Assembly: GCF_001889005.1 (NCBI RefSeq)
Contig: NZ_CP018153.1
Span: 592,501-656,500 of the forward strand
Source of the DNA: Christiangramia salexigens
Lineage (GTDB): Bacteria; Bacteroidota; Bacteroidia; Flavobacteriales; Flavobacteriaceae
DNA length: 64,000 nt
Direction: 5' to 3'
Shown: piece by piece, positions 1 to 64,000 of the stretch
Layout of the letters: the number at the start of each line of letters is the position of its first letter
Position numbering within the stretch: the first letter of the stretch is position 1
Notes under the pieces: model-generated
The model's database searches: none
What the model was told of the DNA's origin: nothing
What the model saw: the letters and a program-made list of their open reading frames with translations, nothing else
Translations under genes and position numbers: made by a program

Positions 1-285
1 ATCCATTCTCATCACCGCATTCCTAATCAAACAGCGCCTTTATGATCGTCATAATGCCTTTTAACACTATTTGAAAGGAAGCAAGTTATGAAGCAGTGAA
101 ATCCAGAGAGGAAGACGATAAATTTACGAAGCATTTCACATCATCAATTAATGGTGTAAATACAGATTTAAGTCTGGGGTATTTAAAGAAAACGAAAATG
201 GCTGAACTTCAGTCTTATGAAGTTTGAAAGATGAGTTAGATCAAATTTAGATGCAGATCTAAATTCGCGCATAAAAGGGATTCAT
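1..285. other. Left-edge region without a complete gene
   Basis: No complete gene is visible. Bases 2-64 read as the last 20 codons of a protein. Bases 75-227 on the + strand stay open for 50 codons with a protein-like composition, but the frame follows a stop directly and has no start codon, so it may be the decayed rest of a gene. A perfect 9-bp inverted repeat with a 4-base loop lies at 244-265 (AATTTAGAT / ATCTAAATT). It has no T-run after it, so I do not call it a terminator. Confidence 0.4.
2..64 (+). CDS. Possible C-terminal end of an unidentified protein (partial)
   Basis: The frame opens at the window edge and gives a 20-residue tail. It starts with a hydrophobic run (ILITAFLI) and continues with KQRLYDRHNAF before a TAA stop. 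This looks like the end of a membrane protein, with the last helix followed by a charged tail. The fragment is too short to recognise a family, and chance cannot be excluded. Confidence 0.25.
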   Translation, partial: SILITAFLIKQRLYDRHNAF

Positions 286-714
286 TTAACTTTTAATGAA
301 GTCGTAAAAATCTTCAAAGAATTCTTCAAGCTTAGACATATTCTTGGCCAAAAATTCCTTTACCTGAGGCCAGTGATTGGGATTATTGATACTTACCTTA
401 TCTAATTGCACGTATAGCCTGGAAATTATTTTGCCCTCAGGGAGCTCGTAATATTCTGCGAATTCAATTTCCGGAAGATATTCAGACTTTAATACTTTTT
501 CTAGGGACTGCATCTTTTCAAAATAATAAGCCCTGATCAAATCATCATCATCCATGATATCCAAAGAAACCTGGGCGAATTTTCTGGTGAAAGTAAATTT
601 GAGCTGAATCTCTTTGATCTTTGTATTATAAAGAACCCATTTGCGGGGATATTCCTTACCAAAACTGGTCCAGAACTCTTGTCTAATCTTCTTTGATTCT
701 TCTTTACTAAACAT
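286..714 (-). CDS. DUF4268 domain-containing protein
   Basis: A 142-residue soluble protein rich in charged and aromatic residues, with no signal peptide or membrane segment. Its length and pattern (N-terminal SKEESKKIRQEFWTSFG, a central FTRKFAQVSLDI strand, a C-terminal FEDFYDFIKS helix) match the small stand-alone DUF4268 proteins common in Flavobacteriia; I recognise the family by eye. The function is unknown; the fold is sometimes linked to nuclease-like domains. The start codon directly follows the stop of the upstream ZIP transporter gene (TAAATG), so the two are probably translated together from one mRNA. Confidence 0.7.
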   Translation of the reverse strand: MFSKEESKKIRQEFWTSFGKEYPRKWVLYNTKIKEIQLKFTFTRKFAQVSLDIMDDDDLIRAYYFEKMQSLEKVLKSEYLPEIEFAEYYELPEGKIISRLYVQLDKVSINNPNHWPQVKEFLAKNMSKLEEFFEDFYDFIKS

Positions 715-1398
715 TTAGATAAAATATGCGAGTAAGATTCCCAAAATGATCACTCCAAGCTTCGATGCATTAAAGGAGTGATTCTTGGACGATTCAAATA
801 GAATTGTAGTAGAGACATGTAGAAAGATCCCTATTACTACGGCATTGATATAATCTGAATATTTTGATAGTGTAGGAAGATTGCCGTGCAGCCAACTTCC
901 TAAAGGCGTCATTAATGCAAAAAGTCCTAAAAACATACTAATTTTAGGTTTACTTAATTTGCTCTGGATCAAAAACACCGAAAGTATGGCGGCCACCGGG
1001 ATCTTATGAACTACAACTCCATGAAGTAAATGATTATCCTGATTTAACGGGAAGCCTTCTAATAATGAATGTAAACTTAAACTGAACAGTAAAAGAAATG
1101 GAAAGCTTTTAGAGTTTTTATGTGAATGTAAATGGCCATGCTCAACTCCTTTGGATAAAAATTCCAGAACTATTTGAAGAAGTAAACCTAACATTATAAA
1201 AACGCCAATGCCTGAATTGGGTTTTTGATATACCTCTGGTAATAATTCCAGAACGGTCACTGCCAAAAGATAGGCGCCGCTAAATGCGAGCAGTAATTTA
1301 AATCCTGAAGAACTTCCGGGTTTTAAAATTAGTGAGATCAAATAGCCTATAATTACGGCAAATATTGGTAATAGGTATATATAAAGATTATCCAGCAA
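715..1398 (-). CDS. ZIP family metal transporter
   Basis: A 227-residue integral membrane protein with about seven hydrophobic segments. It should move divalent metal such as zinc or iron across the inner membrane. ZIP hallmarks visible are a His-rich cytoplasmic loop (H87, H89, H91, H93) between helices 3 and 4, the helix-4 signature HSLLEG (H110, E114), and HKIP (H131, P134) in helix 5. The usual glutamate after that HxxP is valine here (HKIPVA), so one metal ligand of the canonical binuclear site seems to be missing. No ATG lies near the beginning, and an in-frame stop lies seven codons upstream, so TTG at 1398 is the best start. A perfect -7 box lies about 70 bases upstream. Confidence 0.8.
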   Translation of the reverse strand: MLDNLYIYLLPIFAVIIGYLISLILKPGSSSGFKLLLAFSGAYLLAVTVLELLPEVYQKPNSGIGVFIMLGLLLQIVLEFLSKGVEHGHLHSHKNSKSFPFLLLFSLSLHSLLEGFPLNQDNHLLHGVVVHKIPVAAILSVFLIQSKLSKPKISMFLGLFALMTPLGSWLHGNLPTLSKYSDYINAVVIGIFLHVSTTILFESSKNHSFNASKLGVIILGILLAYFI

Positions 1399-1469
1399 AG
1401 TATTCAGGTTGGTTCAGTGAGATGTATAAATTGAAAGTCTATCTATCCCGTAATTATTATACTTTCGGA

Positions 1470-1477
1470 CAAAATTA
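1470..1477 (-). promoter_or_regulatory. -7 promoter element for the ZIP/DUF4268 operon
   Basis: Read on the minus strand this is TAATTTTG, an exact match to the Bacteroidota -7 consensus TAnnTTTG. It lies three bases from the opposing -7 box of the divergent THUMP methylase gene. No clear -33 TTG was found. Confidence 0.5.
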
Positions 1478-1480
1478 GCT

Positions 1481-1488
1481 TATTTTTG
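1481..1488 (+). promoter_or_regulatory. -7 promoter element for the THUMP methylase gene
   Basis: TATTTTTG matches TAnnTTTG exactly and ends 20 bases before the ATG at 1509. It is back to back with the minus-strand box at 1470-1477. Confidence 0.55.
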
Positions 1489-1508
1489 TCGTTCTATAAA
1501 GCAGGAAT

Positions 1509-2669
1509 ATGGCTAAAAATTATAAAATGATCGCAAAAACCCTTTTTGGTTTTGAGGCGATATTAGCAAAGGAGTTATTAGATCTTGGCGCAATGGATAT
1601 TAAGCAAGGTAACCGAATGGTTAGCTTTGTTGGGGATCTAGGTTTTATGTATAAAGCTAATCTATGTCTGCGTACTGCAATTAAGATCCTTAAGCCTTAT
1701 GAGAGCTTTAAAGTAAACTCCGAACAGGAACTTTACGATCAGATCAAAAGATTGCCATGGGAAGACTTTTTGGATGTAGAAGGGAGTCTGGCTATAGATT
1801 CTGCTGTACATTCAGATATTTTTACTCATTCTCAGTATGTGGCTCTTAAATCTAAAGATGCTATAGTAGACAGATTTCGAGAAAAGTTTGGAAAACGACC
1901 GGATGTGGATCTCAATTTTCCGGATCTTAGAATCAATATCCATATTGAAAATAACTTTTGTAATGTATCTCTGGACAGTTCGGGTGACTCATTGCATAAG
2001 AGAGGTTACAGATCGGCTACTAATATTGCTCCTATCAACGAAGTTTTGGCGGCAGGAATGCTATTACTTTCAGGATGGCAGGGTCAATGTGACTTTCTGG
2101 ACCCTATGTGTGGGAGTGGAACAATTCCTATTGAAGCGGCAATGATCGCCTGCAATATCCCGCCCAATATCAATAGAAAGGAATTTGCTTTTGAAAAGTG
2201 GAAAGACTGGGATGAATCTTTGTTTGAAAAAATTGAAGAATCTGCCCTTAAAAAGATCAAGAACTTCAGTTTTAAGATCAAAGGCTATGATAGGGCTCCT
2301 TCAGCAGTAATGAAGGCGAAAGAGAATGTGAAAAATGCCAATCTTTCTGAATTTATTGAAATTGAGCAGAAAAGCTTTTTTGAAAGTCACAAGGAGAACG
2401 ATGCGTATTTACATATGCTTTTTAATCCACCCTATGGAGAGCGTCTTGAAATTGATGTTGAAGAGTTTTATGCTCAGATAGGAGATACTCTGAAGCAGAA
2501 TTATCACGGAACCCATGCCTGGTTCATAGCTACCAATTTTGATGCAATTAAAAGTGTAGGACTTCGGGCTTCAAGAAAGATCAAACTATTCAACGGACCT
2601 TTAGAAGCAAGACTGCTTAAATATGTGGTTTACGCAGGTAGTAAAAAGCGAAGTAAACAGGAAAATTAA
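1509..2669 (+). CDS. THUMP domain-containing class I SAM-dependent RNA methyltransferase
   Basis: A 386-residue cytosolic enzyme of the RlmL/YpsC type, expected to methylate a guanine N2 of large-subunit rRNA. The N-terminal ferredoxin-like/THUMP part covers roughly residues 1-165. The Rossmann methylase part follows, with SAM motif I at about 197-205 (LDPMCGSGT) and the catalytic NPPYGER motif at about 306-312. E. coli RlmL is fused to a second methylase domain (RlmK); that domain is absent here, as usual in this phylum. The stop codon overlaps the stop of the convergent DUF6048 gene (TTAA at 2666-2669). The exact target base cannot be read from the sequence. Confidence 0.88.
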   Translation: MAKNYKMIAKTLFGFEAILAKELLDLGAMDIKQGNRMVSFVGDLGFMYKANLCLRTAIKILKPYESFKVNSEQELYDQIKRLPWEDFLDVEGSLAIDSAVHSDIFTHSQYVALKSKDAIVDRFREKFGKRPDVDLNFPDLRINIHIENNFCNVSLDSSGDSLHKRGYRSATNIAPINEVLAAGMLLLSGWQGQCDFLDPMCGSGTIPIEAAMIACNIPPNINRKEFAFEKWKDWDESLFEKIEESALKKIKNFSFKIKGYDRAPSAVMKAKENVKNANLSEFIEIEQKSFFESHKENDAYLHMLFNPPYGERLEIDVEEFYAQIGDTLKQNYHGTHAWFIATNFDAIKSVGLRASRKIKLFNGPLEARLLKYVVYAGSKKRSKQEN

Positions 2670-3382
2670 TTTTTATCCTTTTTGAAGAAGGGGATCAAAT
2701 AAGAAATGGAGTAGCCATAGCCAGCACCAAATTCTCCTCCGTCATAAGTTCTTCCAAATCCCGGAATAGCCAGGTTGTCAAAATTATCCGGTTTTGTCTG
2801 ACTGATCCTGCGTTTTAACTGGACGTTTGCTGAAAGAAAGAGATTGTTCAATACTTCTACCTTTATCCCAACCATTAGTTCAGCCCAGCTTGCGGTTAAG
2901 CCTGAGACTTTAGAATCTTCGGTTCTAATATCTGTGCCAAAATAGTTTGAAGATGTGTAGATCTTGTATTCATCAAGGGTCTGAGAAAAAGTGGCAAAAC
3001 CATATCGTACTCCAATAAACAGGCTGTTCTGCATATCCTGCCAGTTACTATAGGCATTATAATCGCCACCCAATTTTATATAACTACCGTAGGTTAAGGT
3101 TTTGATATTATCTTCTTCAAAAGTTAGCTTCTCATTCCCTAATTCACCGGCGATATACATATTATTATAGATACGGTAATCTCCTACAAGTTCGATCCCA
3201 TTATAATCATCGTCCAATACCGTACGGAGAGGTTTGCTCAGGTCAATCCCCAATCTTAAACCGAATTTCTCTTTATAGGTAGTCGTATCTACTGCCTGTG
3301 CTTTTTGGGAGAAAGCGGTAGACCCAATGAAAAGGAAGAATAGTATATTAAAAAAATATCGATACATGCGCTTGATTTTCAT
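2666..3382 (-). CDS. DUF6048 family outer membrane protein
   Basis: A secreted protein of 238 residues if it starts at the ATG at 3382; a second ATG at 3367 would also leave a full signal peptide. The longest frame begins with TTG at 3388, which I consider less likely. A hydrophobic leader ending at about AFSQ is followed by alternating strands with many aromatic and Gly/Tyr residues and a C-terminal YLIPFF, which suggests a small outer-membrane beta-barrel. It is last in the rlmD-DUF6452-DUF6048 operon and overlaps the end of the DUF6452 gene. That gene order recurs in Flavobacteriaceae (recalled, not searched). Function unknown. Confidence 0.7.
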   Translation of the reverse strand: MKIKRMYRYFFNILFFLFIGSTAFSQKAQAVDTTTYKEKFGLRLGIDLSKPLRTVLDDDYNGIELVGDYRIYNNMYIAGELGNEKLTFEEDNIKTLTYGSYIKLGGDYNAYSNWQDMQNSLFIGVRYGFATFSQTLDEYKIYTSSNYFGTDIRTEDSKVSGLTASWAELMVGIKVEVLNNLFLSANVQLKRRISQTKPDNFDNLAIPGFGRTYDGGEFGAGYGYSISYLIPFFKKDKN

Positions 3383-3875
3383 TCTCAATATTGGCCTGTT
3401 CTATCCGTATATCTTTAATCCAGGTTTCACCATCCGGTTCCGGTTCTATGGAGGTTTTTAAGGCGACATAATTGATCTTAAAAGCACAGGCTCTGTTTAT
3501 ATATTCTTCCTCACGTCCATATGAAAAACTTAGTGTATCTGAATTGCCTGTAGTTTCGGGATCCTCACCTTCTACGGGTGGAGCCGGAGTATTTAAGGTA
3601 AAAACGAAATCTGTAACATCATTATCCGTTTTGAGTGGTATGGCAATACTATCCTGACTGAATCTATAATAGAAATAGGTTGTATCGTTTTCAAGCGATC
3701 TAACGCTTAAATTCTGGGGTGCCTTAGGTTCAAATGGATCCTGATTTTCATAAAAGCGTATGACCAAAAAAGGAGTAGTATCTACAGATGCCGGGCAAAT
3801 ATCATCCCGTTGGCAGCCGAAGGACAGACCTAGTAAAACGACAAATAATATATGATGAAGACTGATCTTTTTCAT
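3348..3875 (-). CDS. DUF6452 family lipoprotein
   Basis: A 175-residue protein with a lipoprotein signal (LLGLSFGC, lipid-modified Cys at about 21), so it should be anchored in the outer or inner membrane facing the periplasm. The mature part is beta-rich and carries conserved-looking pieces (VDTTPFLVIRFYE, YFYYRFSQDS, CAFKINYVAL). Its start ATG abuts the rlmD stop (TAAATG), and its end overlaps the DUF6048 gene, so the three genes are one operon. Function unknown; the pairing with DUF6048 suggests that the two work together at the envelope. Confidence 0.7.
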   Translation of the reverse strand: MKKISLHHILFVVLLGLSFGCQRDDICPASVDTTPFLVIRFYENQDPFEPKAPQNLSVRSLENDTTYFYYRFSQDSIAIPLKTDNDVTDFVFTLNTPAPPVEGEDPETTGNSDTLSFSYGREEEYINRACAFKINYVALKTSIEPEPDGETWIKDIRIEQANIENENQAHVSIFF

Positions 3876-5285
3876 TTACCTTTTTTCTAAACACACAACG
3901 TTTTCTACGTGATGAGTTTGCGGGAACATATCCACAGCCTGAACCCTTGTGACTTTATAATGCTCATCCATCAAAGCAAGATCTCTAGCCTGAGTGGCAG
4001 AATTACAACTAACATAAACTATCCTTTGCGGTAAAATACCCAGGATCTGAGCAACTACATCTTTGTGCATTCCATCCCGAGGTGGATCTGTAATGATCAC
4101 ATCTGGTTGACCGTGTTGCGCGATAAAGCTTTCTGTAAAAACCTTTCGCATATCTCCAACATAAAACTCTACATTATCGATATTATTTCGTTCGGCATTT
4201 TCTTTTGCATCCTTGATCGCTTCCGGTACGGCTTCCACACCAATTACCTTATTTGCTTTTTTAGCAACGAACTGAGCAATGGTTCCGGTACCGGTATATA
4301 GGTCGTATACGAGCTCGTCGCCCTTGAGGTCAGCATAATCCCTTGCAATCTTGTAAAGGTTATACGCCTGGTCTGAATTGGTTTGGTAAAAAGATTTAGC
4401 GTTGATCTTGAAAGTCAGGCCTTCCATTTCTTCAAAAATATGATCGCGGCCTTTATAGCAAATTACTTCCTGATCGTAGATTGTATCATTAGGTTTTCCA
4501 TTTACCACGTATTGTAAAGAGGTGATCTCCGGAAATTTCTCAGCGACTGCGTCAAGTAGTAATTCCCTTTGTTCTTTTTTGTCATCAAAGAACTGGACCA
4601 GGATCATGATCTCGCCTGTGGAAGTTGTTCTTATCATTAAAGTTCTAAGAAGACCTTCCTGATTTCTTGTATTAAAAAATGCAAGATTATTTTCAATAGC
4701 GAATTCCTTTACGAAATTCCTTATCGCGTTGCTGGGATCTGCCTGTAAATGACATTTTTCCACATCCAGGATCTTATCCCACATACCAGGAATATGGAAA
4801 CCAAGGGCATTACGCTGTTCGATTTCCTCTCCGCTCTGTATCTCTTTCTGAGTTAACCAACGACTATCGCTAAAAGAAAACTCCATTTTATTGCGGTAAA
4901 AATAGATATCCTCACTACCAAGAATAGGAGTGATCTCAGGCAATTCAATTTTACCTAATCTGCGTAGGTTATTTTCAACTTCCTTTTGTTTAAACTCAAG
5001 TTGAAATTTATAGTCCATATTTTGCCATTTGCAACCACCACAGGTTCCAAAGTGCTGACAAACCGGTTCTGTTCTTTTATCTGATAATTTATGAAACTCT
5101 ACTGCAGTTCCCTGATAGTAGGATTTTCGTTTTCGGGTAGTTTGCACATCTGCAATATCTCCGGGTACGGCATTATCTATAAATATTACACGACCGTCTG
5201 GAGATTTAGCAACTGCCTTACCTTTTGCACCTGCATCTATTACTTCTACTTCGTTAAAAAGCTTGTTTTTATTTCGTCTGCCCAT
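3876..5285 (-). CDS. 23S rRNA (uracil(1939)-C5)-methyltransferase RlmD
   Basis: A 469-residue enzyme that makes m5U1939 in 23S rRNA with SAM. It has an N-terminal TRAM domain (about 10-65), a Fe-S cluster region (C76, C82, C85 in CxxxxxCGGC, with a fourth Cys in VEKCHLQ near 180), and a C-terminal methylase domain with SAM motif YDLYTGTGT, ITDPPRDG, and the catalytic cysteine in YVSCNS. These set it apart from TrmA, which lacks the cluster. It is first of the operon with the DUF6452 and DUF6048 genes. Only four bases separate a perfect -7 box from the ATG, so the mRNA may be leaderless. Confidence 0.92.
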   Translation of the reverse strand: MGRRNKNKLFNEVEVIDAGAKGKAVAKSPDGRVIFIDNAVPGDIADVQTTRKRKSYYQGTAVEFHKLSDKRTEPVCQHFGTCGGCKWQNMDYKFQLEFKQKEVENNLRRLGKIELPEITPILGSEDIYFYRNKMEFSFSDSRWLTQKEIQSGEEIEQRNALGFHIPGMWDKILDVEKCHLQADPSNAIRNFVKEFAIENNLAFFNTRNQEGLLRTLMIRTTSTGEIMILVQFFDDKKEQRELLLDAVAEKFPEITSLQYVVNGKPNDTIYDQEVICYKGRDHIFEEMEGLTFKINAKSFYQTNSDQAYNLYKIARDYADLKGDELVYDLYTGTGTIAQFVAKKANKVIGVEAVPEAIKDAKENAERNNIDNVEFYVGDMRKVFTESFIAQHGQPDVIITDPPRDGMHKDVVAQILGILPQRIVYVSCNSATQARDLALMDEHYKVTRVQAVDMFPQTHHVENVVCLEKR

Positions 5286-5289
5286 AGGG

Positions 5290-5297
5290 CAAAAATA
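5290..5297 (-). promoter_or_regulatory. -7 promoter element directly ahead of rlmD
   Basis: On the minus strand TATTTTTG, an exact TAnnTTTG match, ends four bases before the rlmD ATG. Transcription would begin at or next to the start codon. Confidence 0.45.
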
Positions 5298-5460
5298 GGA
5301 TAATTAACAAGATTTAAAGAGTGCCCGGTTGAAATTTTCGGCAAACATTTAGTAATTTGCAGGAATTCAAAAATCTGGGATGATTTCTCTCCTTTTTAGC
5401 TTTTTTACTGCTAAATCAAGAAGGAATAGTTAAACACTAAACCAAAAAAAGAATTTTAAC

Positions 5461-6744
5461 ATGCCATTACCTAAAATCAATTCTTCAGAAGAAGCAATTA
5501 AACTAGAGGACCAACATGGAGCTCATAATTACCATCCTTTGCCAGCAGTTTTAAGTAGAGGAGAAGGCGTTCATTTATGGGATGTGGAAGGTAATAAGTA
5601 CTACGATTTTCTTTCAGCGTATTCAGCTGTAAACCAAGGACATTGTCACCCAAAAATCGTTGGAGCTTTACATGAGCAAGCTTCTAAATTGGCTCTTACT
5701 TCAAGAGCTTTTCATAATGACGTTTTAGGTGCGTACGAACAATATGCGACTGAATATTTTGGATTCGACAAGCTTTTACCGATGAACACCGGAGCGGAAG
5801 CTGTTGAAACCGCGATTAAGATCGCAAGAAAATGGGCGTATGAAAGAAAAGGAGTAAAAGAAACTGAAGCACAAATCATCGTTTGTGAAAATAATTTCCA
5901 CGGGCGTACAACTACAATCATATCTTTTTCCAATGATGAGGGGGCGAGAAAGAACTTTGGACCATATACCCCTGGTTTTATAAAGATCCCTTATGATGAT
6001 CCTGAAGCATTAGAGAAAGCGATTGAAAGCAATCCAAATGTTGCTGGTTTTCTAGTAGAACCAATTCAGGGTGAGGCAGGAGTTTATACGCCGGCAGATG
6101 ATTATCTGAAAAATGCAAAGGAGATATGTAATAAGCATAATGTCTTATTCATGGCCGATGAGATACAAACAGGAATTGCCAGAACCGGAGGTTTGCTGGC
6201 TGTTTGTGGTAATTGTACCTGTGAGAATCACTGTGAGCGCCAGGAAGACACTTATATTCGCCCTGATATCCTTATTTTAGGAAAGGCTTTATCTGGAGGG
6301 AATTATCCTGTTTCTGCAGTATTGTCTGATAATGAAGTTATGGATGTTATCCAGCCGGGACAGCATGGTTCCACTTTTGGAGGAAATCCTGTAGCTGCTG
6401 CAGTTGCTGTAGCTGCTCTTGATGTTGTAAAGGATGAAAATCTTATTCAGAATGCCAGAAAATTAGGTAAACTTTTCAGAAGATTAATGGATGATTATAT
6501 CCGTGAGTCCAGCATTGTAAACCTTGTTCGTGGTAAAGGCTTGTTGAATGCGATCGTAATTAATGATTCTCCTGAAAGTACTACGGCCTGGGATATCTGT
6601 ATGGCTCTTAAAGAAAATGGACTTTTAGCAAAACCAACCCACGGTAATATCATTAGATTTGCGCCACCATTGGTGATGAATGAAGATCAATTGAGAGACT
6701 GCGTGAATATTATCACTAAAACACTTAAGGATTTCGAGAAATAG
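5461..6744 (+). CDS. Ornithine--oxo-acid aminotransferase
   Basis: A 427-residue class III PLP aminotransferase. It converts ornithine and 2-oxoglutarate to glutamate semialdehyde and glutamate, linking arginine and proline metabolism. Visible motifs are NTGAEAVE (phosphate binding), the FHGRT segment, DEIQTG (Asp contacting the PLP ring), and K275 in LGKALSGG for the Schiff base. Between the last two sits an unusual Cys cluster, C249-x2-C252-x-C254-x3-C258. I recall similar inserts in other flavobacterial copies, but most ornithine aminotransferases lack it. The gene is transcribed alone from the spacer it shares with rlmD, and ends at a strong bidirectional terminator. Confidence 0.9.
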   Translation: MPLPKINSSEEAIKLEDQHGAHNYHPLPAVLSRGEGVHLWDVEGNKYYDFLSAYSAVNQGHCHPKIVGALHEQASKLALTSRAFHNDVLGAYEQYATEYFGFDKLLPMNTGAEAVETAIKIARKWAYERKGVKETEAQIIVCENNFHGRTTTIISFSNDEGARKNFGPYTPGFIKIPYDDPEALEKAIESNPNVAGFLVEPIQGEAGVYTPADDYLKNAKEICNKHNVLFMADEIQTGIARTGGLLAVCGNCTCENHCERQEDTYIRPDILILGKALSGGNYPVSAVLSDNEVMDVIQPGQHGSTFGGNPVAAAVAVAALDVVKDENLIQNARKLGKLFRRLMDDYIRESSIVNLVRGKGLLNAIVINDSPESTTAWDICMALKENGLLAKPTHGNIIRFAPPLVMNEDQLRDCVNIITKTLKDFEK

Positions 6745-6761
6745 GATCGAACAGATTTATA

Positions 6762-6793
6762 AAAAAAAACCGGCCTATCTAGCCGGTTTTTTT
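6762..6793. terminator. Bidirectional terminator between rocD and the CCC-motif gene
   Basis: The stem AAAAACCGGC / GCCGGTTTTT with a seven-base loop has an A-run before it and a T-run after it, so it can stop transcription from both sides. Confidence 0.85.
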
Positions 6794-6801
6794 ATTTGGT
6801 A

Positions 6802-7128
6802 TTAACCACCATATTCTCTGGATATTTCTTCCATAGCTTGCTGCCAGGCGTCAATGCCGCCAAAAAACAGTAAACTAACGATTGAGGCTAATATTCCTAA
6901 TGCGCCTAATACAATTCCAATGATTGCCAGGATCTTACCGGTTTTTACATTCTGATATCCCGTATAAAGTTCCGGATCTGCGTTATAGATCTCCATTGCA
7001 CGTCTGGACATTACCAGGGCTATAATTCCAAAAATTAATCCGGCAATTCCATAACAGCAACAGCCTACAATAGATAATATTCCAAAAACTAAGATCAGGG
7101 TTGAATTAGGTAATTCTCTTTTTTCCAT
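6802..7128 (-). CDS. CCC-motif membrane protein
   Basis: A 108-residue protein with two hydrophobic segments (about 9-40 and 68-92) around a short polar loop. The first segment carries three adjacent cysteines (GCCCYG), the mark of a small Bacteroidota family known by this motif. The Gly/Ala/Ile-rich helices resemble DUF4190-type proteins. It lies 10 bases downstream of the DUF2752 gene and probably shares its mRNA. No function is known. Confidence 0.7.
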   Translation of the reverse strand: MEKRELPNSTLILVFGILSIVGCCCYGIAGLIFGIIALVMSRRAMEIYNADPELYTGYQNVKTGKILAIIGIVLGALGILASIVSLLFFGGIDAWQQAMEEISREYGG

Positions 7129-7138
7129 GGGTTGGGTT

Positions 7139-7420
7139 TTAATTGGTTAGATGAAATAAATGGTACATTTTTATAATATAAGATCCTGCCATTACGCTTG
7201 CTGTTAGAATAATCAAGCCTATTTTGATCTTATGATCATGTTTGAACTTTACGAACAGATTTATGAGCAGGAACACGACTAAAAATAACATTAAGTATAT
7301 AGCGGGATACATATAAAAAGCTTCGGTGAACTGGCCTCTAAAAAGAAGTAAGGCTGCACGTTGTGTACCACAGCCGGTGCAATCTATTCCAAACAGGGTT
7401 TTGTTTACACAGGGCAACAT
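7139..7420 (-). CDS. DUF2752 domain-containing membrane protein
   Basis: A 93-residue protein when started at the ATG at 7420. The frame could extend to a TTG at 7441, overlapping the previous gene by four bases, but family members usually begin close to MLPC. The family signature is present: LPC, then GIDCTGCGTQRA, followed by two transmembrane helices (about 32-52 and 62-82). The three cysteines near the N-terminus could bind a metal or form a disulfide; this is inference. It lies between the T9SS cargo gene and the CCC-motif gene in one transcription unit. Confidence 0.75.
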   Translation of the reverse strand: MLPCVNKTLFGIDCTGCGTQRAALLLFRGQFTEAFYMYPAIYLMLFLVVFLLINLFVKFKHDHKIKIGLIILTASVMAGSYIIKMYHLFHLTN

Positions 7421-7437
7421 ATACTCTTCTAAACCGC

Positions 7438-9186
7438 TCAATTCTTTATACTTATTTTTTTAGTGATTTCTTTATTATCGCTGGTATTGACCTTTACGAT
7501 ATAGACTGCAGTACTTAAATTCCCGGTTGGAAGATAAAACTCTTTTTGGAATCCTTTAAATTTACGGCTAAAAATAAGTTTGCCATTAAGGTTGTATAAG
7601 CGTAAATCCTGAATTTCGGATTCGTAAAGCATTCTCACCTCCAACTGCTCTAATCGGTTGTTTTGATAGATTTCAATACTATTGAGAAGGATATTTTTCG
7701 GTTTTGGTTTTAAATCCTCGGGAACAGATAAATCGCTTACAGATTCGGGAGGCAGAGTTTCAATAAAACTCAAAAAGAATCTATTCGGGTATTCACCTGC
7801 TGTCAATCTCATTTTAAGTGAGCCTGATCTTATATTAAAATATAGTTGGTCCTTGGAATCAAAAATGAACAAACGGTCTGGATTAAAATTATGAAATTCG
7901 GAAACCGAAAATTTTAAATCGGTATCCTTTTCTAATTTTATGGATAAAGGAATTAATTCCTCATCTAGTTTAGGGCGCACATTGATCACATAGTTTGTAT
8001 TATCTAAAAACCATGATATATTGCTTGGGTAGTCGTTTAGGTCCAGGGCATCCATTGCATGATCTGAGTCTACTGTGGAATCTGCTCTAAATGCTAATAA
8101 TAATTGTTTTTGAAAAAGAGAGTCGATCTCCACGATCAATTTTACAGATGGTATTAGTAATTCGGCAGATTTAAAACTTGATATTCCGGGTGATTCCTTT
8201 TGAAAGATCCTTTGAGAATTTTTAAATACGATCTTTCCATCCGTTTTACCTTTTACCATAAAGCCCTGAGCTACGGGAGCAATTTTTCTTTGATAAATTC
8301 CTCCGGTTTGACCGGTTTCCACATTATGTTTTTTAAATATCGCAGGAATATAAGCTCCTGCACCGGGTGAATAGGTTCCGTATCCGCCTTCGTAATCTGT
8401 AAGATAATGAGAGTTGCCATTGGATTTTGAATCCCAGAAATAAGCAATTCCGGTTGTTGAAGTATTTTCAAATAAGAATTTATCCAGATTTAATGCGGAA
8501 GGATAAGGGTTTCCCACAAGGATTAACTGGTCTTTTTTAATCGCTAACTCTATTTTTCCGTTATTCGGAAGACCTCTGAAATCATAGGTTTGTGAGGAAC
8601 CAGAATTAATGACCTGCTCTTCAATAATAAGATCATTGGTGCCATTCACTCCCTTCATCGTAAAACCTTCGCCAGGCTCAAGATCAAAATGATTTCCCGC
8701 ATAGCCCCAGTTAGAATAATTGGTTCCGGAAAAAGCGTAGATCCATCGTGCCGAAATATGGAGGGGGTTGCTACTGCCATCATGAGATGATACCAATTTA
8801 GATTTTCTACTATTGGTATTGCTTAGAGGATCATATATATAATCATTTAAAAGTGTATTTTTTTCATTAGAAACCTTTACGGGTAAACTCCAGTAATTAT
8901 AATCATAAGCATTGGAGGTGCCTTTCTGATATAAGGAGATCTTTCCATTACCGGTATTATTGTTGAAATCTTTGTCTCCTTGGAGTAATTGAGAACCTCT
9001 GCGAAGATAAATGCTGGCTTCCGTTTCAGAATTCTTGTTTTCCCTTAGATCAATTGCATTCTGAACATAGACTAATCTATCACGAACATAGATATATGAA
9101 TCAGATTTATCTGAAGGGGAAATATAGAGTTGAGCACAAAGTGGAAAACCGCTAAAAATCATCGAAAAAAGCAGAAGAAGCTTCAT
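7438..9186 (-). CDS. Secreted protein with T9SS type A sorting domain
   Basis: A 582-residue exported protein. I place the start at ATG 9186, where a typical signal peptide begins (MKLLLLFSMIFSGFPLCAQ); the frame extends upstream but without signal-like sequence. The body is beta-rich, with phrases seen in large flavobacterial surface proteins (YWSLPV, GNPYPSALNLDKF, APVAQGFMVKG). The last ~85 residues form a type A C-terminal sorting domain (IEIYQNN..LRLYNLNGKLIF..TGNLSTAVYIVKV..KKISIKN), which directs export through the type IX system and attachment to the surface. The role of the body is unknown. Confidence 0.82.
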   Translation of the reverse strand: MKLLLLFSMIFSGFPLCAQLYISPSDKSDSYIYVRDRLVYVQNAIDLRENKNSETEASIYLRRGSQLLQGDKDFNNNTGNGKISLYQKGTSNAYDYNYWSLPVKVSNEKNTLLNDYIYDPLSNTNSRKSKLVSSHDGSSNPLHISARWIYAFSGTNYSNWGYAGNHFDLEPGEGFTMKGVNGTNDLIIEEQVINSGSSQTYDFRGLPNNGKIELAIKKDQLILVGNPYPSALNLDKFLFENTSTTGIAYFWDSKSNGNSHYLTDYEGGYGTYSPGAGAYIPAIFKKHNVETGQTGGIYQRKIAPVAQGFMVKGKTDGKIVFKNSQRIFQKESPGISSFKSAELLIPSVKLIVEIDSLFQKQLLLAFRADSTVDSDHAMDALDLNDYPSNISWFLDNTNYVINVRPKLDEELIPLSIKLEKDTDLKFSVSEFHNFNPDRLFIFDSKDQLYFNIRSGSLKMRLTAGEYPNRFFLSFIETLPPESVSDLSVPEDLKPKPKNILLNSIEIYQNNRLEQLEVRMLYESEIQDLRLYNLNGKLIFSRKFKGFQKEFYLPTGNLSTAVYIVKVNTSDNKEITKKISIKN

Positions 9187-9262
9187 TAAACCTATAACTT
9201 TGCATAAATATAAACATTCTCGTGTATCAAAACACATGTTTTAATGTTATAAAATACTGAAA

Positions 9263-9463
9263 ATGAACAATTCACAGGTTTTAAATACTGTTCTTATCAT
9301 GGCTGGAGGCGCATTACTCTTATATTCAATATCGGTTGAAGATGTAAGTCCGTATTTTAAGATTATTGGACTTATTATCATTATGTTTGGTCTGTATCGA
9401 GCTACTAACTTTTGGGTAGCTACAAAGGATGATCATCAAAACGAAAATGAAAATCAAGAGTAG
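9263..9463 (+). CDS. Small two-helix membrane protein
   Basis: A 66-residue protein with two hydrophobic segments (about 9-24 and 31-46) and an acidic, Asn/Gln-rich tail. It lies three bases upstream of the Smr-domain gene in the same direction, so the two are probably co-transcribed. I recognise no family. Confidence 0.65.
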   Translation: MNNSQVLNTVLIMAGGALLLYSISVEDVSPYFKIIGLIIIMFGLYRATNFWVATKDDHQNENENQE

Positions 9464-9466
9464 ACC

Positions 9467-10015
9467 ATGGAATTAAAGATCGGTGATAGAGTAGAATTAC
9501 TGGATGATAATCTAAGTGGTATCGTTCAAAATGTTGAAGGAGGGGACGCAGAGATAAAGACAGAAGATGGATTTTTAATGAGTTTTCCTATTTCAGACCT
9601 GGTTAAAATAGATGATGGCATTGAAGACCTGGAGACAGAACAGCTAGATCTTGATGAGATCCTAATTGAAAAGAAGCCACCCAAGAAGCCCAAATCAAAT
9701 CGTATTAAGCCTAAGGAGCGTACAGCTCCTCCAATGGAAGTGGATCTGCACATCAATCAATTGGTTAGAAATAGTAAGGGTTTATCTAATCATGAAATGC
9801 TCAACCTTCAGGTGGATACGGCTAGACATAAACTGGAATTTGCCATGCGTAAGCGTATCCAAAAAGTAGTCTTTATTCACGGAGTTGGTGAAGGGGTTTT
9901 AAAAGCCGAGCTGGAATATCTTTTTGGAAGGTATTCCAATGTAAAATTCTATGATGCAGATTATCAGAAATATGGATTGGGGGCGACTGAAGTTTATATT
10001 TTTCAGAATCCCTAA
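9467..10015 (+). CDS. Smr domain-containing protein (DUF2027-like N-terminus)
   Basis: A 182-residue cytosolic protein. An N-terminal SH3-like segment (about 1-45: KIGDRVELLDDNLSGIV) is joined by an acidic then Lys/Pro-rich linker to a C-terminal Smr domain (about 90-180). The domain has its DLH motif (EVDLHINQL), the HGxG loop (FIHGVGEGVLK) and the closing GATEVYI strand. Smr domains bind or nick nucleic acids and occur at the end of MutS2; the stand-alone form has no firm role. A larger DUF2027-Smr protein is known in Bacteroides, and this looks like a short relative. Confidence 0.8.
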   Translation: MELKIGDRVELLDDNLSGIVQNVEGGDAEIKTEDGFLMSFPISDLVKIDDGIEDLETEQLDLDEILIEKKPPKKPKSNRIKPKERTAPPMEVDLHINQLVRNSKGLSNHEMLNLQVDTARHKLEFAMRKRIQKVVFIHGVGEGVLKAELEYLFGRYSNVKFYDADYQKYGLGATEVYIFQNP

Positions 10016-10033
10016 TTTAAACATATAGTCCAA

Positions 10034-11002
10034 TTAATTGCAATCAGGATCCATTACAGGGCATTGAGCAAAGTCTATTCCGGATTCTCTAAATGTTCCC
10101 AGATTATATACCTGAAATTGTATGGATTCCCCGGACCCATCCTGTTTTGTGAATTTAAGATTGTCTATAAGAATGCTATAGGCATAGTTTCTTTTTATAT
10201 CATGACTAATATAAACTTCATGCACTAATTCCTGGGTTTGCTCCTTATTTAAGTAATTAGGTATACCCTGAGCAGTTTGGAAAGTGCTGGGATTATTTTC
10301 GTTCCCTTCTTCAACTTCAAATCTTGTAATTACACCATCGTTGTCATCATCCTGGTCCAGATAATTAGGTATGCCATCCTCATCGGTATCCCGTAGTCCA
10401 TTATCATTAACAGGGTCATTAGCACTGTTGGCTAATTCAGATCGGGTAGGCACGTTGTCGCCATCATCATCCAGGTCCAGATAATCTGGAATTCCATCTG
10501 CATCTGTATCCAGGTGACTCTGTCCTGTTGGGTCCCAACCTTCTTCAGAATTCTTCAGACCGTCTCCATCGGGGTCAGAAGCCCCGGTTTCATCTGTAAA
10601 ACTGGAAGCGACACGAACTGTTGCACCTGTTCCACTTATCCATTCTTCAATAACCGTAGGCTGGCTGGGTGGAACTACACTGCAAAAATAATTGGTCGGG
10701 ATCTCGCTGTTATATATACGGTAGACCACGCGGTTATTTCCGCTTAAAGCAAAGTTGACCTCTCCGTTTTCCGGTGGCAGAAGTTTGCCATTTTCATCTA
10801 CCGGAAGTTGATTGCTATTAAATTCAAGGGATATAGATTCAAAAACATCATTGTTGTTTGTGGCGTATATTACATTCTTATCCGGCCCTTCACAAAATTT
10901 CAGGGTGCTGTCTTCAAAGTCGAAATTTGTAACGATAATATTCCCGTCATCACAGGAAGTGAGAAGGCTTAATGTAAATATGCCGAGTAACAAACGTCTC
11001 AT
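10034..11002 (-). CDS. Lipoprotein with thrombospondin type 3 calcium-binding repeats
   Basis: A 322-residue lipoprotein (signal ending LLTSC, Cys about 16). The middle (about 140-235) carries four acidic repeats of the TSP3 type, for example DPDGDGLKNSEE, DTDADGIPDYLDLDDDGD and DTDEDGIPNYLDQDDDND, which bind calcium in other proteins and form rigid stalks. The flanking parts are beta-rich and unknown, and four Cys (two near the end) may form disulfides. It is transcribed alone. Function unknown; a surface or periplasmic role is inferred. Confidence 0.78.
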   Translation of the reverse strand: MRRLLLGIFTLSLLTSCDDGNIIVTNFDFEDSTLKFCEGPDKNVIYATNNNDVFESISLEFNSNQLPVDENGKLLPPENGEVNFALSGNNRVVYRIYNSEIPTNYFCSVVPPSQPTVIEEWISGTGATVRVASSFTDETGASDPDGDGLKNSEEGWDPTGQSHLDTDADGIPDYLDLDDDGDNVPTRSELANSANDPVNDNGLRDTDEDGIPNYLDQDDDNDGVITRFEVEEGNENNPSTFQTAQGIPNYLNKEQTQELVHEVYISHDIKRNYAYSILIDNLKFTKQDGSGESIQFQVYNLGTFRESGIDFAQCPVMDPDCN

Positions 11003-11018
11003 CAGGATGCTTTTTCAA

Positions 11019-11026
11019 CAAAAATA
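11019..11026 (-). promoter_or_regulatory. -7 promoter element for the TSP3 lipoprotein gene
   Basis: On the minus strand TATTTTTG matches TAnnTTTG and ends 16 bases before the ATG at 11002. Confidence 0.45.
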
Positions 11027-11076
11027 AAGGAATCAAACTTATGAGGAAGGGTTGTAGGAAATTATTTTATTTCGGT

Positions 11077-11084
11077 TAATTTTG
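11077..11084 (+). promoter_or_regulatory. -7 promoter element next to the cysteine desulfurase start
   Basis: TAATTTTG matches the consensus exactly, with a TTG 22 bases upstream (11052-11054) as a possible -33 element. It ends six bases before the ATG at 11091, so the transcript would start at or next to that ATG. Confidence 0.5.
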
Positions 11085-11090
11085 CGAACT

Positions 11091-12239
11091 ATGGATAGAG
11101 TATACTTTGATTCAGCAGCTACTACCCAATTAAGGGAAGAAGTGGTCGATAAGATGACCAGCGTTTTAAGAGAAAATTACGGTAACCCTTCATCAACACA
11201 TAGTTATGGAAGGTCTTCTAAATCATTGATCGAACAGGCGAGAAAAACTGTCGCGAAAATTTTGAATGTAAATGCTTCAGAAATCGTATTTACATCTGGA
11301 GGGACTGAGGCAGATAATCTTGCCTTGAATAGTGCTGTTCGTGATCTTGGAGTTGAAAGAATTATCACTTCCAGGATAGAACATCATGCTGTTCTTTATA
11401 CAGTAAGTCAGCTTAAAGAATGTTTTGATGTAGAAATTGAATATGTAGGTCTTGACGATCTGGGAAATATTGATCTTGATGACCTGGAAGTACGTCTTAA
11501 AGCTTCAGATAAAAAAACCCTGGTAAGTCTCATGCATGTTAATAATGAGATAGGGAATAAGATAGACCTTAAAAAGACGGCCGAACTTGTAAAATCATAC
11601 AATGCTCTATTTCATTCGGATACCGTACAATCCATAGGACACTTTAATTTAGATCTAAAAGAGATCCCGGTGGACTTTACCGCAGTTAGCGCTCATAAAT
11701 TCCATGGGCCTAAGGGTGCAGGTTTTGCATTTATCAGGAAAAATTCTGGGTTGAAGCCATTGATTTTTGGAGGAGAGCAGGAGAGAGGACATCGTGCCGG
11801 TACAGAAGGGGTTCACAATATCGTGGGATTAGAAGAAGCTTTAAAGCTTGCATACGTTAATCTCGATGAGGAAAAAGAATATATTACTTCCCTTAAGAAA
11901 TATTTTATAGACCGATTAAAGCAGGAGATACCGGGAGTTAAATTTAACGGTACCTGTGAAGATTTTGAAAAGAGTACTTATACTTTGATCAATGTATGCT
12001 TGCCGGTTAGTGAGGAAAAAGCTTTGATGCTCTTGTTCCAACTGGATCTTAAAGGGATTGCATGTTCAAAAGGAAGCGCATGTCAGAGCGGAAGCGATAA
12101 AGGTTCCCATGTCTTAAATGCATTTCTTGCAGAAGAAGATCTGGCAAAGCCTTCTCTTAGATTTTCATTTTCTCGATACAATACAAAAGAAGAGATAGAT
12201 TATGTAGTAGAGACCCTAAAGGATTTTATAAATGATTAG
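11091..12239 (+). CDS. Cysteine desulfurase family protein (NifS/IscS-like)
   Basis: A 382-residue class V PLP enzyme that takes sulfur from cysteine for Fe-S clusters or thiolated tRNA. Visible features are the N-terminal YFDSAATT, TSGGTEADN (cofactor binding), the PLP lysine in SAHKFHGPKG, the GGEQERGHRAGTE loop, and the catalytic cysteine in CSKGSACQSG. The frame extends to a TTG at 11082, but that codon lies inside the -7 box, so ATG 11091 is the start. No scaffold or IscR gene is adjacent, so its sulfur acceptor cannot be told. It is bounded downstream by a bidirectional terminator. Confidence 0.88.
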   Translation: MDRVYFDSAATTQLREEVVDKMTSVLRENYGNPSSTHSYGRSSKSLIEQARKTVAKILNVNASEIVFTSGGTEADNLALNSAVRDLGVERIITSRIEHHAVLYTVSQLKECFDVEIEYVGLDDLGNIDLDDLEVRLKASDKKTLVSLMHVNNEIGNKIDLKKTAELVKSYNALFHSDTVQSIGHFNLDLKEIPVDFTAVSAHKFHGPKGAGFAFIRKNSGLKPLIFGGEQERGHRAGTEGVHNIVGLEEALKLAYVNLDEEKEYITSLKKYFIDRLKQEIPGVKFNGTCEDFEKSTYTLINVCLPVSEEKALMLLFQLDLKGIACSKGSACQSGSDKGSHVLNAFLAEEDLAKPSLRFSFSRYNTKEEIDYVVETLKDFIND

Positions 12240-12263
12240 GATTTGCTTGATAATAACACTCCG

Positions 12264-12296
12264 AAAAGGCTTTAAATGTGATTTAAAGCCTTTTTA
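12264..12296. terminator. Bidirectional terminator between the cysteine desulfurase and M23 genes
   Basis: The 13-bp stem AAAAGGCTTTAAA / TTTAAAGCCTTTT with a five-base loop and T-runs on both strands. It reaches into the stop codon of the M23 gene. Confidence 0.85.
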
Positions 12297-13979
12297 TTTT
12301 CTGTAAAAAGTTGCTTCGTAGGTTGAAGTGTTACCTACATTATCAGTAACTACAACTTTAAGCTTGTTTTCGGTCTCTTTAATAACATCGTCTGAAAAAT
12401 AGTGGGTAAGACTGTTGTTCTTATACTCATACTCCATAAGAATGAACTTTCCGTTAACGGTTGCCCTGTAATCCTCGATACCGGAAAGATCATCACTTAT
12501 CCTGAGTTTTAGCGTCTCATTATTAGAGATCCATTGACCGTCATAGAAATTTACCGGACTAATCTTAGGAGCAATACTGTCTTTAAAGAGTGAGTATTTT
12601 CCAAAGCTTCTTGTGCCTGTTGTAAAGCGTTTCCCCTTCTTATAAGTTGTTGAATATTCTGGTTTCCCATATTTCGAAATTCTGCCTATGAATAATTTCT
12701 GGGTTTCTTCAGCAGGATAACTGCTCACGTCAAAACCTATGGTCATATTGCTGTGAAGGGCAAGATCTTCCCTGTGAACCTGTACCGTATCTCCCTGAAA
12801 TTTGATATCAAGATAGGCATCGTCATATAAGCTCCCAGACGGTATAAAGATGTCAATATTATTTTCGCTTACAGAAAAATCACTATCAGATTTCGCAAAA
12901 AAGTTGGTTTTGTTTTCTATCGCCTTTTCCGGAGCATCATTCACTTTTCCTTTAATGGGAATTCTTACCAGCTTCTCATTGCCTTTAAAGTCTGAAACTC
13001 GGATAGTATATTGATAATCCAGACTATCTTTAACATTGATCCTTCCTTCAGATTTGAGCTCCCCAAACATGCTCAGAGGATTATTATTGGTTCTGAAAAG
13101 TTTCTGAATTCGGCTTTTATTGTTAATGTAGTAAGAGTAATCTATTAATTGGTTTAAATGGCGAGTTTCAGAAAAGGAGAATTTCTCGAAATCTATTTCA
13201 AATATCTGATCCCCGTTTAAATTAGCCTCAATTCTGTAAACCCCATTCTTGTTATAAGCCATATCCTGCTGGTCTACGGTCACTATACCAAAGCCTATTT
13301 CACCACAAGCTTCTACTGTGTTAGTAGTGAAACTGCCATCGTTTTGTGGGATAAGTCTAAGCTTTTGTCGGTCTTGCTTATTATTCACATGAGAATTTTC
13401 ATCAAGAGGATAAACAAATAGACCTTCTACCAATGGTGCTCTTGTATCCTGAATGTCTATACCAAAAAGCTGAGCATTCATAGGGCGCTGACTTCCGTCC
13501 CTGATCTCAAAATGTAGATGAGGTCCACCGCTGCCGCCAGTATTACCGCTATAGGCGATCATTTCTCCCTGTTCAACTTTTAATTCACCTGGCTCCGGAA
13601 AGAGCTCAATTTCGTACGACTCTTTCTGATATTGTTTTTTTCTTAAGTAATCCTGGAGCTTAGGTGATAATTTTTGAAGATGTCCATATACCGTGGTATA
13701 TCCATTTGGATGCTGAATATATAATGCTTTCCCGTAGCCGTAATGCTGAATATTTATTCTGCTTATATATCCTTCTGCAGCCGCATTTACAGCGACCCCT
13801 TCCCGTTGCTGAGTTTTAATATCCAGTCCACTATGAAAATGGTTGGATCTTAATTCACCAAAGGTGCCCGAAAGTACCAAGGGAATGTCCAGAGGATTCT
13901 GGAAATAATCCTTTTGTAATTGGGCAAAGATCTGAACACTGGATAATAATAAAAGTAGAAAAAGGCTTGCTCTCTTCAT
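12294..13979 (-). CDS. M23 family metallopeptidase (LytM-type)
   Basis: A 561-residue exported peptidase expected to cut peptide cross-links of peptidoglycan in the periplasm. After a signal peptide (to about residue 20) the LytM/M23 domain comes first (about 25-170). Its zinc ligands are H and D in HFHSGLDIK and H in GGPHLHFEIRDG, with the extra catalytic His in YGHLQKL. About 390 residues follow, with beta-sandwich character and a C-terminal Ig-like piece (KLKVVVTDNVGNTSTYEATF). All key residues are present, so it should be an active enzyme rather than an EnvC/NlpD-type activator. It stands alone. Confidence 0.88.
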   Translation of the reverse strand: MKRASLFLLLLLSSVQIFAQLQKDYFQNPLDIPLVLSGTFGELRSNHFHSGLDIKTQQREGVAVNAAAEGYISRINIQHYGYGKALYIQHPNGYTTVYGHLQKLSPKLQDYLRKKQYQKESYEIELFPEPGELKVEQGEMIAYSGNTGGSGGPHLHFEIRDGSQRPMNAQLFGIDIQDTRAPLVEGLFVYPLDENSHVNNKQDRQKLRLIPQNDGSFTTNTVEACGEIGFGIVTVDQQDMAYNKNGVYRIEANLNGDQIFEIDFEKFSFSETRHLNQLIDYSYYINNKSRIQKLFRTNNNPLSMFGELKSEGRINVKDSLDYQYTIRVSDFKGNEKLVRIPIKGKVNDAPEKAIENKTNFFAKSDSDFSVSENNIDIFIPSGSLYDDAYLDIKFQGDTVQVHREDLALHSNMTIGFDVSSYPAEETQKLFIGRISKYGKPEYSTTYKKGKRFTTGTRSFGKYSLFKDSIAPKISPVNFYDGQWISNNETLKLRISDDLSGIEDYRATVNGKFILMEYEYKNNSLTHYFSDDVIKETENKLKVVVTDNVGNTSTYEATFYRK

Positions 13980-14126
13980 AGATCGGGTTAATTCAATTTT
14001 AAGCTTGGGGTAAATTTAATCAAACTAATTTCAATAATAAATCCCTTTTAAACAGATAAATAAATCTATTGTTAATTATAATTTGAAAACTGAGAAAAAA
14101 GTATTGGGATATTTAAAAGCGTATGT

Positions 14127-14134
14127 TAACTTTG
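14127..14134 (+). promoter_or_regulatory. Promoter of the coiled-coil/zapA operon
   Basis: TAACTTTG (exact -7 consensus), with TTG at 14104-14106 exactly 20 bases upstream as the -33 element. The first ATG follows 27 bases downstream. One of the best promoters in the window. Confidence 0.65.
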
Positions 14135-14161
14135 TAGGGGTTCACATCGTTTTTAGTGTGT

Positions 14162-14452
14162 ATGAATGAAATAACAGAAATAGTTGATAACCTTGAGAAT
14201 AGGATTAGTAAATTGCTTCATAAATATGATTTAATGAAGCAGGCTAATCAATCTTTACAGGAAGAATTGACATCTGTTAAGGCTGAATATGATAAATTGG
14301 CGGGAGAAATGGAATCTTCCAAAAATCAGGTTCAGACATTGAAAGCCGCTAACGCGATGCTTGGCAGTACCGACCATAAAAGAGAAACAAAGCTCAAAAT
14401 AAACAGTCTGATCAGAGAAATTGATCAGTGCATTGTTCAGTTATCTGAATAA
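14162..14452 (+). CDS. Coiled-coil protein upstream of zapA (ZapB-like)
   Basis: A 96-residue protein predicted to be almost entirely coiled coil, with heptad-like Leu/Ile spacing from about 5 to 70, then a charged stretch and a C-terminal helix. ATG 14162 is chosen over a GTG two codons earlier. It lies 10 bases before zapA. The position, size and coiled-coil nature suggest a partner of ZapA at the division ring, like ZapB, but I see no sequence signature that proves this. Confidence 0.7.
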   Translation: MNEITEIVDNLENRISKLLHKYDLMKQANQSLQEELTSVKAEYDKLAGEMESSKNQVQTLKAANAMLGSTDHKRETKLKINSLIREIDQCIVQLSE

Positions 14453-14462
14453 TTTGAATATA

Positions 14463-14756
14463 ATGGAAGATAAACTGAAGATCAAAATATCGATAGCAGA
14501 CCGCGTGTATCCTTTGACTATTCAACCTAGTCAGGAAGAAGGTTTACGTAAGGCTGCCAAAAAGATCGAGGCAATGATCAAACAATTTGAGCAGAATTAT
14601 GCAGTTAGGGATAAGCAGGACGTATTGGCAATGTGTGCCTTGCAGTTCGCTGCCCAAACGGAGCAGAAAAATATTGATAAGTCAAGTGAAATGCTGGAAG
14701 CAGAGGATAAATTAAGGTCCCTTAATGAATTGCTGCAGCAGCATTTAGCTTCATAA
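14463..14756 (+). CDS. Cell division protein ZapA
   Basis: A 97-residue cytosolic protein that binds FtsZ and bundles its filaments. The N-terminal globular domain (about 1-45: KLKIKISIADRVYPLTI.. EEGLRKAAKKI) is followed by a coiled-coil tail, as in the family. The frame extends 14 codons further upstream, into the previous gene, but the domain begins at ATG 14463. The neighbouring 6S RNA gene and zapA are also neighbours in E. coli, a notably conserved arrangement. Confidence 0.88.
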   Translation: MEDKLKIKISIADRVYPLTIQPSQEEGLRKAAKKIEAMIKQFEQNYAVRDKQDVLAMCALQFAAQTEQKNIDKSSEMLEAEDKLRSLNELLQQHLAS

Positions 14757-14781
14757 GTTCTATAAATAAAACAAGGTTACT

Positions 14782-14968
14782 GCCTGTATTAGTGCTTTTT
14801 TGATAAACTCAACACGAATTCTTTAAAAAGGATAAGTCTAAGTTGTAAAAGCGGGCCGTGTCCTTTCCGGGTAACCGGAAAAGGAGAGCGGATTCTTGAT
14901 CAACTTGTTAGTCCTAAACTTGATTTTAAGGAGTTTAATACAAATCACAACTAATACAGGCTTTTTTT
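14782..14968 (+). ncRNA. 6S RNA (6S-Flavo type)
   Basis: A structured, non-coding spacer between zapA and rny. A perfect 12-bp closing stem, GCCTGTATTAGT (14782-14793) / ACTAATACAGGC (14950-14961), is followed by a T-run, so it doubles as terminator and fixes the + strand. Inside it, further arms pair in nested order: AAACTC/GAGTTT, TTAAAA/TTTTAA, and CTAAGTTG with CAACTTGTTAG. The top is a hairpin TCCTTTCCGG-GTAA-CCGGAAAAGGA (14861-14885). One long rod with internal bulges is the shape of 6S RNA, which mimics an open promoter and binds housekeeping RNA polymerase. A flavobacterial 6S family is known, and the location by zapA agrees. I could not run a covariance model. Confidence 0.85.
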
Positions 14969-14993
14969 ATATATATATATCTAAACATTAAAC

Positions 14994-16556
14994 ATGGAAA
15001 TACTAATAATAGTTATAGCAGCAGTGGTAGGCCTTGCAATAGGTTTTGCGATTGCGAAAATGCTCGAAAAGAAACAGGCTTCCCAAACGGTTGCGAATGC
15101 CAGGAATGAGGCGTCGGGAATCATCAAGGAAGCTAAGGCAGAAGGCGAGAGCATTAAAAAGGATAAAATTCTTCAGGCGAAAGAGAAATTCATTGAATTA
15201 AAGTCTGAACATGAGAAAGTGATCCTTGCCAGAGATAAGAAGATCAGTGAAGCTGAAAAAAGAATTAAGGATAAAGAATCTCATGTTTCCAACGAATTAG
15301 GAAAGAACAAAAAACTGAATAAGGATCTGGAAGAGAAGATCGCAGATTACGATCACAGGCTGGATTACTTAGAGAAAAAACAGGAGGAAGTAGATAAGCT
15401 TCATAATAGTAAGGTTCAACAGCTGGAAGTGATTTCAGGACTTTCTGCAGAAGATGCCAAAGCGCAGCTTATTGAGTCCTTAAAAGATTCGGCTAAGGCA
15501 GATGCCATGTCTTTAATACAGGATACTGTAGAAGAGGCTAAGCTTACTGCACAGCAGGAAGCCAAGAAGATCATCATCAATACTATTCAGAGAATTGGAA
15601 CCGAAGAAGCTATTGATAACTGTGTGTCGGTTTTCAACCTGGAAAGCGATGATGTTAAAGGTAGAATTATTGGACGTGAGGGACGTAATATTCGTGCTCT
15701 GGAAGCAGCTACAGGGGTAGAGATCATAGTAGATGATACTCCGGAAGCAATTATACTTAGTTGTTTTGATTCGGTTAGAAGAGAGGTAGCAAGATTGTCG
15801 CTTCATAAGCTGGTAACAGACGGCCGAATTCACCCGGCGAGAATTGAAGAAGTGGTTAAGAAAACCCGTAAGCAGATTGAAGAAGAAATCATTGATATAG
15901 GTAAGAGAACTGTGATAGATCTTGGTATCCACGGTCTTCAGCCTGAATTAATAAAAATGGTAGGAAGAATGAAGTATCGTTCTTCTTACGGTCAAAACCT
16001 GCTTCAACACTCACGTGAAGTAGCTAAGCTATGTGGTGTAATGGCTGCAGAACTTGGTCTTAATCCTAAACTTGCAAAACGTGCAGGATTACTTCATGAC
16101 ATCGGTAAAGTGCCGGAGACTGAAACAGAAGTACCTCACGCGATACTTGGAATGCAGTGGGCAGAGAAGCATGGAGAGAAACCTGAGGTGTGTAACGCTA
16201 TTGGTGCTCACCATGATGAGATAGAAATGAATTCACTATTATCTCCTATAGTTCAGGTTTGTGATGCGATTAGTGGTGCAAGACCGGGAGCAAGAAGACA
16301 GGTTCTGGATTCATATATTCAGAGACTTAAAGACCTTGAGGATATTGCATTTGGATTTGGAGGAGTTAAGAAGGCTTATGCTATCCAGGCCGGTAGAGAG
16401 CTTAGGGTGATTGTGGAAAGTGAAAAAGTAACCGATGATAAGGCTGCTAATCTTTCTTTTGAGATCTCCCAAAAGATCCAGACAGATATGACCTACCCAG
16501 GTCAGGTTAAAGTAACCGTGATACGAGAGACAAGAGCAGTAAATGTCGCAAAGTAG
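14994..16556 (+). CDS. Ribonuclease Y
   Basis: A 520-residue membrane-anchored endoribonuclease that starts mRNA decay. Its order is an N-terminal transmembrane helix (about 1-22), a long coiled coil (about 30-170), a KH RNA-binding domain ([15 protein letters not shown], about 225-280) and an HD domain with the metal-binding HD pair in LLHDIGK and the AHHDE motif. Length and order are standard for RNase Y. It follows the 6S RNA by 25 bases and probably has its own start signal in the AT-rich spacer. A strong terminator lies downstream. Confidence 0.93.
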
Positions 16557-16580
16557 AAATTAGGAAAATTATATTTTAAA

Positions 16581-16610
16581 AAGGCCGTTCAATTTGAACG
16601 GCCTTTTTTG
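16581..16610 (+). terminator. Terminator of rny
   Basis: A near-uninterrupted stem AAGGCCGTTC / GAACGGCCTT with a five-base loop and a run of six T. Confidence 0.88.
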
Positions 16611-16705
16611 TTTGATCATATTTAGTTTTACGAGTCGTTATTTTAACAATACGCAAAAAGAAGGGAGAAATCTTTATACTAGATTTTTCCTTTAAAGTTA
16701 TCTAA

Positions 16706-17653
16706 TTAATCATCGTAAATATTGTCGTAAGAATTGCCTTCTGTCTCGAAGAACTTTCCTGTGACGAATCTAAAATGCTTGTCCAGATCGGCGATCGCTT
16801 TCATGTCTTCTTCATCAAGTTGATAACCCGCACTGGCAAGGTTTTCCTTGATCCTGCCTTCATTGGTCGATTTTGGAATTACAGCAGTTCCACGCTGTTC
16901 ACTCCACTTGATAAGGATCTGTCCCGGAGTTGCACCGTGTTTCTTGGCAATTTTAGTGATAGTTGGAATTTCCAAAAGCGAAGGTTCATTTTCTGCCTTC
17001 ATCTGATCTGGGCGATCACCACTTCCTAATGGAGAATAAGCAGTTACATTAATGCCATTCTTGCTGCAGAATTCCAATAGTTCATTCTGCTGCAAATATG
17101 GATGTAACTCTACCTGATTCATTTCCGGAGCATGATCTGTATCCTTCATAAGCTCCTTTAGTTTTGGAATACTGAAATTGGATACGCCAATATGTTTAAC
17201 AAGACCCTGTTCTTTTGCCTTCAACATTTCGTTCCAGGTTTCGATCAGAGGCGCTTCTTCAAGACTTAAATAATCTTCAGCTTTTTCGGGAAAACCTACT
17301 TCTGGCTTAAAGGCTACCGGCCAGTGTATGAGATAAAGATCCAGATAATCTAATTTCAGATCCTTAAGCGTCTTTTTCAGCGCAGGGATCACATCCTCTT
17401 TTTTATGAGCATTATTCCATAATTTGGAAGTTATCCAAATATCTTCTCTTTTAATTTCACCTTCGCCAAAAACTTCTTCAAAGGCTTCACCCACTTCAGC
17501 TTCATTATCATACACTGCAGCGCAGTCTATATGTTTGTAGCCATTATTCAGAGCGGTTTTAACCGCTTGGGTAACTTCTCCTTTTTCAGATTTCCAGGTT
17601 CCAAGACCTATTGCGTCTAGCTGATCTCCGTTCTTGAATTTTAATTTCTTCAT
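16706..17653 (-). CDS. Aldo/keto reductase
   Basis: A 315-residue NADPH-dependent oxidoreductase of the (beta/alpha)8 AKR fold, reducing aldehydes or ketones. The catalytic tetrad is intact: D43 and Y48 (HIDCAAVYDNE), K76 (TSKLWN) and H110 (YLIHWP). The cofactor-binding end IPKSTNEGRIKENLAS is also present. The substrate cannot be deduced. It is transcribed alone. Confidence 0.88.
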   Translation of the reverse strand: MKKLKFKNGDQLDAIGLGTWKSEKGEVTQAVKTALNNGYKHIDCAAVYDNEAEVGEAFEEVFGEGEIKREDIWITSKLWNNAHKKEDVIPALKKTLKDLKLDYLDLYLIHWPVAFKPEVGFPEKAEDYLSLEEAPLIETWNEMLKAKEQGLVKHIGVSNFSIPKLKELMKDTDHAPEMNQVELHPYLQQNELLEFCSKNGINVTAYSPLGSGDRPDQMKAENEPSLLEIPTITKIAKKHGATPGQILIKWSEQRGTAVIPKSTNEGRIKENLASAGYQLDEEDMKAIADLDKHFRFVTGKFFETEGNSYDNIYDD

Positions 17654-17730
17654 AATCTAATTTTTTTTGAAAATAAGGATTATGTAAGGCATCAGAAAAA
17701 TTAGAAATAGGTTTAGCAGAATTTTAATAC

Positions 17731-18627
17731 CTATTTTCTCGGGTGATATGCTTCTACTATCTCCCTAAGATGACTTCGGTCTACATGCACGTATACCTCG
17801 GTAGTTGTAATACTCTCATGGCCCAGCATCTGTTGTATAGCCCTGAGGTCTGCACCATTTTCCAGTAAATGAGTTGCGAAAGAATGCCTGAAGGTGTGAG
17901 GGCTTACTTTCTTCTTTATTCCTGCTGCTTCGGTAAGTCGTCGTACAATAGTAAAAATCATGGCTCTGGTAAGGCCACGACCTCTGCGATTAAGGAAAAG
18001 GCTATCTGTGGCTTCAGGCTTTATATCCTGATGTATCCGCACCTGATCCTTATAAAGATTGATATATTTAATGGTGTATTCGGAAATTGGCACAAAACGT
18101 TGCTTATCACCTTTTCCGGTGACTTTTATGAATCCTTCCTTAAAATAGAGATCCGAAAGTTTTAGATCAAGAAGTTCCGAGACGCGTAGCCCGCATCCAT
18201 AAAGGGTTTCTATTATCGCCCTGTTACGCTCTCCCTCATTTGTACTCAGGTCTATGGCTGCAATAATTTGGTCTATTTCCTTTATAGATAAAGTATCAGG
18301 TAGCTTTCGCCCTATTTTAGGAGACTCCATCAGGTCCAGGGGATTTTCCTTTCTATAGTCTTCAAATACCAGAAAGTTGAAAAAGCTTCTTAAGCCTGAA
18401 ATCAGCCTTGACTGCGATCTGGCATTTATCTTTTTTGAAGCATCATAAATAAATTCCTGAATGCTCTTCTCTGATATTTTAACCGGACTCACCTCGATTC
18501 CATTAACGTCGAGATAATTGATCAATTTAATCACATCCAGACTATAATTTTCAATGGAATTCTCTGAAAGTCCGCGTTCAAGCTTTAGGTAATGCTGGTA
18601 ATCCTGTAGCGCATTCTGCCAATTCAT
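17731..18627 (-). CDS. Site-specific tyrosine recombinase XerD
   Basis: A 298-residue recombinase that acts with a partner at the dif site to resolve chromosome dimers. The SAM-like N-terminal core-binding domain (about 1-90) and the catalytic domain are complete, with R148, K172, H244, R247, H270 and nucleophile Y279. The segment LLENGADLRAIQQMLGHESI is typical of XerC/D. No attachment site, cargo genes or other mobile-element sign is near, so this is the housekeeping enzyme rather than an integrase. Confidence 0.88.
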   Translation of the reverse strand: MNWQNALQDYQHYLKLERGLSENSIENYSLDVIKLINYLDVNGIEVSPVKISEKSIQEFIYDASKKINARSQSRLISGLRSFFNFLVFEDYRKENPLDLMESPKIGRKLPDTLSIKEIDQIIAAIDLSTNEGERNRAIIETLYGCGLRVSELLDLKLSDLYFKEGFIKVTGKGDKQRFVPISEYTIKYINLYKDQVRIHQDIKPEATDSLFLNRRGRGLTRAMIFTIVRRLTEAAGIKKKVSPHTFRHSFATHLLENGADLRAIQQMLGHESITTTEVYVHVDRSHLREIVEAYHPRK

Positions 18628-18707
18628 GTGTTAAAGATAATAATTCGGCGGCCTCAGTCTTAGTAATAATTTAGGTTTGGCTAACTTTTTTTTAACAACC
18701 TGAATCC

Positions 18708-18715
18708 TACATTTG
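18708..18715 (+). promoter_or_regulatory. -7 promoter element of the first porin-family gene
   Basis: TACATTTG matches TAnnTTTG exactly, 22 bases before the ATG at 18738. Confidence 0.5.
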
Positions 18716-18737
18716 GCCCAAACAAAAACGAAAAGTG

Positions 18738-19331
18738 ATGAAAAAGACAATTTTATTAGTTGCAATTGCGATTATTGGATTCGGTGCATCTTCTAATGCA
18801 CAGGAATATTGGAATTTTGGAGTTAAAGGAGGTGCCAATCTAACGAATATGACCTCCGATGGTTTTGAGAACAATAAAAGCAGGACTGGCTTTCACCTAG
18901 GTGTGTTAGCTGAAATTCCGGTAAGCGATAAGTTCTCTGTTCAACCCGAAGTATTATATTCCACTCAGGGTACTGAAGATGAAGGATCTAATTTCAAGGA
19001 CGAATACAGATTGGATTATATTCAGGTACCGGTGATCGCCAAGATCTATTTGGTAGATGGATTGGCACTTGAAGCTGGACCATCTTTCAACTTTTTGGTA
19101 AATGAAGAATATAATTTTGAAAGTAATTTTGTGGACCTTACAGATAAGTCTGAATATGCCAGCACTTTTGAATTTGGAGGTGCCTTAGGTCTATCTTATA
19201 AGTTTAATAACGGCTTCTTCCTAAGTGGAAGATATACTCAAGGCTTTACCGATGCTTTTGATAGCGATAGCTTTGATGATGATGCGATTAAAAATAATGG
19301 TTTTCAGCTAGGAGTTGGAGTACAGTTCTAG
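18738..19331 (+). CDS. Porin family protein (outer membrane beta-barrel)
   Basis: A 197-residue outer-membrane protein. A signal peptide (MKKTILLVAIAIIGFGASSNAQ) leads into an eight-strand-type barrel. The repeated pattern is common in this phylum: NFGVKGGANLTNM, FHLGVLAEIPVSDKFSVQPEVLYS, YIQVPVIAKIY, LEAGPSFNF, FFLSGRYTQG and the C-terminal FQLGVGVQF ending in an aromatic residue. ATG 18738 is used rather than the GTG one codon earlier. A paralogue follows at 19759 and broken remains of a third lie between. Substrate or ligand unknown. Confidence 0.82.
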   Translation: MKKTILLVAIAIIGFGASSNAQEYWNFGVKGGANLTNMTSDGFENNKSRTGFHLGVLAEIPVSDKFSVQPEVLYSTQGTEDEGSNFKDEYRLDYIQVPVIAKIYLVDGLALEAGPSFNFLVNEEYNFESNFVDLTDKSEYASTFEFGGALGLSYKFNNGFFLSGRYTQGFTDAFDSDSFDDDAIKNNGFQLGVGVQF

Positions 19332-19352
19332 AAAGCCAATTAACACCTATGA

Positions 19353-19384
19353 AAAAAAGCGGAGAATTTTTATCCGCTTTTTTT
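19353..19384 (+). terminator. Terminator of the first porin-family gene
   Basis: Stem AAAAAAGCGGA / TCCGCTTTTTT with a nine-base AT-rich loop, followed by further T. Confidence 0.8.
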
Positions 19385-19391
19385 ATTATCA

Positions 19392-19561
19392 AGTGATTGT
19401 GCTGAATTAAATCCTCTTTTAGGAATGGAATATCAATTTAATAATAGTTTCTCACTCTTAGGAAGGAGAGTTTAGAAACAATCAACAGACTAAAAAACGT
19501 TGGTAGATCGTTCAATCACGGCTATCCTATCATGAGGCTTGGAGTAAAACTTAGTAATTAA
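19392..19561 (+). pseudogene. Frameshifted remnant of a third porin-family barrel
   Basis: The spacer between the two barrel genes contains the 3' end of a related gene. In one frame LGMEYQFNNSFSLLGRR (19419-19469) resembles LGLSYKFNNGFFLSGRY of the intact upstream copy. The frame then stops at TAG 19473. A different frame, open from about 19470, continues for 30 codons and ends MRLGVKLSN at TAA 19559-19561, like the LGVGVQF end of the intact gene. One frameshift joins the two. No start, signal peptide or upstream half is left, so this is a truncated relic. The rest of the spacer up to 19723 shows no gene. Confidence 0.6.
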
Positions 19562-19723
19562 GGATAGAGTAGGTTTAATGCCGACTTTTTTTATGCCTAT
19601 GAGTTAGTGATCATTATAATTCTGCTTCAAAAGATTAATTAGTATGAAATCACCATCCCAGGTATTGATTATCAGTGTATTACCTTGATTTTCAAATAAA
19701 GCGTCTTATGTTAAATTTTTTGA

Positions 19724-19731
19724 TATATTTG
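19724..19731 (+). promoter_or_regulatory. -7 promoter element of the second porin-family gene
   Basis: TATATTTG matches TAnnTTTG, 27 bases before the ATG at 19759. Confidence 0.5.
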
Positions 19732-19758
19732 ATAAATTAACAACCTAATCAATTAATT

Positions 19759-20322
19759 ATGAGAAAATTAGCAATGGCCTTGGTCATTTTTTGTGCTGCA
19801 ACTATGTATGTGCACGCCCAGGGTAATACCAGTTTTGGTATTAAAGCGGGAGTAAATTTTGCATCTTTAAATGGAGATGATCTAGATGATTTGGATGGCA
19901 GAACCAATTTTCATCTTGGTGCTCTGGCCGAATTCGGGCTATCTGAAACTTTTTCAATTCAACCAGAAGTAATGTATTCCGGACAAGGTGCAAAACTTAA
20001 GGAGAGTGGAGAAGAATTAACGATACAGTTTGATTATATCAATGTTCCTGTCCTGGCAAAATTTTATGCCACCGAAGGTTTGAGCCTTGAAGTTGGTCCG
20101 CAATTTGGATTTAATATCAATTCTAAAATGGAGTTTGATGGAGATACTGAGGAGATAGAAGATTCTGAAGGTTTCGACCTTAGTGGTGCTTTTGGGGTAG
20201 GATATCAGTTAGATCAGGGAATCTTTTTTCAGGCCCGTTATAATCTTGGATTAACCGATGTTATAACAGATGAGGATGTAAAAAATGGTGTTTTCCAGTT
20301 TTCCGCTGGTTTCCGCTTTTAG
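19759..20322 (+). CDS. Porin family protein (outer membrane beta-barrel), second copy
   Basis: A 187-residue paralogue of the protein at 18738, with a signal peptide ending MYVHAQ and the same barrel pattern (FGIKAGVNFASL, FHLGALAEFGLSETFSIQPEVMYS, YINVPVLAKFYATEGLSLEVGPQF, and FQFSAGFRF at the end). It is more acidic in the loops (DGDDLDDLDG, DGDTEEIEDSEG). The similarity makes tandem duplication likely. It has its own promoter and terminator. Confidence 0.82.
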   Translation: MRKLAMALVIFCAATMYVHAQGNTSFGIKAGVNFASLNGDDLDDLDGRTNFHLGALAEFGLSETFSIQPEVMYSGQGAKLKESGEELTIQFDYINVPVLAKFYATEGLSLEVGPQFGFNINSKMEFDGDTEEIEDSEGFDLSGAFGVGYQLDQGIFFQARYNLGLTDVITDEDVKNGVFQFSAGFRF

Positions 20323-20345
20323 ATCATTATCATTAAAAATTAAGT

Positions 20346-20373
20346 AAGCGGAAGAGTTTCTTCCGCTTTTTTT
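20346..20373 (+). terminator. Terminator of the second porin-family gene
   Basis: Stem AAGCGGAAG / CTTCCGCTT with a five-base loop, followed by T7. Confidence 0.85.
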
Positions 20374-20401
20374 ATGACCTAAATTAATTACCTTTATTTC
20401 T

Positions 20402-20821
20402 ATGAAAATTTTAATCATAAATGGACCGAATCTTAATCTTCTTGGGAAGAGAGAACCGGATACCTACGGGAATAAAACCTTTGAAGAGTATTTTTCTATA
20501 CTTCAATTCAAGTACAGAAATATTGAATTATCATATTATCAAAGTAATATAGAAGGAGAGCTTATAGATAAATTGCAGAATTCAGAAGACTTTGATGGAA
20601 TCGTCCTTAACGCCGCAGCCTATACTCATACCTCTGTTGGAATTGGAGACGCGATAAGGGCTATAGAGACACCGGTGGTAGAAGTACATATTTCTAATAC
20701 ATTTTCAAGAGAAGAATTTAGACACAAATCCTATATCTCACCAGCGGCAGCAGGAGTCATCATTGGCTTTGGAATGCAAAGCTATGATCTCGGCATACAA
20801 AGTTTTATTAAGGAGCATTGA
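20402..20821 (+). CDS. 3-dehydroquinate dehydratase, type II
   Basis: A 139-residue enzyme of the shikimate pathway (3-dehydroquinate to 3-dehydroshikimate), normally a dodecamer. Motifs are complete: the N-terminal NGPNLNLLGKREPDTYG with catalytic Tyr and Arg, NAAAYTHTS, and the His in EVHISN. Its stop codon shares one base with the ATG of the next gene (TGATG), so the two are translated together. Confidence 0.93.
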   Translation: MKILIINGPNLNLLGKREPDTYGNKTFEEYFSILQFKYRNIELSYYQSNIEGELIDKLQNSEDFDGIVLNAAAYTHTSVGIGDAIRAIETPVVEVHISNTFSREEFRHKSYISPAAAGVIIGFGMQSYDLGIQSFIKEH

Positions 20822-21543
20822 TGAAAAAAGCCTGGATCAATTGGAGTAGCGGAAAAGATTCAGCTCTGGCCTTATATTATACTTTGCAGGAAAAGGAGTA
20901 TAAAGTAGAGAGGCTTTTTACAACTCTTGGTGATAATGCAGAAAGGGTTTCAATGCATGAAGTGTCCAGAAAGCTATTGCTTGCTCAGGCACGCAACCTA
21001 GGGCTAGACATTAATCTGTGTGAAATACCAACTAACCTATCCGCAGATGACTATAACCTAAAAATGCAGGACGAGATCTTAAACTTAAAGAAGGAGGGAC
21101 TAGGTTATAGCATATTTGGAGATATCTTTCTTGAAGATCTAAAAAAATTCCGGGAGCAACAATTGGAGGCAATGGACATAAAAGCGGTATTTCCACTTTG
21201 GAAGCACAATACAAGAGCTTTGATGCAAGACTTTTTGGATCTCGGTTTTAAGGCTATTGTGGTTTGTGTAAATACAAAAGTACTTGACAAAAGTTTTTGC
21301 GGTAGACTATTAGATCAACAGTTTTTATTTGATTTACCTGAGCACATTGACCCATGCGGTGAAAATGGTGAGTTTCATACCTTCGTTTTTGACGGCCCAA
21401 TATTTCATTCACCTATTAACTTTGAGATAGGAGAGAAGGTGAAAAAATCTTATAAATCAACACCTAATGGTGATGATAGTTCTCTTGAGGATGCCAAATC
21501 CTGGGATTCTGAATTCATTTATTGTGATCTAAAACCGAAATAA
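20821..21543 (+). CDS. Dph6-related ATP pyrophosphatase
   Basis: A 240-residue member of the PP-loop/HUP ATP pyrophosphatases, with the ATP-binding SSGKDSALALY near the N-terminus and the later PLWKHNTRALMQDFLDLGFKA and GENGEFHTFV motifs of the Dph6 (diphthine ammonia ligase) family. Bacteria do not make diphthamide, so the bacterial homologues must do another amidation or adenylation; this is unknown. The gene starts one base into the aroQ stop, which ties its expression to aroQ, though no functional link is evident. Confidence 0.8.
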   Translation: MKKAWINWSSGKDSALALYYTLQEKEYKVERLFTTLGDNAERVSMHEVSRKLLLAQARNLGLDINLCEIPTNLSADDYNLKMQDEILNLKKEGLGYSIFGDIFLEDLKKFREQQLEAMDIKAVFPLWKHNTRALMQDFLDLGFKAIVVCVNTKVLDKSFCGRLLDQQFLFDLPEHIDPCGENGEFHTFVFDGPIFHSPINFEIGEKVKKSYKSTPNGDDSSLEDAKSWDSEFIYCDLKPK

Positions 21544-21658
21544 AAAATCCCTGGCTTAACCTTAAGCTGAACTTTTCTAGCTTCTATCAAATAAATTTCC
21601 TCCCTGAGAACCTGAAATAAATTCAGGCTGATATGGTTTTAGAAAAGGTGATAATTAA

Positions 21659-21688
21659 AAAACCTGCACTCGTAAGAATGCAGGTTTT
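21659..21688. terminator. Bidirectional terminator between the Dph6-like gene and lpdA
   Basis: Stem AAAACCTGCA / TGCAGGTTTT with a ten-base loop, A-rich before and T-rich after. A second, weaker hairpin (CCTGAA / TTCAGG, 21611-21627) precedes it. Confidence 0.8.
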
Positions 21689-21723
21689 ATTGATATCTAA
21701 AGGCTATAGACTATTTAGCCCTA

Positions 21724-23115
21724 TTAAAGGTGTATCACTTCTCCGTATGCATCTGCAACAGCTTCCATCACCGCTTCACTCATAGTTGGGTGAGGGTGAA
21801 CAGCTTTAAGTACTTCGTGACCGGTTGTTTCCAGTTTTCTACCTAGTACTGCTTCTGCAATCATATCAGTAACACCGGCACCTATCATGTGGCAACCTAA
21901 CCATTCTCCATATTTAGCATCAAAGATCACTTTCACGAATCCGTCAGATTTACCTGCTGCCTGAGCTTTTCCAGAAGCTGAAAAAGGAAACTTACCTACT
22001 TTAAGCTCGTAACCTGCTTCCTTAGCTTGTTTTTCTGTCATACCAACAGAAGCAATTTCTGGCGTTGCATAGGTACACCCAGGAATGTTCCCATAATCCA
22101 ATGCTTGTACGTCCATACCTTTGATCTTTTCAACACAAAGGATACCTTCAGCAGAAGCTACGTGAGCTAAAGCAGGACCATGTACTACATCTCCAATGGC
22201 GTAAACCCCGGAAACATTGGTTTGATAGAAATCATTAACAAGGATCTTGTCTTTGTCTGTTTTGATTCCAAGGTCTTCAAGACCAATATTTTCAATATTA
22301 GTTTTTATACCAACTGCAGAAAGAACTACATCTGCTTCTAGAGTTTCTTCTCCTTTTTTGGTTTTTACTTTGGCTTTTACTTTGCCGCCAGATTTTTCAA
22401 CGCTTTCTACTGAAGAGTTGGTCATTACCTTAATACCGGCTTTTTTGAGGCTTTTTTCAAATTGCTTTGAAATGTCTTCATCTTCAAGCGGCACTACATT
22501 AGGTAAAAACTCTACCACCGTTACATCGGTTCCCATTGCATTATAGAAATGAGCGAACTCAACTCCAATAGCTCCTGAACCAACCACGATCATTTTCTTA
22601 GGCTGTTTCTCAAGAGTCATTGCCTCACGGTAACCAATCACGGTTTTACCATCCTGTTTAAGGTTAGGCAATTCACGAGATCTTGCACCGGTAGCTATGA
22701 TAATATTATCTGCGGAATATTCCTTCTTCTTATCGTTCTTATCGGTAACTTCAACTTTCTTACCGGCTTTCAATTTTCCGAAACCTTCGATCACATCGAT
22801 CTTGTTCTTTTTCATAAGGAACTGAACACCTTTGCTCATTCCTTTTGCAACGTTTCGGCTTCTTTTTATAACCGCTCCAAAATCCTTGTCGGCTTTTTCT
22901 AATTTAAGACCGTAATCTTCGGCATGCTTCAGATAGTCAAAAACCTCAGCACTTTTTAATAAGGCTTTAGTTGGAATACAACCCCAGTTAAGACAAACGC
23001 CTCCCAGACTTTCTTTTTCTACAATCGCAGTTTTAAATCCTAATTGAGAAGCTCTGATAGCAGTAACATATCCACCGGGACCACTACCTAAAACTATAAT
23101 ATCGTATTTACTCAT
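21724..23115 (-). CDS. Dihydrolipoyl dehydrogenase
   Basis: A 463-residue flavoprotein (E3), which reoxidises lipoyl groups of 2-oxoacid dehydrogenase complexes with NAD. The FAD-binding GSGPGGYV, redox disulfide C41/C46 (GGVCLNWGCIPTK), NAD-binding GSGAIGVEFA, second FAD motif YAIGDV, and the C-terminal HPHPTMSE dyad are all present. It is encoded apart from any E1/E2 gene, so it may serve several complexes. Confidence 0.94.
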   Translation of the reverse strand: MSKYDIIVLGSGPGGYVTAIRASQLGFKTAIVEKESLGGVCLNWGCIPTKALLKSAEVFDYLKHAEDYGLKLEKADKDFGAVIKRSRNVAKGMSKGVQFLMKKNKIDVIEGFGKLKAGKKVEVTDKNDKKKEYSADNIIIATGARSRELPNLKQDGKTVIGYREAMTLEKQPKKMIVVGSGAIGVEFAHFYNAMGTDVTVVEFLPNVVPLEDEDISKQFEKSLKKAGIKVMTNSSVESVEKSGGKVKAKVKTKKGEETLEADVVLSAVGIKTNIENIGLEDLGIKTDKDKILVNDFYQTNVSGVYAIGDVVHGPALAHVASAEGILCVEKIKGMDVQALDYGNIPGCTYATPEIASVGMTEKQAKEAGYELKVGKFPFSASGKAQAAGKSDGFVKVIFDAKYGEWLGCHMIGAGVTDMIAEAVLGRKLETTGHEVLKAVHPHPTMSEAVMEAVADAYGEVIHL

Positions 23116-23207
23116 ATTTGATATATTTTGAATCGGTTACAGAAGTTGCGAATTTAAACAATTTAAGCCTAAACTGAAAGTTGGCGACAAAGGATAAATC
23201 CACAAAA

Positions 23208-23234
23208 AAACCTGACGCATCAGGTCAGGTTTTA
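23208..23234 (-). terminator. Terminator of the collagen-motif lipoprotein gene
   Basis: Stem AAACCTGAC / GTCAGGTTT with T-run on the minus strand. An alternative inner hairpin CCTGA/TCAGG is possible. Confidence 0.75.
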
Positions 23235-23255
23235 TTTAATCTATTTATTCTAAGT

Positions 23256-23786
23256 TTATTTTAGCTCTCTAGCTTTCTTTACATCCTTTTCCTTTAGATC
23301 TAAAGCCGCTTTTACAGATTGGTAGCTGCTTACATCCACACCGGAATTCAAAGCGAAATCTGATGGGACTACGACCATTCTAAAGGTTTGATCATCTGTA
23401 AAGGCAGGTCCAAGATCATCCAGATCTATATTACCATGTAGATAAACATTCACATCAAAACTGGTGTGGTTGTAATTGTATTGTACTTGGCCATTGTCCA
23501 GATAAAATGTTTGTGGTAATGGACTCCATATATCGGCACCCGATTGCTCATCCTGGCCTTCCAGAAGGTATGTTAAAATAACATCAGAATCCAGAACTTC
23601 TATCGAATTTGGGATTTCGATAAATACTGAATATTCCGGAGAGGTAAGATCTACGGTGGCTTCAAAAGTTTGACCAACAATGTTCACACCATCCTGACCC
23701 GGAGGTCCCTGTGGTCCCGGATCACCATCTGAACAGGAAACAAAGAACACACTGGTTAATACTATAAGAGATAATAATTTTTTCAT
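23256..23786 (-). CDS. Lipoprotein with a short collagen-like segment
   Basis: A 176-residue lipoprotein (signal ending FFVSC, Cys about 18). Directly after the anchor comes GDPGPQGPPGQDG, a few G-x-y triplets of collagen type, then a beta-rich domain (about 35-150) and a basic tail. Similar small flavobacterial lipoproteins have this short collagen-like stem. With so few triplets a stable triple helix is unlikely, so it may serve as a rigid spacer or trimer seed (inference). Function unknown. It is transcribed separately, with its own terminator. Confidence 0.72.
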   Translation of the reverse strand: MKKLLSLIVLTSVFFVSCSDGDPGPQGPPGQDGVNIVGQTFEATVDLTSPEYSVFIEIPNSIEVLDSDVILTYLLEGQDEQSGADIWSPLPQTFYLDNGQVQYNYNHTSFDVNVYLHGNIDLDDLGPAFTDDQTFRMVVVPSDFALNSGVDVSSYQSVKAALDLKEKDVKKARELK

Positions 23787-23803
23787 AATTAAAAACTTTA
23801 AGA

Positions 23804-24196
23804 TTATTGTTTAAATTCTATACTGGCCGAGTTCACGCAGTAACGTTGACCGGTCTCTGTAGGACCATCATCAAAAACGTGGCCAAGATGACTTCCACAG
23901 TTAGAACAAAGGATTTCCGTACGTATCATTCCAAAACTTCTATCCTGAATATATTCCACTTTTCCTTCTATGGCATCATCAAAACTGGGCCAACCACATC
24001 CTGCATCAAACTTGGAATTGCTTTTAAAGAGTATTTCCCCGCAGCCGGCACATCTATATTCACCATCTTCAAAATGAAGATCATATTTACCGGTATGAGG
24101 TGCTTCGGTTCCTTTTTGTCTTAAGATCCGGTACTGTTCAGGAGTTAATTGTTCTTTCCATTCTTCCTCTGATTTTTCAACCTTATACTTCTTCAT
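23804..24196 (-). CDS. Peptide-methionine (R)-S-oxide reductase (cytosolic)
   Basis: A 130-residue MsrB that reduces methionine-R-sulfoxide in proteins. It has both zinc-binding CxxC pairs (CAGCG and CSNCG), the GWPSF motif, GHVFDDGP, and the catalytic cysteine in RYCVNSASIEF. It has no signal peptide. The next gene upstream, six bases away, encodes a second MsrB with a lipoprotein signal, so the pair probably covers cytosol and envelope from one mRNA. Confidence 0.92.
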   Translation of the reverse strand: MKKYKVEKSEEEWKEQLTPEQYRILRQKGTEAPHTGKYDLHFEDGEYRCAGCGEILFKSNSKFDAGCGWPSFDDAIEGKVEYIQDRSFGMIRTEILCSNCGSHLGHVFDDGPTETGQRYCVNSASIEFKQ

Positions 24197-24202
24197 GATT
24201 GT

Positions 24203-24679
24203 CTATTGTTTTTTAGGGATAAAATCCATCGCGATTCCATTTATACAATGCCTTTTTCCCGTAGTCTCCTTAGGGCCGTCGTTAAATACATGGCCTAAGT
24301 GTCCTCCGCATCTTGCGCAATGAACCTCATCTCTTTGATAGCCCAATTTTGTATCACTTCCATATGCCACGCCACCTTCTATAGCCCTGTCAAAACTTGG
24401 CCATCCGGTACCACTCATGAATTTGTTTTCGGTTCTGTACAATTCATTTCCGCAGGCTGCGCAAACAAAGGTTCCAGGTTTTTTAAAATTATTGAGCTCA
24501 CTAGAAAATGGAGGTTCTGTGGCTGCTTGCCTTAAAACAGCAAATTCATTTTCGGAAAGTTCTTTTTTCCATTCAGCCTCAGACTTTGTGACTTCAAAAC
24601 TTTCCTGTTCTTTTTCCTGAGCCGTTCCATTACAACTGAATAATGCAATAGAGACGGCGATAAGTAACAATTTTTTCAT
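24203..24679 (-). CDS. Peptide-methionine (R)-S-oxide reductase (lipoprotein form)
   Basis: A 158-residue MsrB with a lipoprotein signal (MKKLLLIAVSIALFSC), so it should repair oxidised proteins in the periplasm or at the outer membrane. CAACG and CARCG bind zinc. The GWPSF and GHVFNDGP motifs are kept, and the catalytic cysteine sits in RHCINGIAMDF, where the usual NSAS is NGIA. It is first in the msrB pair. Confidence 0.9.
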   Translation of the reverse strand: MKKLLLIAVSIALFSCNGTAQEKEQESFEVTKSEAEWKKELSENEFAVLRQAATEPPFSSELNNFKKPGTFVCAACGNELYRTENKFMSGTGWPSFDRAIEGGVAYGSDTKLGYQRDEVHCARCGGHLGHVFNDGPKETTGKRHCINGIAMDFIPKKQ

Positions 24680-24698
24680 AGCAATCTTTTTGATAAAA

Positions 24699-25577
24699 TT
24701 ACAAAGATTGTGCCGTGATAAAAGTTGTGATTTTGTTAATTACAGCAGGGTCTCCTAGTATCCTTCGGTGACCAAGGCCTCTCGTGATATAAAGTTCACT
24801 ATTCTTAAGAGCAGAATCGATCTCATAGGCATCCTTTATGTTTACATCCACATCATGTTCATCATGGATCACCAGGCTTGGTGTAGGTACTTCTAGGGCA
24901 GAAACTGCACCAGAATAATCATCCATATCCTGACCAAATTTACTATCGAGATAAGCTTTCATTTTACCGGCGACCTTATGATTCATCTTCATGTTTTCAG
25001 CAAAATCCCGGGTGATCTTGGTCACACTGTTAGCTGTGCCAATAATTACCAGACTTTTGGTAGAGAGCCCATCTTTTATAGCTCTTAATGAAGACATGCC
25101 TCCCAACGAATGTCCTATCACTGCCTCAAAAGGGCCATATTTCTCATCAAGGAAATGAATTGATTTAATAAAGAAAGGCATCATACTTATTTTCCCAGGA
25201 GCATCGCCATGTGCCGGAGCATCAAAGCTAAGGGTAGAGAAGCCGTTGGCCTTTAATTCTTTGGCTATTTTAGAAAGCTGGGTACCTCTGCCGCTCCAGC
25301 CGTGTACCAATAATACCTTTTTATTGGTCGATCCATATTCGTAAACTTTAATTTCTCTGTTAATGTAGGGCACCTTAACCATTGTTTTTACAGAATCCTC
25401 ATACATTTCTTTTTCCCGGTTAGGTAGTTTATAACGAAAAGGAGTAAGGAACAATCGTGCTGCAAATCTACTTGCCAGAAAAGGTGAGATTTTAGTGAGG
25501 AATTTTGAGAATTTCAAAATATAATCAGGAACTAAAAGCCGCTGTACCGGTAGTTTATCCTTGGTTTCTTTAGTCAT
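24699..25577 (-). CDS. Alpha/beta hydrolase
   Basis: A 292-residue serine hydrolase. It shows the oxyanion region LLVHGWSGRG, the nucleophile elbow GHSLGGMS, the acidic residue near HDEHDVDV, and the catalytic His in RGLGHRRILGD. The N-terminal ~75 residues are amphipathic and basic (KFSKFLTKISPFLASRFAARLF) and may touch the membrane. The substrate is unknown; the fold fits an esterase or lipase-like enzyme. Confidence 0.82.
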   Translation of the reverse strand: MTKETKDKLPVQRLLVPDYILKFSKFLTKISPFLASRFAARLFLTPFRYKLPNREKEMYEDSVKTMVKVPYINREIKVYEYGSTNKKVLLVHGWSGRGTQLSKIAKELKANGFSTLSFDAPAHGDAPGKISMMPFFIKSIHFLDEKYGPFEAVIGHSLGGMSSLRAIKDGLSTKSLVIIGTANSVTKITRDFAENMKMNHKVAGKMKAYLDSKFGQDMDDYSGAVSALEVPTPSLVIHDEHDVDVNIKDAYEIDSALKNSELYITRGLGHRRILGDPAVINKITTFITAQSL

Positions 25578-25765
25578 TTTTTAAGATTTTCAACCTAATT
25601 CACGGATTTTGCTCTATAAATAATCGGAATGGAATCAGGCCTGAGCAATACTGCGAATATCGACATTGGTATTGTTTTTGGAATACGATTATTTGTTAAA
25701 TCATACTTAAACAGAAAACGGCCAGTAGCAAGCTTTTGTACTTTTATTCAATAAAACCAATTAAT

Positions 25766-26584
25766 ATGAAACTCAAGAAGACATTTATAGGATTAAGTGT
25801 TTTACTTCTCATTGTAGCTTGTAAAACGAACCCTTTTACAGGAGAAAGAAATCTGAATTTTGTTAGCAACGACCAATTATTCCCTGCATCTTTCGCACAG
25901 TATAATCAGTTCCTGGAAGAAAACAAGGTCATTAAGGGCACAGAAGAATCTGAAATGATCAAAAGAACAGGTAACAAAATTGTAACTGCTGCAGAGCGTT
26001 ACCTTAATGCAAACGGTTACCAGGGTTTTTTAAAGGACTTTCAGTGGGAGTTTAACCTTGTAAAAGATGATGCGGTGAATGCTTTCGCTATGCCGGGAGG
26101 TAAGGTTGTTTTCTTTACGGGTATTTTACCAATTGCAGAAAATGAAACAGGAGTAGCAGTAGTAATGGCCCACGAGGTTGCTCACGCGCTTGCTGACCAC
26201 GGTGCTCAAAGAATGAGCGCAGCTCAGCTTCAACAGTTAGGGGCTGTAGCAGGATCTGTAGCTCTTAGTGGAAAAAGTGAACAAACTCAGCAAATATTTG
26301 CTCAGGCATATGGTTTAGGATCTACCGTGGGAGTGATGCTTCCATTTAGCAGAAGTCATGAAACAGAAGCCGACCGTATAGGTTTAACCTTAATGGCTAT
26401 TGCCGGATATAACCCAGAAGAGGCTGCAGACCTATGGAGGAGAATGAAAGCTAATAGTGGAGGCCAGGCACCGCCGGAATTCTTAAGTACTCACCCGTCT
26501 AATGAGACAAGAATACAAAACCTTGAGAAATGGGCTCCGGAAGCTAAAGCTGAAGCCAGAAAATATGGAGTGACTAAGTTTTAA
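25766..26584 (+). CDS. M48 family metallopeptidase (lipoprotein)
   Basis: A 272-residue zinc peptidase anchored as a lipoprotein (MKLKKTFIGLSVLLLIVAC; the start is set to ATG 25766, where this signal begins). The zinc site is complete: H136, E137 and H140 in HEVAH, and the third-ligand Glu in ETEADRIGL. Family members such as BepA and LoiP act in outer-membrane protein quality control in the periplasm. It stands alone and ends in a terminator. Confidence 0.88.
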   Translation: MKLKKTFIGLSVLLLIVACKTNPFTGERNLNFVSNDQLFPASFAQYNQFLEENKVIKGTEESEMIKRTGNKIVTAAERYLNANGYQGFLKDFQWEFNLVKDDAVNAFAMPGGKVVFFTGILPIAENETGVAVVMAHEVAHALADHGAQRMSAAQLQQLGAVAGSVALSGKSEQTQQIFAQAYGLGSTVGVMLPFSRSHETEADRIGLTLMAIAGYNPEEAADLWRRMKANSGGQAPPEFLSTHPSNETRIQNLEKWAPEAKAEARKYGVTKF

Positions 26585-26612
26585 GCCCCTTCTTAAAAAA
26601 TAAATTTTGAAG

Positions 26613-26636
26613 AGCCGCTGATTTCAGCGGCTTTTT
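26613..26636 (+). terminator. Terminator of the M48 gene
   Basis: Stem AGCCGCTGA / TCAGCGGCT with a very short loop, followed by T5. Confidence 0.82.
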
Positions 26637-26649
26637 CTATTTTTAGACT

Positions 26650-27969
26650 ATGAAGCACTTACCTAAAGGCAGTAAAAAGCTCATCCATGCATGGGCATTT
26701 TACGATTGGGCGAATTCGGTTTATAGTCTTGTTATCACTTCTGCCGTATTCCCTATTTTCTATGGAGCACTTACCATAATTAAAAATGAGGATGGAGCTA
26801 TAGATGATACAGTTCGGTTCCTGGGATTCGATATTAATAATGACTCCTTAATTAGCTATGTAACAGCAGCGGCATTTTTGGTGGTTAGTTTTTTGAGTCC
26901 ATTCCTATCTGGTATTGCAGATTATGTAGGAAACAAAAAGAACTTTATGAAGTTCTTCTGTTATCTGGGAGGTCTGTCCTGTATTGGATTATACTGGTTC
27001 AATCTTGAAAACCTTGGCTTTGGTTTGCTTAGTTATTTTTTTGCTTTAATAGGGTTTTGGGCCAGCCTTGTCTTTTATAATTCTTATTTGCCAGATATCG
27101 CTTTTCCAGATCAGCAGGATAAAGCTAGTGCAAAAGGTTTCTCACTTGGATATGTAGGGAGTGTGATCTTATTGATCCTATGCCTTGGAATGATCCTTAA
27201 TTATGAGTTTCTAGGTTTTGAGAGCAAAGATTTTCCAACCCGGTTTTCATTTGTACTAACTGGTTTGTGGTGGATCGGCTTTAGTCAGTATTCTTATTAT
27301 TATCTGCCTAAGGGGACTAAGAAAGCAAGATTCACAACAAATGTTTTATTCAATGGTTTTAAAGAATTAAAAAGCATTTGGAAGGCTATTAAAGCAAACA
27401 AGCAAATAAAACGTTATCTCGCCGCATTCTTCGTTTACAGTATGGCTGTGCAAACCATAATGCTAATAGCGACCTATTTTGGAATTGAAGAATTAGAATG
27501 GGAAGATGATGATCCAACTTTCGGTTTGATCACCAGTATTTTGCTTATTCAACTTGTAGCTGTAGTTGGCGCAACACTCACCTCCAGATTAGCGATAAAA
27601 TTCGGGAATATAAAGGTTTTGATAATTATAAATCTAATTTGGATTAGTATCTGTGGCTACGCATATTTTATTACCACCCCAACGCAGTTCTATTTTGCAG
27701 CAGCTTCAGTTGGACTTGTAATGGGAGGTATTCAATCCTTATCTAGATCAACATATTCCAAGATGATTCCGGAGAAAAGCCTGGATACTACCAGTTATTT
27801 CAGTTTCTACGATGTGTCTGAAAAAATTGGAATCGTAATTGGAATGTTCTTGTATGGTTTTGTCGCACAGGTAACCGGTAGTATTAGAAATGCAATTCTT
27901 TTCCTCGTAACATTCTTTATTGCGGGTGTGATTTTATTACTAAGAGTTCCTGCTAAAGTTGAAAAATAA
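26650..27969 (+). CDS. MFS transporter, UMF1/Atg22-like
   Basis: A 439-residue inner-membrane permease with about twelve helices. The N-terminal AWAFYDWANSVYSLVI is the signature of the UMF1 family (relatives of yeast Atg22). The late motif GLVMGGIQSLSRSTYSKMIP is also typical. The cargo is unknown; Atg22 exports amino acids from vacuoles. The start lies just after the preceding terminator, so the promoter must overlap it (TATTTTTA at 26638 is one mismatch from the consensus). Confidence 0.85.
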   Translation: MKHLPKGSKKLIHAWAFYDWANSVYSLVITSAVFPIFYGALTIIKNEDGAIDDTVRFLGFDINNDSLISYVTAAAFLVVSFLSPFLSGIADYVGNKKNFMKFFCYLGGLSCIGLYWFNLENLGFGLLSYFFALIGFWASLVFYNSYLPDIAFPDQQDKASAKGFSLGYVGSVILLILCLGMILNYEFLGFESKDFPTRFSFVLTGLWWIGFSQYSYYYLPKGTKKARFTTNVLFNGFKELKSIWKAIKANKQIKRYLAAFFVYSMAVQTIMLIATYFGIEELEWEDDDPTFGLITSILLIQLVAVVGATLTSRLAIKFGNIKVLIIINLIWISICGYAYFITTPTQFYFAAASVGLVMGGIQSLSRSTYSKMIPEKSLDTTSYFSFYDVSEKIGIVIGMFLYGFVAQVTGSIRNAILFLVTFFIAGVILLLRVPAKVEK

Positions 27970-27970
27970 A

Positions 27971-27997
27971 AAACCTGCCGAAATAGGCAGGTTTTTA
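27971..27997. terminator. Bidirectional terminator between the MFS gene and the sigma operon
   Basis: Stem AAACCTGCC / GGCAGGTTT with a six-base loop and T-runs on both strands. Confidence 0.82.
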
Positions 27998-28013
27998 ATA
28001 TTTATGGATTCGA

Positions 28014-28736
28014 TCAATATGCCGAAACTTTTCCTGAGCCACTGCTTTTGAAATCCTGTTTCTCGGGATTGCCCTTGTAAATGATGTCTCCTGATCCATA
28101 TACTGATGCTTTTAAAGACTTTTTAACAAAAACCAATATATCTCCGGAGCCTGAAATTTTAGCTTCAACATTTTCAGCCTGTAGATCGTAAGCCTCAAAA
28201 TCGCCGCTACCGGTTACTGTACAATCAAGGTAATTGCTATAGCCTTTAAGTTTAATATCACCGGAGCCTGTAATTTTTCCATCTAGATCATCAACCTTTA
28301 ATTCCAGTTTCATATTTCCGCTGCCGGTGACATGTATCTGCAATTTTGAAGAGATGATTTCATCTTTTGTCCAAAGGTTTCCAGAGCCGGTTAGAGAAAT
28401 TTCATTTAAATTTTCAAAGGGAACGGTAATAAGAATTTTTTCTGTTGGAGAAAGATTATATCCTTCTTTTGAAGAAATTCTCAACGCCCCATCATTCACT
28501 TCGGTAATAATGTATTGCTGAAGATTTTTTTCGGCTTCTACCAGGATCTTTCCTTCTCTGCCTTTAACTAATTGAACATTCATGGAGCCAACAAGTTTAA
28601 CGTGATCATAGGAGTCTGTAGTTCTGGTTTCAGAGATCATTTCCCCATTACCTTTTATTTTTTGACCACCCCATTGCGCATTTATGCATGATACGGAGAG
28701 AAAGCAGATACAGACTAATAAAAAGAAGTTTTTCAT
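28014..28736 (-). CDS. Head GIN domain-containing protein (DUF2807)
   Basis: A 240-residue exported protein with a signal peptide (Cys within CINAQ, possibly a lipoprotein). It consists of short beta repeats in which SGSGD / TGSGN recurs about every 20 residues, forming the right-handed beta-solenoid of the GIN (DUF2807) family, often called a putative auto-transporter adhesin. It is last in the operon of an ECF sigma factor and so is probably induced by it. Molecular role unknown. Confidence 0.82.
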   Translation of the reverse strand: MKNFFLLVCICFLSVSCINAQWGGQKIKGNGEMISETRTTDSYDHVKLVGSMNVQLVKGREGKILVEAEKNLQQYIITEVNDGALRISSKEGYNLSPTEKILITVPFENLNEISLTGSGNLWTKDEIISSKLQIHVTGSGNMKLELKVDDLDGKITGSGDIKLKGYSNYLDCTVTGSGDFEAYDLQAENVEAKISGSGDILVFVKKSLKASVYGSGDIIYKGNPEKQDFKSSGSGKVSAY

Positions 28737-28763
28737 GATTACAGTGATTGATTTAATTGATAA

Positions 28764-29882
28764 TTATTTTTTATAAAATTTCACGTTGCCATAGCTGGTG
28801 GAGATCTTAAATCTTGCTCCACTTCCAGAACCATATGAACCTGCAACTTCATCGCCGCTGCTTCTGTTATTTCTTATTTTTACATTAAGATCCTCCAGTC
28901 CGTTAATGTTGCCATAAGAAGTTTTTACCTCAAAATCGAAACTCATTTCATTGTCATAACCAATTTTCACTCCTGCATAATCGGTCTCAATATTTACATT
29001 TTTTGTACCCTTGATAATTTTCTCAATAGACAAGGAGCCATAATCCAGGTTTATATCTAAGGAATTAAATACACGGTTGATCTTTGTGCTGAGGTAATCA
29101 CCATCTCCTTTTACAGACCTTACTTTGTCTATTTCCATACTACCATAATCACAGTTAAACTCAAGCTTAGAAGCCTTTTTAACTCTGGATTCGGTATAAT
29201 CGGCATTGATCTTTACCGTTTCAGCTTCAAGGATCTCAAAGCCTGAATAATCTGCATTAATATCAATATTGGTGACATAGCCTATCCGGCTGTTCTTTGT
29301 ATAATCAAAATCCAAAATATTGGTTTTCCCTCGAAGTTCTCCAATGTCAATTTTTCCATAATCGCAATTGATCCTGGTGTTTCCGGTAGTTTTATCTATA
29401 TAGATACCACCATAGTCATTATTCAGTTTTAGATTATTGCCTACCGGAGCTCTTATAATATAATTTACCTCCATATTAACATTGTCAAAACCGGTTAACA
29501 GCTCTTTCCACCAGGATCTGTTCTCTTTTCTAAAATGCGTCTTGGCCATTACACCGGTTCCGGATTGATTGAACTCTACGTTTATCTCGTCTAATTTATC
29601 CTGAACTCTGTCTTCATCATTCCCGCTGGTTTTGATGATAACCTCAATAATCACTCTGTTCTCTTCCCATGTGGTAATATCAATATTCCCGTAACTGTTG
29701 TCAATCTCAAGATTTGAATTGGAAGCTACTTCAAATTGTTTTTTGATCTTTTTCTCCCGGGTATGTCTGGCTTCGCTTAATTCTTTATTAGGTGATTTAT
29801 GTTCTGGAACCTCAACATCAAAGTAGGGCAGGCCCGGGGCAAGAACAGCAAATACCATCAGATTAAATAATAGTGCTTTCAT
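28764..29882 (-). CDS. DUF4097-type beta-repeat surface protein
   Basis: A 372-residue exported protein (hydrophobic leader at 1-19) built of about a dozen 20-residue beta repeats with the recurring piece DYG / DYSG / DYT (LNNDYGGIYIDK, INCDYGKIDIG, INADYSGFEI, LEFNCDYGSMEI and so on). This is the pattern of DUF4097, related to the GIN solenoid of the next gene. Its start overlaps the end of the anti-sigma gene by 20 bases. Function unknown; it may sense or shield the envelope under sigma control. Confidence 0.8.
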   Translation of the reverse strand: MKALLFNLMVFAVLAPGLPYFDVEVPEHKSPNKELSEARHTREKKIKKQFEVASNSNLEIDNSYGNIDITTWEENRVIIEVIIKTSGNDEDRVQDKLDEINVEFNQSGTGVMAKTHFRKENRSWWKELLTGFDNVNMEVNYIIRAPVGNNLKLNNDYGGIYIDKTTGNTRINCDYGKIDIGELRGKTNILDFDYTKNSRIGYVTNIDINADYSGFEILEAETVKINADYTESRVKKASKLEFNCDYGSMEIDKVRSVKGDGDYLSTKINRVFNSLDINLDYGSLSIEKIIKGTKNVNIETDYAGVKIGYDNEMSFDFEVKTSYGNINGLEDLNVKIRNNRSSGDEVAGSYGSGSGARFKISTSYGNVKFYKK

Positions 29883-30420
29883 GATGTTTCTTTTTTAGTG
29901 AATTTATTTCTTCTATCTGTCTTAATACGCTGGTTAAAAGGTCTATCCTTTGCTGGAAATTCTGGATCATAGCATGGATAACCCTATTGTCTTTTCCGCT
30001 TGTCACGAGATCCTCTCTTAAATTCTCATATTCATTTTCAAGTTTTTCCAATTGTTCCAGCGCATCTTTTACCAAAGCTTTTGTTTCAGGAGTCTTTTCC
30101 GCATCTATAGCATTCATTTCTCTCTTGATAAGGCTGCTGTAAAATTCCTGTGTTTGTCTCATTTCAGGAGATATACCGGCCAGATCTGAATTTGATCTTA
30201 GCCCCGGCTGAAATAATTCTCCGAAAATAATCAGGGAAATAAGTAATATCGCTGCAATTCCCGAAAAGGGAAGCCATAATTGTTTTAACCTGCCATTTGT
30301 TTTTAAAGGCTGCTTTCTTTTACCGATCTTAGCTTCAAACCTTGATCTGTGACCTGTGGAAGGTTCTTCATTATCGAAATTCAGACCTTCAAAAATGTTA
30401 TCTAAATCCTTGTTATCCAT
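29863..30420 (-). CDS. Putative anti-sigma factor (single-pass membrane protein)
   Basis: A 185-residue protein with a cytosolic N-terminus (about 1-48), one transmembrane helix (about 49-70) and a mostly helical outer part with coiled-coil character (about 95-175). It has no zinc-binding HxxxCxxC motif. Its gene overlaps the end of the ECF sigma gene by eight bases and the start of the next by 20. Position and topology make it the likely anti-sigma factor, holding the sigma factor until a periplasmic signal arrives; this is inferred from context. Confidence 0.72.
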   Translation of the reverse strand: MDNKDLDNIFEGLNFDNEEPSTGHRSRFEAKIGKRKQPLKTNGRLKQLWLPFSGIAAILLISLIIFGELFQPGLRSNSDLAGISPEMRQTQEFYSSLIKREMNAIDAEKTPETKALVKDALEQLEKLENEYENLREDLVTSGKDNRVIHAMIQNFQQRIDLLTSVLRQIEEINSLKKKHHESTII

Positions 30421-30970
30421 TGCACTTTAATTTTTTTCTTAAGCTTTCTTTTGCCCGTGAAATCATTGTTCGGCAGTTTGCATAAGAGATATTCATTATT
30501 TCAGAAACTTCTTCATAATCATAACCTTCAATGAGATGAAGATTTAGGGCGATCCTGTAATTATCCTTTAAAGAATTTATTAGTTTAAGAATGATCTTAA
30601 CCTTTTCATCCTTTCTTTGATTTTCATCCAGAGTAGAATTTTCAGATTCAATTTCATTTTTCAACTCATCATTATAAGAGACCTCGCCGAGTTTAGACCG
30701 TTTTTTATAACATGTTAAACTCTCATTAACCACGATTCTTTTAAGCCATGCACCAAAGGTTGAGGTAGCCTGAAAACTTTCGATCTTAGTAAAGGCATTT
30801 AAAAATGCTTCCTGCATGATATCCTCCGCTTCTGCTGAATGACCTGTTATACGATAGGCCGTATTATACATAGCTTTATAATATCTATCGTAGATCTCCA
30901 TTTGAGCACGCTGATCTCCTTTCCGGCATCGCTCTACCAGGTCGTTAATATGTGTGATGGTTGGACTCAA
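30413..30970 (-). CDS. ECF RNA polymerase sigma factor
   Basis: A 185-residue sigma-70 family factor of the ECF group. Region 2 (about 25-90: MYNTAYRITGHSAEAEDIMQEAFL, binding the -10 element) and region 4 (about 120-180: LHLIEGYDYEEVSEIMNISYANCRTMISRAKESLR, with the helix-turn-helix for the -35) are complete. A stop codon directly precedes TTG 30970 and the next ATG falls inside region 2, so TTG is the start; such a weak start may keep levels low. It is first of a four-gene operon with the putative anti-sigma factor and two beta-repeat proteins. Confidence 0.9.
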   Translation of the reverse strand: MSPTITHINDLVERCRKGDQRAQMEIYDRYYKAMYNTAYRITGHSAEAEDIMQEAFLNAFTKIESFQATSTFGAWLKRIVVNESLTCYKKRSKLGEVSYNDELKNEIESENSTLDENQRKDEKVKIILKLINSLKDNYRIALNLHLIEGYDYEEVSEIMNISYANCRTMISRAKESLRKKLKCNG

Positions 30971-30992
30971 TTAATACTTGGTTCTATTATAA

Positions 30993-31019
30993 AGATACCT
31001 TCAATATTGATTTGTTACA
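30993..31019 (-). promoter_or_regulatory. Possible ECF-type promoter of the sigma operon
   Basis: On the minus strand TGTAACAAA (31019-31011) resembles ECF -35 elements with a central AAC. GGTATC (about 31000-30995), about 15 bases further, would be the -10. The start codon follows about 24 bases later. This fits autoregulation, but the housekeeping element TATCTTTA overlaps the same place with one mismatch. Confidence 0.35.
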
Positions 31020-31146
31020 CTTTTTAGAAATTAATCGAATAATAAGCGTGGCACAGGAATTGAATAAACCTTATAGAAAAATTGAAATAATAATGAAAGC
31101 CTTATTTATCAGGGCTTTTAGACAACTTCTCAAAATTAGTGATTAT

Positions 31147-31154
31147 TAATTTTG
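31147..31154 (+). promoter_or_regulatory. -7 promoter element of lon
   Basis: TAATTTTG, an exact consensus match, 25 bases before the lon ATG. No good -33 TTG is at the expected distance. No HrcA (CIRCE) repeat is visible. Confidence 0.5.
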
Positions 31155-31179
31155 ATGACAGTTTGACTTAAATATAATT

Positions 31180-33630
31180 ATGGCGAAAACAAAGTTTAGT
31201 AACATTGACAGTTTGTCATTTCAAGGGATTGATGAGGATGCCGAATTAATACCCTTAATGACTCCGGAAGATGAAGAGGAAATAAATCGCGAGAATCTGC
31301 CCGAAACTCTGCCTATACTACCTTTACGAAATACTGTGCTTTTCCCTGGGGTAGTAATACCTATCACGGCAGGAAGAGATGCTTCTATTAAATTGATCAA
31401 CGAGGCTAACAATGGCAGCAAGATCATTGGAGTGGTATCTCAAAAAGATGAAGAGGTAGAAAATCCATCTTCTAAGGATATCAATAAAGTAGGTGTAGTA
31501 GCAAGAATCTTGAGAGTCCTTAAAATGCCTGATGGTAATACCACAGTGATTATTCAAGGTAAAAAGCGATTCAGAATAACTCAGGTGGTTACAGAGGAAC
31601 CTTATATGAATGCTACTGTAACCGAGGTGCCAGATACCAGACCGGAGAAAGATAATGCGGAATTTTCTGCGATCATCGAATCGATCAAGGATCTTGCACT
31701 TCAGATCATAAAGGGAAGCCCTAATATTCCTTCTGAAGCATCTTTTGCGATCAAGAATATCGAAAGCAATTCTTTTCTGATCAATTTTGTGTCTTCTAAT
31801 ATGAACCTCTCGGTAGAGGAGAAGCAAAGCCTTCTTGAGATGAACGATCTTAAGGAGAGAGCGCTCGCTACCCTGAAGCATATGAATACCGAGCATCAAA
31901 AACTGGAATTAAAGAATGATATCCAGAGCAAGGTGCAAAGTGACATGAGTCAGCAGCAAAGGGAGTATTTCCTTCATCAGCAAATGAAGACCATCCAGGA
32001 AGAGCTTGGAGGCGTGTCTCATGAAGGTGAGATTGAGGAAATGCGTGCCAGAGCTAAGGATAAGAAATGGGATGAAAACGTGCAGAACCATTTTGAGAAA
32101 GAGCTTTCCAAAATGCAACGCATGAATCCTCAGGTAGCTGAATATTCTATACAAAGAAACTACCTGGATCTTTTCCTTGATCTCCCATGGAATGAATTCA
32201 GTAAAGATAAGTTTGATCTAAAAAGGGCTAAAAAGATATTAGATCGTGATCATTACGGTCTTGATGATGTTAAGCGTAGGATCATAGAATATCTGGCAGT
32301 ACTTAAGTTACGAAATGACATGAAGTCTCCTATCCTTTGTCTTTACGGACCTCCGGGAGTGGGAAAAACTTCTTTAGGTAAAAGTGTAGCGGAAGCCTTA
32401 GGGCGAGAGTACGTAAGAGTTTCTTTAGGTGGTCTTCGTGACGAAGCAGAAATAAGAGGGCATAGAAAGACCTATATTGGAGCCATGCCGGGTAGAATAA
32501 TTCAGAGCTTGAAAAAAGCCGGTACAAGTAATCCGGTATTCGTACTCGATGAAATAGATAAATTAAGCATTGGTAATGCAGGGGATCCATCTTCAGCATT
32601 ACTTGAAGTTCTGGACCCAGAACAAAACAGTGATTTCCATGATAACTTCCTAGAAATGGGATTTGACCTTTCCAAGGTAATGTTTATTGCTACCTGTAAT
32701 AGTTTAAGTACTATTCAGCCGGCATTAAGAGACAGAATGGAAGTTATTAATGTGACCGGTTACACCATAGAAGAAAAGGTACAGATCGCTAAAAGGCATT
32801 TATTGCCAAAGCAACTGGAAGAACATGGGATGACTTCAGAAAATCTTAAGATAGGCAAAAAACAGCTTGAAAAGATCGTTGAAGGTTATACCAGAGAATC
32901 GGGTGTAAGAGCACTTGAGAAACAGATCGCCAAAGTGGTGCGATTTGCGGCCAAGAGCATTGCGATGGAAGAGGAGTATAATATCAAGGTTAAAGACGAA
33001 GATATTATAGAGATACTTGGAAGTCCAAAAATGGAAAGAGATAAGTATGAGAATAATGATGTTGCGGGAGTAGTGACCGGGCTTGCTTGGACAAGTGTAG
33101 GTGGAGATATTCTCTTTATTGAGTCGATCCTTTCAAAAGGTAAAGGTAATCTTAGTATTACTGGTAACCTTGGAAAAGTTATGAAGGAGTCGGCTACTAT
33201 AGCCATGGAATACATTAAGGCCAATGCCGAGCATCTTGGGATCATCCCGTCTATATTTGATCAATATAATGTTCATATTCACGTGCCTGAAGGTGCAACT
33301 CCAAAAGATGGCCCTAGTGCAGGTATTACCATGCTAACCTCATTGGTTTCGCTTTTCACTCAGAAAAAAGTTAAGAAAAGCATAGCCATGACAGGGGAGA
33401 TAACCCTTAGAGGTAAAGTATTACCTGTTGGTGGTATAAAGGAAAAGATCCTTGCAGCTAAAAGAGCCCGCATTAAGGAGATCATCCTTTGTGAGGATAA
33501 TAGAAGAGATATCAATGAGATCAAGGATGAGTATATACAAGGCTTAACCTTCCACTATGTGAAGGAGATGAGCGATGTTATTGATATTGCAATTACAGAC
33601 GAAAGCGTCAAGAATGCTAAAAAGCTCTAA
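31180..33630 (+). CDS. ATP-dependent protease Lon
   Basis: An 816-residue cytosolic AAA+ protease that degrades misfolded and regulatory proteins. The substrate-binding N-domain (about 40-250) is followed by the AAA+ domain with Walker [10 protein letters not shown] and Walker [10 protein letters not shown]. The protease domain has catalytic S713 (KDGPSAG) and K756 ([11 protein letters not shown]). It carries a ~40-residue acidic N-terminal extension before the conserved [14 protein letters not shown], normal in this phylum. It is monocistronic. Confidence 0.95.
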
Positions 33631-33637
33631 TTAAAAG

Positions 33638-33660
33638 GCCTCCACTATGGAGGCTTTTTT
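33638..33660 (+). terminator. Terminator of lon
   Basis: Stem GCCTCCA / TGGAGGC with a three-base loop and T6. Confidence 0.82.
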
Positions 33661-33692
33661 AGTTTTAAGCTTTATAGTTTTTCTTTAAAAAT

Positions 33693-33700
33693 TACCTTTG
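33693..33700 (+). promoter_or_regulatory. -7 promoter element of cmk
   Basis: TACCTTTG matches TAnnTTTG, 22 bases before the ATG. Confidence 0.5.
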
Positions 33701-33722
33701 CAATCAGATTAAAACGAATTTA

Positions 33723-34424
33723 ATGGATAAAAAAATTACCATCGCAATAGATGGATTTTCTTCTACCGGAAAGAGTACGGTGGCTAAAAGACTTGCCAGA
33801 GAACTTGGTTATGTATATGTGGATACCGGTGCTATGTACAGGGCAGTAACGCTTTATATGATGCGAAAACTTTTTGTGTCTGAAGATAATTTCGATGAAG
33901 AAGCGATCATAAGACATTTGCCATTTGTAAGTTTAAGATTCGAGTTCAATGAAGATCTGGGATATGGAGAAATGTACCTTAATAATGAAAATGTTGAGAA
34001 GGAGATAAGGTATATGGAAGTGTCCAAGCAGGTGAGTAAAGTCTCTGCTGTTTCAAAAGTTAGAAGGATGCTTGTAGAGCAGCAGCAGGAAATGGGGAAG
34101 AACAAAGGTGTGGTGATGGATGGCCGCGATATAGGTACGGTAGTTTTTCCCGATGCCGAGCTTAAGCTGTTCATGACGGCTTCTACAGAGCAAAGAGCTA
34201 AAAGGCGTTTTGATGAGTTAAAGGATAGGGGAGATGATATCAATTATGATGAGGTATTGGAGAATGTAAAGGAGCGTGATTATATAGATTCAACCCGTGA
34301 TGATTCGCCTCTAATTAAAGCAGATGACGCTATAGAAATCGATAATTCTGATCTTGGCTTGGACGAGCAATTTGAAAAGGTTTTAAAGATTGCGCAGGAC
34401 AAAATCAAAGAGGTTCAGGCTTAA
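33723..34424 (+). CDS. (d)CMP kinase
   Basis: A 233-residue enzyme that phosphorylates CMP and dCMP with ATP. Motifs are the P-loop DGFSSTGKST, the CMP-binding YVDTGAMYRA, the central GRDIGTVVFPDAELK, and the lid arginines in REYDSTRDDSPL (here RDYIDSTRDDSPL). It lies upstream of rpsA, as in E. coli and many bacteria, but here a terminator and a strong promoter separate the two. Confidence 0.94.
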   Translation: MDKKITIAIDGFSSTGKSTVAKRLARELGYVYVDTGAMYRAVTLYMMRKLFVSEDNFDEEAIIRHLPFVSLRFEFNEDLGYGEMYLNNENVEKEIRYMEVSKQVSKVSAVSKVRRMLVEQQQEMGKNKGVVMDGRDIGTVVFPDAELKLFMTASTEQRAKRRFDELKDRGDDINYDEVLENVKERDYIDSTRDDSPLIKADDAIEIDNSDLGLDEQFEKVLKIAQDKIKEVQA

Positions 34425-34444
34425 GTAATTAGGTTAAGAATATT

Positions 34445-34482
34445 AATCCGCAATTAATTGAATTATTAGTTGCGGATTTTTA
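34445..34482 (+). terminator. Terminator of cmk, overlapping the rpsA promoter
   Basis: Stem AATCCGCAA (34445-34453) / TTGCGGATT (34470-34478) followed by T. Its 3' arm contains the TTG that serves as -33 element of the rpsA promoter. Confidence 0.72.
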
Positions 34483-34500
34483 TATAGTTGCGTATTTTTG
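34470..34500 (+). promoter_or_regulatory. Promoter of rpsA
   Basis: The -33 TTG (34470-34472) and the -7 TATTTTTG (34493-34500) lie exactly 20 bases apart, a complete match to the Bacteroidota promoter model. Transcription should start at about 34506. Confidence 0.68.
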
Positions 34501-34504
34501 CACT

Positions 34505-34537
34505 CCTTTTTGGCAGAATACCGGGAATCCAAAAAGG
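34505..34537 (+). promoter_or_regulatory. Hairpin in the 5' leader of rpsA
   Basis: A perfect 9-bp inverted repeat, CCTTTTTGG / CCAAAAAGG, encloses a 15-base loop at the very start of the ~123-base untranslated leader. There is no T-run, so it is not a terminator. In E. coli S1 represses its own translation through a structured leader. A similar role here is a guess based on position. Confidence 0.5.
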
Positions 34538-34628
34538 TTTGATAATCAAAAATATAAATCACTTCTGTAGTTTCTATTTTGCAGCAAAGATTTCCGGAGA
34601 GACTCAGAATACAAATTTAAAGTCAGTA

Positions 34629-36491
34629 ATGGCTGAAGAAACAAAAAACAAAGAAGTTCAGGACAACACTGAGAATGTTGAGGTTCAGGACGTAGCAGGT
34701 ATGGATTCTCAATCTCAACCTGAACAAGAAAAACAACAGGAAAATCCTGAAAAATTCCTAAAAGAATTCAACTGGCACAATTACGAAGAAGGAATCGATC
34801 CTATCGACGATGAGAAGCTGGAAGAATTTGAAAAGCTGGTTGAAGAAAATTTCGTAGACACTTTAGACGACGAAGTTGTATCTGGAAAAGTAATTAATAT
34901 TACAGATCGTGATGCAATTATCGATATAAACGCGAAGAGTGAAGGAGTTATTTCTCTTAACGAATTTCGTTACAATCCAGACCTTAAGGTTGGAGATGAT
35001 GTTGAGGTATTAATCGATGTACGTGAAGATTCTACAGGACAATTGATCCTTTCTCACCGTAAGGCGAGAGTGATCAAGGCTTGGGAGCGCGTAAACAAAG
35101 CTCACGATGAGAGCCTGGTAGTAAACGGATTTATTAAATGCCGTACTAAAGGTGGTATGATCGTAGATGTATTTGGTATTGAAGCTTTCTTACCAGGTTC
35201 GCAAATCGATGTTAAGCCTATTAGAGATTACGATGCTTACGTAGGTAAGAACATGGAATTCAAAGTGGTTAAGATTAACCATGAATTCAAGAATGTTGTT
35301 GTATCTCACAAAGCGCTTATCGAAGCAGATATCGAAGAGCAGAAGAAAGAGATCATCGGTCAGCTTGAAAAAGGTCAGGTACTTGAAGGTACTGTTAAGA
35401 ACATTACTTCTTACGGGGTATTTGTTGACCTTGGAGGTGTTGACGGACTTGTTCACATTACAGATCTTAGCTGGTCTAGAATCAACCATCCAAATGAGAT
35501 CGTTGAACTTGATCAGAAACTTAACGTAGTAATCCTTGACTTTGATGAGTCTAAGACAAGAATTCAGTTAGGTCTTAAGCAATTGAGTCAGCACCCATGG
35601 GATGCTCTGGACGAGCAACTAAAAGTTGGTGATAAGGTGAAAGGTAAAGTAGTTGTAATCGCAGATTACGGTGCATTTATCGAAGTTGCTGAAGGAGTAG
35701 AAGGTCTTATCCACGTTTCAGAGATGTCTTGGAGTACTCACTTGAGATCTGCTCAGGACTTCGTAAATGTTGGAGATGAAGTAGAAGCTCAGATCCTTAC
35801 TTTGGACAGAGAAGACAGAAAAATGTCTCTTGGAATTAAACAATTAACTCCAGATCCATGGACTGATATTACTTCTAAGTACCCTGTAGGTTCTAAGCAC
35901 AAAGGTATCGTACGTAACTTCACTAACTTTGGTGTATTCGTAGAGCTTGAAGAAGGAATCGACGGACTTATCTATATCTCTGATCTTTCTTGGACTAAGA
36001 AGATCAAGCACCCATCAGAATTTACTAACGTAGGTGATGAGCTTGAGGTTGTAGTTCTTGAATTAGATGTTGAAGGTAGAAAACTTAGTCTTGGACATAA
36101 GCAGATCGAGGATAACCCTTGGGATAAATATGAAGCTGACTATGGAGTTGGAACCAAGCACACTGCAGAGATCAGTGAGATCGTAGACAAAGGAGCGACT
36201 ATCGACTTTAATGAAGATATCACTGCATTTGTACCGCAAAGACATCTTGAGAAAGAAGACGGAAGCAAATTGAAGAAAGGTGAAGAAGCAGAATTCCAGA
36301 TCATTGAATTCAACAAAGAATTCAAGAGAGTGGTAGCTTCTCACATGGTAATTCACAAAGAAGAAGAGCAGAAAATTGTTAAGCAGGCTGCTAAGAAATC
36401 AGCTGCGCAAAACAAAGACAACACTACTACTATTGGTGATGTTAATGCTGATCTTCAAGCGTTGAAAGACAAAATGGAAGGTAAAGAGTAA
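34629..36491 (+). CDS. 30S ribosomal protein S1
   Basis: A 620-residue RNA-binding protein that helps mRNA load on the ribosome. This matters in a phylum that makes little use of Shine-Dalgarno pairing. The start is ATG 34629 (MAEETKNKEVQD); the frame is open further upstream, but the promoter lies at 34470-34500. Six S1 domains follow an acidic N-terminus. Domains 3-5 are the most typical (YGVFVDLGGVDGLVHITDLSW, YGAFIEV..GLIHVSEMSW, FGVFVELEEGIDGLIYISDLSW); domain 6 is divergent. The C-terminal tail is Lys/Ala-rich. Confidence 0.95.
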   Translation: MAEETKNKEVQDNTENVEVQDVAGMDSQSQPEQEKQQENPEKFLKEFNWHNYEEGIDPIDDEKLEEFEKLVEENFVDTLDDEVVSGKVINITDRDAIIDINAKSEGVISLNEFRYNPDLKVGDDVEVLIDVREDSTGQLILSHRKARVIKAWERVNKAHDESLVVNGFIKCRTKGGMIVDVFGIEAFLPGSQIDVKPIRDYDAYVGKNMEFKVVKINHEFKNVVVSHKALIEADIEEQKKEIIGQLEKGQVLEGTVKNITSYGVFVDLGGVDGLVHITDLSWSRINHPNEIVELDQKLNVVILDFDESKTRIQLGLKQLSQHPWDALDEQLKVGDKVKGKVVVIADYGAFIEVAEGVEGLIHVSEMSWSTHLRSAQDFVNVGDEVEAQILTLDREDRKMSLGIKQLTPDPWTDITSKYPVGSKHKGIVRNFTNFGVFVELEEGIDGLIYISDLSWTKKIKHPSEFTNVGDELEVVVLELDVEGRKLSLGHKQIEDNPWDKYEADYGVGTKHTAEISEIVDKGATIDFNEDITAFVPQRHLEKEDGSKLKKGEEAEFQIIEFNKEFKRVVASHMVIHKEEEQKIVKQAAKKSAAQNKDNTTTIGDVNADLQALKDKMEGKE

Positions 36492-36513
36492 TCTAACCTG
36501 ATATTTATAAAGT

Positions 36514-36548
36514 AAAAACCTCCTTAGTTTTCTAAGGAGGTTTTTTTT
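36514..36548. terminator. Bidirectional terminator between rpsA and the receiver gene
   Basis: Stem AAAAACCTCCTTAG / CTAAGGAGGTTTTT with a five-base loop and T8. It ends at the stop codon of the convergent gene. Confidence 0.88.
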
Positions 36549-36963
36549 ATGCTTTATTCTTAGTTGTGTTTTCGTTACTAAGAATAAGTTGTAGCTGAGT
36601 AGGAGTAATTGGTTTAATGAGATAGGTACTTACTTTATCATAAGATTTAGCCCTCTCCATGTCGTCCGGGTTAATTGAGGAGCTTACAATATAAATCGTT
36701 ATCTGCTTATCACAGGGAATCTTGATAAATTCATCCAGAAATTGCCAGCCATCCATAATAGGCATATTCAGATCCAGAAGGATAACATCCGGCAAACTTG
36801 GTTGATTAGATTCTATTATTGGTTTTAAATGGTTAATGGCTTCCTCTCCATTATGGAAAACCATGAAACTATTGCAAAAATTAGCAAGTTTCATGATCTT
36901 TTTTGTGCCAAAGATGAATATTGGGTCATCATCTATGATACATGCAATGTCAATTTTTTTCAT
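36547..36963 (-). CDS. Single-domain response regulator
   Basis: A 138-residue receiver domain without an output domain. The acidic pocket D11-D13, phosphoacceptor D64 (VILLDLNMPIMDGW), S94 and K117 (LIKPI) are all present. The pattern (IDDDPIFIFGTKKIM) is that of the Rcp1-like receivers common in Flavobacteriia. Its start overlaps the end of the six-PAS kinase gene by 14 bases, so it is the likely phosphate acceptor of that kinase, passing the signal on by protein contact. Confidence 0.9.
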   Translation of the reverse strand: MKKIDIACIIDDDPIFIFGTKKIMKLANFCNSFMVFHNGEEAINHLKPIIESNQPSLPDVILLDLNMPIMDGWQFLDEFIKIPCDKQITIYIVSSSINPDDMERAKSYDKVSTYLIKPITPTQLQLILSNENTTKNKA

Positions 36964-39900
36964 ACTTCTTTAATTTTATTATGAAGCTTGTTCCTTTATT
37001 TACTTCACTTTCCACGTCTACCGTTCCTCCCATTGCCTCAATTTGATTTTTGGTAATGAAAAGTCCTACTCCCCGGGAATCTTTATGATTATGGAATGTT
37101 TTATACATTCCGAAAAGTTTTTGTCTGTGTTTTTTAAGATCAATACCCAGCCCATTATCTTCTATTATAAGGCGAATATACTTTTTGCTTTCTTTTACAG
37201 AGAATTTTAAACGACTTTGGCGGTCTAATGATCTGTATTTTATAGCATTTGTTGTAAAGTTCAACAAGACGCTTTCCATGTAGGCAGGAACACCGTAAAC
37301 TGTAAGATTGGATGGGACATCATTTGTTACTTCGAGATCGGCATCAATTACCAATGCATTAACCGATTCTACGGCTTTCTTTATTTCAGCATGAAGATTT
37401 ATAGCCGTAGCCTTTTCACTTATTGTAGTATTGATTACTGTAACTTCGTTTAGATGGTCTATAGTTTCCTTAAGATTTCCCGAAGCCCTATATAGCATTT
37501 CTATGATCTGATTTGATTTCTGTTCAGGATGATCTTCTACATACAGGTCCAGTAACATCCCAAGGTTGCCGGAATGCGATCTCAAATTATGAGATACGAT
37601 ATGAGCAAAATTCTTCAAACGGTCATTTTGATCTTCAGTTAGTTTCAGGATATTTGAAATTTCCTGTTCTGCGGCTTTAAGATTAGTTATATCTGTCGCC
37701 ACGCCTAAATAGCCCACAATTTCATCTTCACTTCTAATAGATGTAATGGTTAATTGTACAGGAAATAAACTTCCGTTTTTATGTCTGTAAGTCCAGTACT
37801 GGGTGTCGTGAGGACTTTTTTCTGCGAGAGTTTTGAAAAGGCCGAATCCTTCTACTGAATTGCCATATTTCTTTTTAAGTTCTTTTCGCCGGGCATCCAT
37901 TTCTTTCTCCAGATGGATAATTACTGGAGTTTGATTACCAATCATTTCTGTTTTAGAATATCCTAATAGATTTTCAGCACCCTTGTTAAATTCATTAATA
38001 ATCCCGTCTGGGTCTACACCAATTATGCTTACCTGCGTACTCGCCTCAAGAATTCCCTCAAGTTGGGCCAAGGCTTTTTTAAGTTTTTGTTCAGCGATCT
38101 TTTGCTTGGTGATATCGGTGATCTGGGATACAAAATATAATGGCTTGTTCTCTTCGTTTTTAACCAAAGAAACTGCCAGGTTAATATAGACGACATCTCC
38201 ATTTTTGTGAAAATATCTTTTATCCATATGATAGTATTCCCTCTTACCAGCAACTAATTCTTCAAGTAGCTTAATATCATCATTAAGATCATCTGGATGC
38301 GTGATTTCCTGGAAGGTAAGTTGTTTAAGTTCTTTTTCGCTATATCCTACGATCTCGCATAATCTCTTATTTACTTCCAGCCATCTTCCTTGTGGATCCA
38401 ATAATGCAATACCGATTGCGCTATGTTCAAAGCTACCTCTAAAGGTTTCTTCGCTAATGCGAAGTTTATTTTCGGCAGTTATGCGTTCGGTAATATCGTG
38501 CATAGCAACAACTGCTCCCGTTACATTGCCTTTTTCATCTAATAACTGAGATCCATTTACCGATACCAGTATTTCTTTAGCGGTTTTAGGCTTTATTATG
38601 ATCTCTTCATTCTCTACTGCACAATATTTTAGTGTTTTTAGAAGAGGTATTTCTTCGGTTTTAAGCTGGGTCTTCCCATCCGTATGATAAAGTCCGTAAT
38701 AGCTGGATAGTTCATTCTGGGGGATTGGTTTTGCTGGCAGACCGTGCCATTTCTTGGTTGTGCTGTTAAATAATGTCAAGCTACCGTTTTTATCACAGGC
38801 AATAATACCAACATTAATACTATCAAAAACAGTTTCCATTAGTTGCTGTTTTTCATAGTTCTCTTTTTCGGCTATTTTAATTTTAGTAATATCTTCAGTA
38901 TGCATTGTAATGCCACCAATGGCTCTTTCATTGGTATACCAGGGGCGAACTTCCCATTTTAGCCATGTTTCGGTGCCATCCTCACGTTTAAAATAGTCCT
39001 CTTCCCTACTATGGATCACTCCATGCAGACATTCCTGATGAATTTTTTTCCATTCTTCTCCGATCTCAGGAAAGATATCATAATGTGATTTGCCAATTAT
39101 ATCCCGACCCTGAATATTGTAATCCAACATCCATCTATCTGAGGCTGCTATATACCTCATGTCTTTATCTAACATTGCTATAGCAGTAGGAGCCTGATCT
39201 ATAAACAGTTTTTTTATTTCAAGACGCTCCTTTTCTTCGGTGATATCTTCATGAAAACCGGTCATCCACTCAGGCTTTCCGTCTGGAGTCCAGCTAACTA
39301 CTTTTCCTTTATCCCTAACCCAGATCCATCTTCCGTTTTTGTGCTTCATGCGAGCCTCGCAAATATAATATTCAGTTTTTCCTGAAAAATGATCTTCTAA
39401 CAAAGCATTGCATTTTTCCTGATCTTCTGGATGGGCAAATTGTTGCCAGGTATCTACAGAGGTAGGTTGTAACTGCTTTAATTTGTAGCCCAGGATCTCT
39501 GCCCAATATTCATTAAAAACAGTATCTCCGGTTTGAATATTCCATTGCCAGGCACCGAGATTGGTTCCCTCAATTAATTTTTCATACCGATTAAGTTTCT
39601 TGAGAAGTTTGTTAGTAAGGTTGGATTTTACCCGAAGTTTTTTAAATGCAATAAGAGTAAAAACATCACTGGAATTATTAAAAGTTAAACTCTTAAAGCT
39701 CATTAAAATCTGATGACCTCGTTTATGCCTTAAATAAACATTGGCGTCTTTTTCATCCTCTTTAGAGGTTTGAGCCCCGAGAACATCCAGATTTTCGTAT
39801 TCGAAAATTTCTGAACAATCAAAAAACTCATCTATATTTTGGTTTTCAAATCCAAGGACAGATCTCAATTTAGGATTAAGCCAGATTTTGTGAGGTGTGG

Positions 39901-40006
39901 ATTCAGTATAAATCAAAAAGCCATCTAGGCCATGATATTGTGAAAATTCAAAAGCTTCTGAATGTTCCCGAATTAGGGATAACATCTTTTGCTGCGTGCT
40001 AGTCAT
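36950..40006 (-). CDS. Soluble multi-PAS sensor histidine kinase
   Basis: A 1018-residue kinase with no membrane segment. About six PAS units follow one another: a degenerate one (1-120), then about 140-265 (with PAC motif GRWIWVRDKGKVV), 266-385, 390-510, 515-640 and 645-780. The dimerisation/phosphoacceptor helix carries the His in HIVSHNLRSH (about 810), and the ATPase domain (about 880-1015) has NAIKYRS (N box), EDNGLGID (G1) and GVGLFITK. The cytosolic place and PAS number suggest sensing of redox state, light or small ligands, but no cofactor-binding residues such as a LOV Cys are visible. It forms a pair with the receiver gene. Confidence 0.9.
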   Translation of the reverse strand: MTSTQQKMLSLIREHSEAFEFSQYHGLDGFLIYTESTPHKIWLNPKLRSVLGFENQNIDEFFDCSEIFEYENLDVLGAQTSKEDEKDANVYLRHKRGHQILMSFKSLTFNNSSDVFTLIAFKKLRVKSNLTNKLLKKLNRYEKLIEGTNLGAWQWNIQTGDTVFNEYWAEILGYKLKQLQPTSVDTWQQFAHPEDQEKCNALLEDHFSGKTEYYICEARMKHKNGRWIWVRDKGKVVSWTPDGKPEWMTGFHEDITEEKERLEIKKLFIDQAPTAIAMLDKDMRYIAASDRWMLDYNIQGRDIIGKSHYDIFPEIGEEWKKIHQECLHGVIHSREEDYFKREDGTETWLKWEVRPWYTNERAIGGITMHTEDITKIKIAEKENYEKQQLMETVFDSINVGIIACDKNGSLTLFNSTTKKWHGLPAKPIPQNELSSYYGLYHTDGKTQLKTEEIPLLKTLKYCAVENEEIIIKPKTAKEILVSVNGSQLLDEKGNVTGAVVAMHDITERITAENKLRISEETFRGSFEHSAIGIALLDPQGRWLEVNKRLCEIVGYSEKELKQLTFQEITHPDDLNDDIKLLEELVAGKREYYHMDKRYFHKNGDVVYINLAVSLVKNEENKPLYFVSQITDITKQKIAEQKLKKALAQLEGILEASTQVSIIGVDPDGIINEFNKGAENLLGYSKTEMIGNQTPVIIHLEKEMDARRKELKKKYGNSVEGFGLFKTLAEKSPHDTQYWTYRHKNGSLFPVQLTITSIRSEDEIVGYLGVATDITNLKAAEQEISNILKLTEDQNDRLKNFAHIVSHNLRSHSGNLGMLLDLYVEDHPEQKSNQIIEMLYRASGNLKETIDHLNEVTVINTTISEKATAINLHAEIKKAVESVNALVIDADLEVTNDVPSNLTVYGVPAYMESVLLNFTTNAIKYRSLDRQSRLKFSVKESKKYIRLIIEDNGLGIDLKKHRQKLFGMYKTFHNHKDSRGVGLFITKNQIEAMGGTVDVESEVNKGTSFIIKLKKYEKN

Positions 40007-40340
40007 AATAATGATAAAGTATTCTTAGGGCAACTTTTTTAAGGGCTCGGACATTTAAACCTTTCAATTAACAAGGTGCTGAAATTTTAATTTCTGGGGT
40101 CCGGTCTATTAAAGTACGTCAAATTTTTATGCCTGAATGATAAAAAATGTGAAAATTAGATTAAAGGAAAGACTTGCCTGTTATGTGAATGATTTAGTTT
40201 TTCAGACATGGGATTGCAAGATGCTGAATTTGAATTTTTTATAAATTCGAAAATATGCATGAACGAAAAAATGAAGCTAATTCAATTTATAGTTATCACT
40301 TACCTAAAATCTGAATTTTGTTAGCATAAGGGCTGAATAA
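40007..40340. other. Spacer of 334 bases without a gene
   Basis: This AT-rich stretch separates the kinase gene from the upstream glycosidase gene, both on the minus strand, so it should hold the kinase promoter. No exact TAnnTTTG box, terminator or conserved RNA shape is evident. Only very short open frames (under 20 codons) occur on the + strand at 40258-40330. Confidence 0.5.
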
Positions 40341-42737
40341 TTAGTTCTGGGATAATTTGCTGATCACTACTGTATTTTTGGAACTTTCAAATATTATGTT
40401 GTCGCCATCTTGGGTTTTACTTACCCCCTCGGATATAATTTCATATCGAGCAAAAGGAAGAACTAACTTTACAGTCCAGGCGGTATTGGTTTTTTCTATT
40501 CTATAAATAGATCGTCCATTAGTTTCAGTTTCATAATACACTGAAACTTCATTATCTGCCATAAGTACATTTTCCAGTGCTGCATGATTCCATTCCGATG
40601 GTAACTGAGGTTTTATTAGAACCTGCTTTTTTGCCGCCATGGGTTGAATTCCGAAGAATTGCTGTACAATTGGGATTGCAAAACTGTAGATGTTCCAGGC
40701 CTGTGTAATCATTCCGTAATCTGGGGAAACTTCATACATACTTCCTGGAAATGCATAGCTGAATGAACGGGTCATTCTTTTTAAGTAATCTAAAGCTTTA
40801 TCGGGATTTCCATAATTGTTTTCAGCAATAGCCTGAACTCCCGTAGGAAGTGTCATAACCGCACCTGTATAGGAAAACACTTTGCTTCCTTTAAAGGAAG
40901 CCGCGTCTGAGACAGAGGACTCGTCACGGTCTATACCTGTGACAAAGACACCAAAAGGGTTTGTATATGTTTCCGCTGTTTTAAGGGCTATTTTCGCTTT
41001 ATCCGGATCTGCAATATTCATTTCCATTGGTGTGTTTACTACCCAATTATGATGAAGAACAAAGGGTCTTGCGCTATCTGAAGGATTTTGATTTATAAAT
41101 TCCTTTGTATTTTTTAACTCAGTAACAGACCATGGTTTGTTTAGCGTATCTGCTCTTGTAATTGCATCGTCGATCAGTCTTAAAGCTTGCGCATCGGTCC
41201 CGATAAAATCGGCATAGGAGCCAAATTCTTCAGACCAGAATTCGTTATTTATCTTATCTTTTAATTCTATTCCTATAGTTTGATATTCTTGTGCGATGGA
41301 GTCCATTTTAAGCTCAAAAGCAATTTTGGAGGCATCATCGAATGCCTTTTGGGTATAAACAGCCACATCAATCATCTCACTGTCTAGACCATGGATTTCC
41401 ATCATTCCGAAGCCATCTGGAAATAGATTGTTATTGCTGTCATTTTCTTTTAATAACCATTCTAAGCCTGCTTTTATAGTGGGAAAATAGGATTTCAGGA
41501 ATTCTTTGTCACCATTCCATTTGTAAATTTCCCAGATCAATGAAGCAAATTGAGGTGTCTCATTGATATTGCCATCATTGAATACCGCTCCGTTTGTGGA
41601 CATTTCATGAATTATTTTACCATTTCCGTTGGTGGCCGCCGAGACACTGTCCAGAAGTTTTATCGTGTTATATACAGCACTGCTTTGTCCAATGGCCATA
41701 TAGCCTTTAAGGGCATATTCACTATCTACGCCAAACCACCACGGGTAATCGGGAATTCCTGCGGTGATCCCGGAACCTATTCCAGGAACATCTTGAACCA
41801 GCCAGGCAGAATTGTATTTTAACCATTCAAAAGTTTGTTCAAGTTTCTTGTCGGGAATGGTCAACTTGGAATTATTAGCCAGTTCTTCAAATTTTGCCTT
41901 TTTATCATTGATTTCTTTAGTCAGGTTGTTGATTAAAAACTTGTAATCATCAGAAGCTTTTTGATAGGACTCATTAGAACCTGAAATGTATATAGTAAGC
42001 TGTTCATTTGATCGGGGAGAAATGCTTAGTTCATATTTTAGTGAGGTGTCCGTGCCTTTGCCTTGATAATTATTTCTTGAGCTAGCATTTTTAAGGGGTT
42101 TTCGATCTGAACCGTATACGGCAAACCAATTATTTGAACTGTCTTTGATCACCCAGCGATCATGGTTTTCTTCATATTTAGCTAAATCCTTGTCGTCCAG
42201 CATTTGGGTTCTCTCTCCAAGCCAGGTTGGTCTTAAGTCTGAAAATGCATTAAAGCTTAAAGCAATATCTCGGGTTTGATCTGAATTGTTTACCAATTGG
42301 AATTGTATCGCCAGCCCCGGAATTTCCTCGGGAACAAATTGATACCTATGCACCTGTAGATACCATTCACTAATTGAATAAATGTGTTCACTGGCAAATG
42401 GGTAATTGATGAATGCTTCTGATTTATCCATTTTTTTAGAAGTCCCTTCTGAAGTTAGTTCAACTTCGAAGCCATCAAATAATTTGATGGGATGATTCCA
42501 AATCCCGCCCATTTCATCTTTTATGTGCCAGCCTAATTCCGGGAAACCTCCGTCCTGATGTCCTACAATATAAAGTCTCTTTCCTGCAGTTACAAAAGGG
42601 GAGGAGAGATACTCCTCTTTTCCTTCAATGGAGGGGGAATCCTTTAAAATTTCGGAAAATTTTACTGGTTGACTTTGGGAATTGGAAATGGTTTGTACTA
42701 AAAGGAATAGAACAATTAAGGAATATCGCAACATCAT
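40341..42737 (-). CDS. Exported glycoside hydrolase with (alpha/alpha)6-barrel
   Basis: A 798-residue protein with a signal peptide (MMLRYSLIVLFLLVQTISNSQSQ, two possible ATG starts one codon apart). An N-terminal beta-sandwich (about 30-290) is followed by an (alpha/alpha)6 toroid (about 300-700) with GIPDYPWWFGVDSEYALKGYM, ETPQFASLIWEIYKWNGD, LPDGFGMMEIHG and a C-terminal beta domain. This is the build of glycogen-debranching-like and MGH1-type (GH63-related) hydrolases, also used by alpha-rhamnosidases. An exact GH family cannot be given. It acts in the periplasm and has no SusC/SusD genes beside it. Confidence 0.75.
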   Translation of the reverse strand: MMLRYSLIVLFLLVQTISNSQSQPVKFSEILKDSPSIEGKEEYLSSPFVTAGKRLYIVGHQDGGFPELGWHIKDEMGGIWNHPIKLFDGFEVELTSEGTSKKMDKSEAFINYPFASEHIYSISEWYLQVHRYQFVPEEIPGLAIQFQLVNNSDQTRDIALSFNAFSDLRPTWLGERTQMLDDKDLAKYEENHDRWVIKDSSNNWFAVYGSDRKPLKNASSRNNYQGKGTDTSLKYELSISPRSNEQLTIYISGSNESYQKASDDYKFLINNLTKEINDKKAKFEELANNSKLTIPDKKLEQTFEWLKYNSAWLVQDVPGIGSGITAGIPDYPWWFGVDSEYALKGYMAIGQSSAVYNTIKLLDSVSAATNGNGKIIHEMSTNGAVFNDGNINETPQFASLIWEIYKWNGDKEFLKSYFPTIKAGLEWLLKENDSNNNLFPDGFGMMEIHGLDSEMIDVAVYTQKAFDDASKIAFELKMDSIAQEYQTIGIELKDKINNEFWSEEFGSYADFIGTDAQALRLIDDAITRADTLNKPWSVTELKNTKEFINQNPSDSARPFVLHHNWVVNTPMEMNIADPDKAKIALKTAETYTNPFGVFVTGIDRDESSVSDAASFKGSKVFSYTGAVMTLPTGVQAIAENNYGNPDKALDYLKRMTRSFSYAFPGSMYEVSPDYGMITQAWNIYSFAIPIVQQFFGIQPMAAKKQVLIKPQLPSEWNHAALENVLMADNEVSVYYETETNGRSIYRIEKTNTAWTVKLVLPFARYEIISEGVSKTQDGDNIIFESSKNTVVISKLSQN

Positions 42738-42895
42738 AATGGTTTTGAAACAGGTATAAAACTAAGAAATCTTAAAAGATATGATTATAAAAGACCACTA
42801 ATGATTTGTCAATTGATTCTTTGAGCAGAGCCGTTGGCTGGTCTTTTCACATAAGTTTGGCTTTTCATCTTTTTAAATTTACCTATAATTGGAAT

Positions 42896-43903
42896 ATGAA
42901 GAAAAGATATTGGCTATTACTGGTGATTATAATTAGTTTAATCATTGGATATTTTCTTGGGCCGGTTCCTCCGGAACCTGAGTATTCCAATGAGCTTCCA
43001 GTTCTGGCTACAGACCTGAAAATATTAGAAAGAGATATTAATGCTTCAGAAGATTCTATGCCGGTTAGAAAAGATAATCAGGCAAGAATTATTTGGCAGA
43101 ATAATCTACAGAAAAAGACAGAATATAGTCTAATCTATCTTCATGGCTTTGCAGGAAGTTACAGAGACGGCTATCCTGTGAACCAAAACATTGCTGATAC
43201 CCTTAATGCAAACCTATTTCTTTCCCGATGGGCAGGTCATGGATTGATTCCACCGGCATCATTGGATAATTTCACACCAGAAAATGCCTGGAGTTCTGCG
43301 AAAGAAGCACTAGCAATAGGTAATCGTATTGGCGATAAAGTAATTATTCTAAGCACCTCTACTGGAGGTACGCTAGCCGTTAAATTAGCTGCGGCATTTC
43401 CGGATAAAGTTTTTGCAATTATCAACCTGTCTCCGAATTTTGAAGATGATATGCCGGGGACTTTCGTTTTAAATAGCCCATGGGGTTATGATATTGCAAA
43501 ACTCATTTCATTTGGAGAGAGTAAAAAGATAAGTCATAAGAAACCTATTGCAAGACAATACTGGGATACTATTTATCCTGCAAAAGCTTTGGTGGATCTT
43601 CAGGTATTGGTTCAGTCTACAGTAAAAAAAGAGATTCTTTACAAGGTAGAATGTCCGGTGTTAACCCTATATTATCATGAGAACTTTCTTGAAGAAGACC
43701 AACATGTGGAAGTAAGTGTATATCCTGAGATCTATAAAAAATTAGGCACACCTGATTCATTGAAGGTTTTAAGGTCACTAAAAACTCCCGGAACCCACTT
43801 TATTGGAAGCGATATAAAATCAAAAGACACACAAATAGTAGAAGAAGAGATCGTTTCGTTCTTGAAAAAGACTTTAAAAATTAATCTGGATTCAATCAAT
43901 TAG
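42896..43903 (+). CDS. Membrane-anchored alpha/beta hydrolase
   Basis: A 335-residue serine hydrolase. The N-terminus (KKRYWLLLVIIISLIIGYFLG) is a signal anchor, which puts the catalytic part in the periplasm. The start is ATG 42896, because sequence further upstream in the frame is not protein-like. The oxyanion region YLHGFAGSYRDG and the elbow S-T-S155-T-G are present. The elbow has Ser at the first position, where the GxSxG rule expects Gly. A C-terminal PGTHFIG supplies the His. Substrate unknown; a lipid or ester is likely. Confidence 0.78.
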   Translation: MKKRYWLLLVIIISLIIGYFLGPVPPEPEYSNELPVLATDLKILERDINASEDSMPVRKDNQARIIWQNNLQKKTEYSLIYLHGFAGSYRDGYPVNQNIADTLNANLFLSRWAGHGLIPPASLDNFTPENAWSSAKEALAIGNRIGDKVIILSTSTGGTLAVKLAAAFPDKVFAIINLSPNFEDDMPGTFVLNSPWGYDIAKLISFGESKKISHKKPIARQYWDTIYPAKALVDLQVLVQSTVKKEILYKVECPVLTLYYHENFLEEDQHVEVSVYPEIYKKLGTPDSLKVLRSLKTPGTHFIGSDIKSKDTQIVEEEIVSFLKKTLKINLDSIN

Positions 43904-44027
43904 AATCTTTTTGATTCTCCTGAAATTTTAAAGCTTTATCTGAGGTATAGTTCTTTTTTAAAATCCTGGTTGCCAATACTAATCACGATTTCCTCGAACT
44001 CCCTCCAAACAGTAATTAAAAAAATCT

Positions 44028-44035
44028 TACTTTTG
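44028..44035 (+). promoter_or_regulatory. -7 promoter element of pyrR-pyrB
   Basis: TACTTTTG matches TAnnTTTG, 21 bases before the ATG at 44057. The leader would be only about 15 bases long. Confidence 0.55.
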
Positions 44036-44056
44036 TGGCAATTCACAAATAGTCTT

Positions 44057-44596
44057 ATGAGCCGGAAAGTACTGCTAGACTCTAACGAACTGAACATCAT
44101 TTTACATCGTTTGGCTTGTCAATTGGTTGAAAGACACACCAATTTTGAAAATACCGTGCTTGTAGGAATTCAACCCAGAGGGGTTTTTCTTGCAGATCGC
44201 ATCCAGGCTATTCTCAACAAGGAATATGGTTTAACCGATATAAAAATCGGCCGATTGGATATTACATTCTATCGGGATGATTTTAGAAGAAGTGATAAAC
44301 CACTCGAAGCCAATAAAACCAAAATAGATTTTATTGTAGAAGATAAACATGTGGTGTTTATTGATGATGTACTGTATACTGGTAGAAGTATTCGTGCGGC
44401 ACTCACGGCAATTCAATCCTTTGGCAGACCGAAAGAAATAGAATTATTAAGCCTTATAGATAGAAGATTTAGCAGACACTTACCTATTCAGCCCGATTAT
44501 AATGGAAGACAGGTGGATGCCATTAATGAAGAAAAAGTCAAGGTGAGCTGGAAAGAATATGATGGTGAAGATGCGGTATACCTTATCTCAAAATAA
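44057..44596 (+). CDS. Bifunctional pyr operon regulator / uracil phosphoribosyltransferase PyrR
   Basis: A 179-residue phosphoribosyltransferase-fold protein. In Firmicutes PyrR binds pyr mRNA when UMP is high; it also makes UMP from uracil and PRPP. The PRPP loop FIDDVLYTGRSIRAAL, the GIQPRGVFLADRI segment, LDITFYRDDF and LIDRRFSRHLPIQPDY match the family well. The start is ATG 44057, because the promoter lies inside the longer frame. Six bases separate it from pyrB. Neither the short leader nor this gap can form the attenuator used in Bacillus, so regulation, if any, must differ. Confidence 0.9.
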   Translation: MSRKVLLDSNELNIILHRLACQLVERHTNFENTVLVGIQPRGVFLADRIQAILNKEYGLTDIKIGRLDITFYRDDFRRSDKPLEANKTKIDFIVEDKHVVFIDDVLYTGRSIRAALTAIQSFGRPKEIELLSLIDRRFSRHLPIQPDYNGRQVDAINEEKVKVSWKEYDGEDAVYLISK

Positions 44597-44602
44597 AGTG
44601 AA

Positions 44603-45535
44603 ATGAGCAGCGAATTAAGTGTAGACCATTTACTTGGAATTAAATATCTAAACTCAGAAGATATTGACCTTATCTTCAAAACTGCCGATCACTTTAAGGA
44701 AGTGATCAACAGGCCAATTAAAAAGGTTCCCTCTCTGCGAGACATCACTATTGCCAATCTGTTCTTTGAAAACAGTACACGTACGCGGTTATCTTTTGAA
44801 CTTGCCGAAAAACGATTGAGTGCAGATGTTATTAATTTTTCTGCGGCTTCATCATCAGTAAAGAAGGGAGAGACTTTGATAGACACCGTAAATAATATAC
44901 TTTCCATGAAAGTGGATATGGTGGTTATGAGGCATCCCAACCCGGGGGCAGGAATTTTTCTATCGAAGCATGTAAATGCCAGCATTATAAATGCAGGGGA
45001 TGGAGCGCATGAGCATCCTACTCAGGCTTTACTGGATTCTTACTCCATTCGTGAAAAGCTAGGAAGTGTAGAAGGCAAAAAAGTTGTTATCGTTGGAGAT
45101 ATCCTTCATAGTCGTGTAGCTCTTTCAAATATATTCGCTTTGAAGCTTCAGGGAGCAGAAGTTAAAGTTTGCGGTCCAAAAACGCTCTTGCCTAAGCATA
45201 TCGAATCACTGGGTGTACAGGTTGAAACTAATTTGCGAAAAGCTCTGGAATGGTGTGATGTGGCCAATATGTTAAGAGTTCAGAACGAAAGAATGGATAT
45301 TAGCTATTTTCCAAGTACCCGCGAGTATACAAAGCAATTTGGATTAAATAAAAAATTACTGGATAGTCTGGATAAGGAAATTGTTGTGATGCATCCCGGT
45401 CCCATTAACAGAGGTGTGGAAATAACAAGTGATGTGGCCGATTCTGAACACGCGATCATTCTGGATCAGGTTCAAAATGGAGTAGCGGTAAGAATGGCTG
45501 TCATCTATCTTCTGGCTTCCAGAATAAAGCAATAA
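44603..45535 (+). CDS. Aspartate carbamoyltransferase, catalytic chain
   Basis: A 310-residue enzyme that makes N-carbamoyl-aspartate, the first committed step of pyrimidine synthesis. Carbamoyl phosphate-binding FENSTRTRLSFE, the GDGAHEHPTQALLD motif, and HPGPINRGVEI are intact. No regulatory chain gene (pyrI) is near. It is co-transcribed with pyrR. Confidence 0.95.
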   Translation: MSSELSVDHLLGIKYLNSEDIDLIFKTADHFKEVINRPIKKVPSLRDITIANLFFENSTRTRLSFELAEKRLSADVINFSAASSSVKKGETLIDTVNNILSMKVDMVVMRHPNPGAGIFLSKHVNASIINAGDGAHEHPTQALLDSYSIREKLGSVEGKKVVIVGDILHSRVALSNIFALKLQGAEVKVCGPKTLLPKHIESLGVQVETNLRKALEWCDVANMLRVQNERMDISYFPSTREYTKQFGLNKKLLDSLDKEIVVMHPGPINRGVEITSDVADSEHAIILDQVQNGVAVRMAVIYLLASRIKQ

Positions 45536-45575
45536 GATCTATTCTAATTATTTAATTTTAAACAAGATCCCGAAT

Positions 45576-45908
45576 ATGATAATTACCCGAAAAGAGAATT
45601 TTCTTTTGATCGAAAATGAGGCAGATTCAATAACCGAATTTGCTACTCAACTCACAAAGGATCACGAGGAACTGGGGGAGCATAATATTATAATAGATTT
45701 ATCTAAATATAAGGACCTTGATCCTAAGTCCTTAATGGTATTTCTGGAGCTATCCAAGCTATACAGGGAAAAGAATAAAAGCTTTGTTCTGGTCAATAAT
45801 GCCCTTGGTATAGATGAACTTCCTGAAGAATTGATCGTCGTACCAACAATTAATGAGGGAGAAGATCTAATTCAAATGGAGGAAATTCAACGTGATCTTG
45901 GATTTTAA
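45576..45908 (+). CDS. STAS-like protein upstream of RNase Z
   Basis: A 110-residue soluble protein with an alternating beta/alpha pattern (FLLIENEADSITEF, HNIIIDLSKYKDLDPKSLMVFLELSKLY, KSFVLVNNALGIDELPEELIVVPTINEGEDLI), the layout of a STAS/anti-anti-sigma fold. The Ser/Thr that kinases modify in SpoIIAA is not clear (D-P-K-S at about 49-52 is one candidate). It lies 38 bases before rnz, and I recall the same pairing in other Flavobacteriia. Function unknown. Confidence 0.7.
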   Translation: MIITRKENFLLIENEADSITEFATQLTKDHEELGEHNIIIDLSKYKDLDPKSLMVFLELSKLYREKNKSFVLVNNALGIDELPEELIVVPTINEGEDLIQMEEIQRDLGF

Positions 45909-45946
45909 TGAGAGTAATTATCCGCTAAACTAAATACAGTTCTGGA

Positions 45947-46855
45947 ATGAAGGTCAATATTCTTGGTTGTTACGCGGCTACTCCACGGAGTTTCACAAAT
46001 CCCAGTTCTCAGGTTCTAGAAATAAAGAACCATCTTTTCCTTATAGATTGTGGAGAGGGAACACAGGTGCAACTGCGCAAGAATAAGATCAAATTTTCCA
46101 AGATTGAGCACATTTTTATTTCTCATTTACACGGAGATCATTTTTATGGTCTCGTGGGCTTAGTTTCTACTTTTAGATTATTAAATAGAGAAAAGGAATT
46201 ACACATTTATGGACCCAAGGGAATAAAAGAGATAATAACGCTGCAGCTAAAATTATCTAAATCCTGGACCAATTATCCACTTATTTTTCACGAATTAACT
46301 TCCAAAGAACCTCAGGTCATTTTTGAAGATTTGAAAGTAAGCGTTTCTACCATACCATTAAAACATCGCATCTATACCAACGGTTTCTTATTCAAAGAGA
46401 AAACCGGAGATAGAAAACTTTTGATAAATGAAGCTCTTAAGTATAATATAGATGTAACGCTTTATAAGAGCTTAAAAAAGGGCAAAGATGTCATCTCAGA
46501 GGATGGAGAGTTAATTCCAAATGCATTAGTGACAGCACCACCAGATGATCCACTTTCCTACGCTTATTGCAGTGATACGGTCTATGATCCCGAAATCGTT
46601 CCACTTATTAAGGAGGCTACTGCACTCTATCATGAATCTACTTTTTTGGAACAACAGGCAGAATTAGCTTTTCCTACAAAACATTCCACGGCTCGCCAGG
46701 CTGCAACTATAGCCAGGGATGCACAAGTAATGCTTCTTATACTGGGTCATTATTCTACGCGTTATCCAGACATTCAACTATTCAAAACCGAGGCAGAATC
46801 GATTTTTCAAAATATCATTTTAGCCGATGACGGAAAAGAAATATCCGTCAAGTAA
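45947..46855 (+). CDS. Ribonuclease Z
   Basis: A 302-residue metallo-beta-lactamase-fold endonuclease that trims the 3' ends of tRNA precursors. The zinc motif HLHGDH (about residues 60-66), the GEGTQVQLRK segment typical of short-form tRNase Z, the YCSDTVYD aspartate, ALYHESTF, KHSTARQAA and the final LGHYSTRY are all present. It probably shares its mRNA with the STAS-like gene. Confidence 0.93.
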   Translation: MKVNILGCYAATPRSFTNPSSQVLEIKNHLFLIDCGEGTQVQLRKNKIKFSKIEHIFISHLHGDHFYGLVGLVSTFRLLNREKELHIYGPKGIKEIITLQLKLSKSWTNYPLIFHELTSKEPQVIFEDLKVSVSTIPLKHRIYTNGFLFKEKTGDRKLLINEALKYNIDVTLYKSLKKGKDVISEDGELIPNALVTAPPDDPLSYAYCSDTVYDPEIVPLIKEATALYHESTFLEQQAELAFPTKHSTARQAATIARDAQVMLLILGHYSTRYPDIQLFKTEAESIFQNIILADDGKEISVK

Positions 46856-46990
46856 CCCATTTTTCAATTTTCTTAAACGTGTCTTTTATCGATTGATAAA
46901 ATATGCTCTGGAGGTCTTTTCCTACAGATTATGTTAATATTATCTTAATATTAAGCAAAATTTAAGGTCATTGTGTATTTAGTCGGATAT

Positions 46991-47028
46991 ATGTGTACAT
47001 TTATAGTCCCTGAATCTAACATGTGTAC
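46991..47028. repeat. Direct repeat ATGTGTAC upstream of the CAP gene
   Basis: The octamer occurs at 46991-46998 and 47021-47028, exactly 30 bases apart (about three helical turns), the second copy ending two bases before the ATG. Regular spacing could mean a regulator site. It may also be chance. Confidence 0.35.
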
Positions 47029-47030
47029 CT

Positions 47031-47537
47031 ATGAAAACGCGGACTTTTAAAATATTGACTTTTATACTTTGTACGGTAATTCTTACATCTTGTTCTAAAG
47101 AGAACATTGAGGATCAAGTAACTTCGTATGACCAGGTAGCTACCAAAAAAGCTGAATATAAATATTCGCAAATGGAGATAGAGATCCTTGAAGATATAAA
47201 CATCTACAGAAAAGCGAATGGTTTAAGCGAGTTAAAAGCTTTAACAGATGTTTCTTTAAAGGCAGAAGATCATAATGATTATATGATTCAGAACGGGAAA
47301 GTAAGTCATGATAATTTTGCAGCCCGAGCTTCTTACTTAATGAATGAAATAGGTGCTAAATCGGTAAGTGAAAATGTAGCTTACGGTTATCATACCGCAG
47401 ATGCTGTAGTAAAAGCATGGTTAAAAAGCAGTGCGCATAAGGAGAATATCGATGGAGATCATACTCACTTTGGTATTTCAGTTAGACAGGATTCAGAAGG
47501 AAAAAATTATTTCACCAATATTTTTATTAAAAAGTAA
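47031..47537 (+). CDS. CAP domain-containing lipoprotein
   Basis: A 168-residue lipoprotein (signal ending VILTSC, Cys about 21). The CAP/SCP domain covers about 45-167. Its conserved pieces are INIYRKANGLSELKALTDVSLKAEDHNDYM, VSHDNF, the SENVAYG motif, and AWLKSSAHKENID with the SxxHxxN histidine. CAP proteins occur in secreted proteins of all domains, and the bacterial role is mostly unknown. The upstream region has two direct copies of ATGTGTAC 30 bases apart (46991, 47021). A terminator follows. Confidence 0.85.
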   Translation: MKTRTFKILTFILCTVILTSCSKENIEDQVTSYDQVATKKAEYKYSQMEIEILEDINIYRKANGLSELKALTDVSLKAEDHNDYMIQNGKVSHDNFAARASYLMNEIGAKSVSENVAYGYHTADAVVKAWLKSSAHKENIDGDHTHFGISVRQDSEGKNYFTNIFIKK

Positions 47538-47567
47538 AACCGCAAGTTTTGTTTTCCCCCCAAATCG

Positions 47568-47606
47568 AAAAAGGGTTCAGGCTAGAGGCTGACCCTTTTT
47601 TTTTTG
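47568..47606 (+). terminator. Terminator of the CAP gene
   Basis: Stem AAAAAGGGTTCAG / CTGACCCTTTTT with one bulged base, loop GCTAGAGG, then a long T-run. Nineteen bases including the loop recur in the hairpin at 48166-48200. Confidence 0.8.
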
Positions 47607-47879
47607 TTTGTATTTCTTAAATTCTATTATACTGTTAACTTAAAAAATCTTAATTCCTACATTTCTATTTAGAAAGTATTTAGACTTTATATTTCCTTCC
47701 TAATTTGTTGTTTTTGCCAGTATCTGAAATTGAGTTTTTATTAGTCATTTTTTAATCACTTAATAGATCTCTGAAGGGTATTTTTTGCTGTATAGCCATT
47801 AGTTCTTCTATCATTTATGAAGATACCCTGCGTACTAATATCGCCCAGGTAATATGAGTTAGATTTCAACTAAGTAATA

Positions 47880-47981
47880 TTACTGTTTAGACACTCTAAG
47901 GTCATAACTTAAAGTTCCTTGTGACATATCTTCCAGGTTTAGATAAGAACCACCTAAATTGAAATGCAGTACTATCTTCAT
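47880..47981 (-). pseudogene. Possible relic of a protein C-terminus
   Basis: A 33-codon frame reads MKIVLHFNLGGSYLNLEDM followed by SQGTLSYDLRVSKQ and a stop. The pattern LNLEDMSQGTLSYDLRV resembles the last strands of a T9SS sorting domain or a beta-sandwich. No upstream continuation exists in frame, so if real it is the end of a lost gene. Chance is quite possible. Confidence 0.25.
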
Positions 47982-48165
47982 AGTTTTATATCTCTTCGCT
48001 AAGCAGTAGTTTGATTTCTAAAAGATATAAACTGATTAGGGATAGCTCATTTTCCTTATAAAAACAGTTAGTAGGGGATGGTATAAAAATCTAATAAGAT
48101 CTGGCTGCGTGGCTAATAAGTAGCTTAAAAAGGGAATGAACTCTATTAGGGAAACATATAGATAT

Positions 48166-48200
48166 AAAAAAAGGTTCAGGCTAGAGGCTGAACCTTTTTT
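48166..48200. terminator. Terminator of the giant adhesin-porP-ompA operon
   Basis: Perfect stem AAAAAAAGGTTCAG / CTGAACCTTTTTT with loop GCTAGAGG. T-runs on both strands allow action on the minus-strand operon that ends at 48328. Confidence 0.75.
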
Positions 48201-48327
48201 GTGAGAAAATTTGTGGGGAAACTTCCTCTTTGAAATGATAGAAGAGACTAACGAGATTCTGTTGTATAATCAGTCTAAGACTGAATTACCTGAGGGGGAA
48301 CAATAGCATCCCGAAAGTCCCTATGTT

Positions 48328-50190
48328 TTACTCTTCCATTTTCACCACGCTAAACATGGATCTTCTGTTGAGTTGGTGATCTTTTTCGCTGCAACGCTGG
48401 CAGTCTATAGCAGGTTTGGTTTCTCCAAACCCCTGATATATTTTAATTCTATCTTTCTTAATTCCTTTTGAGATGAGATAATCGTAAGTAGATTTAGCTC
48501 TTCGCTCGGCCAGTTTTTCATTATAGGCGTTGGATCCTCTTCTGTCGGTATGCGAACCGATCTCGATGACCAGCTGCGGATATTGTTCCTTCATTAAAGT
48601 GACCAGCTTATCTAGCTCTTTCGCTGCATCTGGTCTGATGTTGGACTTGTCAAAATCGAAATAGATATTGTCTATCTCTGCCAGGTATTCCACATCGGCT
48701 ACGGGTTGTAACTGTATGTTATAGATTAGTTCATCCTTATCATCGGCTACCTTGGTATCTACTTGTCCGTTGAAGGTTTGGTATCTGATCTCTTTGGCTT
48801 CTATAGGTAATGTCGTATCACGAGCCACCTCGCTTTGATAATGTCCCAGAGAATCGGTTTCTAAAAAAGCGATCTGTTTTTGATTCTGATCCATTAGTCT
48901 AACCGTAGCCTGAGCTACAGGTTTATTATTAATGGCATCGGTCACCTGTCCTGTAAGGACCAGGGGATTGAGTTTATTGAACACAAAGATGTTATCACTT
49001 GGTCCTTCACGGTTAGTAGAGATATAGCCTTCTCTGGAATCTGCGACCTGGAAATAGGCAAAATCATCCATACTGCTGTTGATAGGTTCTCCTAGATTTT
49101 CCACCCCGCCATTCTCCAGACGAAAGATATCAAACAAGCCTAAGCCTGCATGACCATTGGAGGAGAAGTAAAGGGTACTATCGGCATCTACAAAAGGAAA
49201 GGTCTCATCAAAAGGAGTGTTTACCGGTTCTTCCATATTTTCGATACTGCCAAAGGTGTTTTTTCCGGTGATCGGTACTTTATAAATATCGGTACCGCCC
49301 ATACCTCCCGGCATGTCTGATGCAAAATATAAGGTCTTCCCATCTGGAGAGAGCGCCGGATGCCCCACCGAATACTCATTGGAGTTAAAGGGCAATTCCT
49401 GAACTCCCGTCCATGTATTACCCGATTTGGTGGCGATGTATAATTTTAAATGATTGGTCTTGTTCTTATCCCGTTTGCCTTCTTTCTTACCCAGATAATT
49501 GTTTCGGGTAAAATACATGGTATTGCCGTCAGGACTAATAACCAGCGGACCATCATGGAGTTTGGTATTGATCTCTCCCGAGACAGGATTGATAGCCCCG
49601 GAAGTCTTATCCATCATGTAGAGGTCCAAAAAAGGCTCTCCGGTCCAGCTATAGGTCTTCTCTTTTACACTTACTCCCTGGGCTCTGGCCGATACAAAGT
49701 AAAGTTTGCCTTCTTTTACAAAGACCCCAAAGTCACTCACGCCTGAATTGAATTCGGCAGGCTGCACTCTATAGGTGGCCTTGCTTTTGTACTCGCTTTT
49801 CTCGATCATGGTTTCGATCTCACGGGAGTCTTTTCCACTCTCGAGATATTTCTTCAGCCATTGTCTGGATTCTTCATAGCGTTTTACCCCACGCAGGGCC
49901 TGTGCATATTTGTAATAATACTCAGGCGAGATAGTAGTGTCTTCAATAACATCACCATAATAATGCACGGCATTCTCGGGACTACGCAGCATCATATAAG
50001 AATCGCCTAATCTTTTAGAATTATAAAAAGTATTGTATTCTTTTTCAATAAGTTCTTTATACAATTCTGTTGCTTTTAGATATGCAAAATCATTGTAAAG
50101 TCTGTCTGCCTTTTTTTGCTTGCCACTTTGAGCCTGCGTATTAATTGAAAACGCAAGTATTATAATTAAAAGAGTGTATATTTTTTTCAT
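48328..50190 (-). CDS. OmpA family protein with TPR and beta-propeller (PorE-like)
   Basis: A 620-residue outer-membrane-associated protein. In order: signal peptide (to about 21), TPR-like helices (about 25-125), a PD40-type beta-propeller (about 150-400, with LHDGPLVISPDGNTMYFTRN and GHPALSPDGKTLYFASD), a carboxypeptidase-regulatory-like domain (about 405-500), and a C-terminal OmpA domain (about 510-620; IYFDFDKSNIRPDA, SHTDRRGSNAYNEKLAERRA) that binds peptidoglycan. This is exactly the domain order of PorE of the type IX system, though paralogues with other partners are common. Sixteen bases after the PorP/SprF gene, it probably anchors that machinery or the adhesin. Confidence 0.87.
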   Translation of the reverse strand: MKKIYTLLIIILAFSINTQAQSGKQKKADRLYNDFAYLKATELYKELIEKEYNTFYNSKRLGDSYMMLRSPENAVHYYGDVIEDTTISPEYYYKYAQALRGVKRYEESRQWLKKYLESGKDSREIETMIEKSEYKSKATYRVQPAEFNSGVSDFGVFVKEGKLYFVSARAQGVSVKEKTYSWTGEPFLDLYMMDKTSGAINPVSGEINTKLHDGPLVISPDGNTMYFTRNNYLGKKEGKRDKNKTNHLKLYIATKSGNTWTGVQELPFNSNEYSVGHPALSPDGKTLYFASDMPGGMGGTDIYKVPITGKNTFGSIENMEEPVNTPFDETFPFVDADSTLYFSSNGHAGLGLFDIFRLENGGVENLGEPINSSMDDFAYFQVADSREGYISTNREGPSDNIFVFNKLNPLVLTGQVTDAINNKPVAQATVRLMDQNQKQIAFLETDSLGHYQSEVARDTTLPIEAKEIRYQTFNGQVDTKVADDKDELIYNIQLQPVADVEYLAEIDNIYFDFDKSNIRPDAAKELDKLVTLMKEQYPQLVIEIGSHTDRRGSNAYNEKLAERRAKSTYDYLISKGIKKDRIKIYQGFGETKPAIDCQRCSEKDHQLNRRSMFSVVKMEE

Positions 50191-50206
50191 AATGACTTGG
50201 CTTTAA

Positions 50207-51118
50207 TTAGAAGAAACGAGGAGATTTATACCTGGTCTTTTTCGCTCTTATTTCATATATAAGTAAGATCTCGTGAGAACCGGAAGTATAAGGTCTGATA
50301 TCTGAGATCGGATATTCATAGGCATAACCGGCACGGAAGCCATCAAATAACTGCACATCCAGAAAACCTCCAACTGCATCATCAATTCTGTAATTGGCTC
50401 CCAGGTAGAACTTCTCATTGAAGATCGTGGTTGCCGAAATATCTACCGATAGTGGAGCCCCCTTGGTCGCTTTGAAAAGGGTAGTGGGTCTTAGCTTCAC
50501 ATTATCGCTTAGGTCAAAGACATATCCACCGGTCAGGTAATAATGTACCTGCTCTAAAGCAAGATATTCATTGTATTTGTTATTGTTATTATTGATTAGT
50601 TTAGGAGCTGAACCTCCGATATACCAATTTTGAGCAGAGAGATAAAAACCCACACCAAAATTAGGGGTCCATCGGTTGATCTGGTCTCTAAAGAAAGGGT
50701 CATTTAAGACTTCAGGATCATTAAAGAGTTCTTCCTCAAGATTATAATAACTCATTCCGGCTTTTAGTCCCAATCGCAGGGTAACATCTGCACTCATGTC
50801 CAGGCGATAAGAGAAATCTCCGTAGGCATAGGTGTAGTTTTCATAACCTGCATTGTCATTGATGATAGATAGTCCCAATCCTACTTTATCATTGGTAAGA
50901 GGAGAGTGGACCGAGAGAGTCTGTGTCACAGGAGCTCCTTCGAGGTCTGCCCACTGGCTGCGATGCAATCCAACGATGGAGAGTCCGTCTCTACTCCCGG
51001 CATAAGCCGGGTTAATAGAGATCGTATTATACATATACTGTGTGAACTGAGGGAGCTGTTGTGAGAAACCAGTTCCCGCAACAAACAAAGTCAATATGAT
51101 CAGATATACTTTTTTCAT
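50207..51118 (-). CDS. PorP/SprF family type IX secretion system membrane protein
   Basis: A 303-residue outer-membrane protein with a signal peptide (to about 19). The family marks are clear: QLPQFTQYMYNTISINPAYAGSRD directly after the signal, then GLHRSQWADLEGAP, SVHSPL and VGLGLSI. The C-terminal half is barrel-like (FDLSDNVKLRPTTLFKAT, YEYPISDIRPYTSGSHEILL). SprF of Flavobacterium is needed to secrete the giant adhesin SprB, and such genes normally follow the gene of the protein they serve. Here it begins 12 bases after the giant T9SS type B protein. Confidence 0.92.
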   Translation of the reverse strand: MKKVYLIILTLFVAGTGFSQQLPQFTQYMYNTISINPAYAGSRDGLSIVGLHRSQWADLEGAPVTQTLSVHSPLTNDKVGLGLSIINDNAGYENYTYAYGDFSYRLDMSADVTLRLGLKAGMSYYNLEEELFNDPEVLNDPFFRDQINRWTPNFGVGFYLSAQNWYIGGSAPKLINNNNNKYNEYLALEQVHYYLTGGYVFDLSDNVKLRPTTLFKATKGAPLSVDISATTIFNEKFYLGANYRIDDAVGGFLDVQLFDGFRAGYAYEYPISDIRPYTSGSHEILLIYEIRAKKTRYKSPRFF

Positions 51119-51130
51119 AATTTCCCTTTT

Positions 51131-54100
51131 TTATTTTGTTCCTAAATAGATGAAACCTTGAATAGCTTCCATATTGCTTCCTCTCATCTTAACGAAGTAG
51201 TAGTAGGTACCTGCCGGTAACTGATTTGAACTAGTGAACGACTTTTGAGATTGTCCATCCCAGTTGTTCTGATAGTTCTCAGCTTCAAATACTTTGGCAC
51301 CCCATCTGTTAAAGATCATTACATCGTAAATGAAGTCACATTCCACATCTTTATCTACTACAAAGAAGTCATTTTGATTGTCACCGTTTGGTGTAACCAC
51401 TTTGGAGATACTTCCTTTAATATCTGAAAGGCTACATGGTAATACTACACAGTCGTTATTGATCGATACAGTAACTTCGGTAGTAGATGGGCAAATACCT
51501 TCAAGGTTATAGGTGAAAACATATTCGCCTACTTCAAGCATTGCCGGATCAATATATCCGTCATCAAGTGCGCCAGTATTGGCCGCATCGCTCCAGGTAC
51601 CAGATTTATCAACATCACCAATTAATAATTCGAACAGATCGTAAATTCCATCTGTTTGACAAAGATCTATAGTAGTTGTTTCAATTTCAGTCGCCACAGG
51701 CGCTTCGATAGTTACAAAAGTAACTTCAGAAGTTTGCCCGAATTCATCACGTGCAGTTACTTCATATGTACCAGGTTCAAGATCTGTAAAGATTCCGCTT
51801 TCCTCATAGTTCACACCATCTATACTATAAGTAAGTCCTTCCATGGTCTCTACTGTTATGGTTCCAAACGGTAGAGCACAAGAAGCCTCGGTAGTTACAC
51901 TGGCAGAAGGCGCAGATGGCACTTCAGGTAACTCCTCTTCTTCAACAGTAACTGTGAAATTACAGCTAGTGCTGTTTCCAGCCGCATCGGTTACGGTATA
52001 GGTAACTGTGGTGGTTCCAAGCGGGAATTCTTCTCCAGAAGCAAGTCCCGAGGTTAATTCCACGGTAGTTCCATCACAATTATCAGTAGTGATTATTTCT
52101 GTGTATTCTACCACAGTGGCAGTAGTACCAATTTCCACGATCATGGTGATGTCCTGCGGACACTCTATCGTTGGTGCTTCGGTATCATTTACTGTAACCG
52201 TAAAGCTTTCAGTAGCCACATTTCCATTGATGTCTTTTACCGTATAGGTCACTTGATTTGTTCCAACAGGGAATTCAGTTCCCGATTGAAGACCTTCAGT
52301 AATTTCAACTGTTGAAAGCTCACAATTATCTTTTGCTCCAATCATTTCAAATTCTACTATAGCTCCACATCTACCCGGATCATTATCAACCACAATATCA
52401 TTCATTTCCTCCAGAACCGGCGCTTCATCATCATTTACAGTTACAGTAAAGCTACATTCTGTTGTATTACCAGAAGCATCGGTGGCGGTAAAAGTTATAG
52501 TTGTTGTTCCTACAGGGAATACTTCTCCAGAAGCAGGTCCAGCAGTTTGTTCAACACTTACTTCACCAGAATTATCAAATCCTTGTGGTATAGTAAATTC
52601 TACTACAGCTCCACATTCACCGGCATCCACATTTTGTGTAATAGGTGAGGGGCATTCCAGTGTTGGATCTTCATTATCTTCAACCGTTACTGTAAAGCTA
52701 CATTCGGTAGTATTACCTGCAGCATCTGTTGCAGTGAAAGTAACCGTAGTAGTTCCAATTGGGAACTGAGATCCTGAAGCAGGTCCGCCGGTTTGTTCTA
52801 CGCTTGCTTCACAATTATCGGTCGTGGTAGCATCTTCAAAAGTAACCACAGCATAAGCTTCACCAGTAATGGTATTAATAATGATATTCTCAGGACAGCT
52901 CACTTCAGGAGCTTCGGTATCATTTACTGTAACCGTAAAGCTTTCGGTCGTGGTATTTCCATTTACATCAGTTACTGTATAAGTTACAGTAGTAGTACCT
53001 ACAGGGAAGGTTTCTCCGGAAGCCGGACCTTCTGTAACCTCTACGCTTTCTAAACCACAGTTATCTTTAGCACCAACTACGCCGTATTCTACAACTGCCC
53101 CACAAACTCCCGGGTCACTATTTACAACGATGTTGCTCATATCTTCTGCGATAGGCGCTTCATCATCATTTACAGTTACAGTAAAGCTACATTCTGTTGT
53201 ATTACCAGAAGCATCGGTGGCGGTAAAAGTTATAGTTGTTGTTCCTACAGGGAATACTTCTCCAGAAGCAGGTCCAGCAGTTTGTTCAACACTTACTTCA
53301 CCAGAATTATCAAATCCTTGTGGTATAGTAAATTCTACTACAGCTCCACATTCACCGGCATCCACATTTTGTGTAATAGGTGAGGGGCATTCCAGTGTTG
53401 GATCTTCATTATCTTCAACCGTTACTGTAAAGCTACATTCGGTAGTATTACCTGCAGCATCTGTTGCAGTGAAAGTAACCGTAGTAGTTCCAATTGGGAA
53501 CTGAGATCCTGAAGCAGGTCCGCCGGTTTGTTCTACGCTTGCTTCACAATTATCGGTCGTGGTAGCATCTTCAAAAGTAACCACAGCATAAGCTTCACCA
53601 GTAATGGTATTAATAATGATATTCTCAGGACAGCTCACTTCAGGAGCTTCGGTATCATTTACTGTAACCGTAAAGCTTTCGGTCGTGGTATTTCCATTTA
53701 CATCAGTTACTGTATAAGTTACAGTAGTTGTTCCTACCGGGAACTCAGATCCTGAAACAAAGCCTTCGGTAATTTTCACAGATTGCAGTCCACAGTTATC
53801 TCTTGCTCCAACCATACCGAATTCTACTATAGCGCCACAATTTTCGGAATCATTACTTACAATGATATCATCCATTTCTTCTACTACCGGAGCTTCTGTA
53901 TCATTAACCGTTACAGTAAAACTGCAGTCGGTAGTATTTCCGGCATCATCTGTAGCAGTGAAACTAACTGTTGTTGTTCCAACCGGGAATTCTTCTCCTG
54001 AAACAGGTCCTTCTGTTTGAACAATAGTTGCATTTCCAGAATTATCTGTGATCTCAGGCATGCTGAAACTTACTATGGCACCACAATCACCTGCATCGTT

Positions 54101-57100
54101 ATCTGTAATTACAGGTTGCGGACAGTCAATTGAAGGTCCTTCGGTATCTGAAACCTCCACAGTTACAACGGCTGTATCTGTTCCACCATTTCCATCAGAG
54201 ATGGTATAGGTGAAGGTATCTGTACCTGTAAAGCTCTCATTTGGTATATAAGTAACGGTAGTTCCGTCTGTACTAACCGATCCATTATTAGGTTGAGTAA
54301 GGTCTGAAACAGTTAAGTTATCCCCATCAAGATCTGAATCATTTTCAAGAACGCTGATCTCAATTGTCGAATCCTGATCAATATTCGCGTTATCGTTTAC
54401 GGCAACCGGTGCATCATTGATTGCATTTACAGTTACAGTTACCGTTGCAGTATCAGTTCCACCGTTTCCATCAGAAATCGTATAACTGAAAGTGTCATCT
54501 CCATTAAAGTTATCATTTGGAGAATAGGTTGCGGTTCCATCTGTATTAACGCTTACAGTTCCGTTTGAAGGTTCCTGGCCTGGTTCAATGCTTACCGAAA
54601 GATCATCACCGTCAATATCAGAATCATTATCTAATACGTCTACAATTACATCGATATCTTCATCTGTAATAGCCGTATCATCTTTGGCTACTGGTGCATC
54701 ATTGTCTGCATCTACAGTTACAGTTACCGTTGCAGTATCGGTTCCACCGTTTCCATCAGATACAGTATAGCTAAACGTATCCTCACCATTGAAGTTATCA
54801 TTTGGGGAATAGGTTATAGTGCCATCTGTATTTACGGTTACCGTTCCATTTTCAGGTTCCTGACCTGGTTCTACAGTTACTGTTAGATCATCTCCATCAA
54901 CATCAGAATCATTATCTAATACCTCTACAATTACATCGGTATCTTCATCTGTTTTGGCTGAATCATCTTTAGCTACCGGTGCATCGTTAATAGGATTGAT
55001 ATTGATATCTGTAGCACCATAAACGGTTTCAATAGCATCTGTAACAGAATATACGAAATCACCTGCATCGTCACCTGCATCATAATCAGCCGGTGCGTCA
55101 TATACAAGGTTTTCAAGCTCAGTAGTACTTAAGGTTTGACCAATAACTACTGCAGTTCCATCAGATAAAGTAACTGTACCTAAAGCAGGCAGATCTGTCA
55201 CCTTGATTGTCAATACATCACCATCAATATCCGAAGGTGCAGTTAATCCTAATGGGGTATCAGTGCTTTCTTCATCTACAGTGATCACAGAACTATCGGC
55301 TATAGGAGCATCATTTGTTGCACCTACATTTATAGTTACCGTTGCAGGAGCACTTTCCAGAGTACCATCTGTAATGGTATATGTAAATGAATCTGTTCCG
55401 GAGAAATCGGCATCAGGAGTATAAGTGATCGTTCCGTCAGCATTAACCGTGATCGTTCCATTTGCAGGATCGGTAGTGTTTTCAATAGCAATACTATCTC
55501 CATCAACATCAGAATCATTATTTAATACGTCTACAACTACATCGGTATCCTCATCAGTATTAGCTGAATCATCCTTAGCTACCGGAGCGTCATTAACAGG
55601 TTTAATATTGATGTCTGTAGTACCATACACAGTTTCAATAGCATCTGTAACTGAATATGTGAAATCTCCGGCATCGTCACCTGCATCATAATCAGCTGGT
55701 GCGTCATATACAAGGTTTTCTAACTCAGTAGCGCTTATTGTTTGATCAATCGCTACAGCAGTTCCATCGGATAGGTAAACTGTACCTAAAGCAGGTAAAC
55801 CTGTTACTGTGATAGTAAGTGCATCACCATCTGCATCGGTAGGAGCTGTCAAACCTAATGGATTATCTGTGCTCTCTTCATCTACTGTGATCGCAGAACT
55901 GTCTGCAATCGGCGTATCATTTACGCCATTAATGGTTATAGTGATCACATGTTCAGTTCCGTCAAAACTGGTCACAGTGAATTTCTCAATTTTAGTATCG
56001 CCCTCACCTAAGTACTGAACGTTGGAATTAGGAACGGTATAGGTCCATTCTCCGGTATTTAAAATACTAAGCTGTCCTAAAGCTCCGGTTTCGGCAGCCG
56101 CAGTTCCAGCCTGGAATGAGCTCTCATTTGTATCTCCATCGCTGATGATAAGAGTACCATTTTCAGTTAAGGTTGGATCAGTTTCGTCTTCGGTTACAGA
56201 TCCTGTATCATCACCTGAGAAATCCGGGATATCGTTAACAGGATTAATGGTTATTACAACTTCCGCGGTATTTGAAACAGCTCCGTTATTATCCATAATG
56301 GTATAAAAGAAACTATCTGTGGTGGTTTCAGATCCATCATGAGTATACTCAATGGTTCCATCTCCGTTATCTACTAAAGTTCCATTAGATGGAGGAGTGG
56401 TAATGTTAATAGATGTAAGATCTAAAGTCCCATCTATATCAGAGTCGTTAGCTATTACATTTACATCCTTAGCCTCACCTTCATTAAGCGTTAATACATC
56501 ATCTTGTGCAACCGGTGCATCGTTAACAGGATCTATAATAATATCTGTGGCGCCGAAAACAGATTCAATAGCATCTGCAACTGAATATGTGAAATCTCCG
56601 GCATCGTCACCCGGTTTATAATCAGCTGGTGCGTCATATACAAGGTTTTCTAACTCAGTAGCACTTAATGTTTGATCAATCGCTACAGCAGTTCCATCGG
56701 CCAGATAAACTGTACCTAAAGCAGGTAAACCTGTTACTTTGATAGTAAGTGCATCACCATCTGCATCGGTAGGAGCTGTCAAACCTAATGGATTATCTGT
56801 GCTCTCTTCATCTACAGTGATCGCAGAACTGTCTGCAATCGGCGCATCATTTACGCCATTAATGGTTATAGTGATCACATGTTCAGTTCCGTCAAAACTG
56901 GTAACAGTGAATTTCTCAATTTTAGTATCGCCCTCACCTAAGTACTGAACGTTAGAATTAGGAACGGTATAGGTCCATTCTCCGGTATTTAAAATACTAA
57001 GCTGTCCTAAAGCTCCGGTTTCGGCAACCGCACTTCCAGCCTGGAATGAGCTCTCATTTGTATCTCCATCGCTGATGATAAGAGTACCATTTTCAGTTAA

Positions 57101-60100
57101 GGTTGGATCAGTTTCGTCTTCGGTTACAGATCCTGTATCATCACCTGAGAAATCCGGGATATCGTTAACAGGATTAATGGTTATTACAACTTCCGCGGTA
57201 TTTGAAACAGCTCCGTTATTATCCATAATGGTATAAAAGAAACTATCTGTGGTGGTTTCAGATCCATCATGAGTATACTCAATGGTTCCATCTCCGTTAT
57301 CTACTAAAGTTCCATTAGATGGAGGAGTGGTAATGTTAATAGATGTAAGATCTAAAGTCCCATCTATATCAGAGTCGTTAGCAATTACATTTACATCCTT
57401 AGCCTCACCTTCATTTAGCGTTAATACATCATTTTTTGCTACCGGAGCATCATTTTGAGGAGTTATAGTAATATTTACTTCAGCAGTATCTGTTAAAGCA
57501 TTGTCTGTAAGGGTATAAGTGATAACCGGAACCGTTCCATCATAATTTAATACAGGAACGAAAGTTAAATCTCCATTGGATTCAATTTTAAGGCTTCCAA
57601 CCGAAGTAATAGTAGCTGTCTCACCTGGCAAATAAGCAGTAGGATTGCCATTAATGATGAACTGTTCTATTTCAATCAGGTCTCCATCAACATCAGTATC
57701 AACTCCGGAACCATTATCGATAGAAATTATATTACCGGTTAAGGTCTCATCTTCATCAATAAGGAAATTATCGTCAGTCGCATCAGGCGCATCATTTACA
57801 GGTCTCACTCTAATATTCAGTGTGCTGTAATCTGTTCTGCTATTTGTTAGGTCAGGCCCGTCTTTGATTCCGTAAACAATACCTGGAATATCTCCATTAT
57901 AATTCAGCGCAGGATCAAAAGTGAAACTACCATCATCAGCTATGTTAAGAACTCCCACATTTGGAATAGTCAAATCATTACCTGCAAGTACAGATGTTAC
58001 AATTCCACCAGAACCATCATTCAAACCAAATTCATGAACAAATAATTTATCATTATTGCCATCGAAGTCATTATTCAATAATCCAGCGGCTGCATCTATA
58101 TTCAGAGGTGTATCCTCATTTGTAGTATATGCATCAGGATTTGCTTCAGGTTTAATTTCAGTATGAGGTATAGTTACCTGAACTTCAGCAATATCAGTTA
58201 ATCCACTTGGATCTTGAATTGTATATTCGAAGAAATACGTACCCTTTGCTCCAACGCCAGGCGGAGGAGAAAATGTGATGGTATTGTCAGCAGCATTAAT
58301 AGTTGTAGATCCCAATTGAGGACCAGACTCGCCTTTAGTAGGCTGAGTTACTGATATAATCGTGATGTTATCACCGTCTACGTCGTAATCATTTTTTAAT
58401 ACCAGGATAATAACATCTACATCAGGATTACTTGCAGCTTTATCATCTACAGCAACAGGGGCATCATTAACAGGATTAACGCTTAATTTTAATAAGCCAT
58501 TATCGGTAAGACTTCCGTCGCTAATAGTATATACCACCACAGGGAAATCACCTGTGAAATCCTGGAAAGGAGTGAAAATATAACTACCATCTGTATCTAT
58601 CTGAAGGCTTCCTTCCTCAGGAACTGTAGCAACAGTTCCTGCAGGATAGGTAATTCCATTAATTGTAAAACTAGAAACAGAAAGCGGATCGGAATCCAGA
58701 TCTGAATCGTTTGCAAGTACGCCATTAGTAGCATCAACAATAAGAATGACATCTTCATCTGTATTATTAATATCGTCTACAGCTAGAGGCTTGTCATTAA
58801 CCGGATTCACAGTAATAGATACCGTAGCAAGGTTACTCTCCTGTGTATCCAGATCCTTTACAGTATAAGTAAAGCTATCGTTTCCTTCAAAATTTGCATT
58901 TGGGGTATAAGTAATTTCCCCGGTAACCTGATCTACGGAAATAGAACCATTTGTCGGATTTGAAACAACATTTACTGATGTAATATCAATATTGTTATCA
59001 CAGTCTGTATCATTTCCTAATACGCCAATATCTACAGGAGAATCTTCATTGGTAATAGCAGTGTCATCAACTGCAACAGGTGTGCTTATAACAGTTACAT
59101 TTTGAGTACAGGTGATGGTATTGTTAGCATCATCTTTAGCCGTCCATGTTACTACAGTAGTTCCCACAGGGAAACTTGCTGGGGCATCGTTTGTAAAAGT
59201 AAGATCGGTATCACAGTTATCTGTAGCGGTTGGGGTACCTAAGTTAACGTTAGTTGCATCGGCAGCGCAATCACCGCTATCAGCATTTACCGTAACATCG
59301 GCAGCACAGCTTGTAATTACCGGACTTTGGTTGTCTACTACAGTTACATTTTGAGTACAGGTGATGGTATTGTTAGCATCATCTTTAGCCGTCCATGTTA
59401 CTACAGTAGTTCCCACAGGGAAACTTGCTGGGGCATCGTTTGTAAAAGTAAGATCGGTATCACAGTTATCTGTAGCGGTTGGGGTACCTAAGTTAACGTT
59501 AGTTGCATCGGCAGCGCAATCACCGCTATCAGCATTTACCGTAACATCGGCAGCACAGCTTGTAATTACCGGACTTTGGTTGTCTACTACAGTTACATTT
59601 TGAGTACAGGTGATGGTATTGTTAGCATCATCTTTAGCCGTCCATGTTACTACAGTAGTTCCCACAGGGAAACTTGCTGGGGCATCGTTTGTAAAAGTAA
59701 GATCGGTATCACAGTTATCTGTAGCGGTTGGGGTACCTAAGTTAACGTTAGTTGCATCGGCAGCGCAATCACCGCTATCAGCATTTACCGTAACATCGGC
59801 AGCACAGCTTGTAATTACCGGACTTTGGTTGTCTACTACAGTTACATTTTGAGTACAGGTGATGGTATTGTTAGCATCATCTTTAGCCGTCCATGTTACT
59901 ACAGTAGTTCCCACAGGGAAACTTGCTGGGGCATCGTTTGTAAAAGTAAGATCGGTATCACAGTTATCTGTAGCGGTTGGGGTACCTAAGTTAACGTTAG
60001 TTGCATCGGCAGCACAATCACCGCTATCAGCATTTACCGTAACATCGGCAGCACAGCTTGTAATTACCGGACTTTGGTTGTCTACTATAGTTACATTTTG

Positions 60101-63100
60101 AGTACAGGTGATGGTATTGTTAGCATCATCTTTAGCCGTCCATGTTACTACAGTAGTTCCCACAGGGAAACTTACTGGGGCATCGTTTGTAAAAGTAAGA
60201 TCGGTATCACAATTATCTGTAGCGGTTGGGGTACCTAAGTTAACGTTAGTTGCATCGGCAGCGCAATCACCGCTATCAGCATTTACCGTAACATCGGCAG
60301 CACAAGTTGTAATTACCGGACTTTGGTTGTCTACTACAGTTACATTTTGAGTACAGGTGATGGTATTGTTAGCATCATCTTTAGCCGTCCAAGTTACTAC
60401 AGTAGTTCCCACAGGGAAACTTGCTGGGGCATCGTTTGTAAAAGTAAGATCGGTATCACAGTTATCTGTAGCGGTTGGGGTACCTAAGTTAACGTTAGTT
60501 GCATCGGCAGCGCAATCACCGCTATCAGCATTTACCGTAACATCGGCTGCACAGCTTGTAATTACCGGACTTTGGTTGTCTACTACAGTTACATTTTGAG
60601 TACAGGTGATGGTATTGTTAGCATCATCTTTAGCCGTCCAAGTTACTACAGTAGTTCCCACAGGGAAACTTGCTGGGGCATCGTTTGTAAAAGTAAGATC
60701 GGTATCACAGTTATCTGTAGCGGTTGGGGTACCTAAGTTAACGTTAGTTGCATCGACAGCGCAATCACCGCTATCAGCATTTACCGTAACATCGGCAGCA
60801 CAAGTTGTAATTACCGGATTCTCTACATCATTCACCGTTACGGTTTGCGTTTTAGGTTCAGCACTATTTCCATTTACATCGGTAACATTCCAGGTTATGG
60901 TTGTGATTCCAGCCGGGAAAGGATCGGTTAATGCTAAACCATCGCTTCTGGTTCCCGTTGGAGCTCCAGCTCCACAGTTATCGCTAACATCAGCTGCTAC
61001 TATGCTTACTAATGCATCACAAGAATTCGGATCATTGTCTCTAGTAATATTAGCCTTAGGCGTGATCACTGGTAATTCATTATCACTTACAGTAATATCA
61101 ATACTATCTGTAACCTCATTATTTGCTACATCTGTTGCTGTATAGGTGATTCTGGTAACACCGATATTAAGGGTTTGGGTTCCAACCTGATCGTTTCCGG
61201 AACCGCTTGTTGCACCAGACATTACCCAGGAAATACTGGCATTACAGTTGTCATCAAAACTAACGTTCGGTACATCCACATCTGCGGTACATACTGCCGG
61301 ATCTGTAGTTTGAGATAAATTTCCACCTACAGTTAATGTAGGAAATTCATTGTCATTCACAGTAACCTTCTGTGTTTTAACAACAGCATTATTTCCGTTT
61401 ATATCTATTGCTCTCCAGGTAATGGTCGTAGTCCCCAGGGTAAATGGATCTGTTAAAGATAAAAGATCGCTTCTGGTCCCTGTTGGAGCTCCAACGCCAC
61501 AATTATCGGTCACTTCAGGAGCTTCAATTGCGATTACAGCAGAACATTTGTTTGGGTCTACATTTGCAACGATATCTGCTTTAGGAGTAATTACAGGGAT
61601 TTCATTATCATTAACTGTAATTTCCATTACATCCTGAGCAGTATTACCTGCACCATCCGTGGCAGTATAAGTTATAACAGTAGTTCCTTCATTTAAATTT
61701 TGTGTAAGGGCCTGGCCTGATCCGGATCTGGAAGTGGCACCGGTCATTACCCAGCTAAGGTTTGCATTACAATTATCGTCGAAGCTAGCATTTGGGATAG
61801 CAACGCTGGCAGTACACAAACCTGGATCTGTTGGCTGAGAGAAATCAGCTCCAGCCGTTAGGCTTGGGTTCTGAGTATCATTAACCCTAACAGTCTGAAT
61901 CTTTGTTTCTGCAATATTTCCATTTACATCCTGAACATTCCAGGAGATGGTAGTAATGCCTAATGGATATGGATCAGATAACGCAAGACCATCACCTCTT
62001 GTTCCGGTAGGCGTTCCCACTCCACAATTGTCTGAAACATCTGCATTAACAATATTTACAGATGCTGAACATAAGTTCGCAGTATTTCCAACTACAATAT
62101 CATCTTTTGGAGTTATTACCGGTTTTTCATTATCGTTTACAGTAATTACGATCGCGTCTTGTACCGAATTATTTGCAGCATCCTTAGCGGTATACGTAAT
62201 TGTGGTAATTCCCCTGTTTAAGGTTTGAGTTCCTGCCTGTCCGGTTCCCGAACCAGTAGTTGCTCCGCTCATTTCCCATTCAAGTTCGGCAGAACAATTA
62301 TCATTAATATCAGCATCTGGAACCTGTACAGAGGCAGTACAAACACCTGTATCCGTATCCTGAGCAAAATCAGCCCCTGCGGTTAAAGAAGGGTTTTGTG
62401 CATCGGTTACGGTAACAGTTTGGGTTTTAGATACTGCATCGTTACCATTCTCATCCTGAACATTCCAGGTTATCGTGGTAACTCCAATTGGGAATACGGC
62501 GGTTAAAGCCAGTCCGTCACTTCTTGTTCCGGTTAAAGTTTCTAATCCGCAGTTATCAGTTGCACTTGCAGGCGTAATATTTACTAAGGCTCCACAGGTA
62601 TCTGTGTCGTTGTCTACCGAGATATTAGCCTGAGGAGTAATTACCGGTATCTCGTTATCGCTAACGGTAATAATCATCGAATCTTCTGCAATTAGACCGG
62701 CACTGTCTGTAGCAGTATATGTAATAGTGGTAATTCCTTTATTTAGAGTTTGAGTACCGGCCTGGCCAGTTCCCGAAGCATTAGTAACTCCAGTCATTTC
62801 CCAGCTAATACTAACATTACAGTTATCTGAAAATGTAGCCACTGGAATATCAACTCTTGCAGTACAAAGTCCGTTGTCTGTATTTTGAGTGATATCAGAT
62901 CCGGCTGTTACAGTTGGATGCTGCGTATCAGTTACAGTAACCGTTTGAGTTTTAGGCTCTGCAGGGTTTCCGCTGGCGTCGCTTACATTCCATGTAATAG
63001 TGGTTGTTCCTACAGGGAAGGCCTCGTTAAGTGCCAATCCATCTTCTCTGGTTCCAATTGGTGTTCCCACACTACAGTTATCTGTAGCATCTGCCGGAAC

Positions 63101-64000
63101 AATATTTACTATTGCACCGCAATTGTTTAGATCATTATCTACACTAATATTTGCTTTAGGAGTGATGACAGGTATAGTGGTATCTTCCACCGTAATAATT
63201 TGTACAACATCCAAACTATTTCCGCCATTATCGGTCACCCTATAAGTTCTGGTGATCGTTTCAGGGTTGAAATTATCATCACTTACATCTCCAATATGGC
63301 TTACACTTGGTGCATCAGAAGAACCTGTGAAACAATTATCGGAAACATTGGTCACCACATTCTTATTAGCAGCTGGAATATCAGAAGCACATTCCACGCT
63401 AAGTGGAGCAGGAGCTGTTGCCGTTGGAGCTTCATCATCCTGAACAATAATATCCTGAGTACAAGTACTGGTATTATCATCGTTATCAGTTACAGTCCAT
63501 GTAACGGTTGTTGTACCCAATGGGTAAACTCCCGAAGCATCATCTGTACCTGTATAATCGTTAACAATAGATTTGATCCCACCGTTATCTGAAACTGATG
63601 GAGTTGGAATGCTAACAGTAGCGCTACACATCCCCGCATCCACAGATTCCAGTCTGGTAGGAGCACAGTTTATTACGGGATCTTCCTGATCTACAACTAT
63701 AATATCCTGAGAACAGGTACTGGTATTTCCATGTATATCGGTCACCGTCCAAGTAATGGTGGTAGTCCCTAAAGGATAATTGTCTGAAGCGTCACTTGTG
63801 TTATTATAGTCATTTGTGATCGTATCCACGCCACAGTTATCTCCAATTGAAGGAGCAGGAACAGTAACATCGGCATTGCTTTGACCTGCTGCTGTAGCAG
63901 TTGTGATATCTCCACTACAGGTAATTGATGGGGCTTCGCTGTCTGAAACTGTTACATCCTGAGTACAGGTGGCTGTATTTCCAGCACCATCTGTAACCGT
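51131..64000 (-). CDS. Giant HYR/cadherin/VCBS-repeat adhesin with T9SS type B sorting domain (5' end outside the window)
   Basis: 4289 residues are visible, and the frame is open to the right edge, so the N-terminus and signal peptide are missing. From N to C: HYR domains (64000-63181); nine ~87-residue HYR domains in two alternating types (63180-60821); seven almost identical 83-residue HYR units (60820-59078); cadherin-like/tandem-95 domains with VCBS repeats, partly duplicated (59077-54130); HYR domains, partly duplicated (54129-51930); a SprB-like segment; and the gliding-motility-associated type B sorting domain (VVTPNGDNQNDFF, IFNRWGAKVFE, GTYYYFVKM). It is exported by the type IX system and should form a long calcium- and disulfide-stabilised fibre. 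Ligand unknown. Confidence 0.93.
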   Translation of the reverse strand, partial: TVTDGAGNTATCTQDVTVSDSEAPSITCSGDITTATAAGQSNADVTVPAPSIGDNCGVDTITNDYNNTSDASDNYPLGTTTITWTVTDIHGNTSTCSQDIIVVDQEDPVINCAPTRLESVDAGMCSATVSIPTPSVSDNGGIKSIVNDYTGTDDASGVYPLGTTTVTWTVTDNDDNTSTCTQDIIVQDDEAPTATAPAPLSVECASDIPAANKNVVTNVSDNCFTGSSDAPSVSHIGDVSDDNFNPETITRTYRVTDNGGNSLDVVQIITVEDTTIPVITPKANISVDNDLNNCGAIVNIVPADATDNCSVGTPIGTREDGLALNEAFPVGTTTITWNVSDASGNPAEPKTQTVTVTDTQHPTVTAGSDITQNTDNGLCTARVDIPVATFSDNCNVSISWEMTGVTNASGTGQAGTQTLNKGITTITYTATDSAGLIAEDSMIITVSDNEIPVITPQANISVDNDTDTCGALVNITPASATDNCGLETLTGTRSDGLALTAVFPIGVTTITWNVQDENGNDAVSKTQTVTVTDAQNPSLTAGADFAQDTDTGVCTASVQVPDADINDNCSAELEWEMSGATTGSGTGQAGTQTLNRGITTITYTAKDAANNSVQDAIVITVNDNEKPVITPKDDIVVGNTANLCSASVNIVNADVSDNCGVGTPTGTRGDGLALSDPYPLGITTISWNVQDVNGNIAETKIQTVRVNDTQNPSLTAGADFSQPTDPGLCTASVAIPNASFDDNCNANLSWVMTGATSRSGSGQALTQNLNEGTTVITYTATDGAGNTAQDVMEITVNDNEIPVITPKADIVANVDPNKCSAVIAIEAPEVTDNCGVGAPTGTRSDLLSLTDPFTLGTTTITWRAIDINGNNAVVKTQKVTVNDNEFPTLTVGGNLSQTTDPAVCTADVDVPNVSFDDNCNASISWVMSGATSGSGNDQVGTQTLNIGVTRITYTATDVANNEVTDSIDITVSDNELPVITPKANITRDNDPNSCDALVSIVAADVSDNCGAGAPTGTRSDGLALTDPFPAGITTITWNVTDVNGNSAEPKTQTVTVNDVENPVITTCAADVTVNADSGDCAVDATNVNLGTPTATDNCDTDLTFTNDAPASFPVGTTVVTWTAKDDANNTITCTQNVTVVDNQSPVITSCAADVTVNADSGDCAADATNVNLGTPTATDNCDTDLTFTNDAPASFPVGTTVVTWTAKDDANNTITCTQNVTVVDNQSPVITTCAADVTVNADSGDCAADATNVNLGTPTATDNCDTDLTFTNDAPVSFPVGTTVVTWTAKDDANNTITCTQNVTIVDNQSPVITSCAADVTVNADSGDCAADATNVNLGTPTATDNCDTDLTFTNDAPASFPVGTTVVTWTAKDDANNTITCTQNVTVVDNQSPVITSCAADVTVNADSGDCAADATNVNLGTPTATDNCDTDLTFTNDAPASFPVGTTVVTWTAKDDANNTITCTQNVTVVDNQSPVITSCAADVTVNADSGDCAADATNVNLGTPTATDNCDTDLTFTNDAPASFPVGTTVVTWTAKDDANNTITCTQNVTVVDNQSPVITSCAADVTVNADSGDCAADATNVNLGTPTATDNCDTDLTFTNDAPASFPVGTTVVTWTAKDDANNTITCTQNVTVISTPVAVDDTAITNEDSPVDIGVLGNDTDCDNNIDITSVNVVSNPTNGSISVDQVTGEITYTPNANFEGNDSFTYTVKDLDTQESNLATVSITVNPVNDKPLAVDDINNTDEDVILIVDATNGVLANDSDLDSDPLSVSSFTINGITYPAGTVATVPEEGSLQIDTDGSYIFTPFQDFTGDFPVVVYTISDGSLTDNGLLKLSVNPVNDAPVAVDDKAASNPDVDVIILVLKNDYDVDGDNITIISVTQPTKGESGPQLGSTTINAADNTITFSPPPGVGAKGTYFFEYTIQDPSGLTDIAEVQVTIPHTEIKPEANPDAYTTNEDTPLNIDAAAGLLNNDFDGNNDKLFVHEFGLNDGSGGIVTSVLAGNDLTIPNVGVLNIADDGSFTFDPALNYNGDIPGIVYGIKDGPDLTNSRTDYSTLNIRVRPVNDAPDATDDNFLIDEDETLTGNIISIDNGSGVDTDVDGDLIEIEQFIINGNPTAYLPGETATITSVGSLKIESNGDLTFVPVLNYDGTVPVITYTLTDNALTDTAEVNITITPQNDAPVAKNDVLTLNEGEAKDVNVIANDSDIDGTLDLTSINITTPPSNGTLVDNGDGTIEYTHDGSETTTDSFFYTIMDNNGAVSNTAEVVITINPVNDIPDFSGDDTGSVTEDETDPTLTENGTLIISDGDTNESSFQAGSAVAETGALGQLSILNTGEWTYTVPNSNVQYLGEGDTKIEKFTVTSFDGTEHVITITINGVNDAPIADSSAITVDEESTDNPLGLTAPTDADGDALTIKVTGLPALGTVYLADGTAVAIDQTLSATELENLVYDAPADYKPGDDAGDFTYSVADAIESVFGATDIIIDPVNDAPVAQDDVLTLNEGEAKDVNVIANDSDIDGTLDLTSINITTPPSNGTLVDNGDGTIEYTHDGSETTTDSFFYTIMDNNGAVSNTAEVVITINPVNDIPDFSGDDTGSVTEDETDPTLTENGTLIISDGDTNESSFQAGTAAAETGALGQLSILNTGEWTYTVPNSNVQYLGEGDTKIEKFTVTSFDGTEHVITITINGVNDTPIADSSAITVDEESTDNPLGLTAPTDADGDALTITVTGLPALGTVYLSDGTAVAIDQTISATELENLVYDAPADYDAGDDAGDFTYSVTDAIETVYGTTDINIKPVNDAPVAKDDSANTDEDTDVVVDVLNNDSDVDGDSIAIENTTDPANGTITVNADGTITYTPDADFSGTDSFTYTITDGTLESAPATVTINVGATNDAPIADSSVITVDEESTDTPLGLTAPSDIDGDVLTIKVTDLPALGTVTLSDGTAVVIGQTLSTTELENLVYDAPADYDAGDDAGDFVYSVTDAIETVYGATDININPINDAPVAKDDSAKTDEDTDVIVEVLDNDSDVDGDDLTVTVEPGQEPENGTVTVNTDGTITYSPNDNFNGEDTFSYTVSDGNGGTDTATVTVTVDADNDAPVAKDDTAITDEDIDVIVDVLDNDSDIDGDDLSVSIEPGQEPSNGTVSVNTDGTATYSPNDNFNGDDTFSYTISDGNGGTDTATVTVTVNAINDAPVAVNDNANIDQDSTIEISVLENDSDLDGDNLTVSDLTQPNNGSVSTDGTTVTYIPNESFTGTDTFTYTISDGNGGTDTAVVTVEVSDTEGPSIDCPQPVITDNDAGDCGAIVSFSMPEITDNSGNATIVQTEGPVSGEEFPVGTTTVSFTATDDAGNTTDCSFTVTVNDTEAPVVEEMDDIIVSNDSENCGAIVEFGMVGARDNCGLQSVKITEGFVSGSEFPVGTTTVTYTVTDVNGNTTTESFTVTVNDTEAPEVSCPENIIINTITGEAYAVVTFEDATTTDNCEASVEQTGGPASGSQFPIGTTTVTFTATDAAGNTTECSFTVTVEDNEDPTLECPSPITQNVDAGECGAVVEFTIPQGFDNSGEVSVEQTAGPASGEVFPVGTTTITFTATDASGNTTECSFTVTVNDDEAPIAEDMSNIVVNSDPGVCGAVVEYGVVGAKDNCGLESVEVTEGPASGETFPVGTTTVTYTVTDVNGNTTTESFTVTVNDTEAPEVSCPENIIINTITGEAYAVVTFEDATTTDNCEASVEQTGGPASGSQFPIGTTTVTFTATDAAGNTTECSFTVTVEDNEDPTLECPSPITQNVDAGECGAVVEFTIPQGFDNSGEVSVEQTAGPASGEVFPVGTTTITFTATDASGNTTECSFTVTVNDDEAPVLEEMNDIVVDNDPGRCGAIVEFEMIGAKDNCELSTVEITEGLQSGTEFPVGTNQVTYTVKDINGNVATESFTVTVNDTEAPTIECPQDITMIVEIGTTATVVEYTEIITTDNCDGTTVELTSGLASGEEFPLGTTTVTYTVTDAAGNSTSCNFTVTVEEEELPEVPSAPSASVTTEASCALPFGTITVETMEGLTYSIDGVNYEESGIFTDLEPGTYEVTARDEFGQTSEVTFVTIEAPVATEIETTTIDLCQTDGIYDLFELLIGDVDKSGTWSDAANTGALDDGYIDPAMLEVGEYVFTYNLEGICPSTTEVTVSINNDCVVLPCSLSDIKGSISKVVTPNGDNQNDFFVVDKDVECDFIYDVMIFNRWGAKVFEAENYQNNWDGQSQKSFTSSNQLPAGTYYYFVKMRGSNMEAIQGFIYLGTK
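52419..53728 (-). repeat. Exact 575-bp duplication in the adhesin gene (735-bp period)
   Basis: Bases 52419-52993 and 53154-53728 read as identical, 735 bases (245 codons) apart. They encode two HYR domains and part of a third. The first difference at the 3' side is at 52994/53729. The intervening 160 bases differ from their counterparts. The identity at synonymous sites shows a recent duplication or gene conversion. Confidence 0.88.
55588..57447 (-). repeat. 930-bp tandem duplication of a cadherin-VCBS module
   Basis: Copies at 55588-56517 and 56518-57447. Each encodes about 310 residues: a cadherin-like domain (LTLNEGEAKDVNVIANDSD), a VCBS repeat (TENGTLIISDGDTNESSF.. GEWTYTVPNSN) and a further module (DEESTDNPLGLTAP). 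The copies are almost but not quite identical. A third, more diverged copy of the last module lies at about 54980-55320. Confidence 0.85.
59078..60820 (-). repeat. Seven-copy 249-bp tandem array in the adhesin gene
   Basis: Seven in-frame units of exactly 249 bases encode 83-residue HYR domains (PVIT[ST]CAADVTVNADSGDC ... DDANNTITCTQNVTVVDNQ). Units differ by only a few bases each. The first in protein order starts N-P-V-I and the last ends I-S-T-P, where the others have V-D-N-Q. Each has four Cys, enough for two disulfides. Such identity favours slippage or recombination, so copy number should differ between strains. Confidence 0.92.
60821..63180 (-). repeat. Alternating A-B HYR repeats in the adhesin gene
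   Basis: Nine diverged domains of about 87 residues alternate. Type A (PVITPKANI..NDxxxC..DNCGVGTPTGTRSDGLAL..TTITWNV) occurs five times. Type B (PSLTAGADF..TDxGxCTA..DNC..LSWEMSGAT..GTQTLN..TTITYTA) occurs four times. The repeat unit that was copied in evolution was therefore the A-B pair of about 520 bp. Confidence 0.8.

Follow-up and report, generated by a model that had tools for sequence, protein, structure and literature searches.

Giant type B adhesin cassettes with PorP/SprF-family carriers and PorE-like, putative wall-anchor proteins in Christiangramia salexigens

A very long adhesin gene, followed directly by genes for a PorP/SprF-family carrier and a PorE-like protein, raises the question of whether the encoded fibre would be pulled along the gliding track or moored to the cell wall. 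Two papers of November 2025 explained the two situations separately, namely the hook of mobile adhesins on the track (PMC12635249) and the static adhesins of operons with a PorE gene (PMC12618676). The stretch of DNA analysed here, called the window, comprises 64,000 nucleotides of the genome of Christiangramia salexigens, a single 2.98-Mb contig, and corresponds to C1:592501-656500. A preliminary description of the window had proposed that the three genes form one functional unit, which delivers and fixes one fibre on the cell surface, possibly for gliding.

Genes and signals of the cassette

All three genes are located on the minus strand, in the order adhesin (adh1, 51131..64000), carrier (PorP1, 50207..51118) and PorE-like protein (PorE1, 48328..50190). 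The ORF positions leave gaps of 12 bases between adh1 and PorP1 and of 16 bases between PorP1 and PorE1, and the cassette is closed by an intrinsic terminator at 48167..48200 on the same strand (13-pair stem and T-run, z -5.65). The list of a stock terminator scanner did not contain the stem at about 48167-48200. Order, gaps and single terminator, as described previously, were thus confirmed by the ORFs and the 13-pair stem.

The window contains the C-terminal 4,289 of the 5,280 residues of adh1. Sequence to the right of the window was fetched for the N-terminus, and the ATG was found at C1:659473, which bore out the expectation of a fibre of more than 4289 residues. Pfam domains of adh1 are HYR, HYR_4C, cadherin-like/Big_9 repeats and a C-terminal CHU_C domain (PF13585, E 1.6e-23); TIGR04131, the "T9SS type B sorting domain", is matched with 44.7 bits (cut-off 35). 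The sorting domain takes up the last ~90 residues (51143..51409, minus strand, converted from residues 4198-4286) and stands, as in type B substrates of the T9SS, at the extreme C-terminus. An array of 6.9 repeats of 249 bases (59091..60818, minus strand, 98% matches) encodes units of 83 residues.

PorP1, a protein of 303 residues, matches PorP_SprF (PF11751, E 2.2e-84) and the PorP family model TIGR03519 (267 bits, cut-off 90.55). It possesses no cysteine, and therefore no Cys-X-Cys in the periplasmic tail, the mark of an SprF; cysteine is likewise absent from the other three of PorP1-4 of this genome. The final five residues are SPRFF (codons at 50210..50224, minus strand), a tail motif of the PorE-linked carriers of this family. 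Among the matches listed, the nearest named carrier genes were those of Christiangramia/Gramella, at four loci, with identities of 87-91% to PorP1. For the carrier L008 of Gramella sp. KN1008, which is 87% identical to PorP1, a 14-strand barrel was predicted by AlphaFold2 (mean pLDDT 74.8), with a C-terminal tail that is disordered (pLDDT below 50) past the last predicted strand. The top Foldseek match of this model among solved structures was chain F of 8gl6, a T9SS substrate complex; we take this chain to be PorV.

PorE1 (620 residues) showed Pfam matches to OmpA and to a PD40 propeller above cut-off and to a carboxypeptidase-regulatory domain (CarboxypepD_reg) slightly below it; it has a helical, TPR-like part, and a TPR_16 match, below cut-off, was obtained with the copy PorE2 alone. 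The PorE architecture of TPR, propeller, carboxypeptidase-regulatory and OmpA domains is present, residues 6-608 being collinear with the NCBI PorE model NF052230 (E 3.7e-101). Since the score was 339.4 bits, which is under the cut-off of 600, the protein is named PorE-like instead of PorE. Its best full-length NCBIfam match was NF053607, the CHU_0125 OmpA-like outer membrane integrity protein (416.6 bits, residues 1-617), also under the 620-bit cut-off of that model. The C-terminal domain of P. gingivalis PorE (6TOP) was the best PDB sequence match for the OmpA-like domain (48397..48663, minus strand; E 1e-22) and also the best match by fold for the OmpA domain of the PorE-like protein of a relative; peptidoglycan binding is predicted for the domain of PorE1. 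The signal peptide, with the sequence ...NTQAQSGKQ, contains neither a cysteine nor a lipobox, and PorE1 is thus not an outer-membrane lipoprotein; lipobox-like patterns were found in 2 of 86 PorE-like proteins of the relatives and in 2 of 44 of the survey described below.

The co-occurrence of the three genes was checked in relatives by searching genome contigs with PorP1. The best 80 of 536 confirmed loci were kept; since they were chosen by similarity, the figures stand for conservation and not for an unbiased rate. A complete trio was present in 79 of these best 80 of 536 loci, and in the 80th the contig ends. The same 80 loci contain 82 PorP genes. In 81 of them a PorE-like gene comes directly downstream, in 80 an adhesin gene ends directly upstream, and 79 have both neighbours; in the three incomplete cases the contig, or the sequence retrieved, breaks off at the locus. 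The gap in front of the carrier measured 0-20 bases in these loci, that behind it -47 to 53. All 82 carriers terminate in PR[F/Y]F and are free of cysteine past residue 20. Spacing, terminator and recurrence in this set therefore lend good support to the proposal of one functional unit of adhesin, carrier and wall anchor.

We consider it probable that the cassette is transcribed as a unit and serves a single, very long and stationary adhesin, which would be exported by the T9SS, captured by PorP1 and anchored to the wall by PorE1. By analogy with relatives, the adhesin would enter the periplasm with its signal peptide and would be guided through the T9SS, across the outer membrane, by the type B domain at its C-terminus. 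The cognate barrel, PorP1, would take the type B domain from the translocon and remain attached, so that the fibre is kept in the outer membrane. PorE1, presumably soluble in the periplasm, would rest with its TPR/propeller half on PorP1 and with its OmpA domain on peptidoglycan, and would so pin the fibre to the wall, away from the pull of the gliding track. A complex of PorE, PorP and the type B cargo PG1035 was described for P. gingivalis, and anchoring of non-mobile type B proteins via PorP-PorE-like pairs was proposed in the same work (PMC9143113).

Tandem cassettes and other copies in the genome

A second complete cassette is present on the same strand, with an adhesin of 3,055 residues (TTG start), a carrier of 303 and a PorE-like protein of 623; it lies upstream of adh1, with 826 bases between the end of its last gene and the adh1 start. 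Stem-loops with T-runs were found behind PorE1 (one) and PorE2 (two), which suggests that each of the two tandem cassettes is probably a transcription unit of its own. The third complete cassette is located at C1:2760k (1,314, 310 and 554 residues), and a carrier behind an adhesin of 4,994 residues at C1:2145k has no PorE neighbour. Altogether the genome contains five PorP/SprF genes and five CHU_C proteins, and four of the carriers stand directly behind an adhesin. The fifth carrier (C1:1814712-1815773) is an orphan without PorE and the only Cys-X-Cys carrier of the genome (tail ...YSCKCPAINN). The fifth CHU_C protein, of 418 residues (L005, C1:2884284-2884514), has no adjoining carrier gene; by elimination, the two may be partners.

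The neighbourhood of the orphan carrier (L086, C1:1808396-1815773) includes genes which we take to be PorG-like (a small protein, by place and a CYCF tail), BamA-like, OmpH/Skp-like and MurI-like. Presumed MurI-like and OmpH-like genes were also seen beside the PorE-less carriers L148 and L167 of other genomes.

Three terminator-like stems, at 47580-47590, 48179-48189 and C1:660180-660206, have the loop CAGCCTCTAGCC in common. An extended pattern of this loop occurs three times in the genome, each time at the adhesin-cassette locus. The copy at 47580-47590 sits behind a facing gene (47031-47537), whose product, as we presume, resembles a CAP-domain protein. A stretch between two terminator copies was considered as a relic of another, third cassette; this was rejected, as it is dissimilar to the other intergenic region except for the stem-loops and one 13-base match.

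Full-length PorE-like proteins are confined to the three complete cassettes, other matches in the genome being to the OmpA domain alone. With this distribution, the earlier view of a dedicated anchor separate from the core T9SS is not warranted. In line with a proposal for PorE of P. gingivalis, the PorE-like protein could even serve mainly to anchor the energising ring or the track of the T9SS to the wall, its place next to the adhesin being historical and the cargo being held by PorP alone. Such a role would fit with the absence of full-length PorE-like proteins outside the cassettes, and with the reports that PorE is not needed for formation of the PorP-PG1035 complex and that small amounts of PorK and PorN are co-purified with it (PMC9143113). 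It appears improbable to us, since in the relatives (best 80 of 536 loci) each complete cassette has one PorE-like gene, immediately after the carrier, and since fusions of a carrier with SPOR or OmpA domains, described below, would achieve the same in a single chain. Anchoring of the adhesin itself by PorE1 is therefore the reading which we follow.

The two tandem cassettes differ in the similarity of their parts: identities are 96.7% for PorP and 94.8% for PorE, and 71% for the sorting domains. At fourfold-degenerate sites, 111/131 are identical in PorP, 139/151 in PorE codons 61-420 and 55/65 in the rest of PorE; the values are low for PorE codons 1-60 (4/11) and for the sorting domain (9/22, a small count). 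Comparison with six relatives gave fractions of 0.30-0.50 for PorP and 0.25-0.50 for PorE; in the five relatives that have an adhesin end, the sorting domain gave 0.28-0.63. It therefore seems that the adhesins separated long ago and that carrier and anchor became alike at a later time, with an unconverted island left at the 5' end of porE. The same is seen in a four-cassette array of another genome (G037), in which PorP identities were 95.7-100%, PorE 99.5-99.7% and sorting domains 70-85%, with 27-80% for the adjoining adhesin (five pairs). Homogenisation was not strong in the tandem pairs of genomes G016 and G022, with 81 and 85% for PorP, 77 and 44% for PorE, and 72 and 58% for the sorting domains, respectively. 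The four nearly identical carrier/PorE pairs of G037 are located at C1:1968-11500 and 3803423-3812958, close to the two ends of one contig, and their adhesin ends are different.

Being nearly identical, PorP1 and PorP2 should be interchangeable, each serving both adhesins; crosstalk between related pairs was described in work on F. johnsoniae (PMC12618676). If so, one interchangeable mooring would serve a changing set of fibres, and a duplicated cassette could be a way for a cell to diversify its fibres on a constant mooring.

Carrier tails, PorE neighbours and the gliding track

For a survey of carriers, every third of 40 genomes of the family was taken (14 genomes), with all 100 PF11751 matches; three carriers of the present genome were added, giving 103. 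PorE-like proteins were detected with a profile made from the 80-locus set and two proteins of the present genome. A PorE neighbour was found for 44 of 53 carriers with a PRxF tail, for none of 22 with Cys-X-Cys (1,367 or more bases of downstream sequence in each case), for none of 18 fused carriers (>450 residues) and for none of 10 others; Fisher's test of PRxF versus Cys-X-Cys gave p 3.9e-12, with kinship ignored. The nine PRxF-tailed carriers without PorE include PorP3 of the present genome and L159; the latter, counted as PRxF, has PRW at its end and belongs to the Cys-X-Cys clade of the tree described below. All 44 PorE-adjacent carriers possess PR; the residue before it is S in 34, T in 7 and N in 3, and the two residues after it are FF in 29, YF in 14 and FY in one.

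The genome contains a gene for SprA and one for GldK (604 bits), the only cysteines of the latter being at the lipobox and at position 332. Cys332 is presumably the invariant cysteine which is Cys343 in F. johnsoniae. A T9SS and a likely cysteine acceptor hence exist in this genome. Together with the type B domain and the SprF-family carrier, these genes would be compatible with a mobile, SprB-like gliding adhesin on a GldJ/GldK/GldN track, the more so as residual track contact was described for SprF without cysteines (PMC12635249). According to the same source, the link to the moving track is a disulfide between the Cys-X-Cys of the SprF tail and GldK, whose Cys343 is invariant. As PorP1 has no cysteine, its fibre is most likely static and wall-anchored. 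Mobile cargoes are reported to be without a PorE neighbour (PMC12618676), and the 22 Cys-X-Cys carriers of the survey agree with this. Gliding, which had been named as a possible function, is thus very unlikely, and it was set aside because of the cysteine-free carrier and the PorE neighbour.

A carrier tree of 104 rows was constructed with a quick method after removal of the tails; the fragment L185 was left out and two window carriers were added. The tree splits into a clade of fused carriers, a mostly Cys-X-Cys and a mostly PRxF clade, and it offers only three independent pairs for PRxF versus PorE (two in the same direction, none opposite, one with no difference). The tail rule as a statistical law was therefore rejected. 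Within the PRxF clade a switch is represented by L134 alone, which belongs to a starred set of 12 rows that holds the window carriers, although on a long branch of unsure placement. Its tail is SCKCKNLYN; the end of a type B adhesin is directly upstream, no PorE was found in 1,779 bases downstream, and the next gene is facing.

In a wider test, 38 of 72 matches were chosen, of which 30 were readable, the other eight showing no ORF at the position predicted. Four of the 30 belong to the same family and come from three additional genomes. Three of these four carriers have PorE, with the tails TPRFF, SPRFF and SPRFF, and one has none. Outside the family, a PorE-like neighbour was present for 4 of 26 readable carriers, with the tails DPRFF, LRHF, CPRL and CPIL; the carrier L223, with the tail SSPRYF, has none, and many PorE-less carriers end in CPRF or CPKF. 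The association of PR[F/Y] tails with PorE is a pattern at the level of the family, and it is weaker outside.

Docking of the tail on PorE was modelled with AlphaFold2, using the PorP-PorE chain of Gramella sp. KN1008 read through the stop, and was unsupported (tail pLDDT below 50). The chain had two good halves (mean pLDDT 83.2, pTM 0.56) whose mutual placement was not confident; as the carrier has no free C-terminus in the read-through chain and the model was based on a shallow alignment (65 rows), docking may nevertheless take place.

Of the 18 fused carriers of the survey, 11 were scanned, and a C-terminal SPOR match was obtained with six (L166, L168, L171, L173, L182, L186) and with none of the other five. 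In the first batch, four of eight matched with E up to 0.001, above the curated cut-off; in the second, two of three matched at about 0.01, below it. The SPOR-matching carriers belong to one starred clade of 18 long carriers. In another genome of the same class (G077), all three long carriers scanned (L220, L221, L231; 573-648 residues) consist of a PorP barrel, thrombospondin-type-3 repeats and OmpA. SPOR and OmpA domains are peptidoglycan binders, and by their domain content the fused carriers look like a carrier and a wall anchor in one chain.

From these patterns we infer that the C-terminal tail of the carrier may help to decide between wall and track. A more comprehensive scheme, which we put forward tentatively and regard as rather doubtful as a whole, would have the carrier C-terminus act as an address label: PR[F/Y] for PorE and the wall in this family, Cys-X-Cys for the GldK track, and fused SPOR or OmpA for the wall directly. 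It would include the gene-converted carrier and anchor as a shared mooring for diverging adhesins, and carriers like L134 would suggest that a change of the tail, together with loss of PorE, can take a lineage from the wall to the track. The chances are only a little short of even that the PR[F/Y] tail merely marks a clade or serves as a signal for outer-membrane assembly, with no part in choosing PorE. Consistent with this are the distribution of the tail classes by clades, with the three independent pairs mentioned, and the disorder of the tail in both models. Outside the family, PRFF was found in one of the four PorE-linked carriers, which makes a marker of the clade more likely and an address less likely. 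On the other hand, the last predicted strand ends before the tail; PR is present in all 44 PorE-adjacent carriers of the survey and in all 82 of the relatives (best 80 of 536 loci), and carriers of the other tail classes are without PR. A role of the tail is also indicated by L134, a CKC-tailed carrier which lacks PorE and falls, though on a long branch, in the 12-row clade of the window carriers. The genome patterns join the two explanations of 2025 in a testable family rule, by which the carrier tail and the next gene would predict whether a giant fibre glides or is static.

Relation to known systems

The PorE-PorP-cargo complex, the operon type, the distinction between static and mobile cargoes and the disulfide to the track are already known (PMC9143113, PMC12618676, PMC12635249), and what had been suggested as a distinct variant of the SprB system is of a kind already published in the first two of these. 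The present analysis adds the tail classes, the fusions with wall-binding domains and the homogenised tandem cassettes; in the literature searched, with subscription papers and supplements outside the search, no account of the PR[F/Y] tail, SPOR-fused carriers or homogenised cassettes was found.

In F. johnsoniae, six porP-like genes are located beside porE-like genes (PMC9143113), and five operons of type B cargo, SprF-like and PorE-like genes were described, with Fjoh_3952 as a static cargo and Fjoh_3950 as PorE homologue (PMC12618676). The cassette of the window has the same cargo type, SprF-like carrier, PorE homologue and gene order as Fjoh_3952-3951-3950. Unlike in those operons as described, the adhesin here has 5,280 residues; the cassette seen here is also duplicated in tandem, with carrier and anchor homogenised between the copies. 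With PorE-PorP-PG1035 of P. gingivalis, the cassette shares the type B cargo, the PorP barrel and the TPR/propeller/OmpA protein; P. gingivalis PorE, however, is a lipoprotein (PMC9143113), whereas PorE1 is without a lipobox and reaches 339 of the 600 bits of the PorE model. SprB-SprF of F. johnsoniae likewise combines a giant, repetitive type B adhesin with a barrel of the same family (PMC12635249), but SprF is bound to GldK by the disulfide of its Cys-X-Cys, whereas PorP1 is cysteine-free and has a PorE-like gene alongside.
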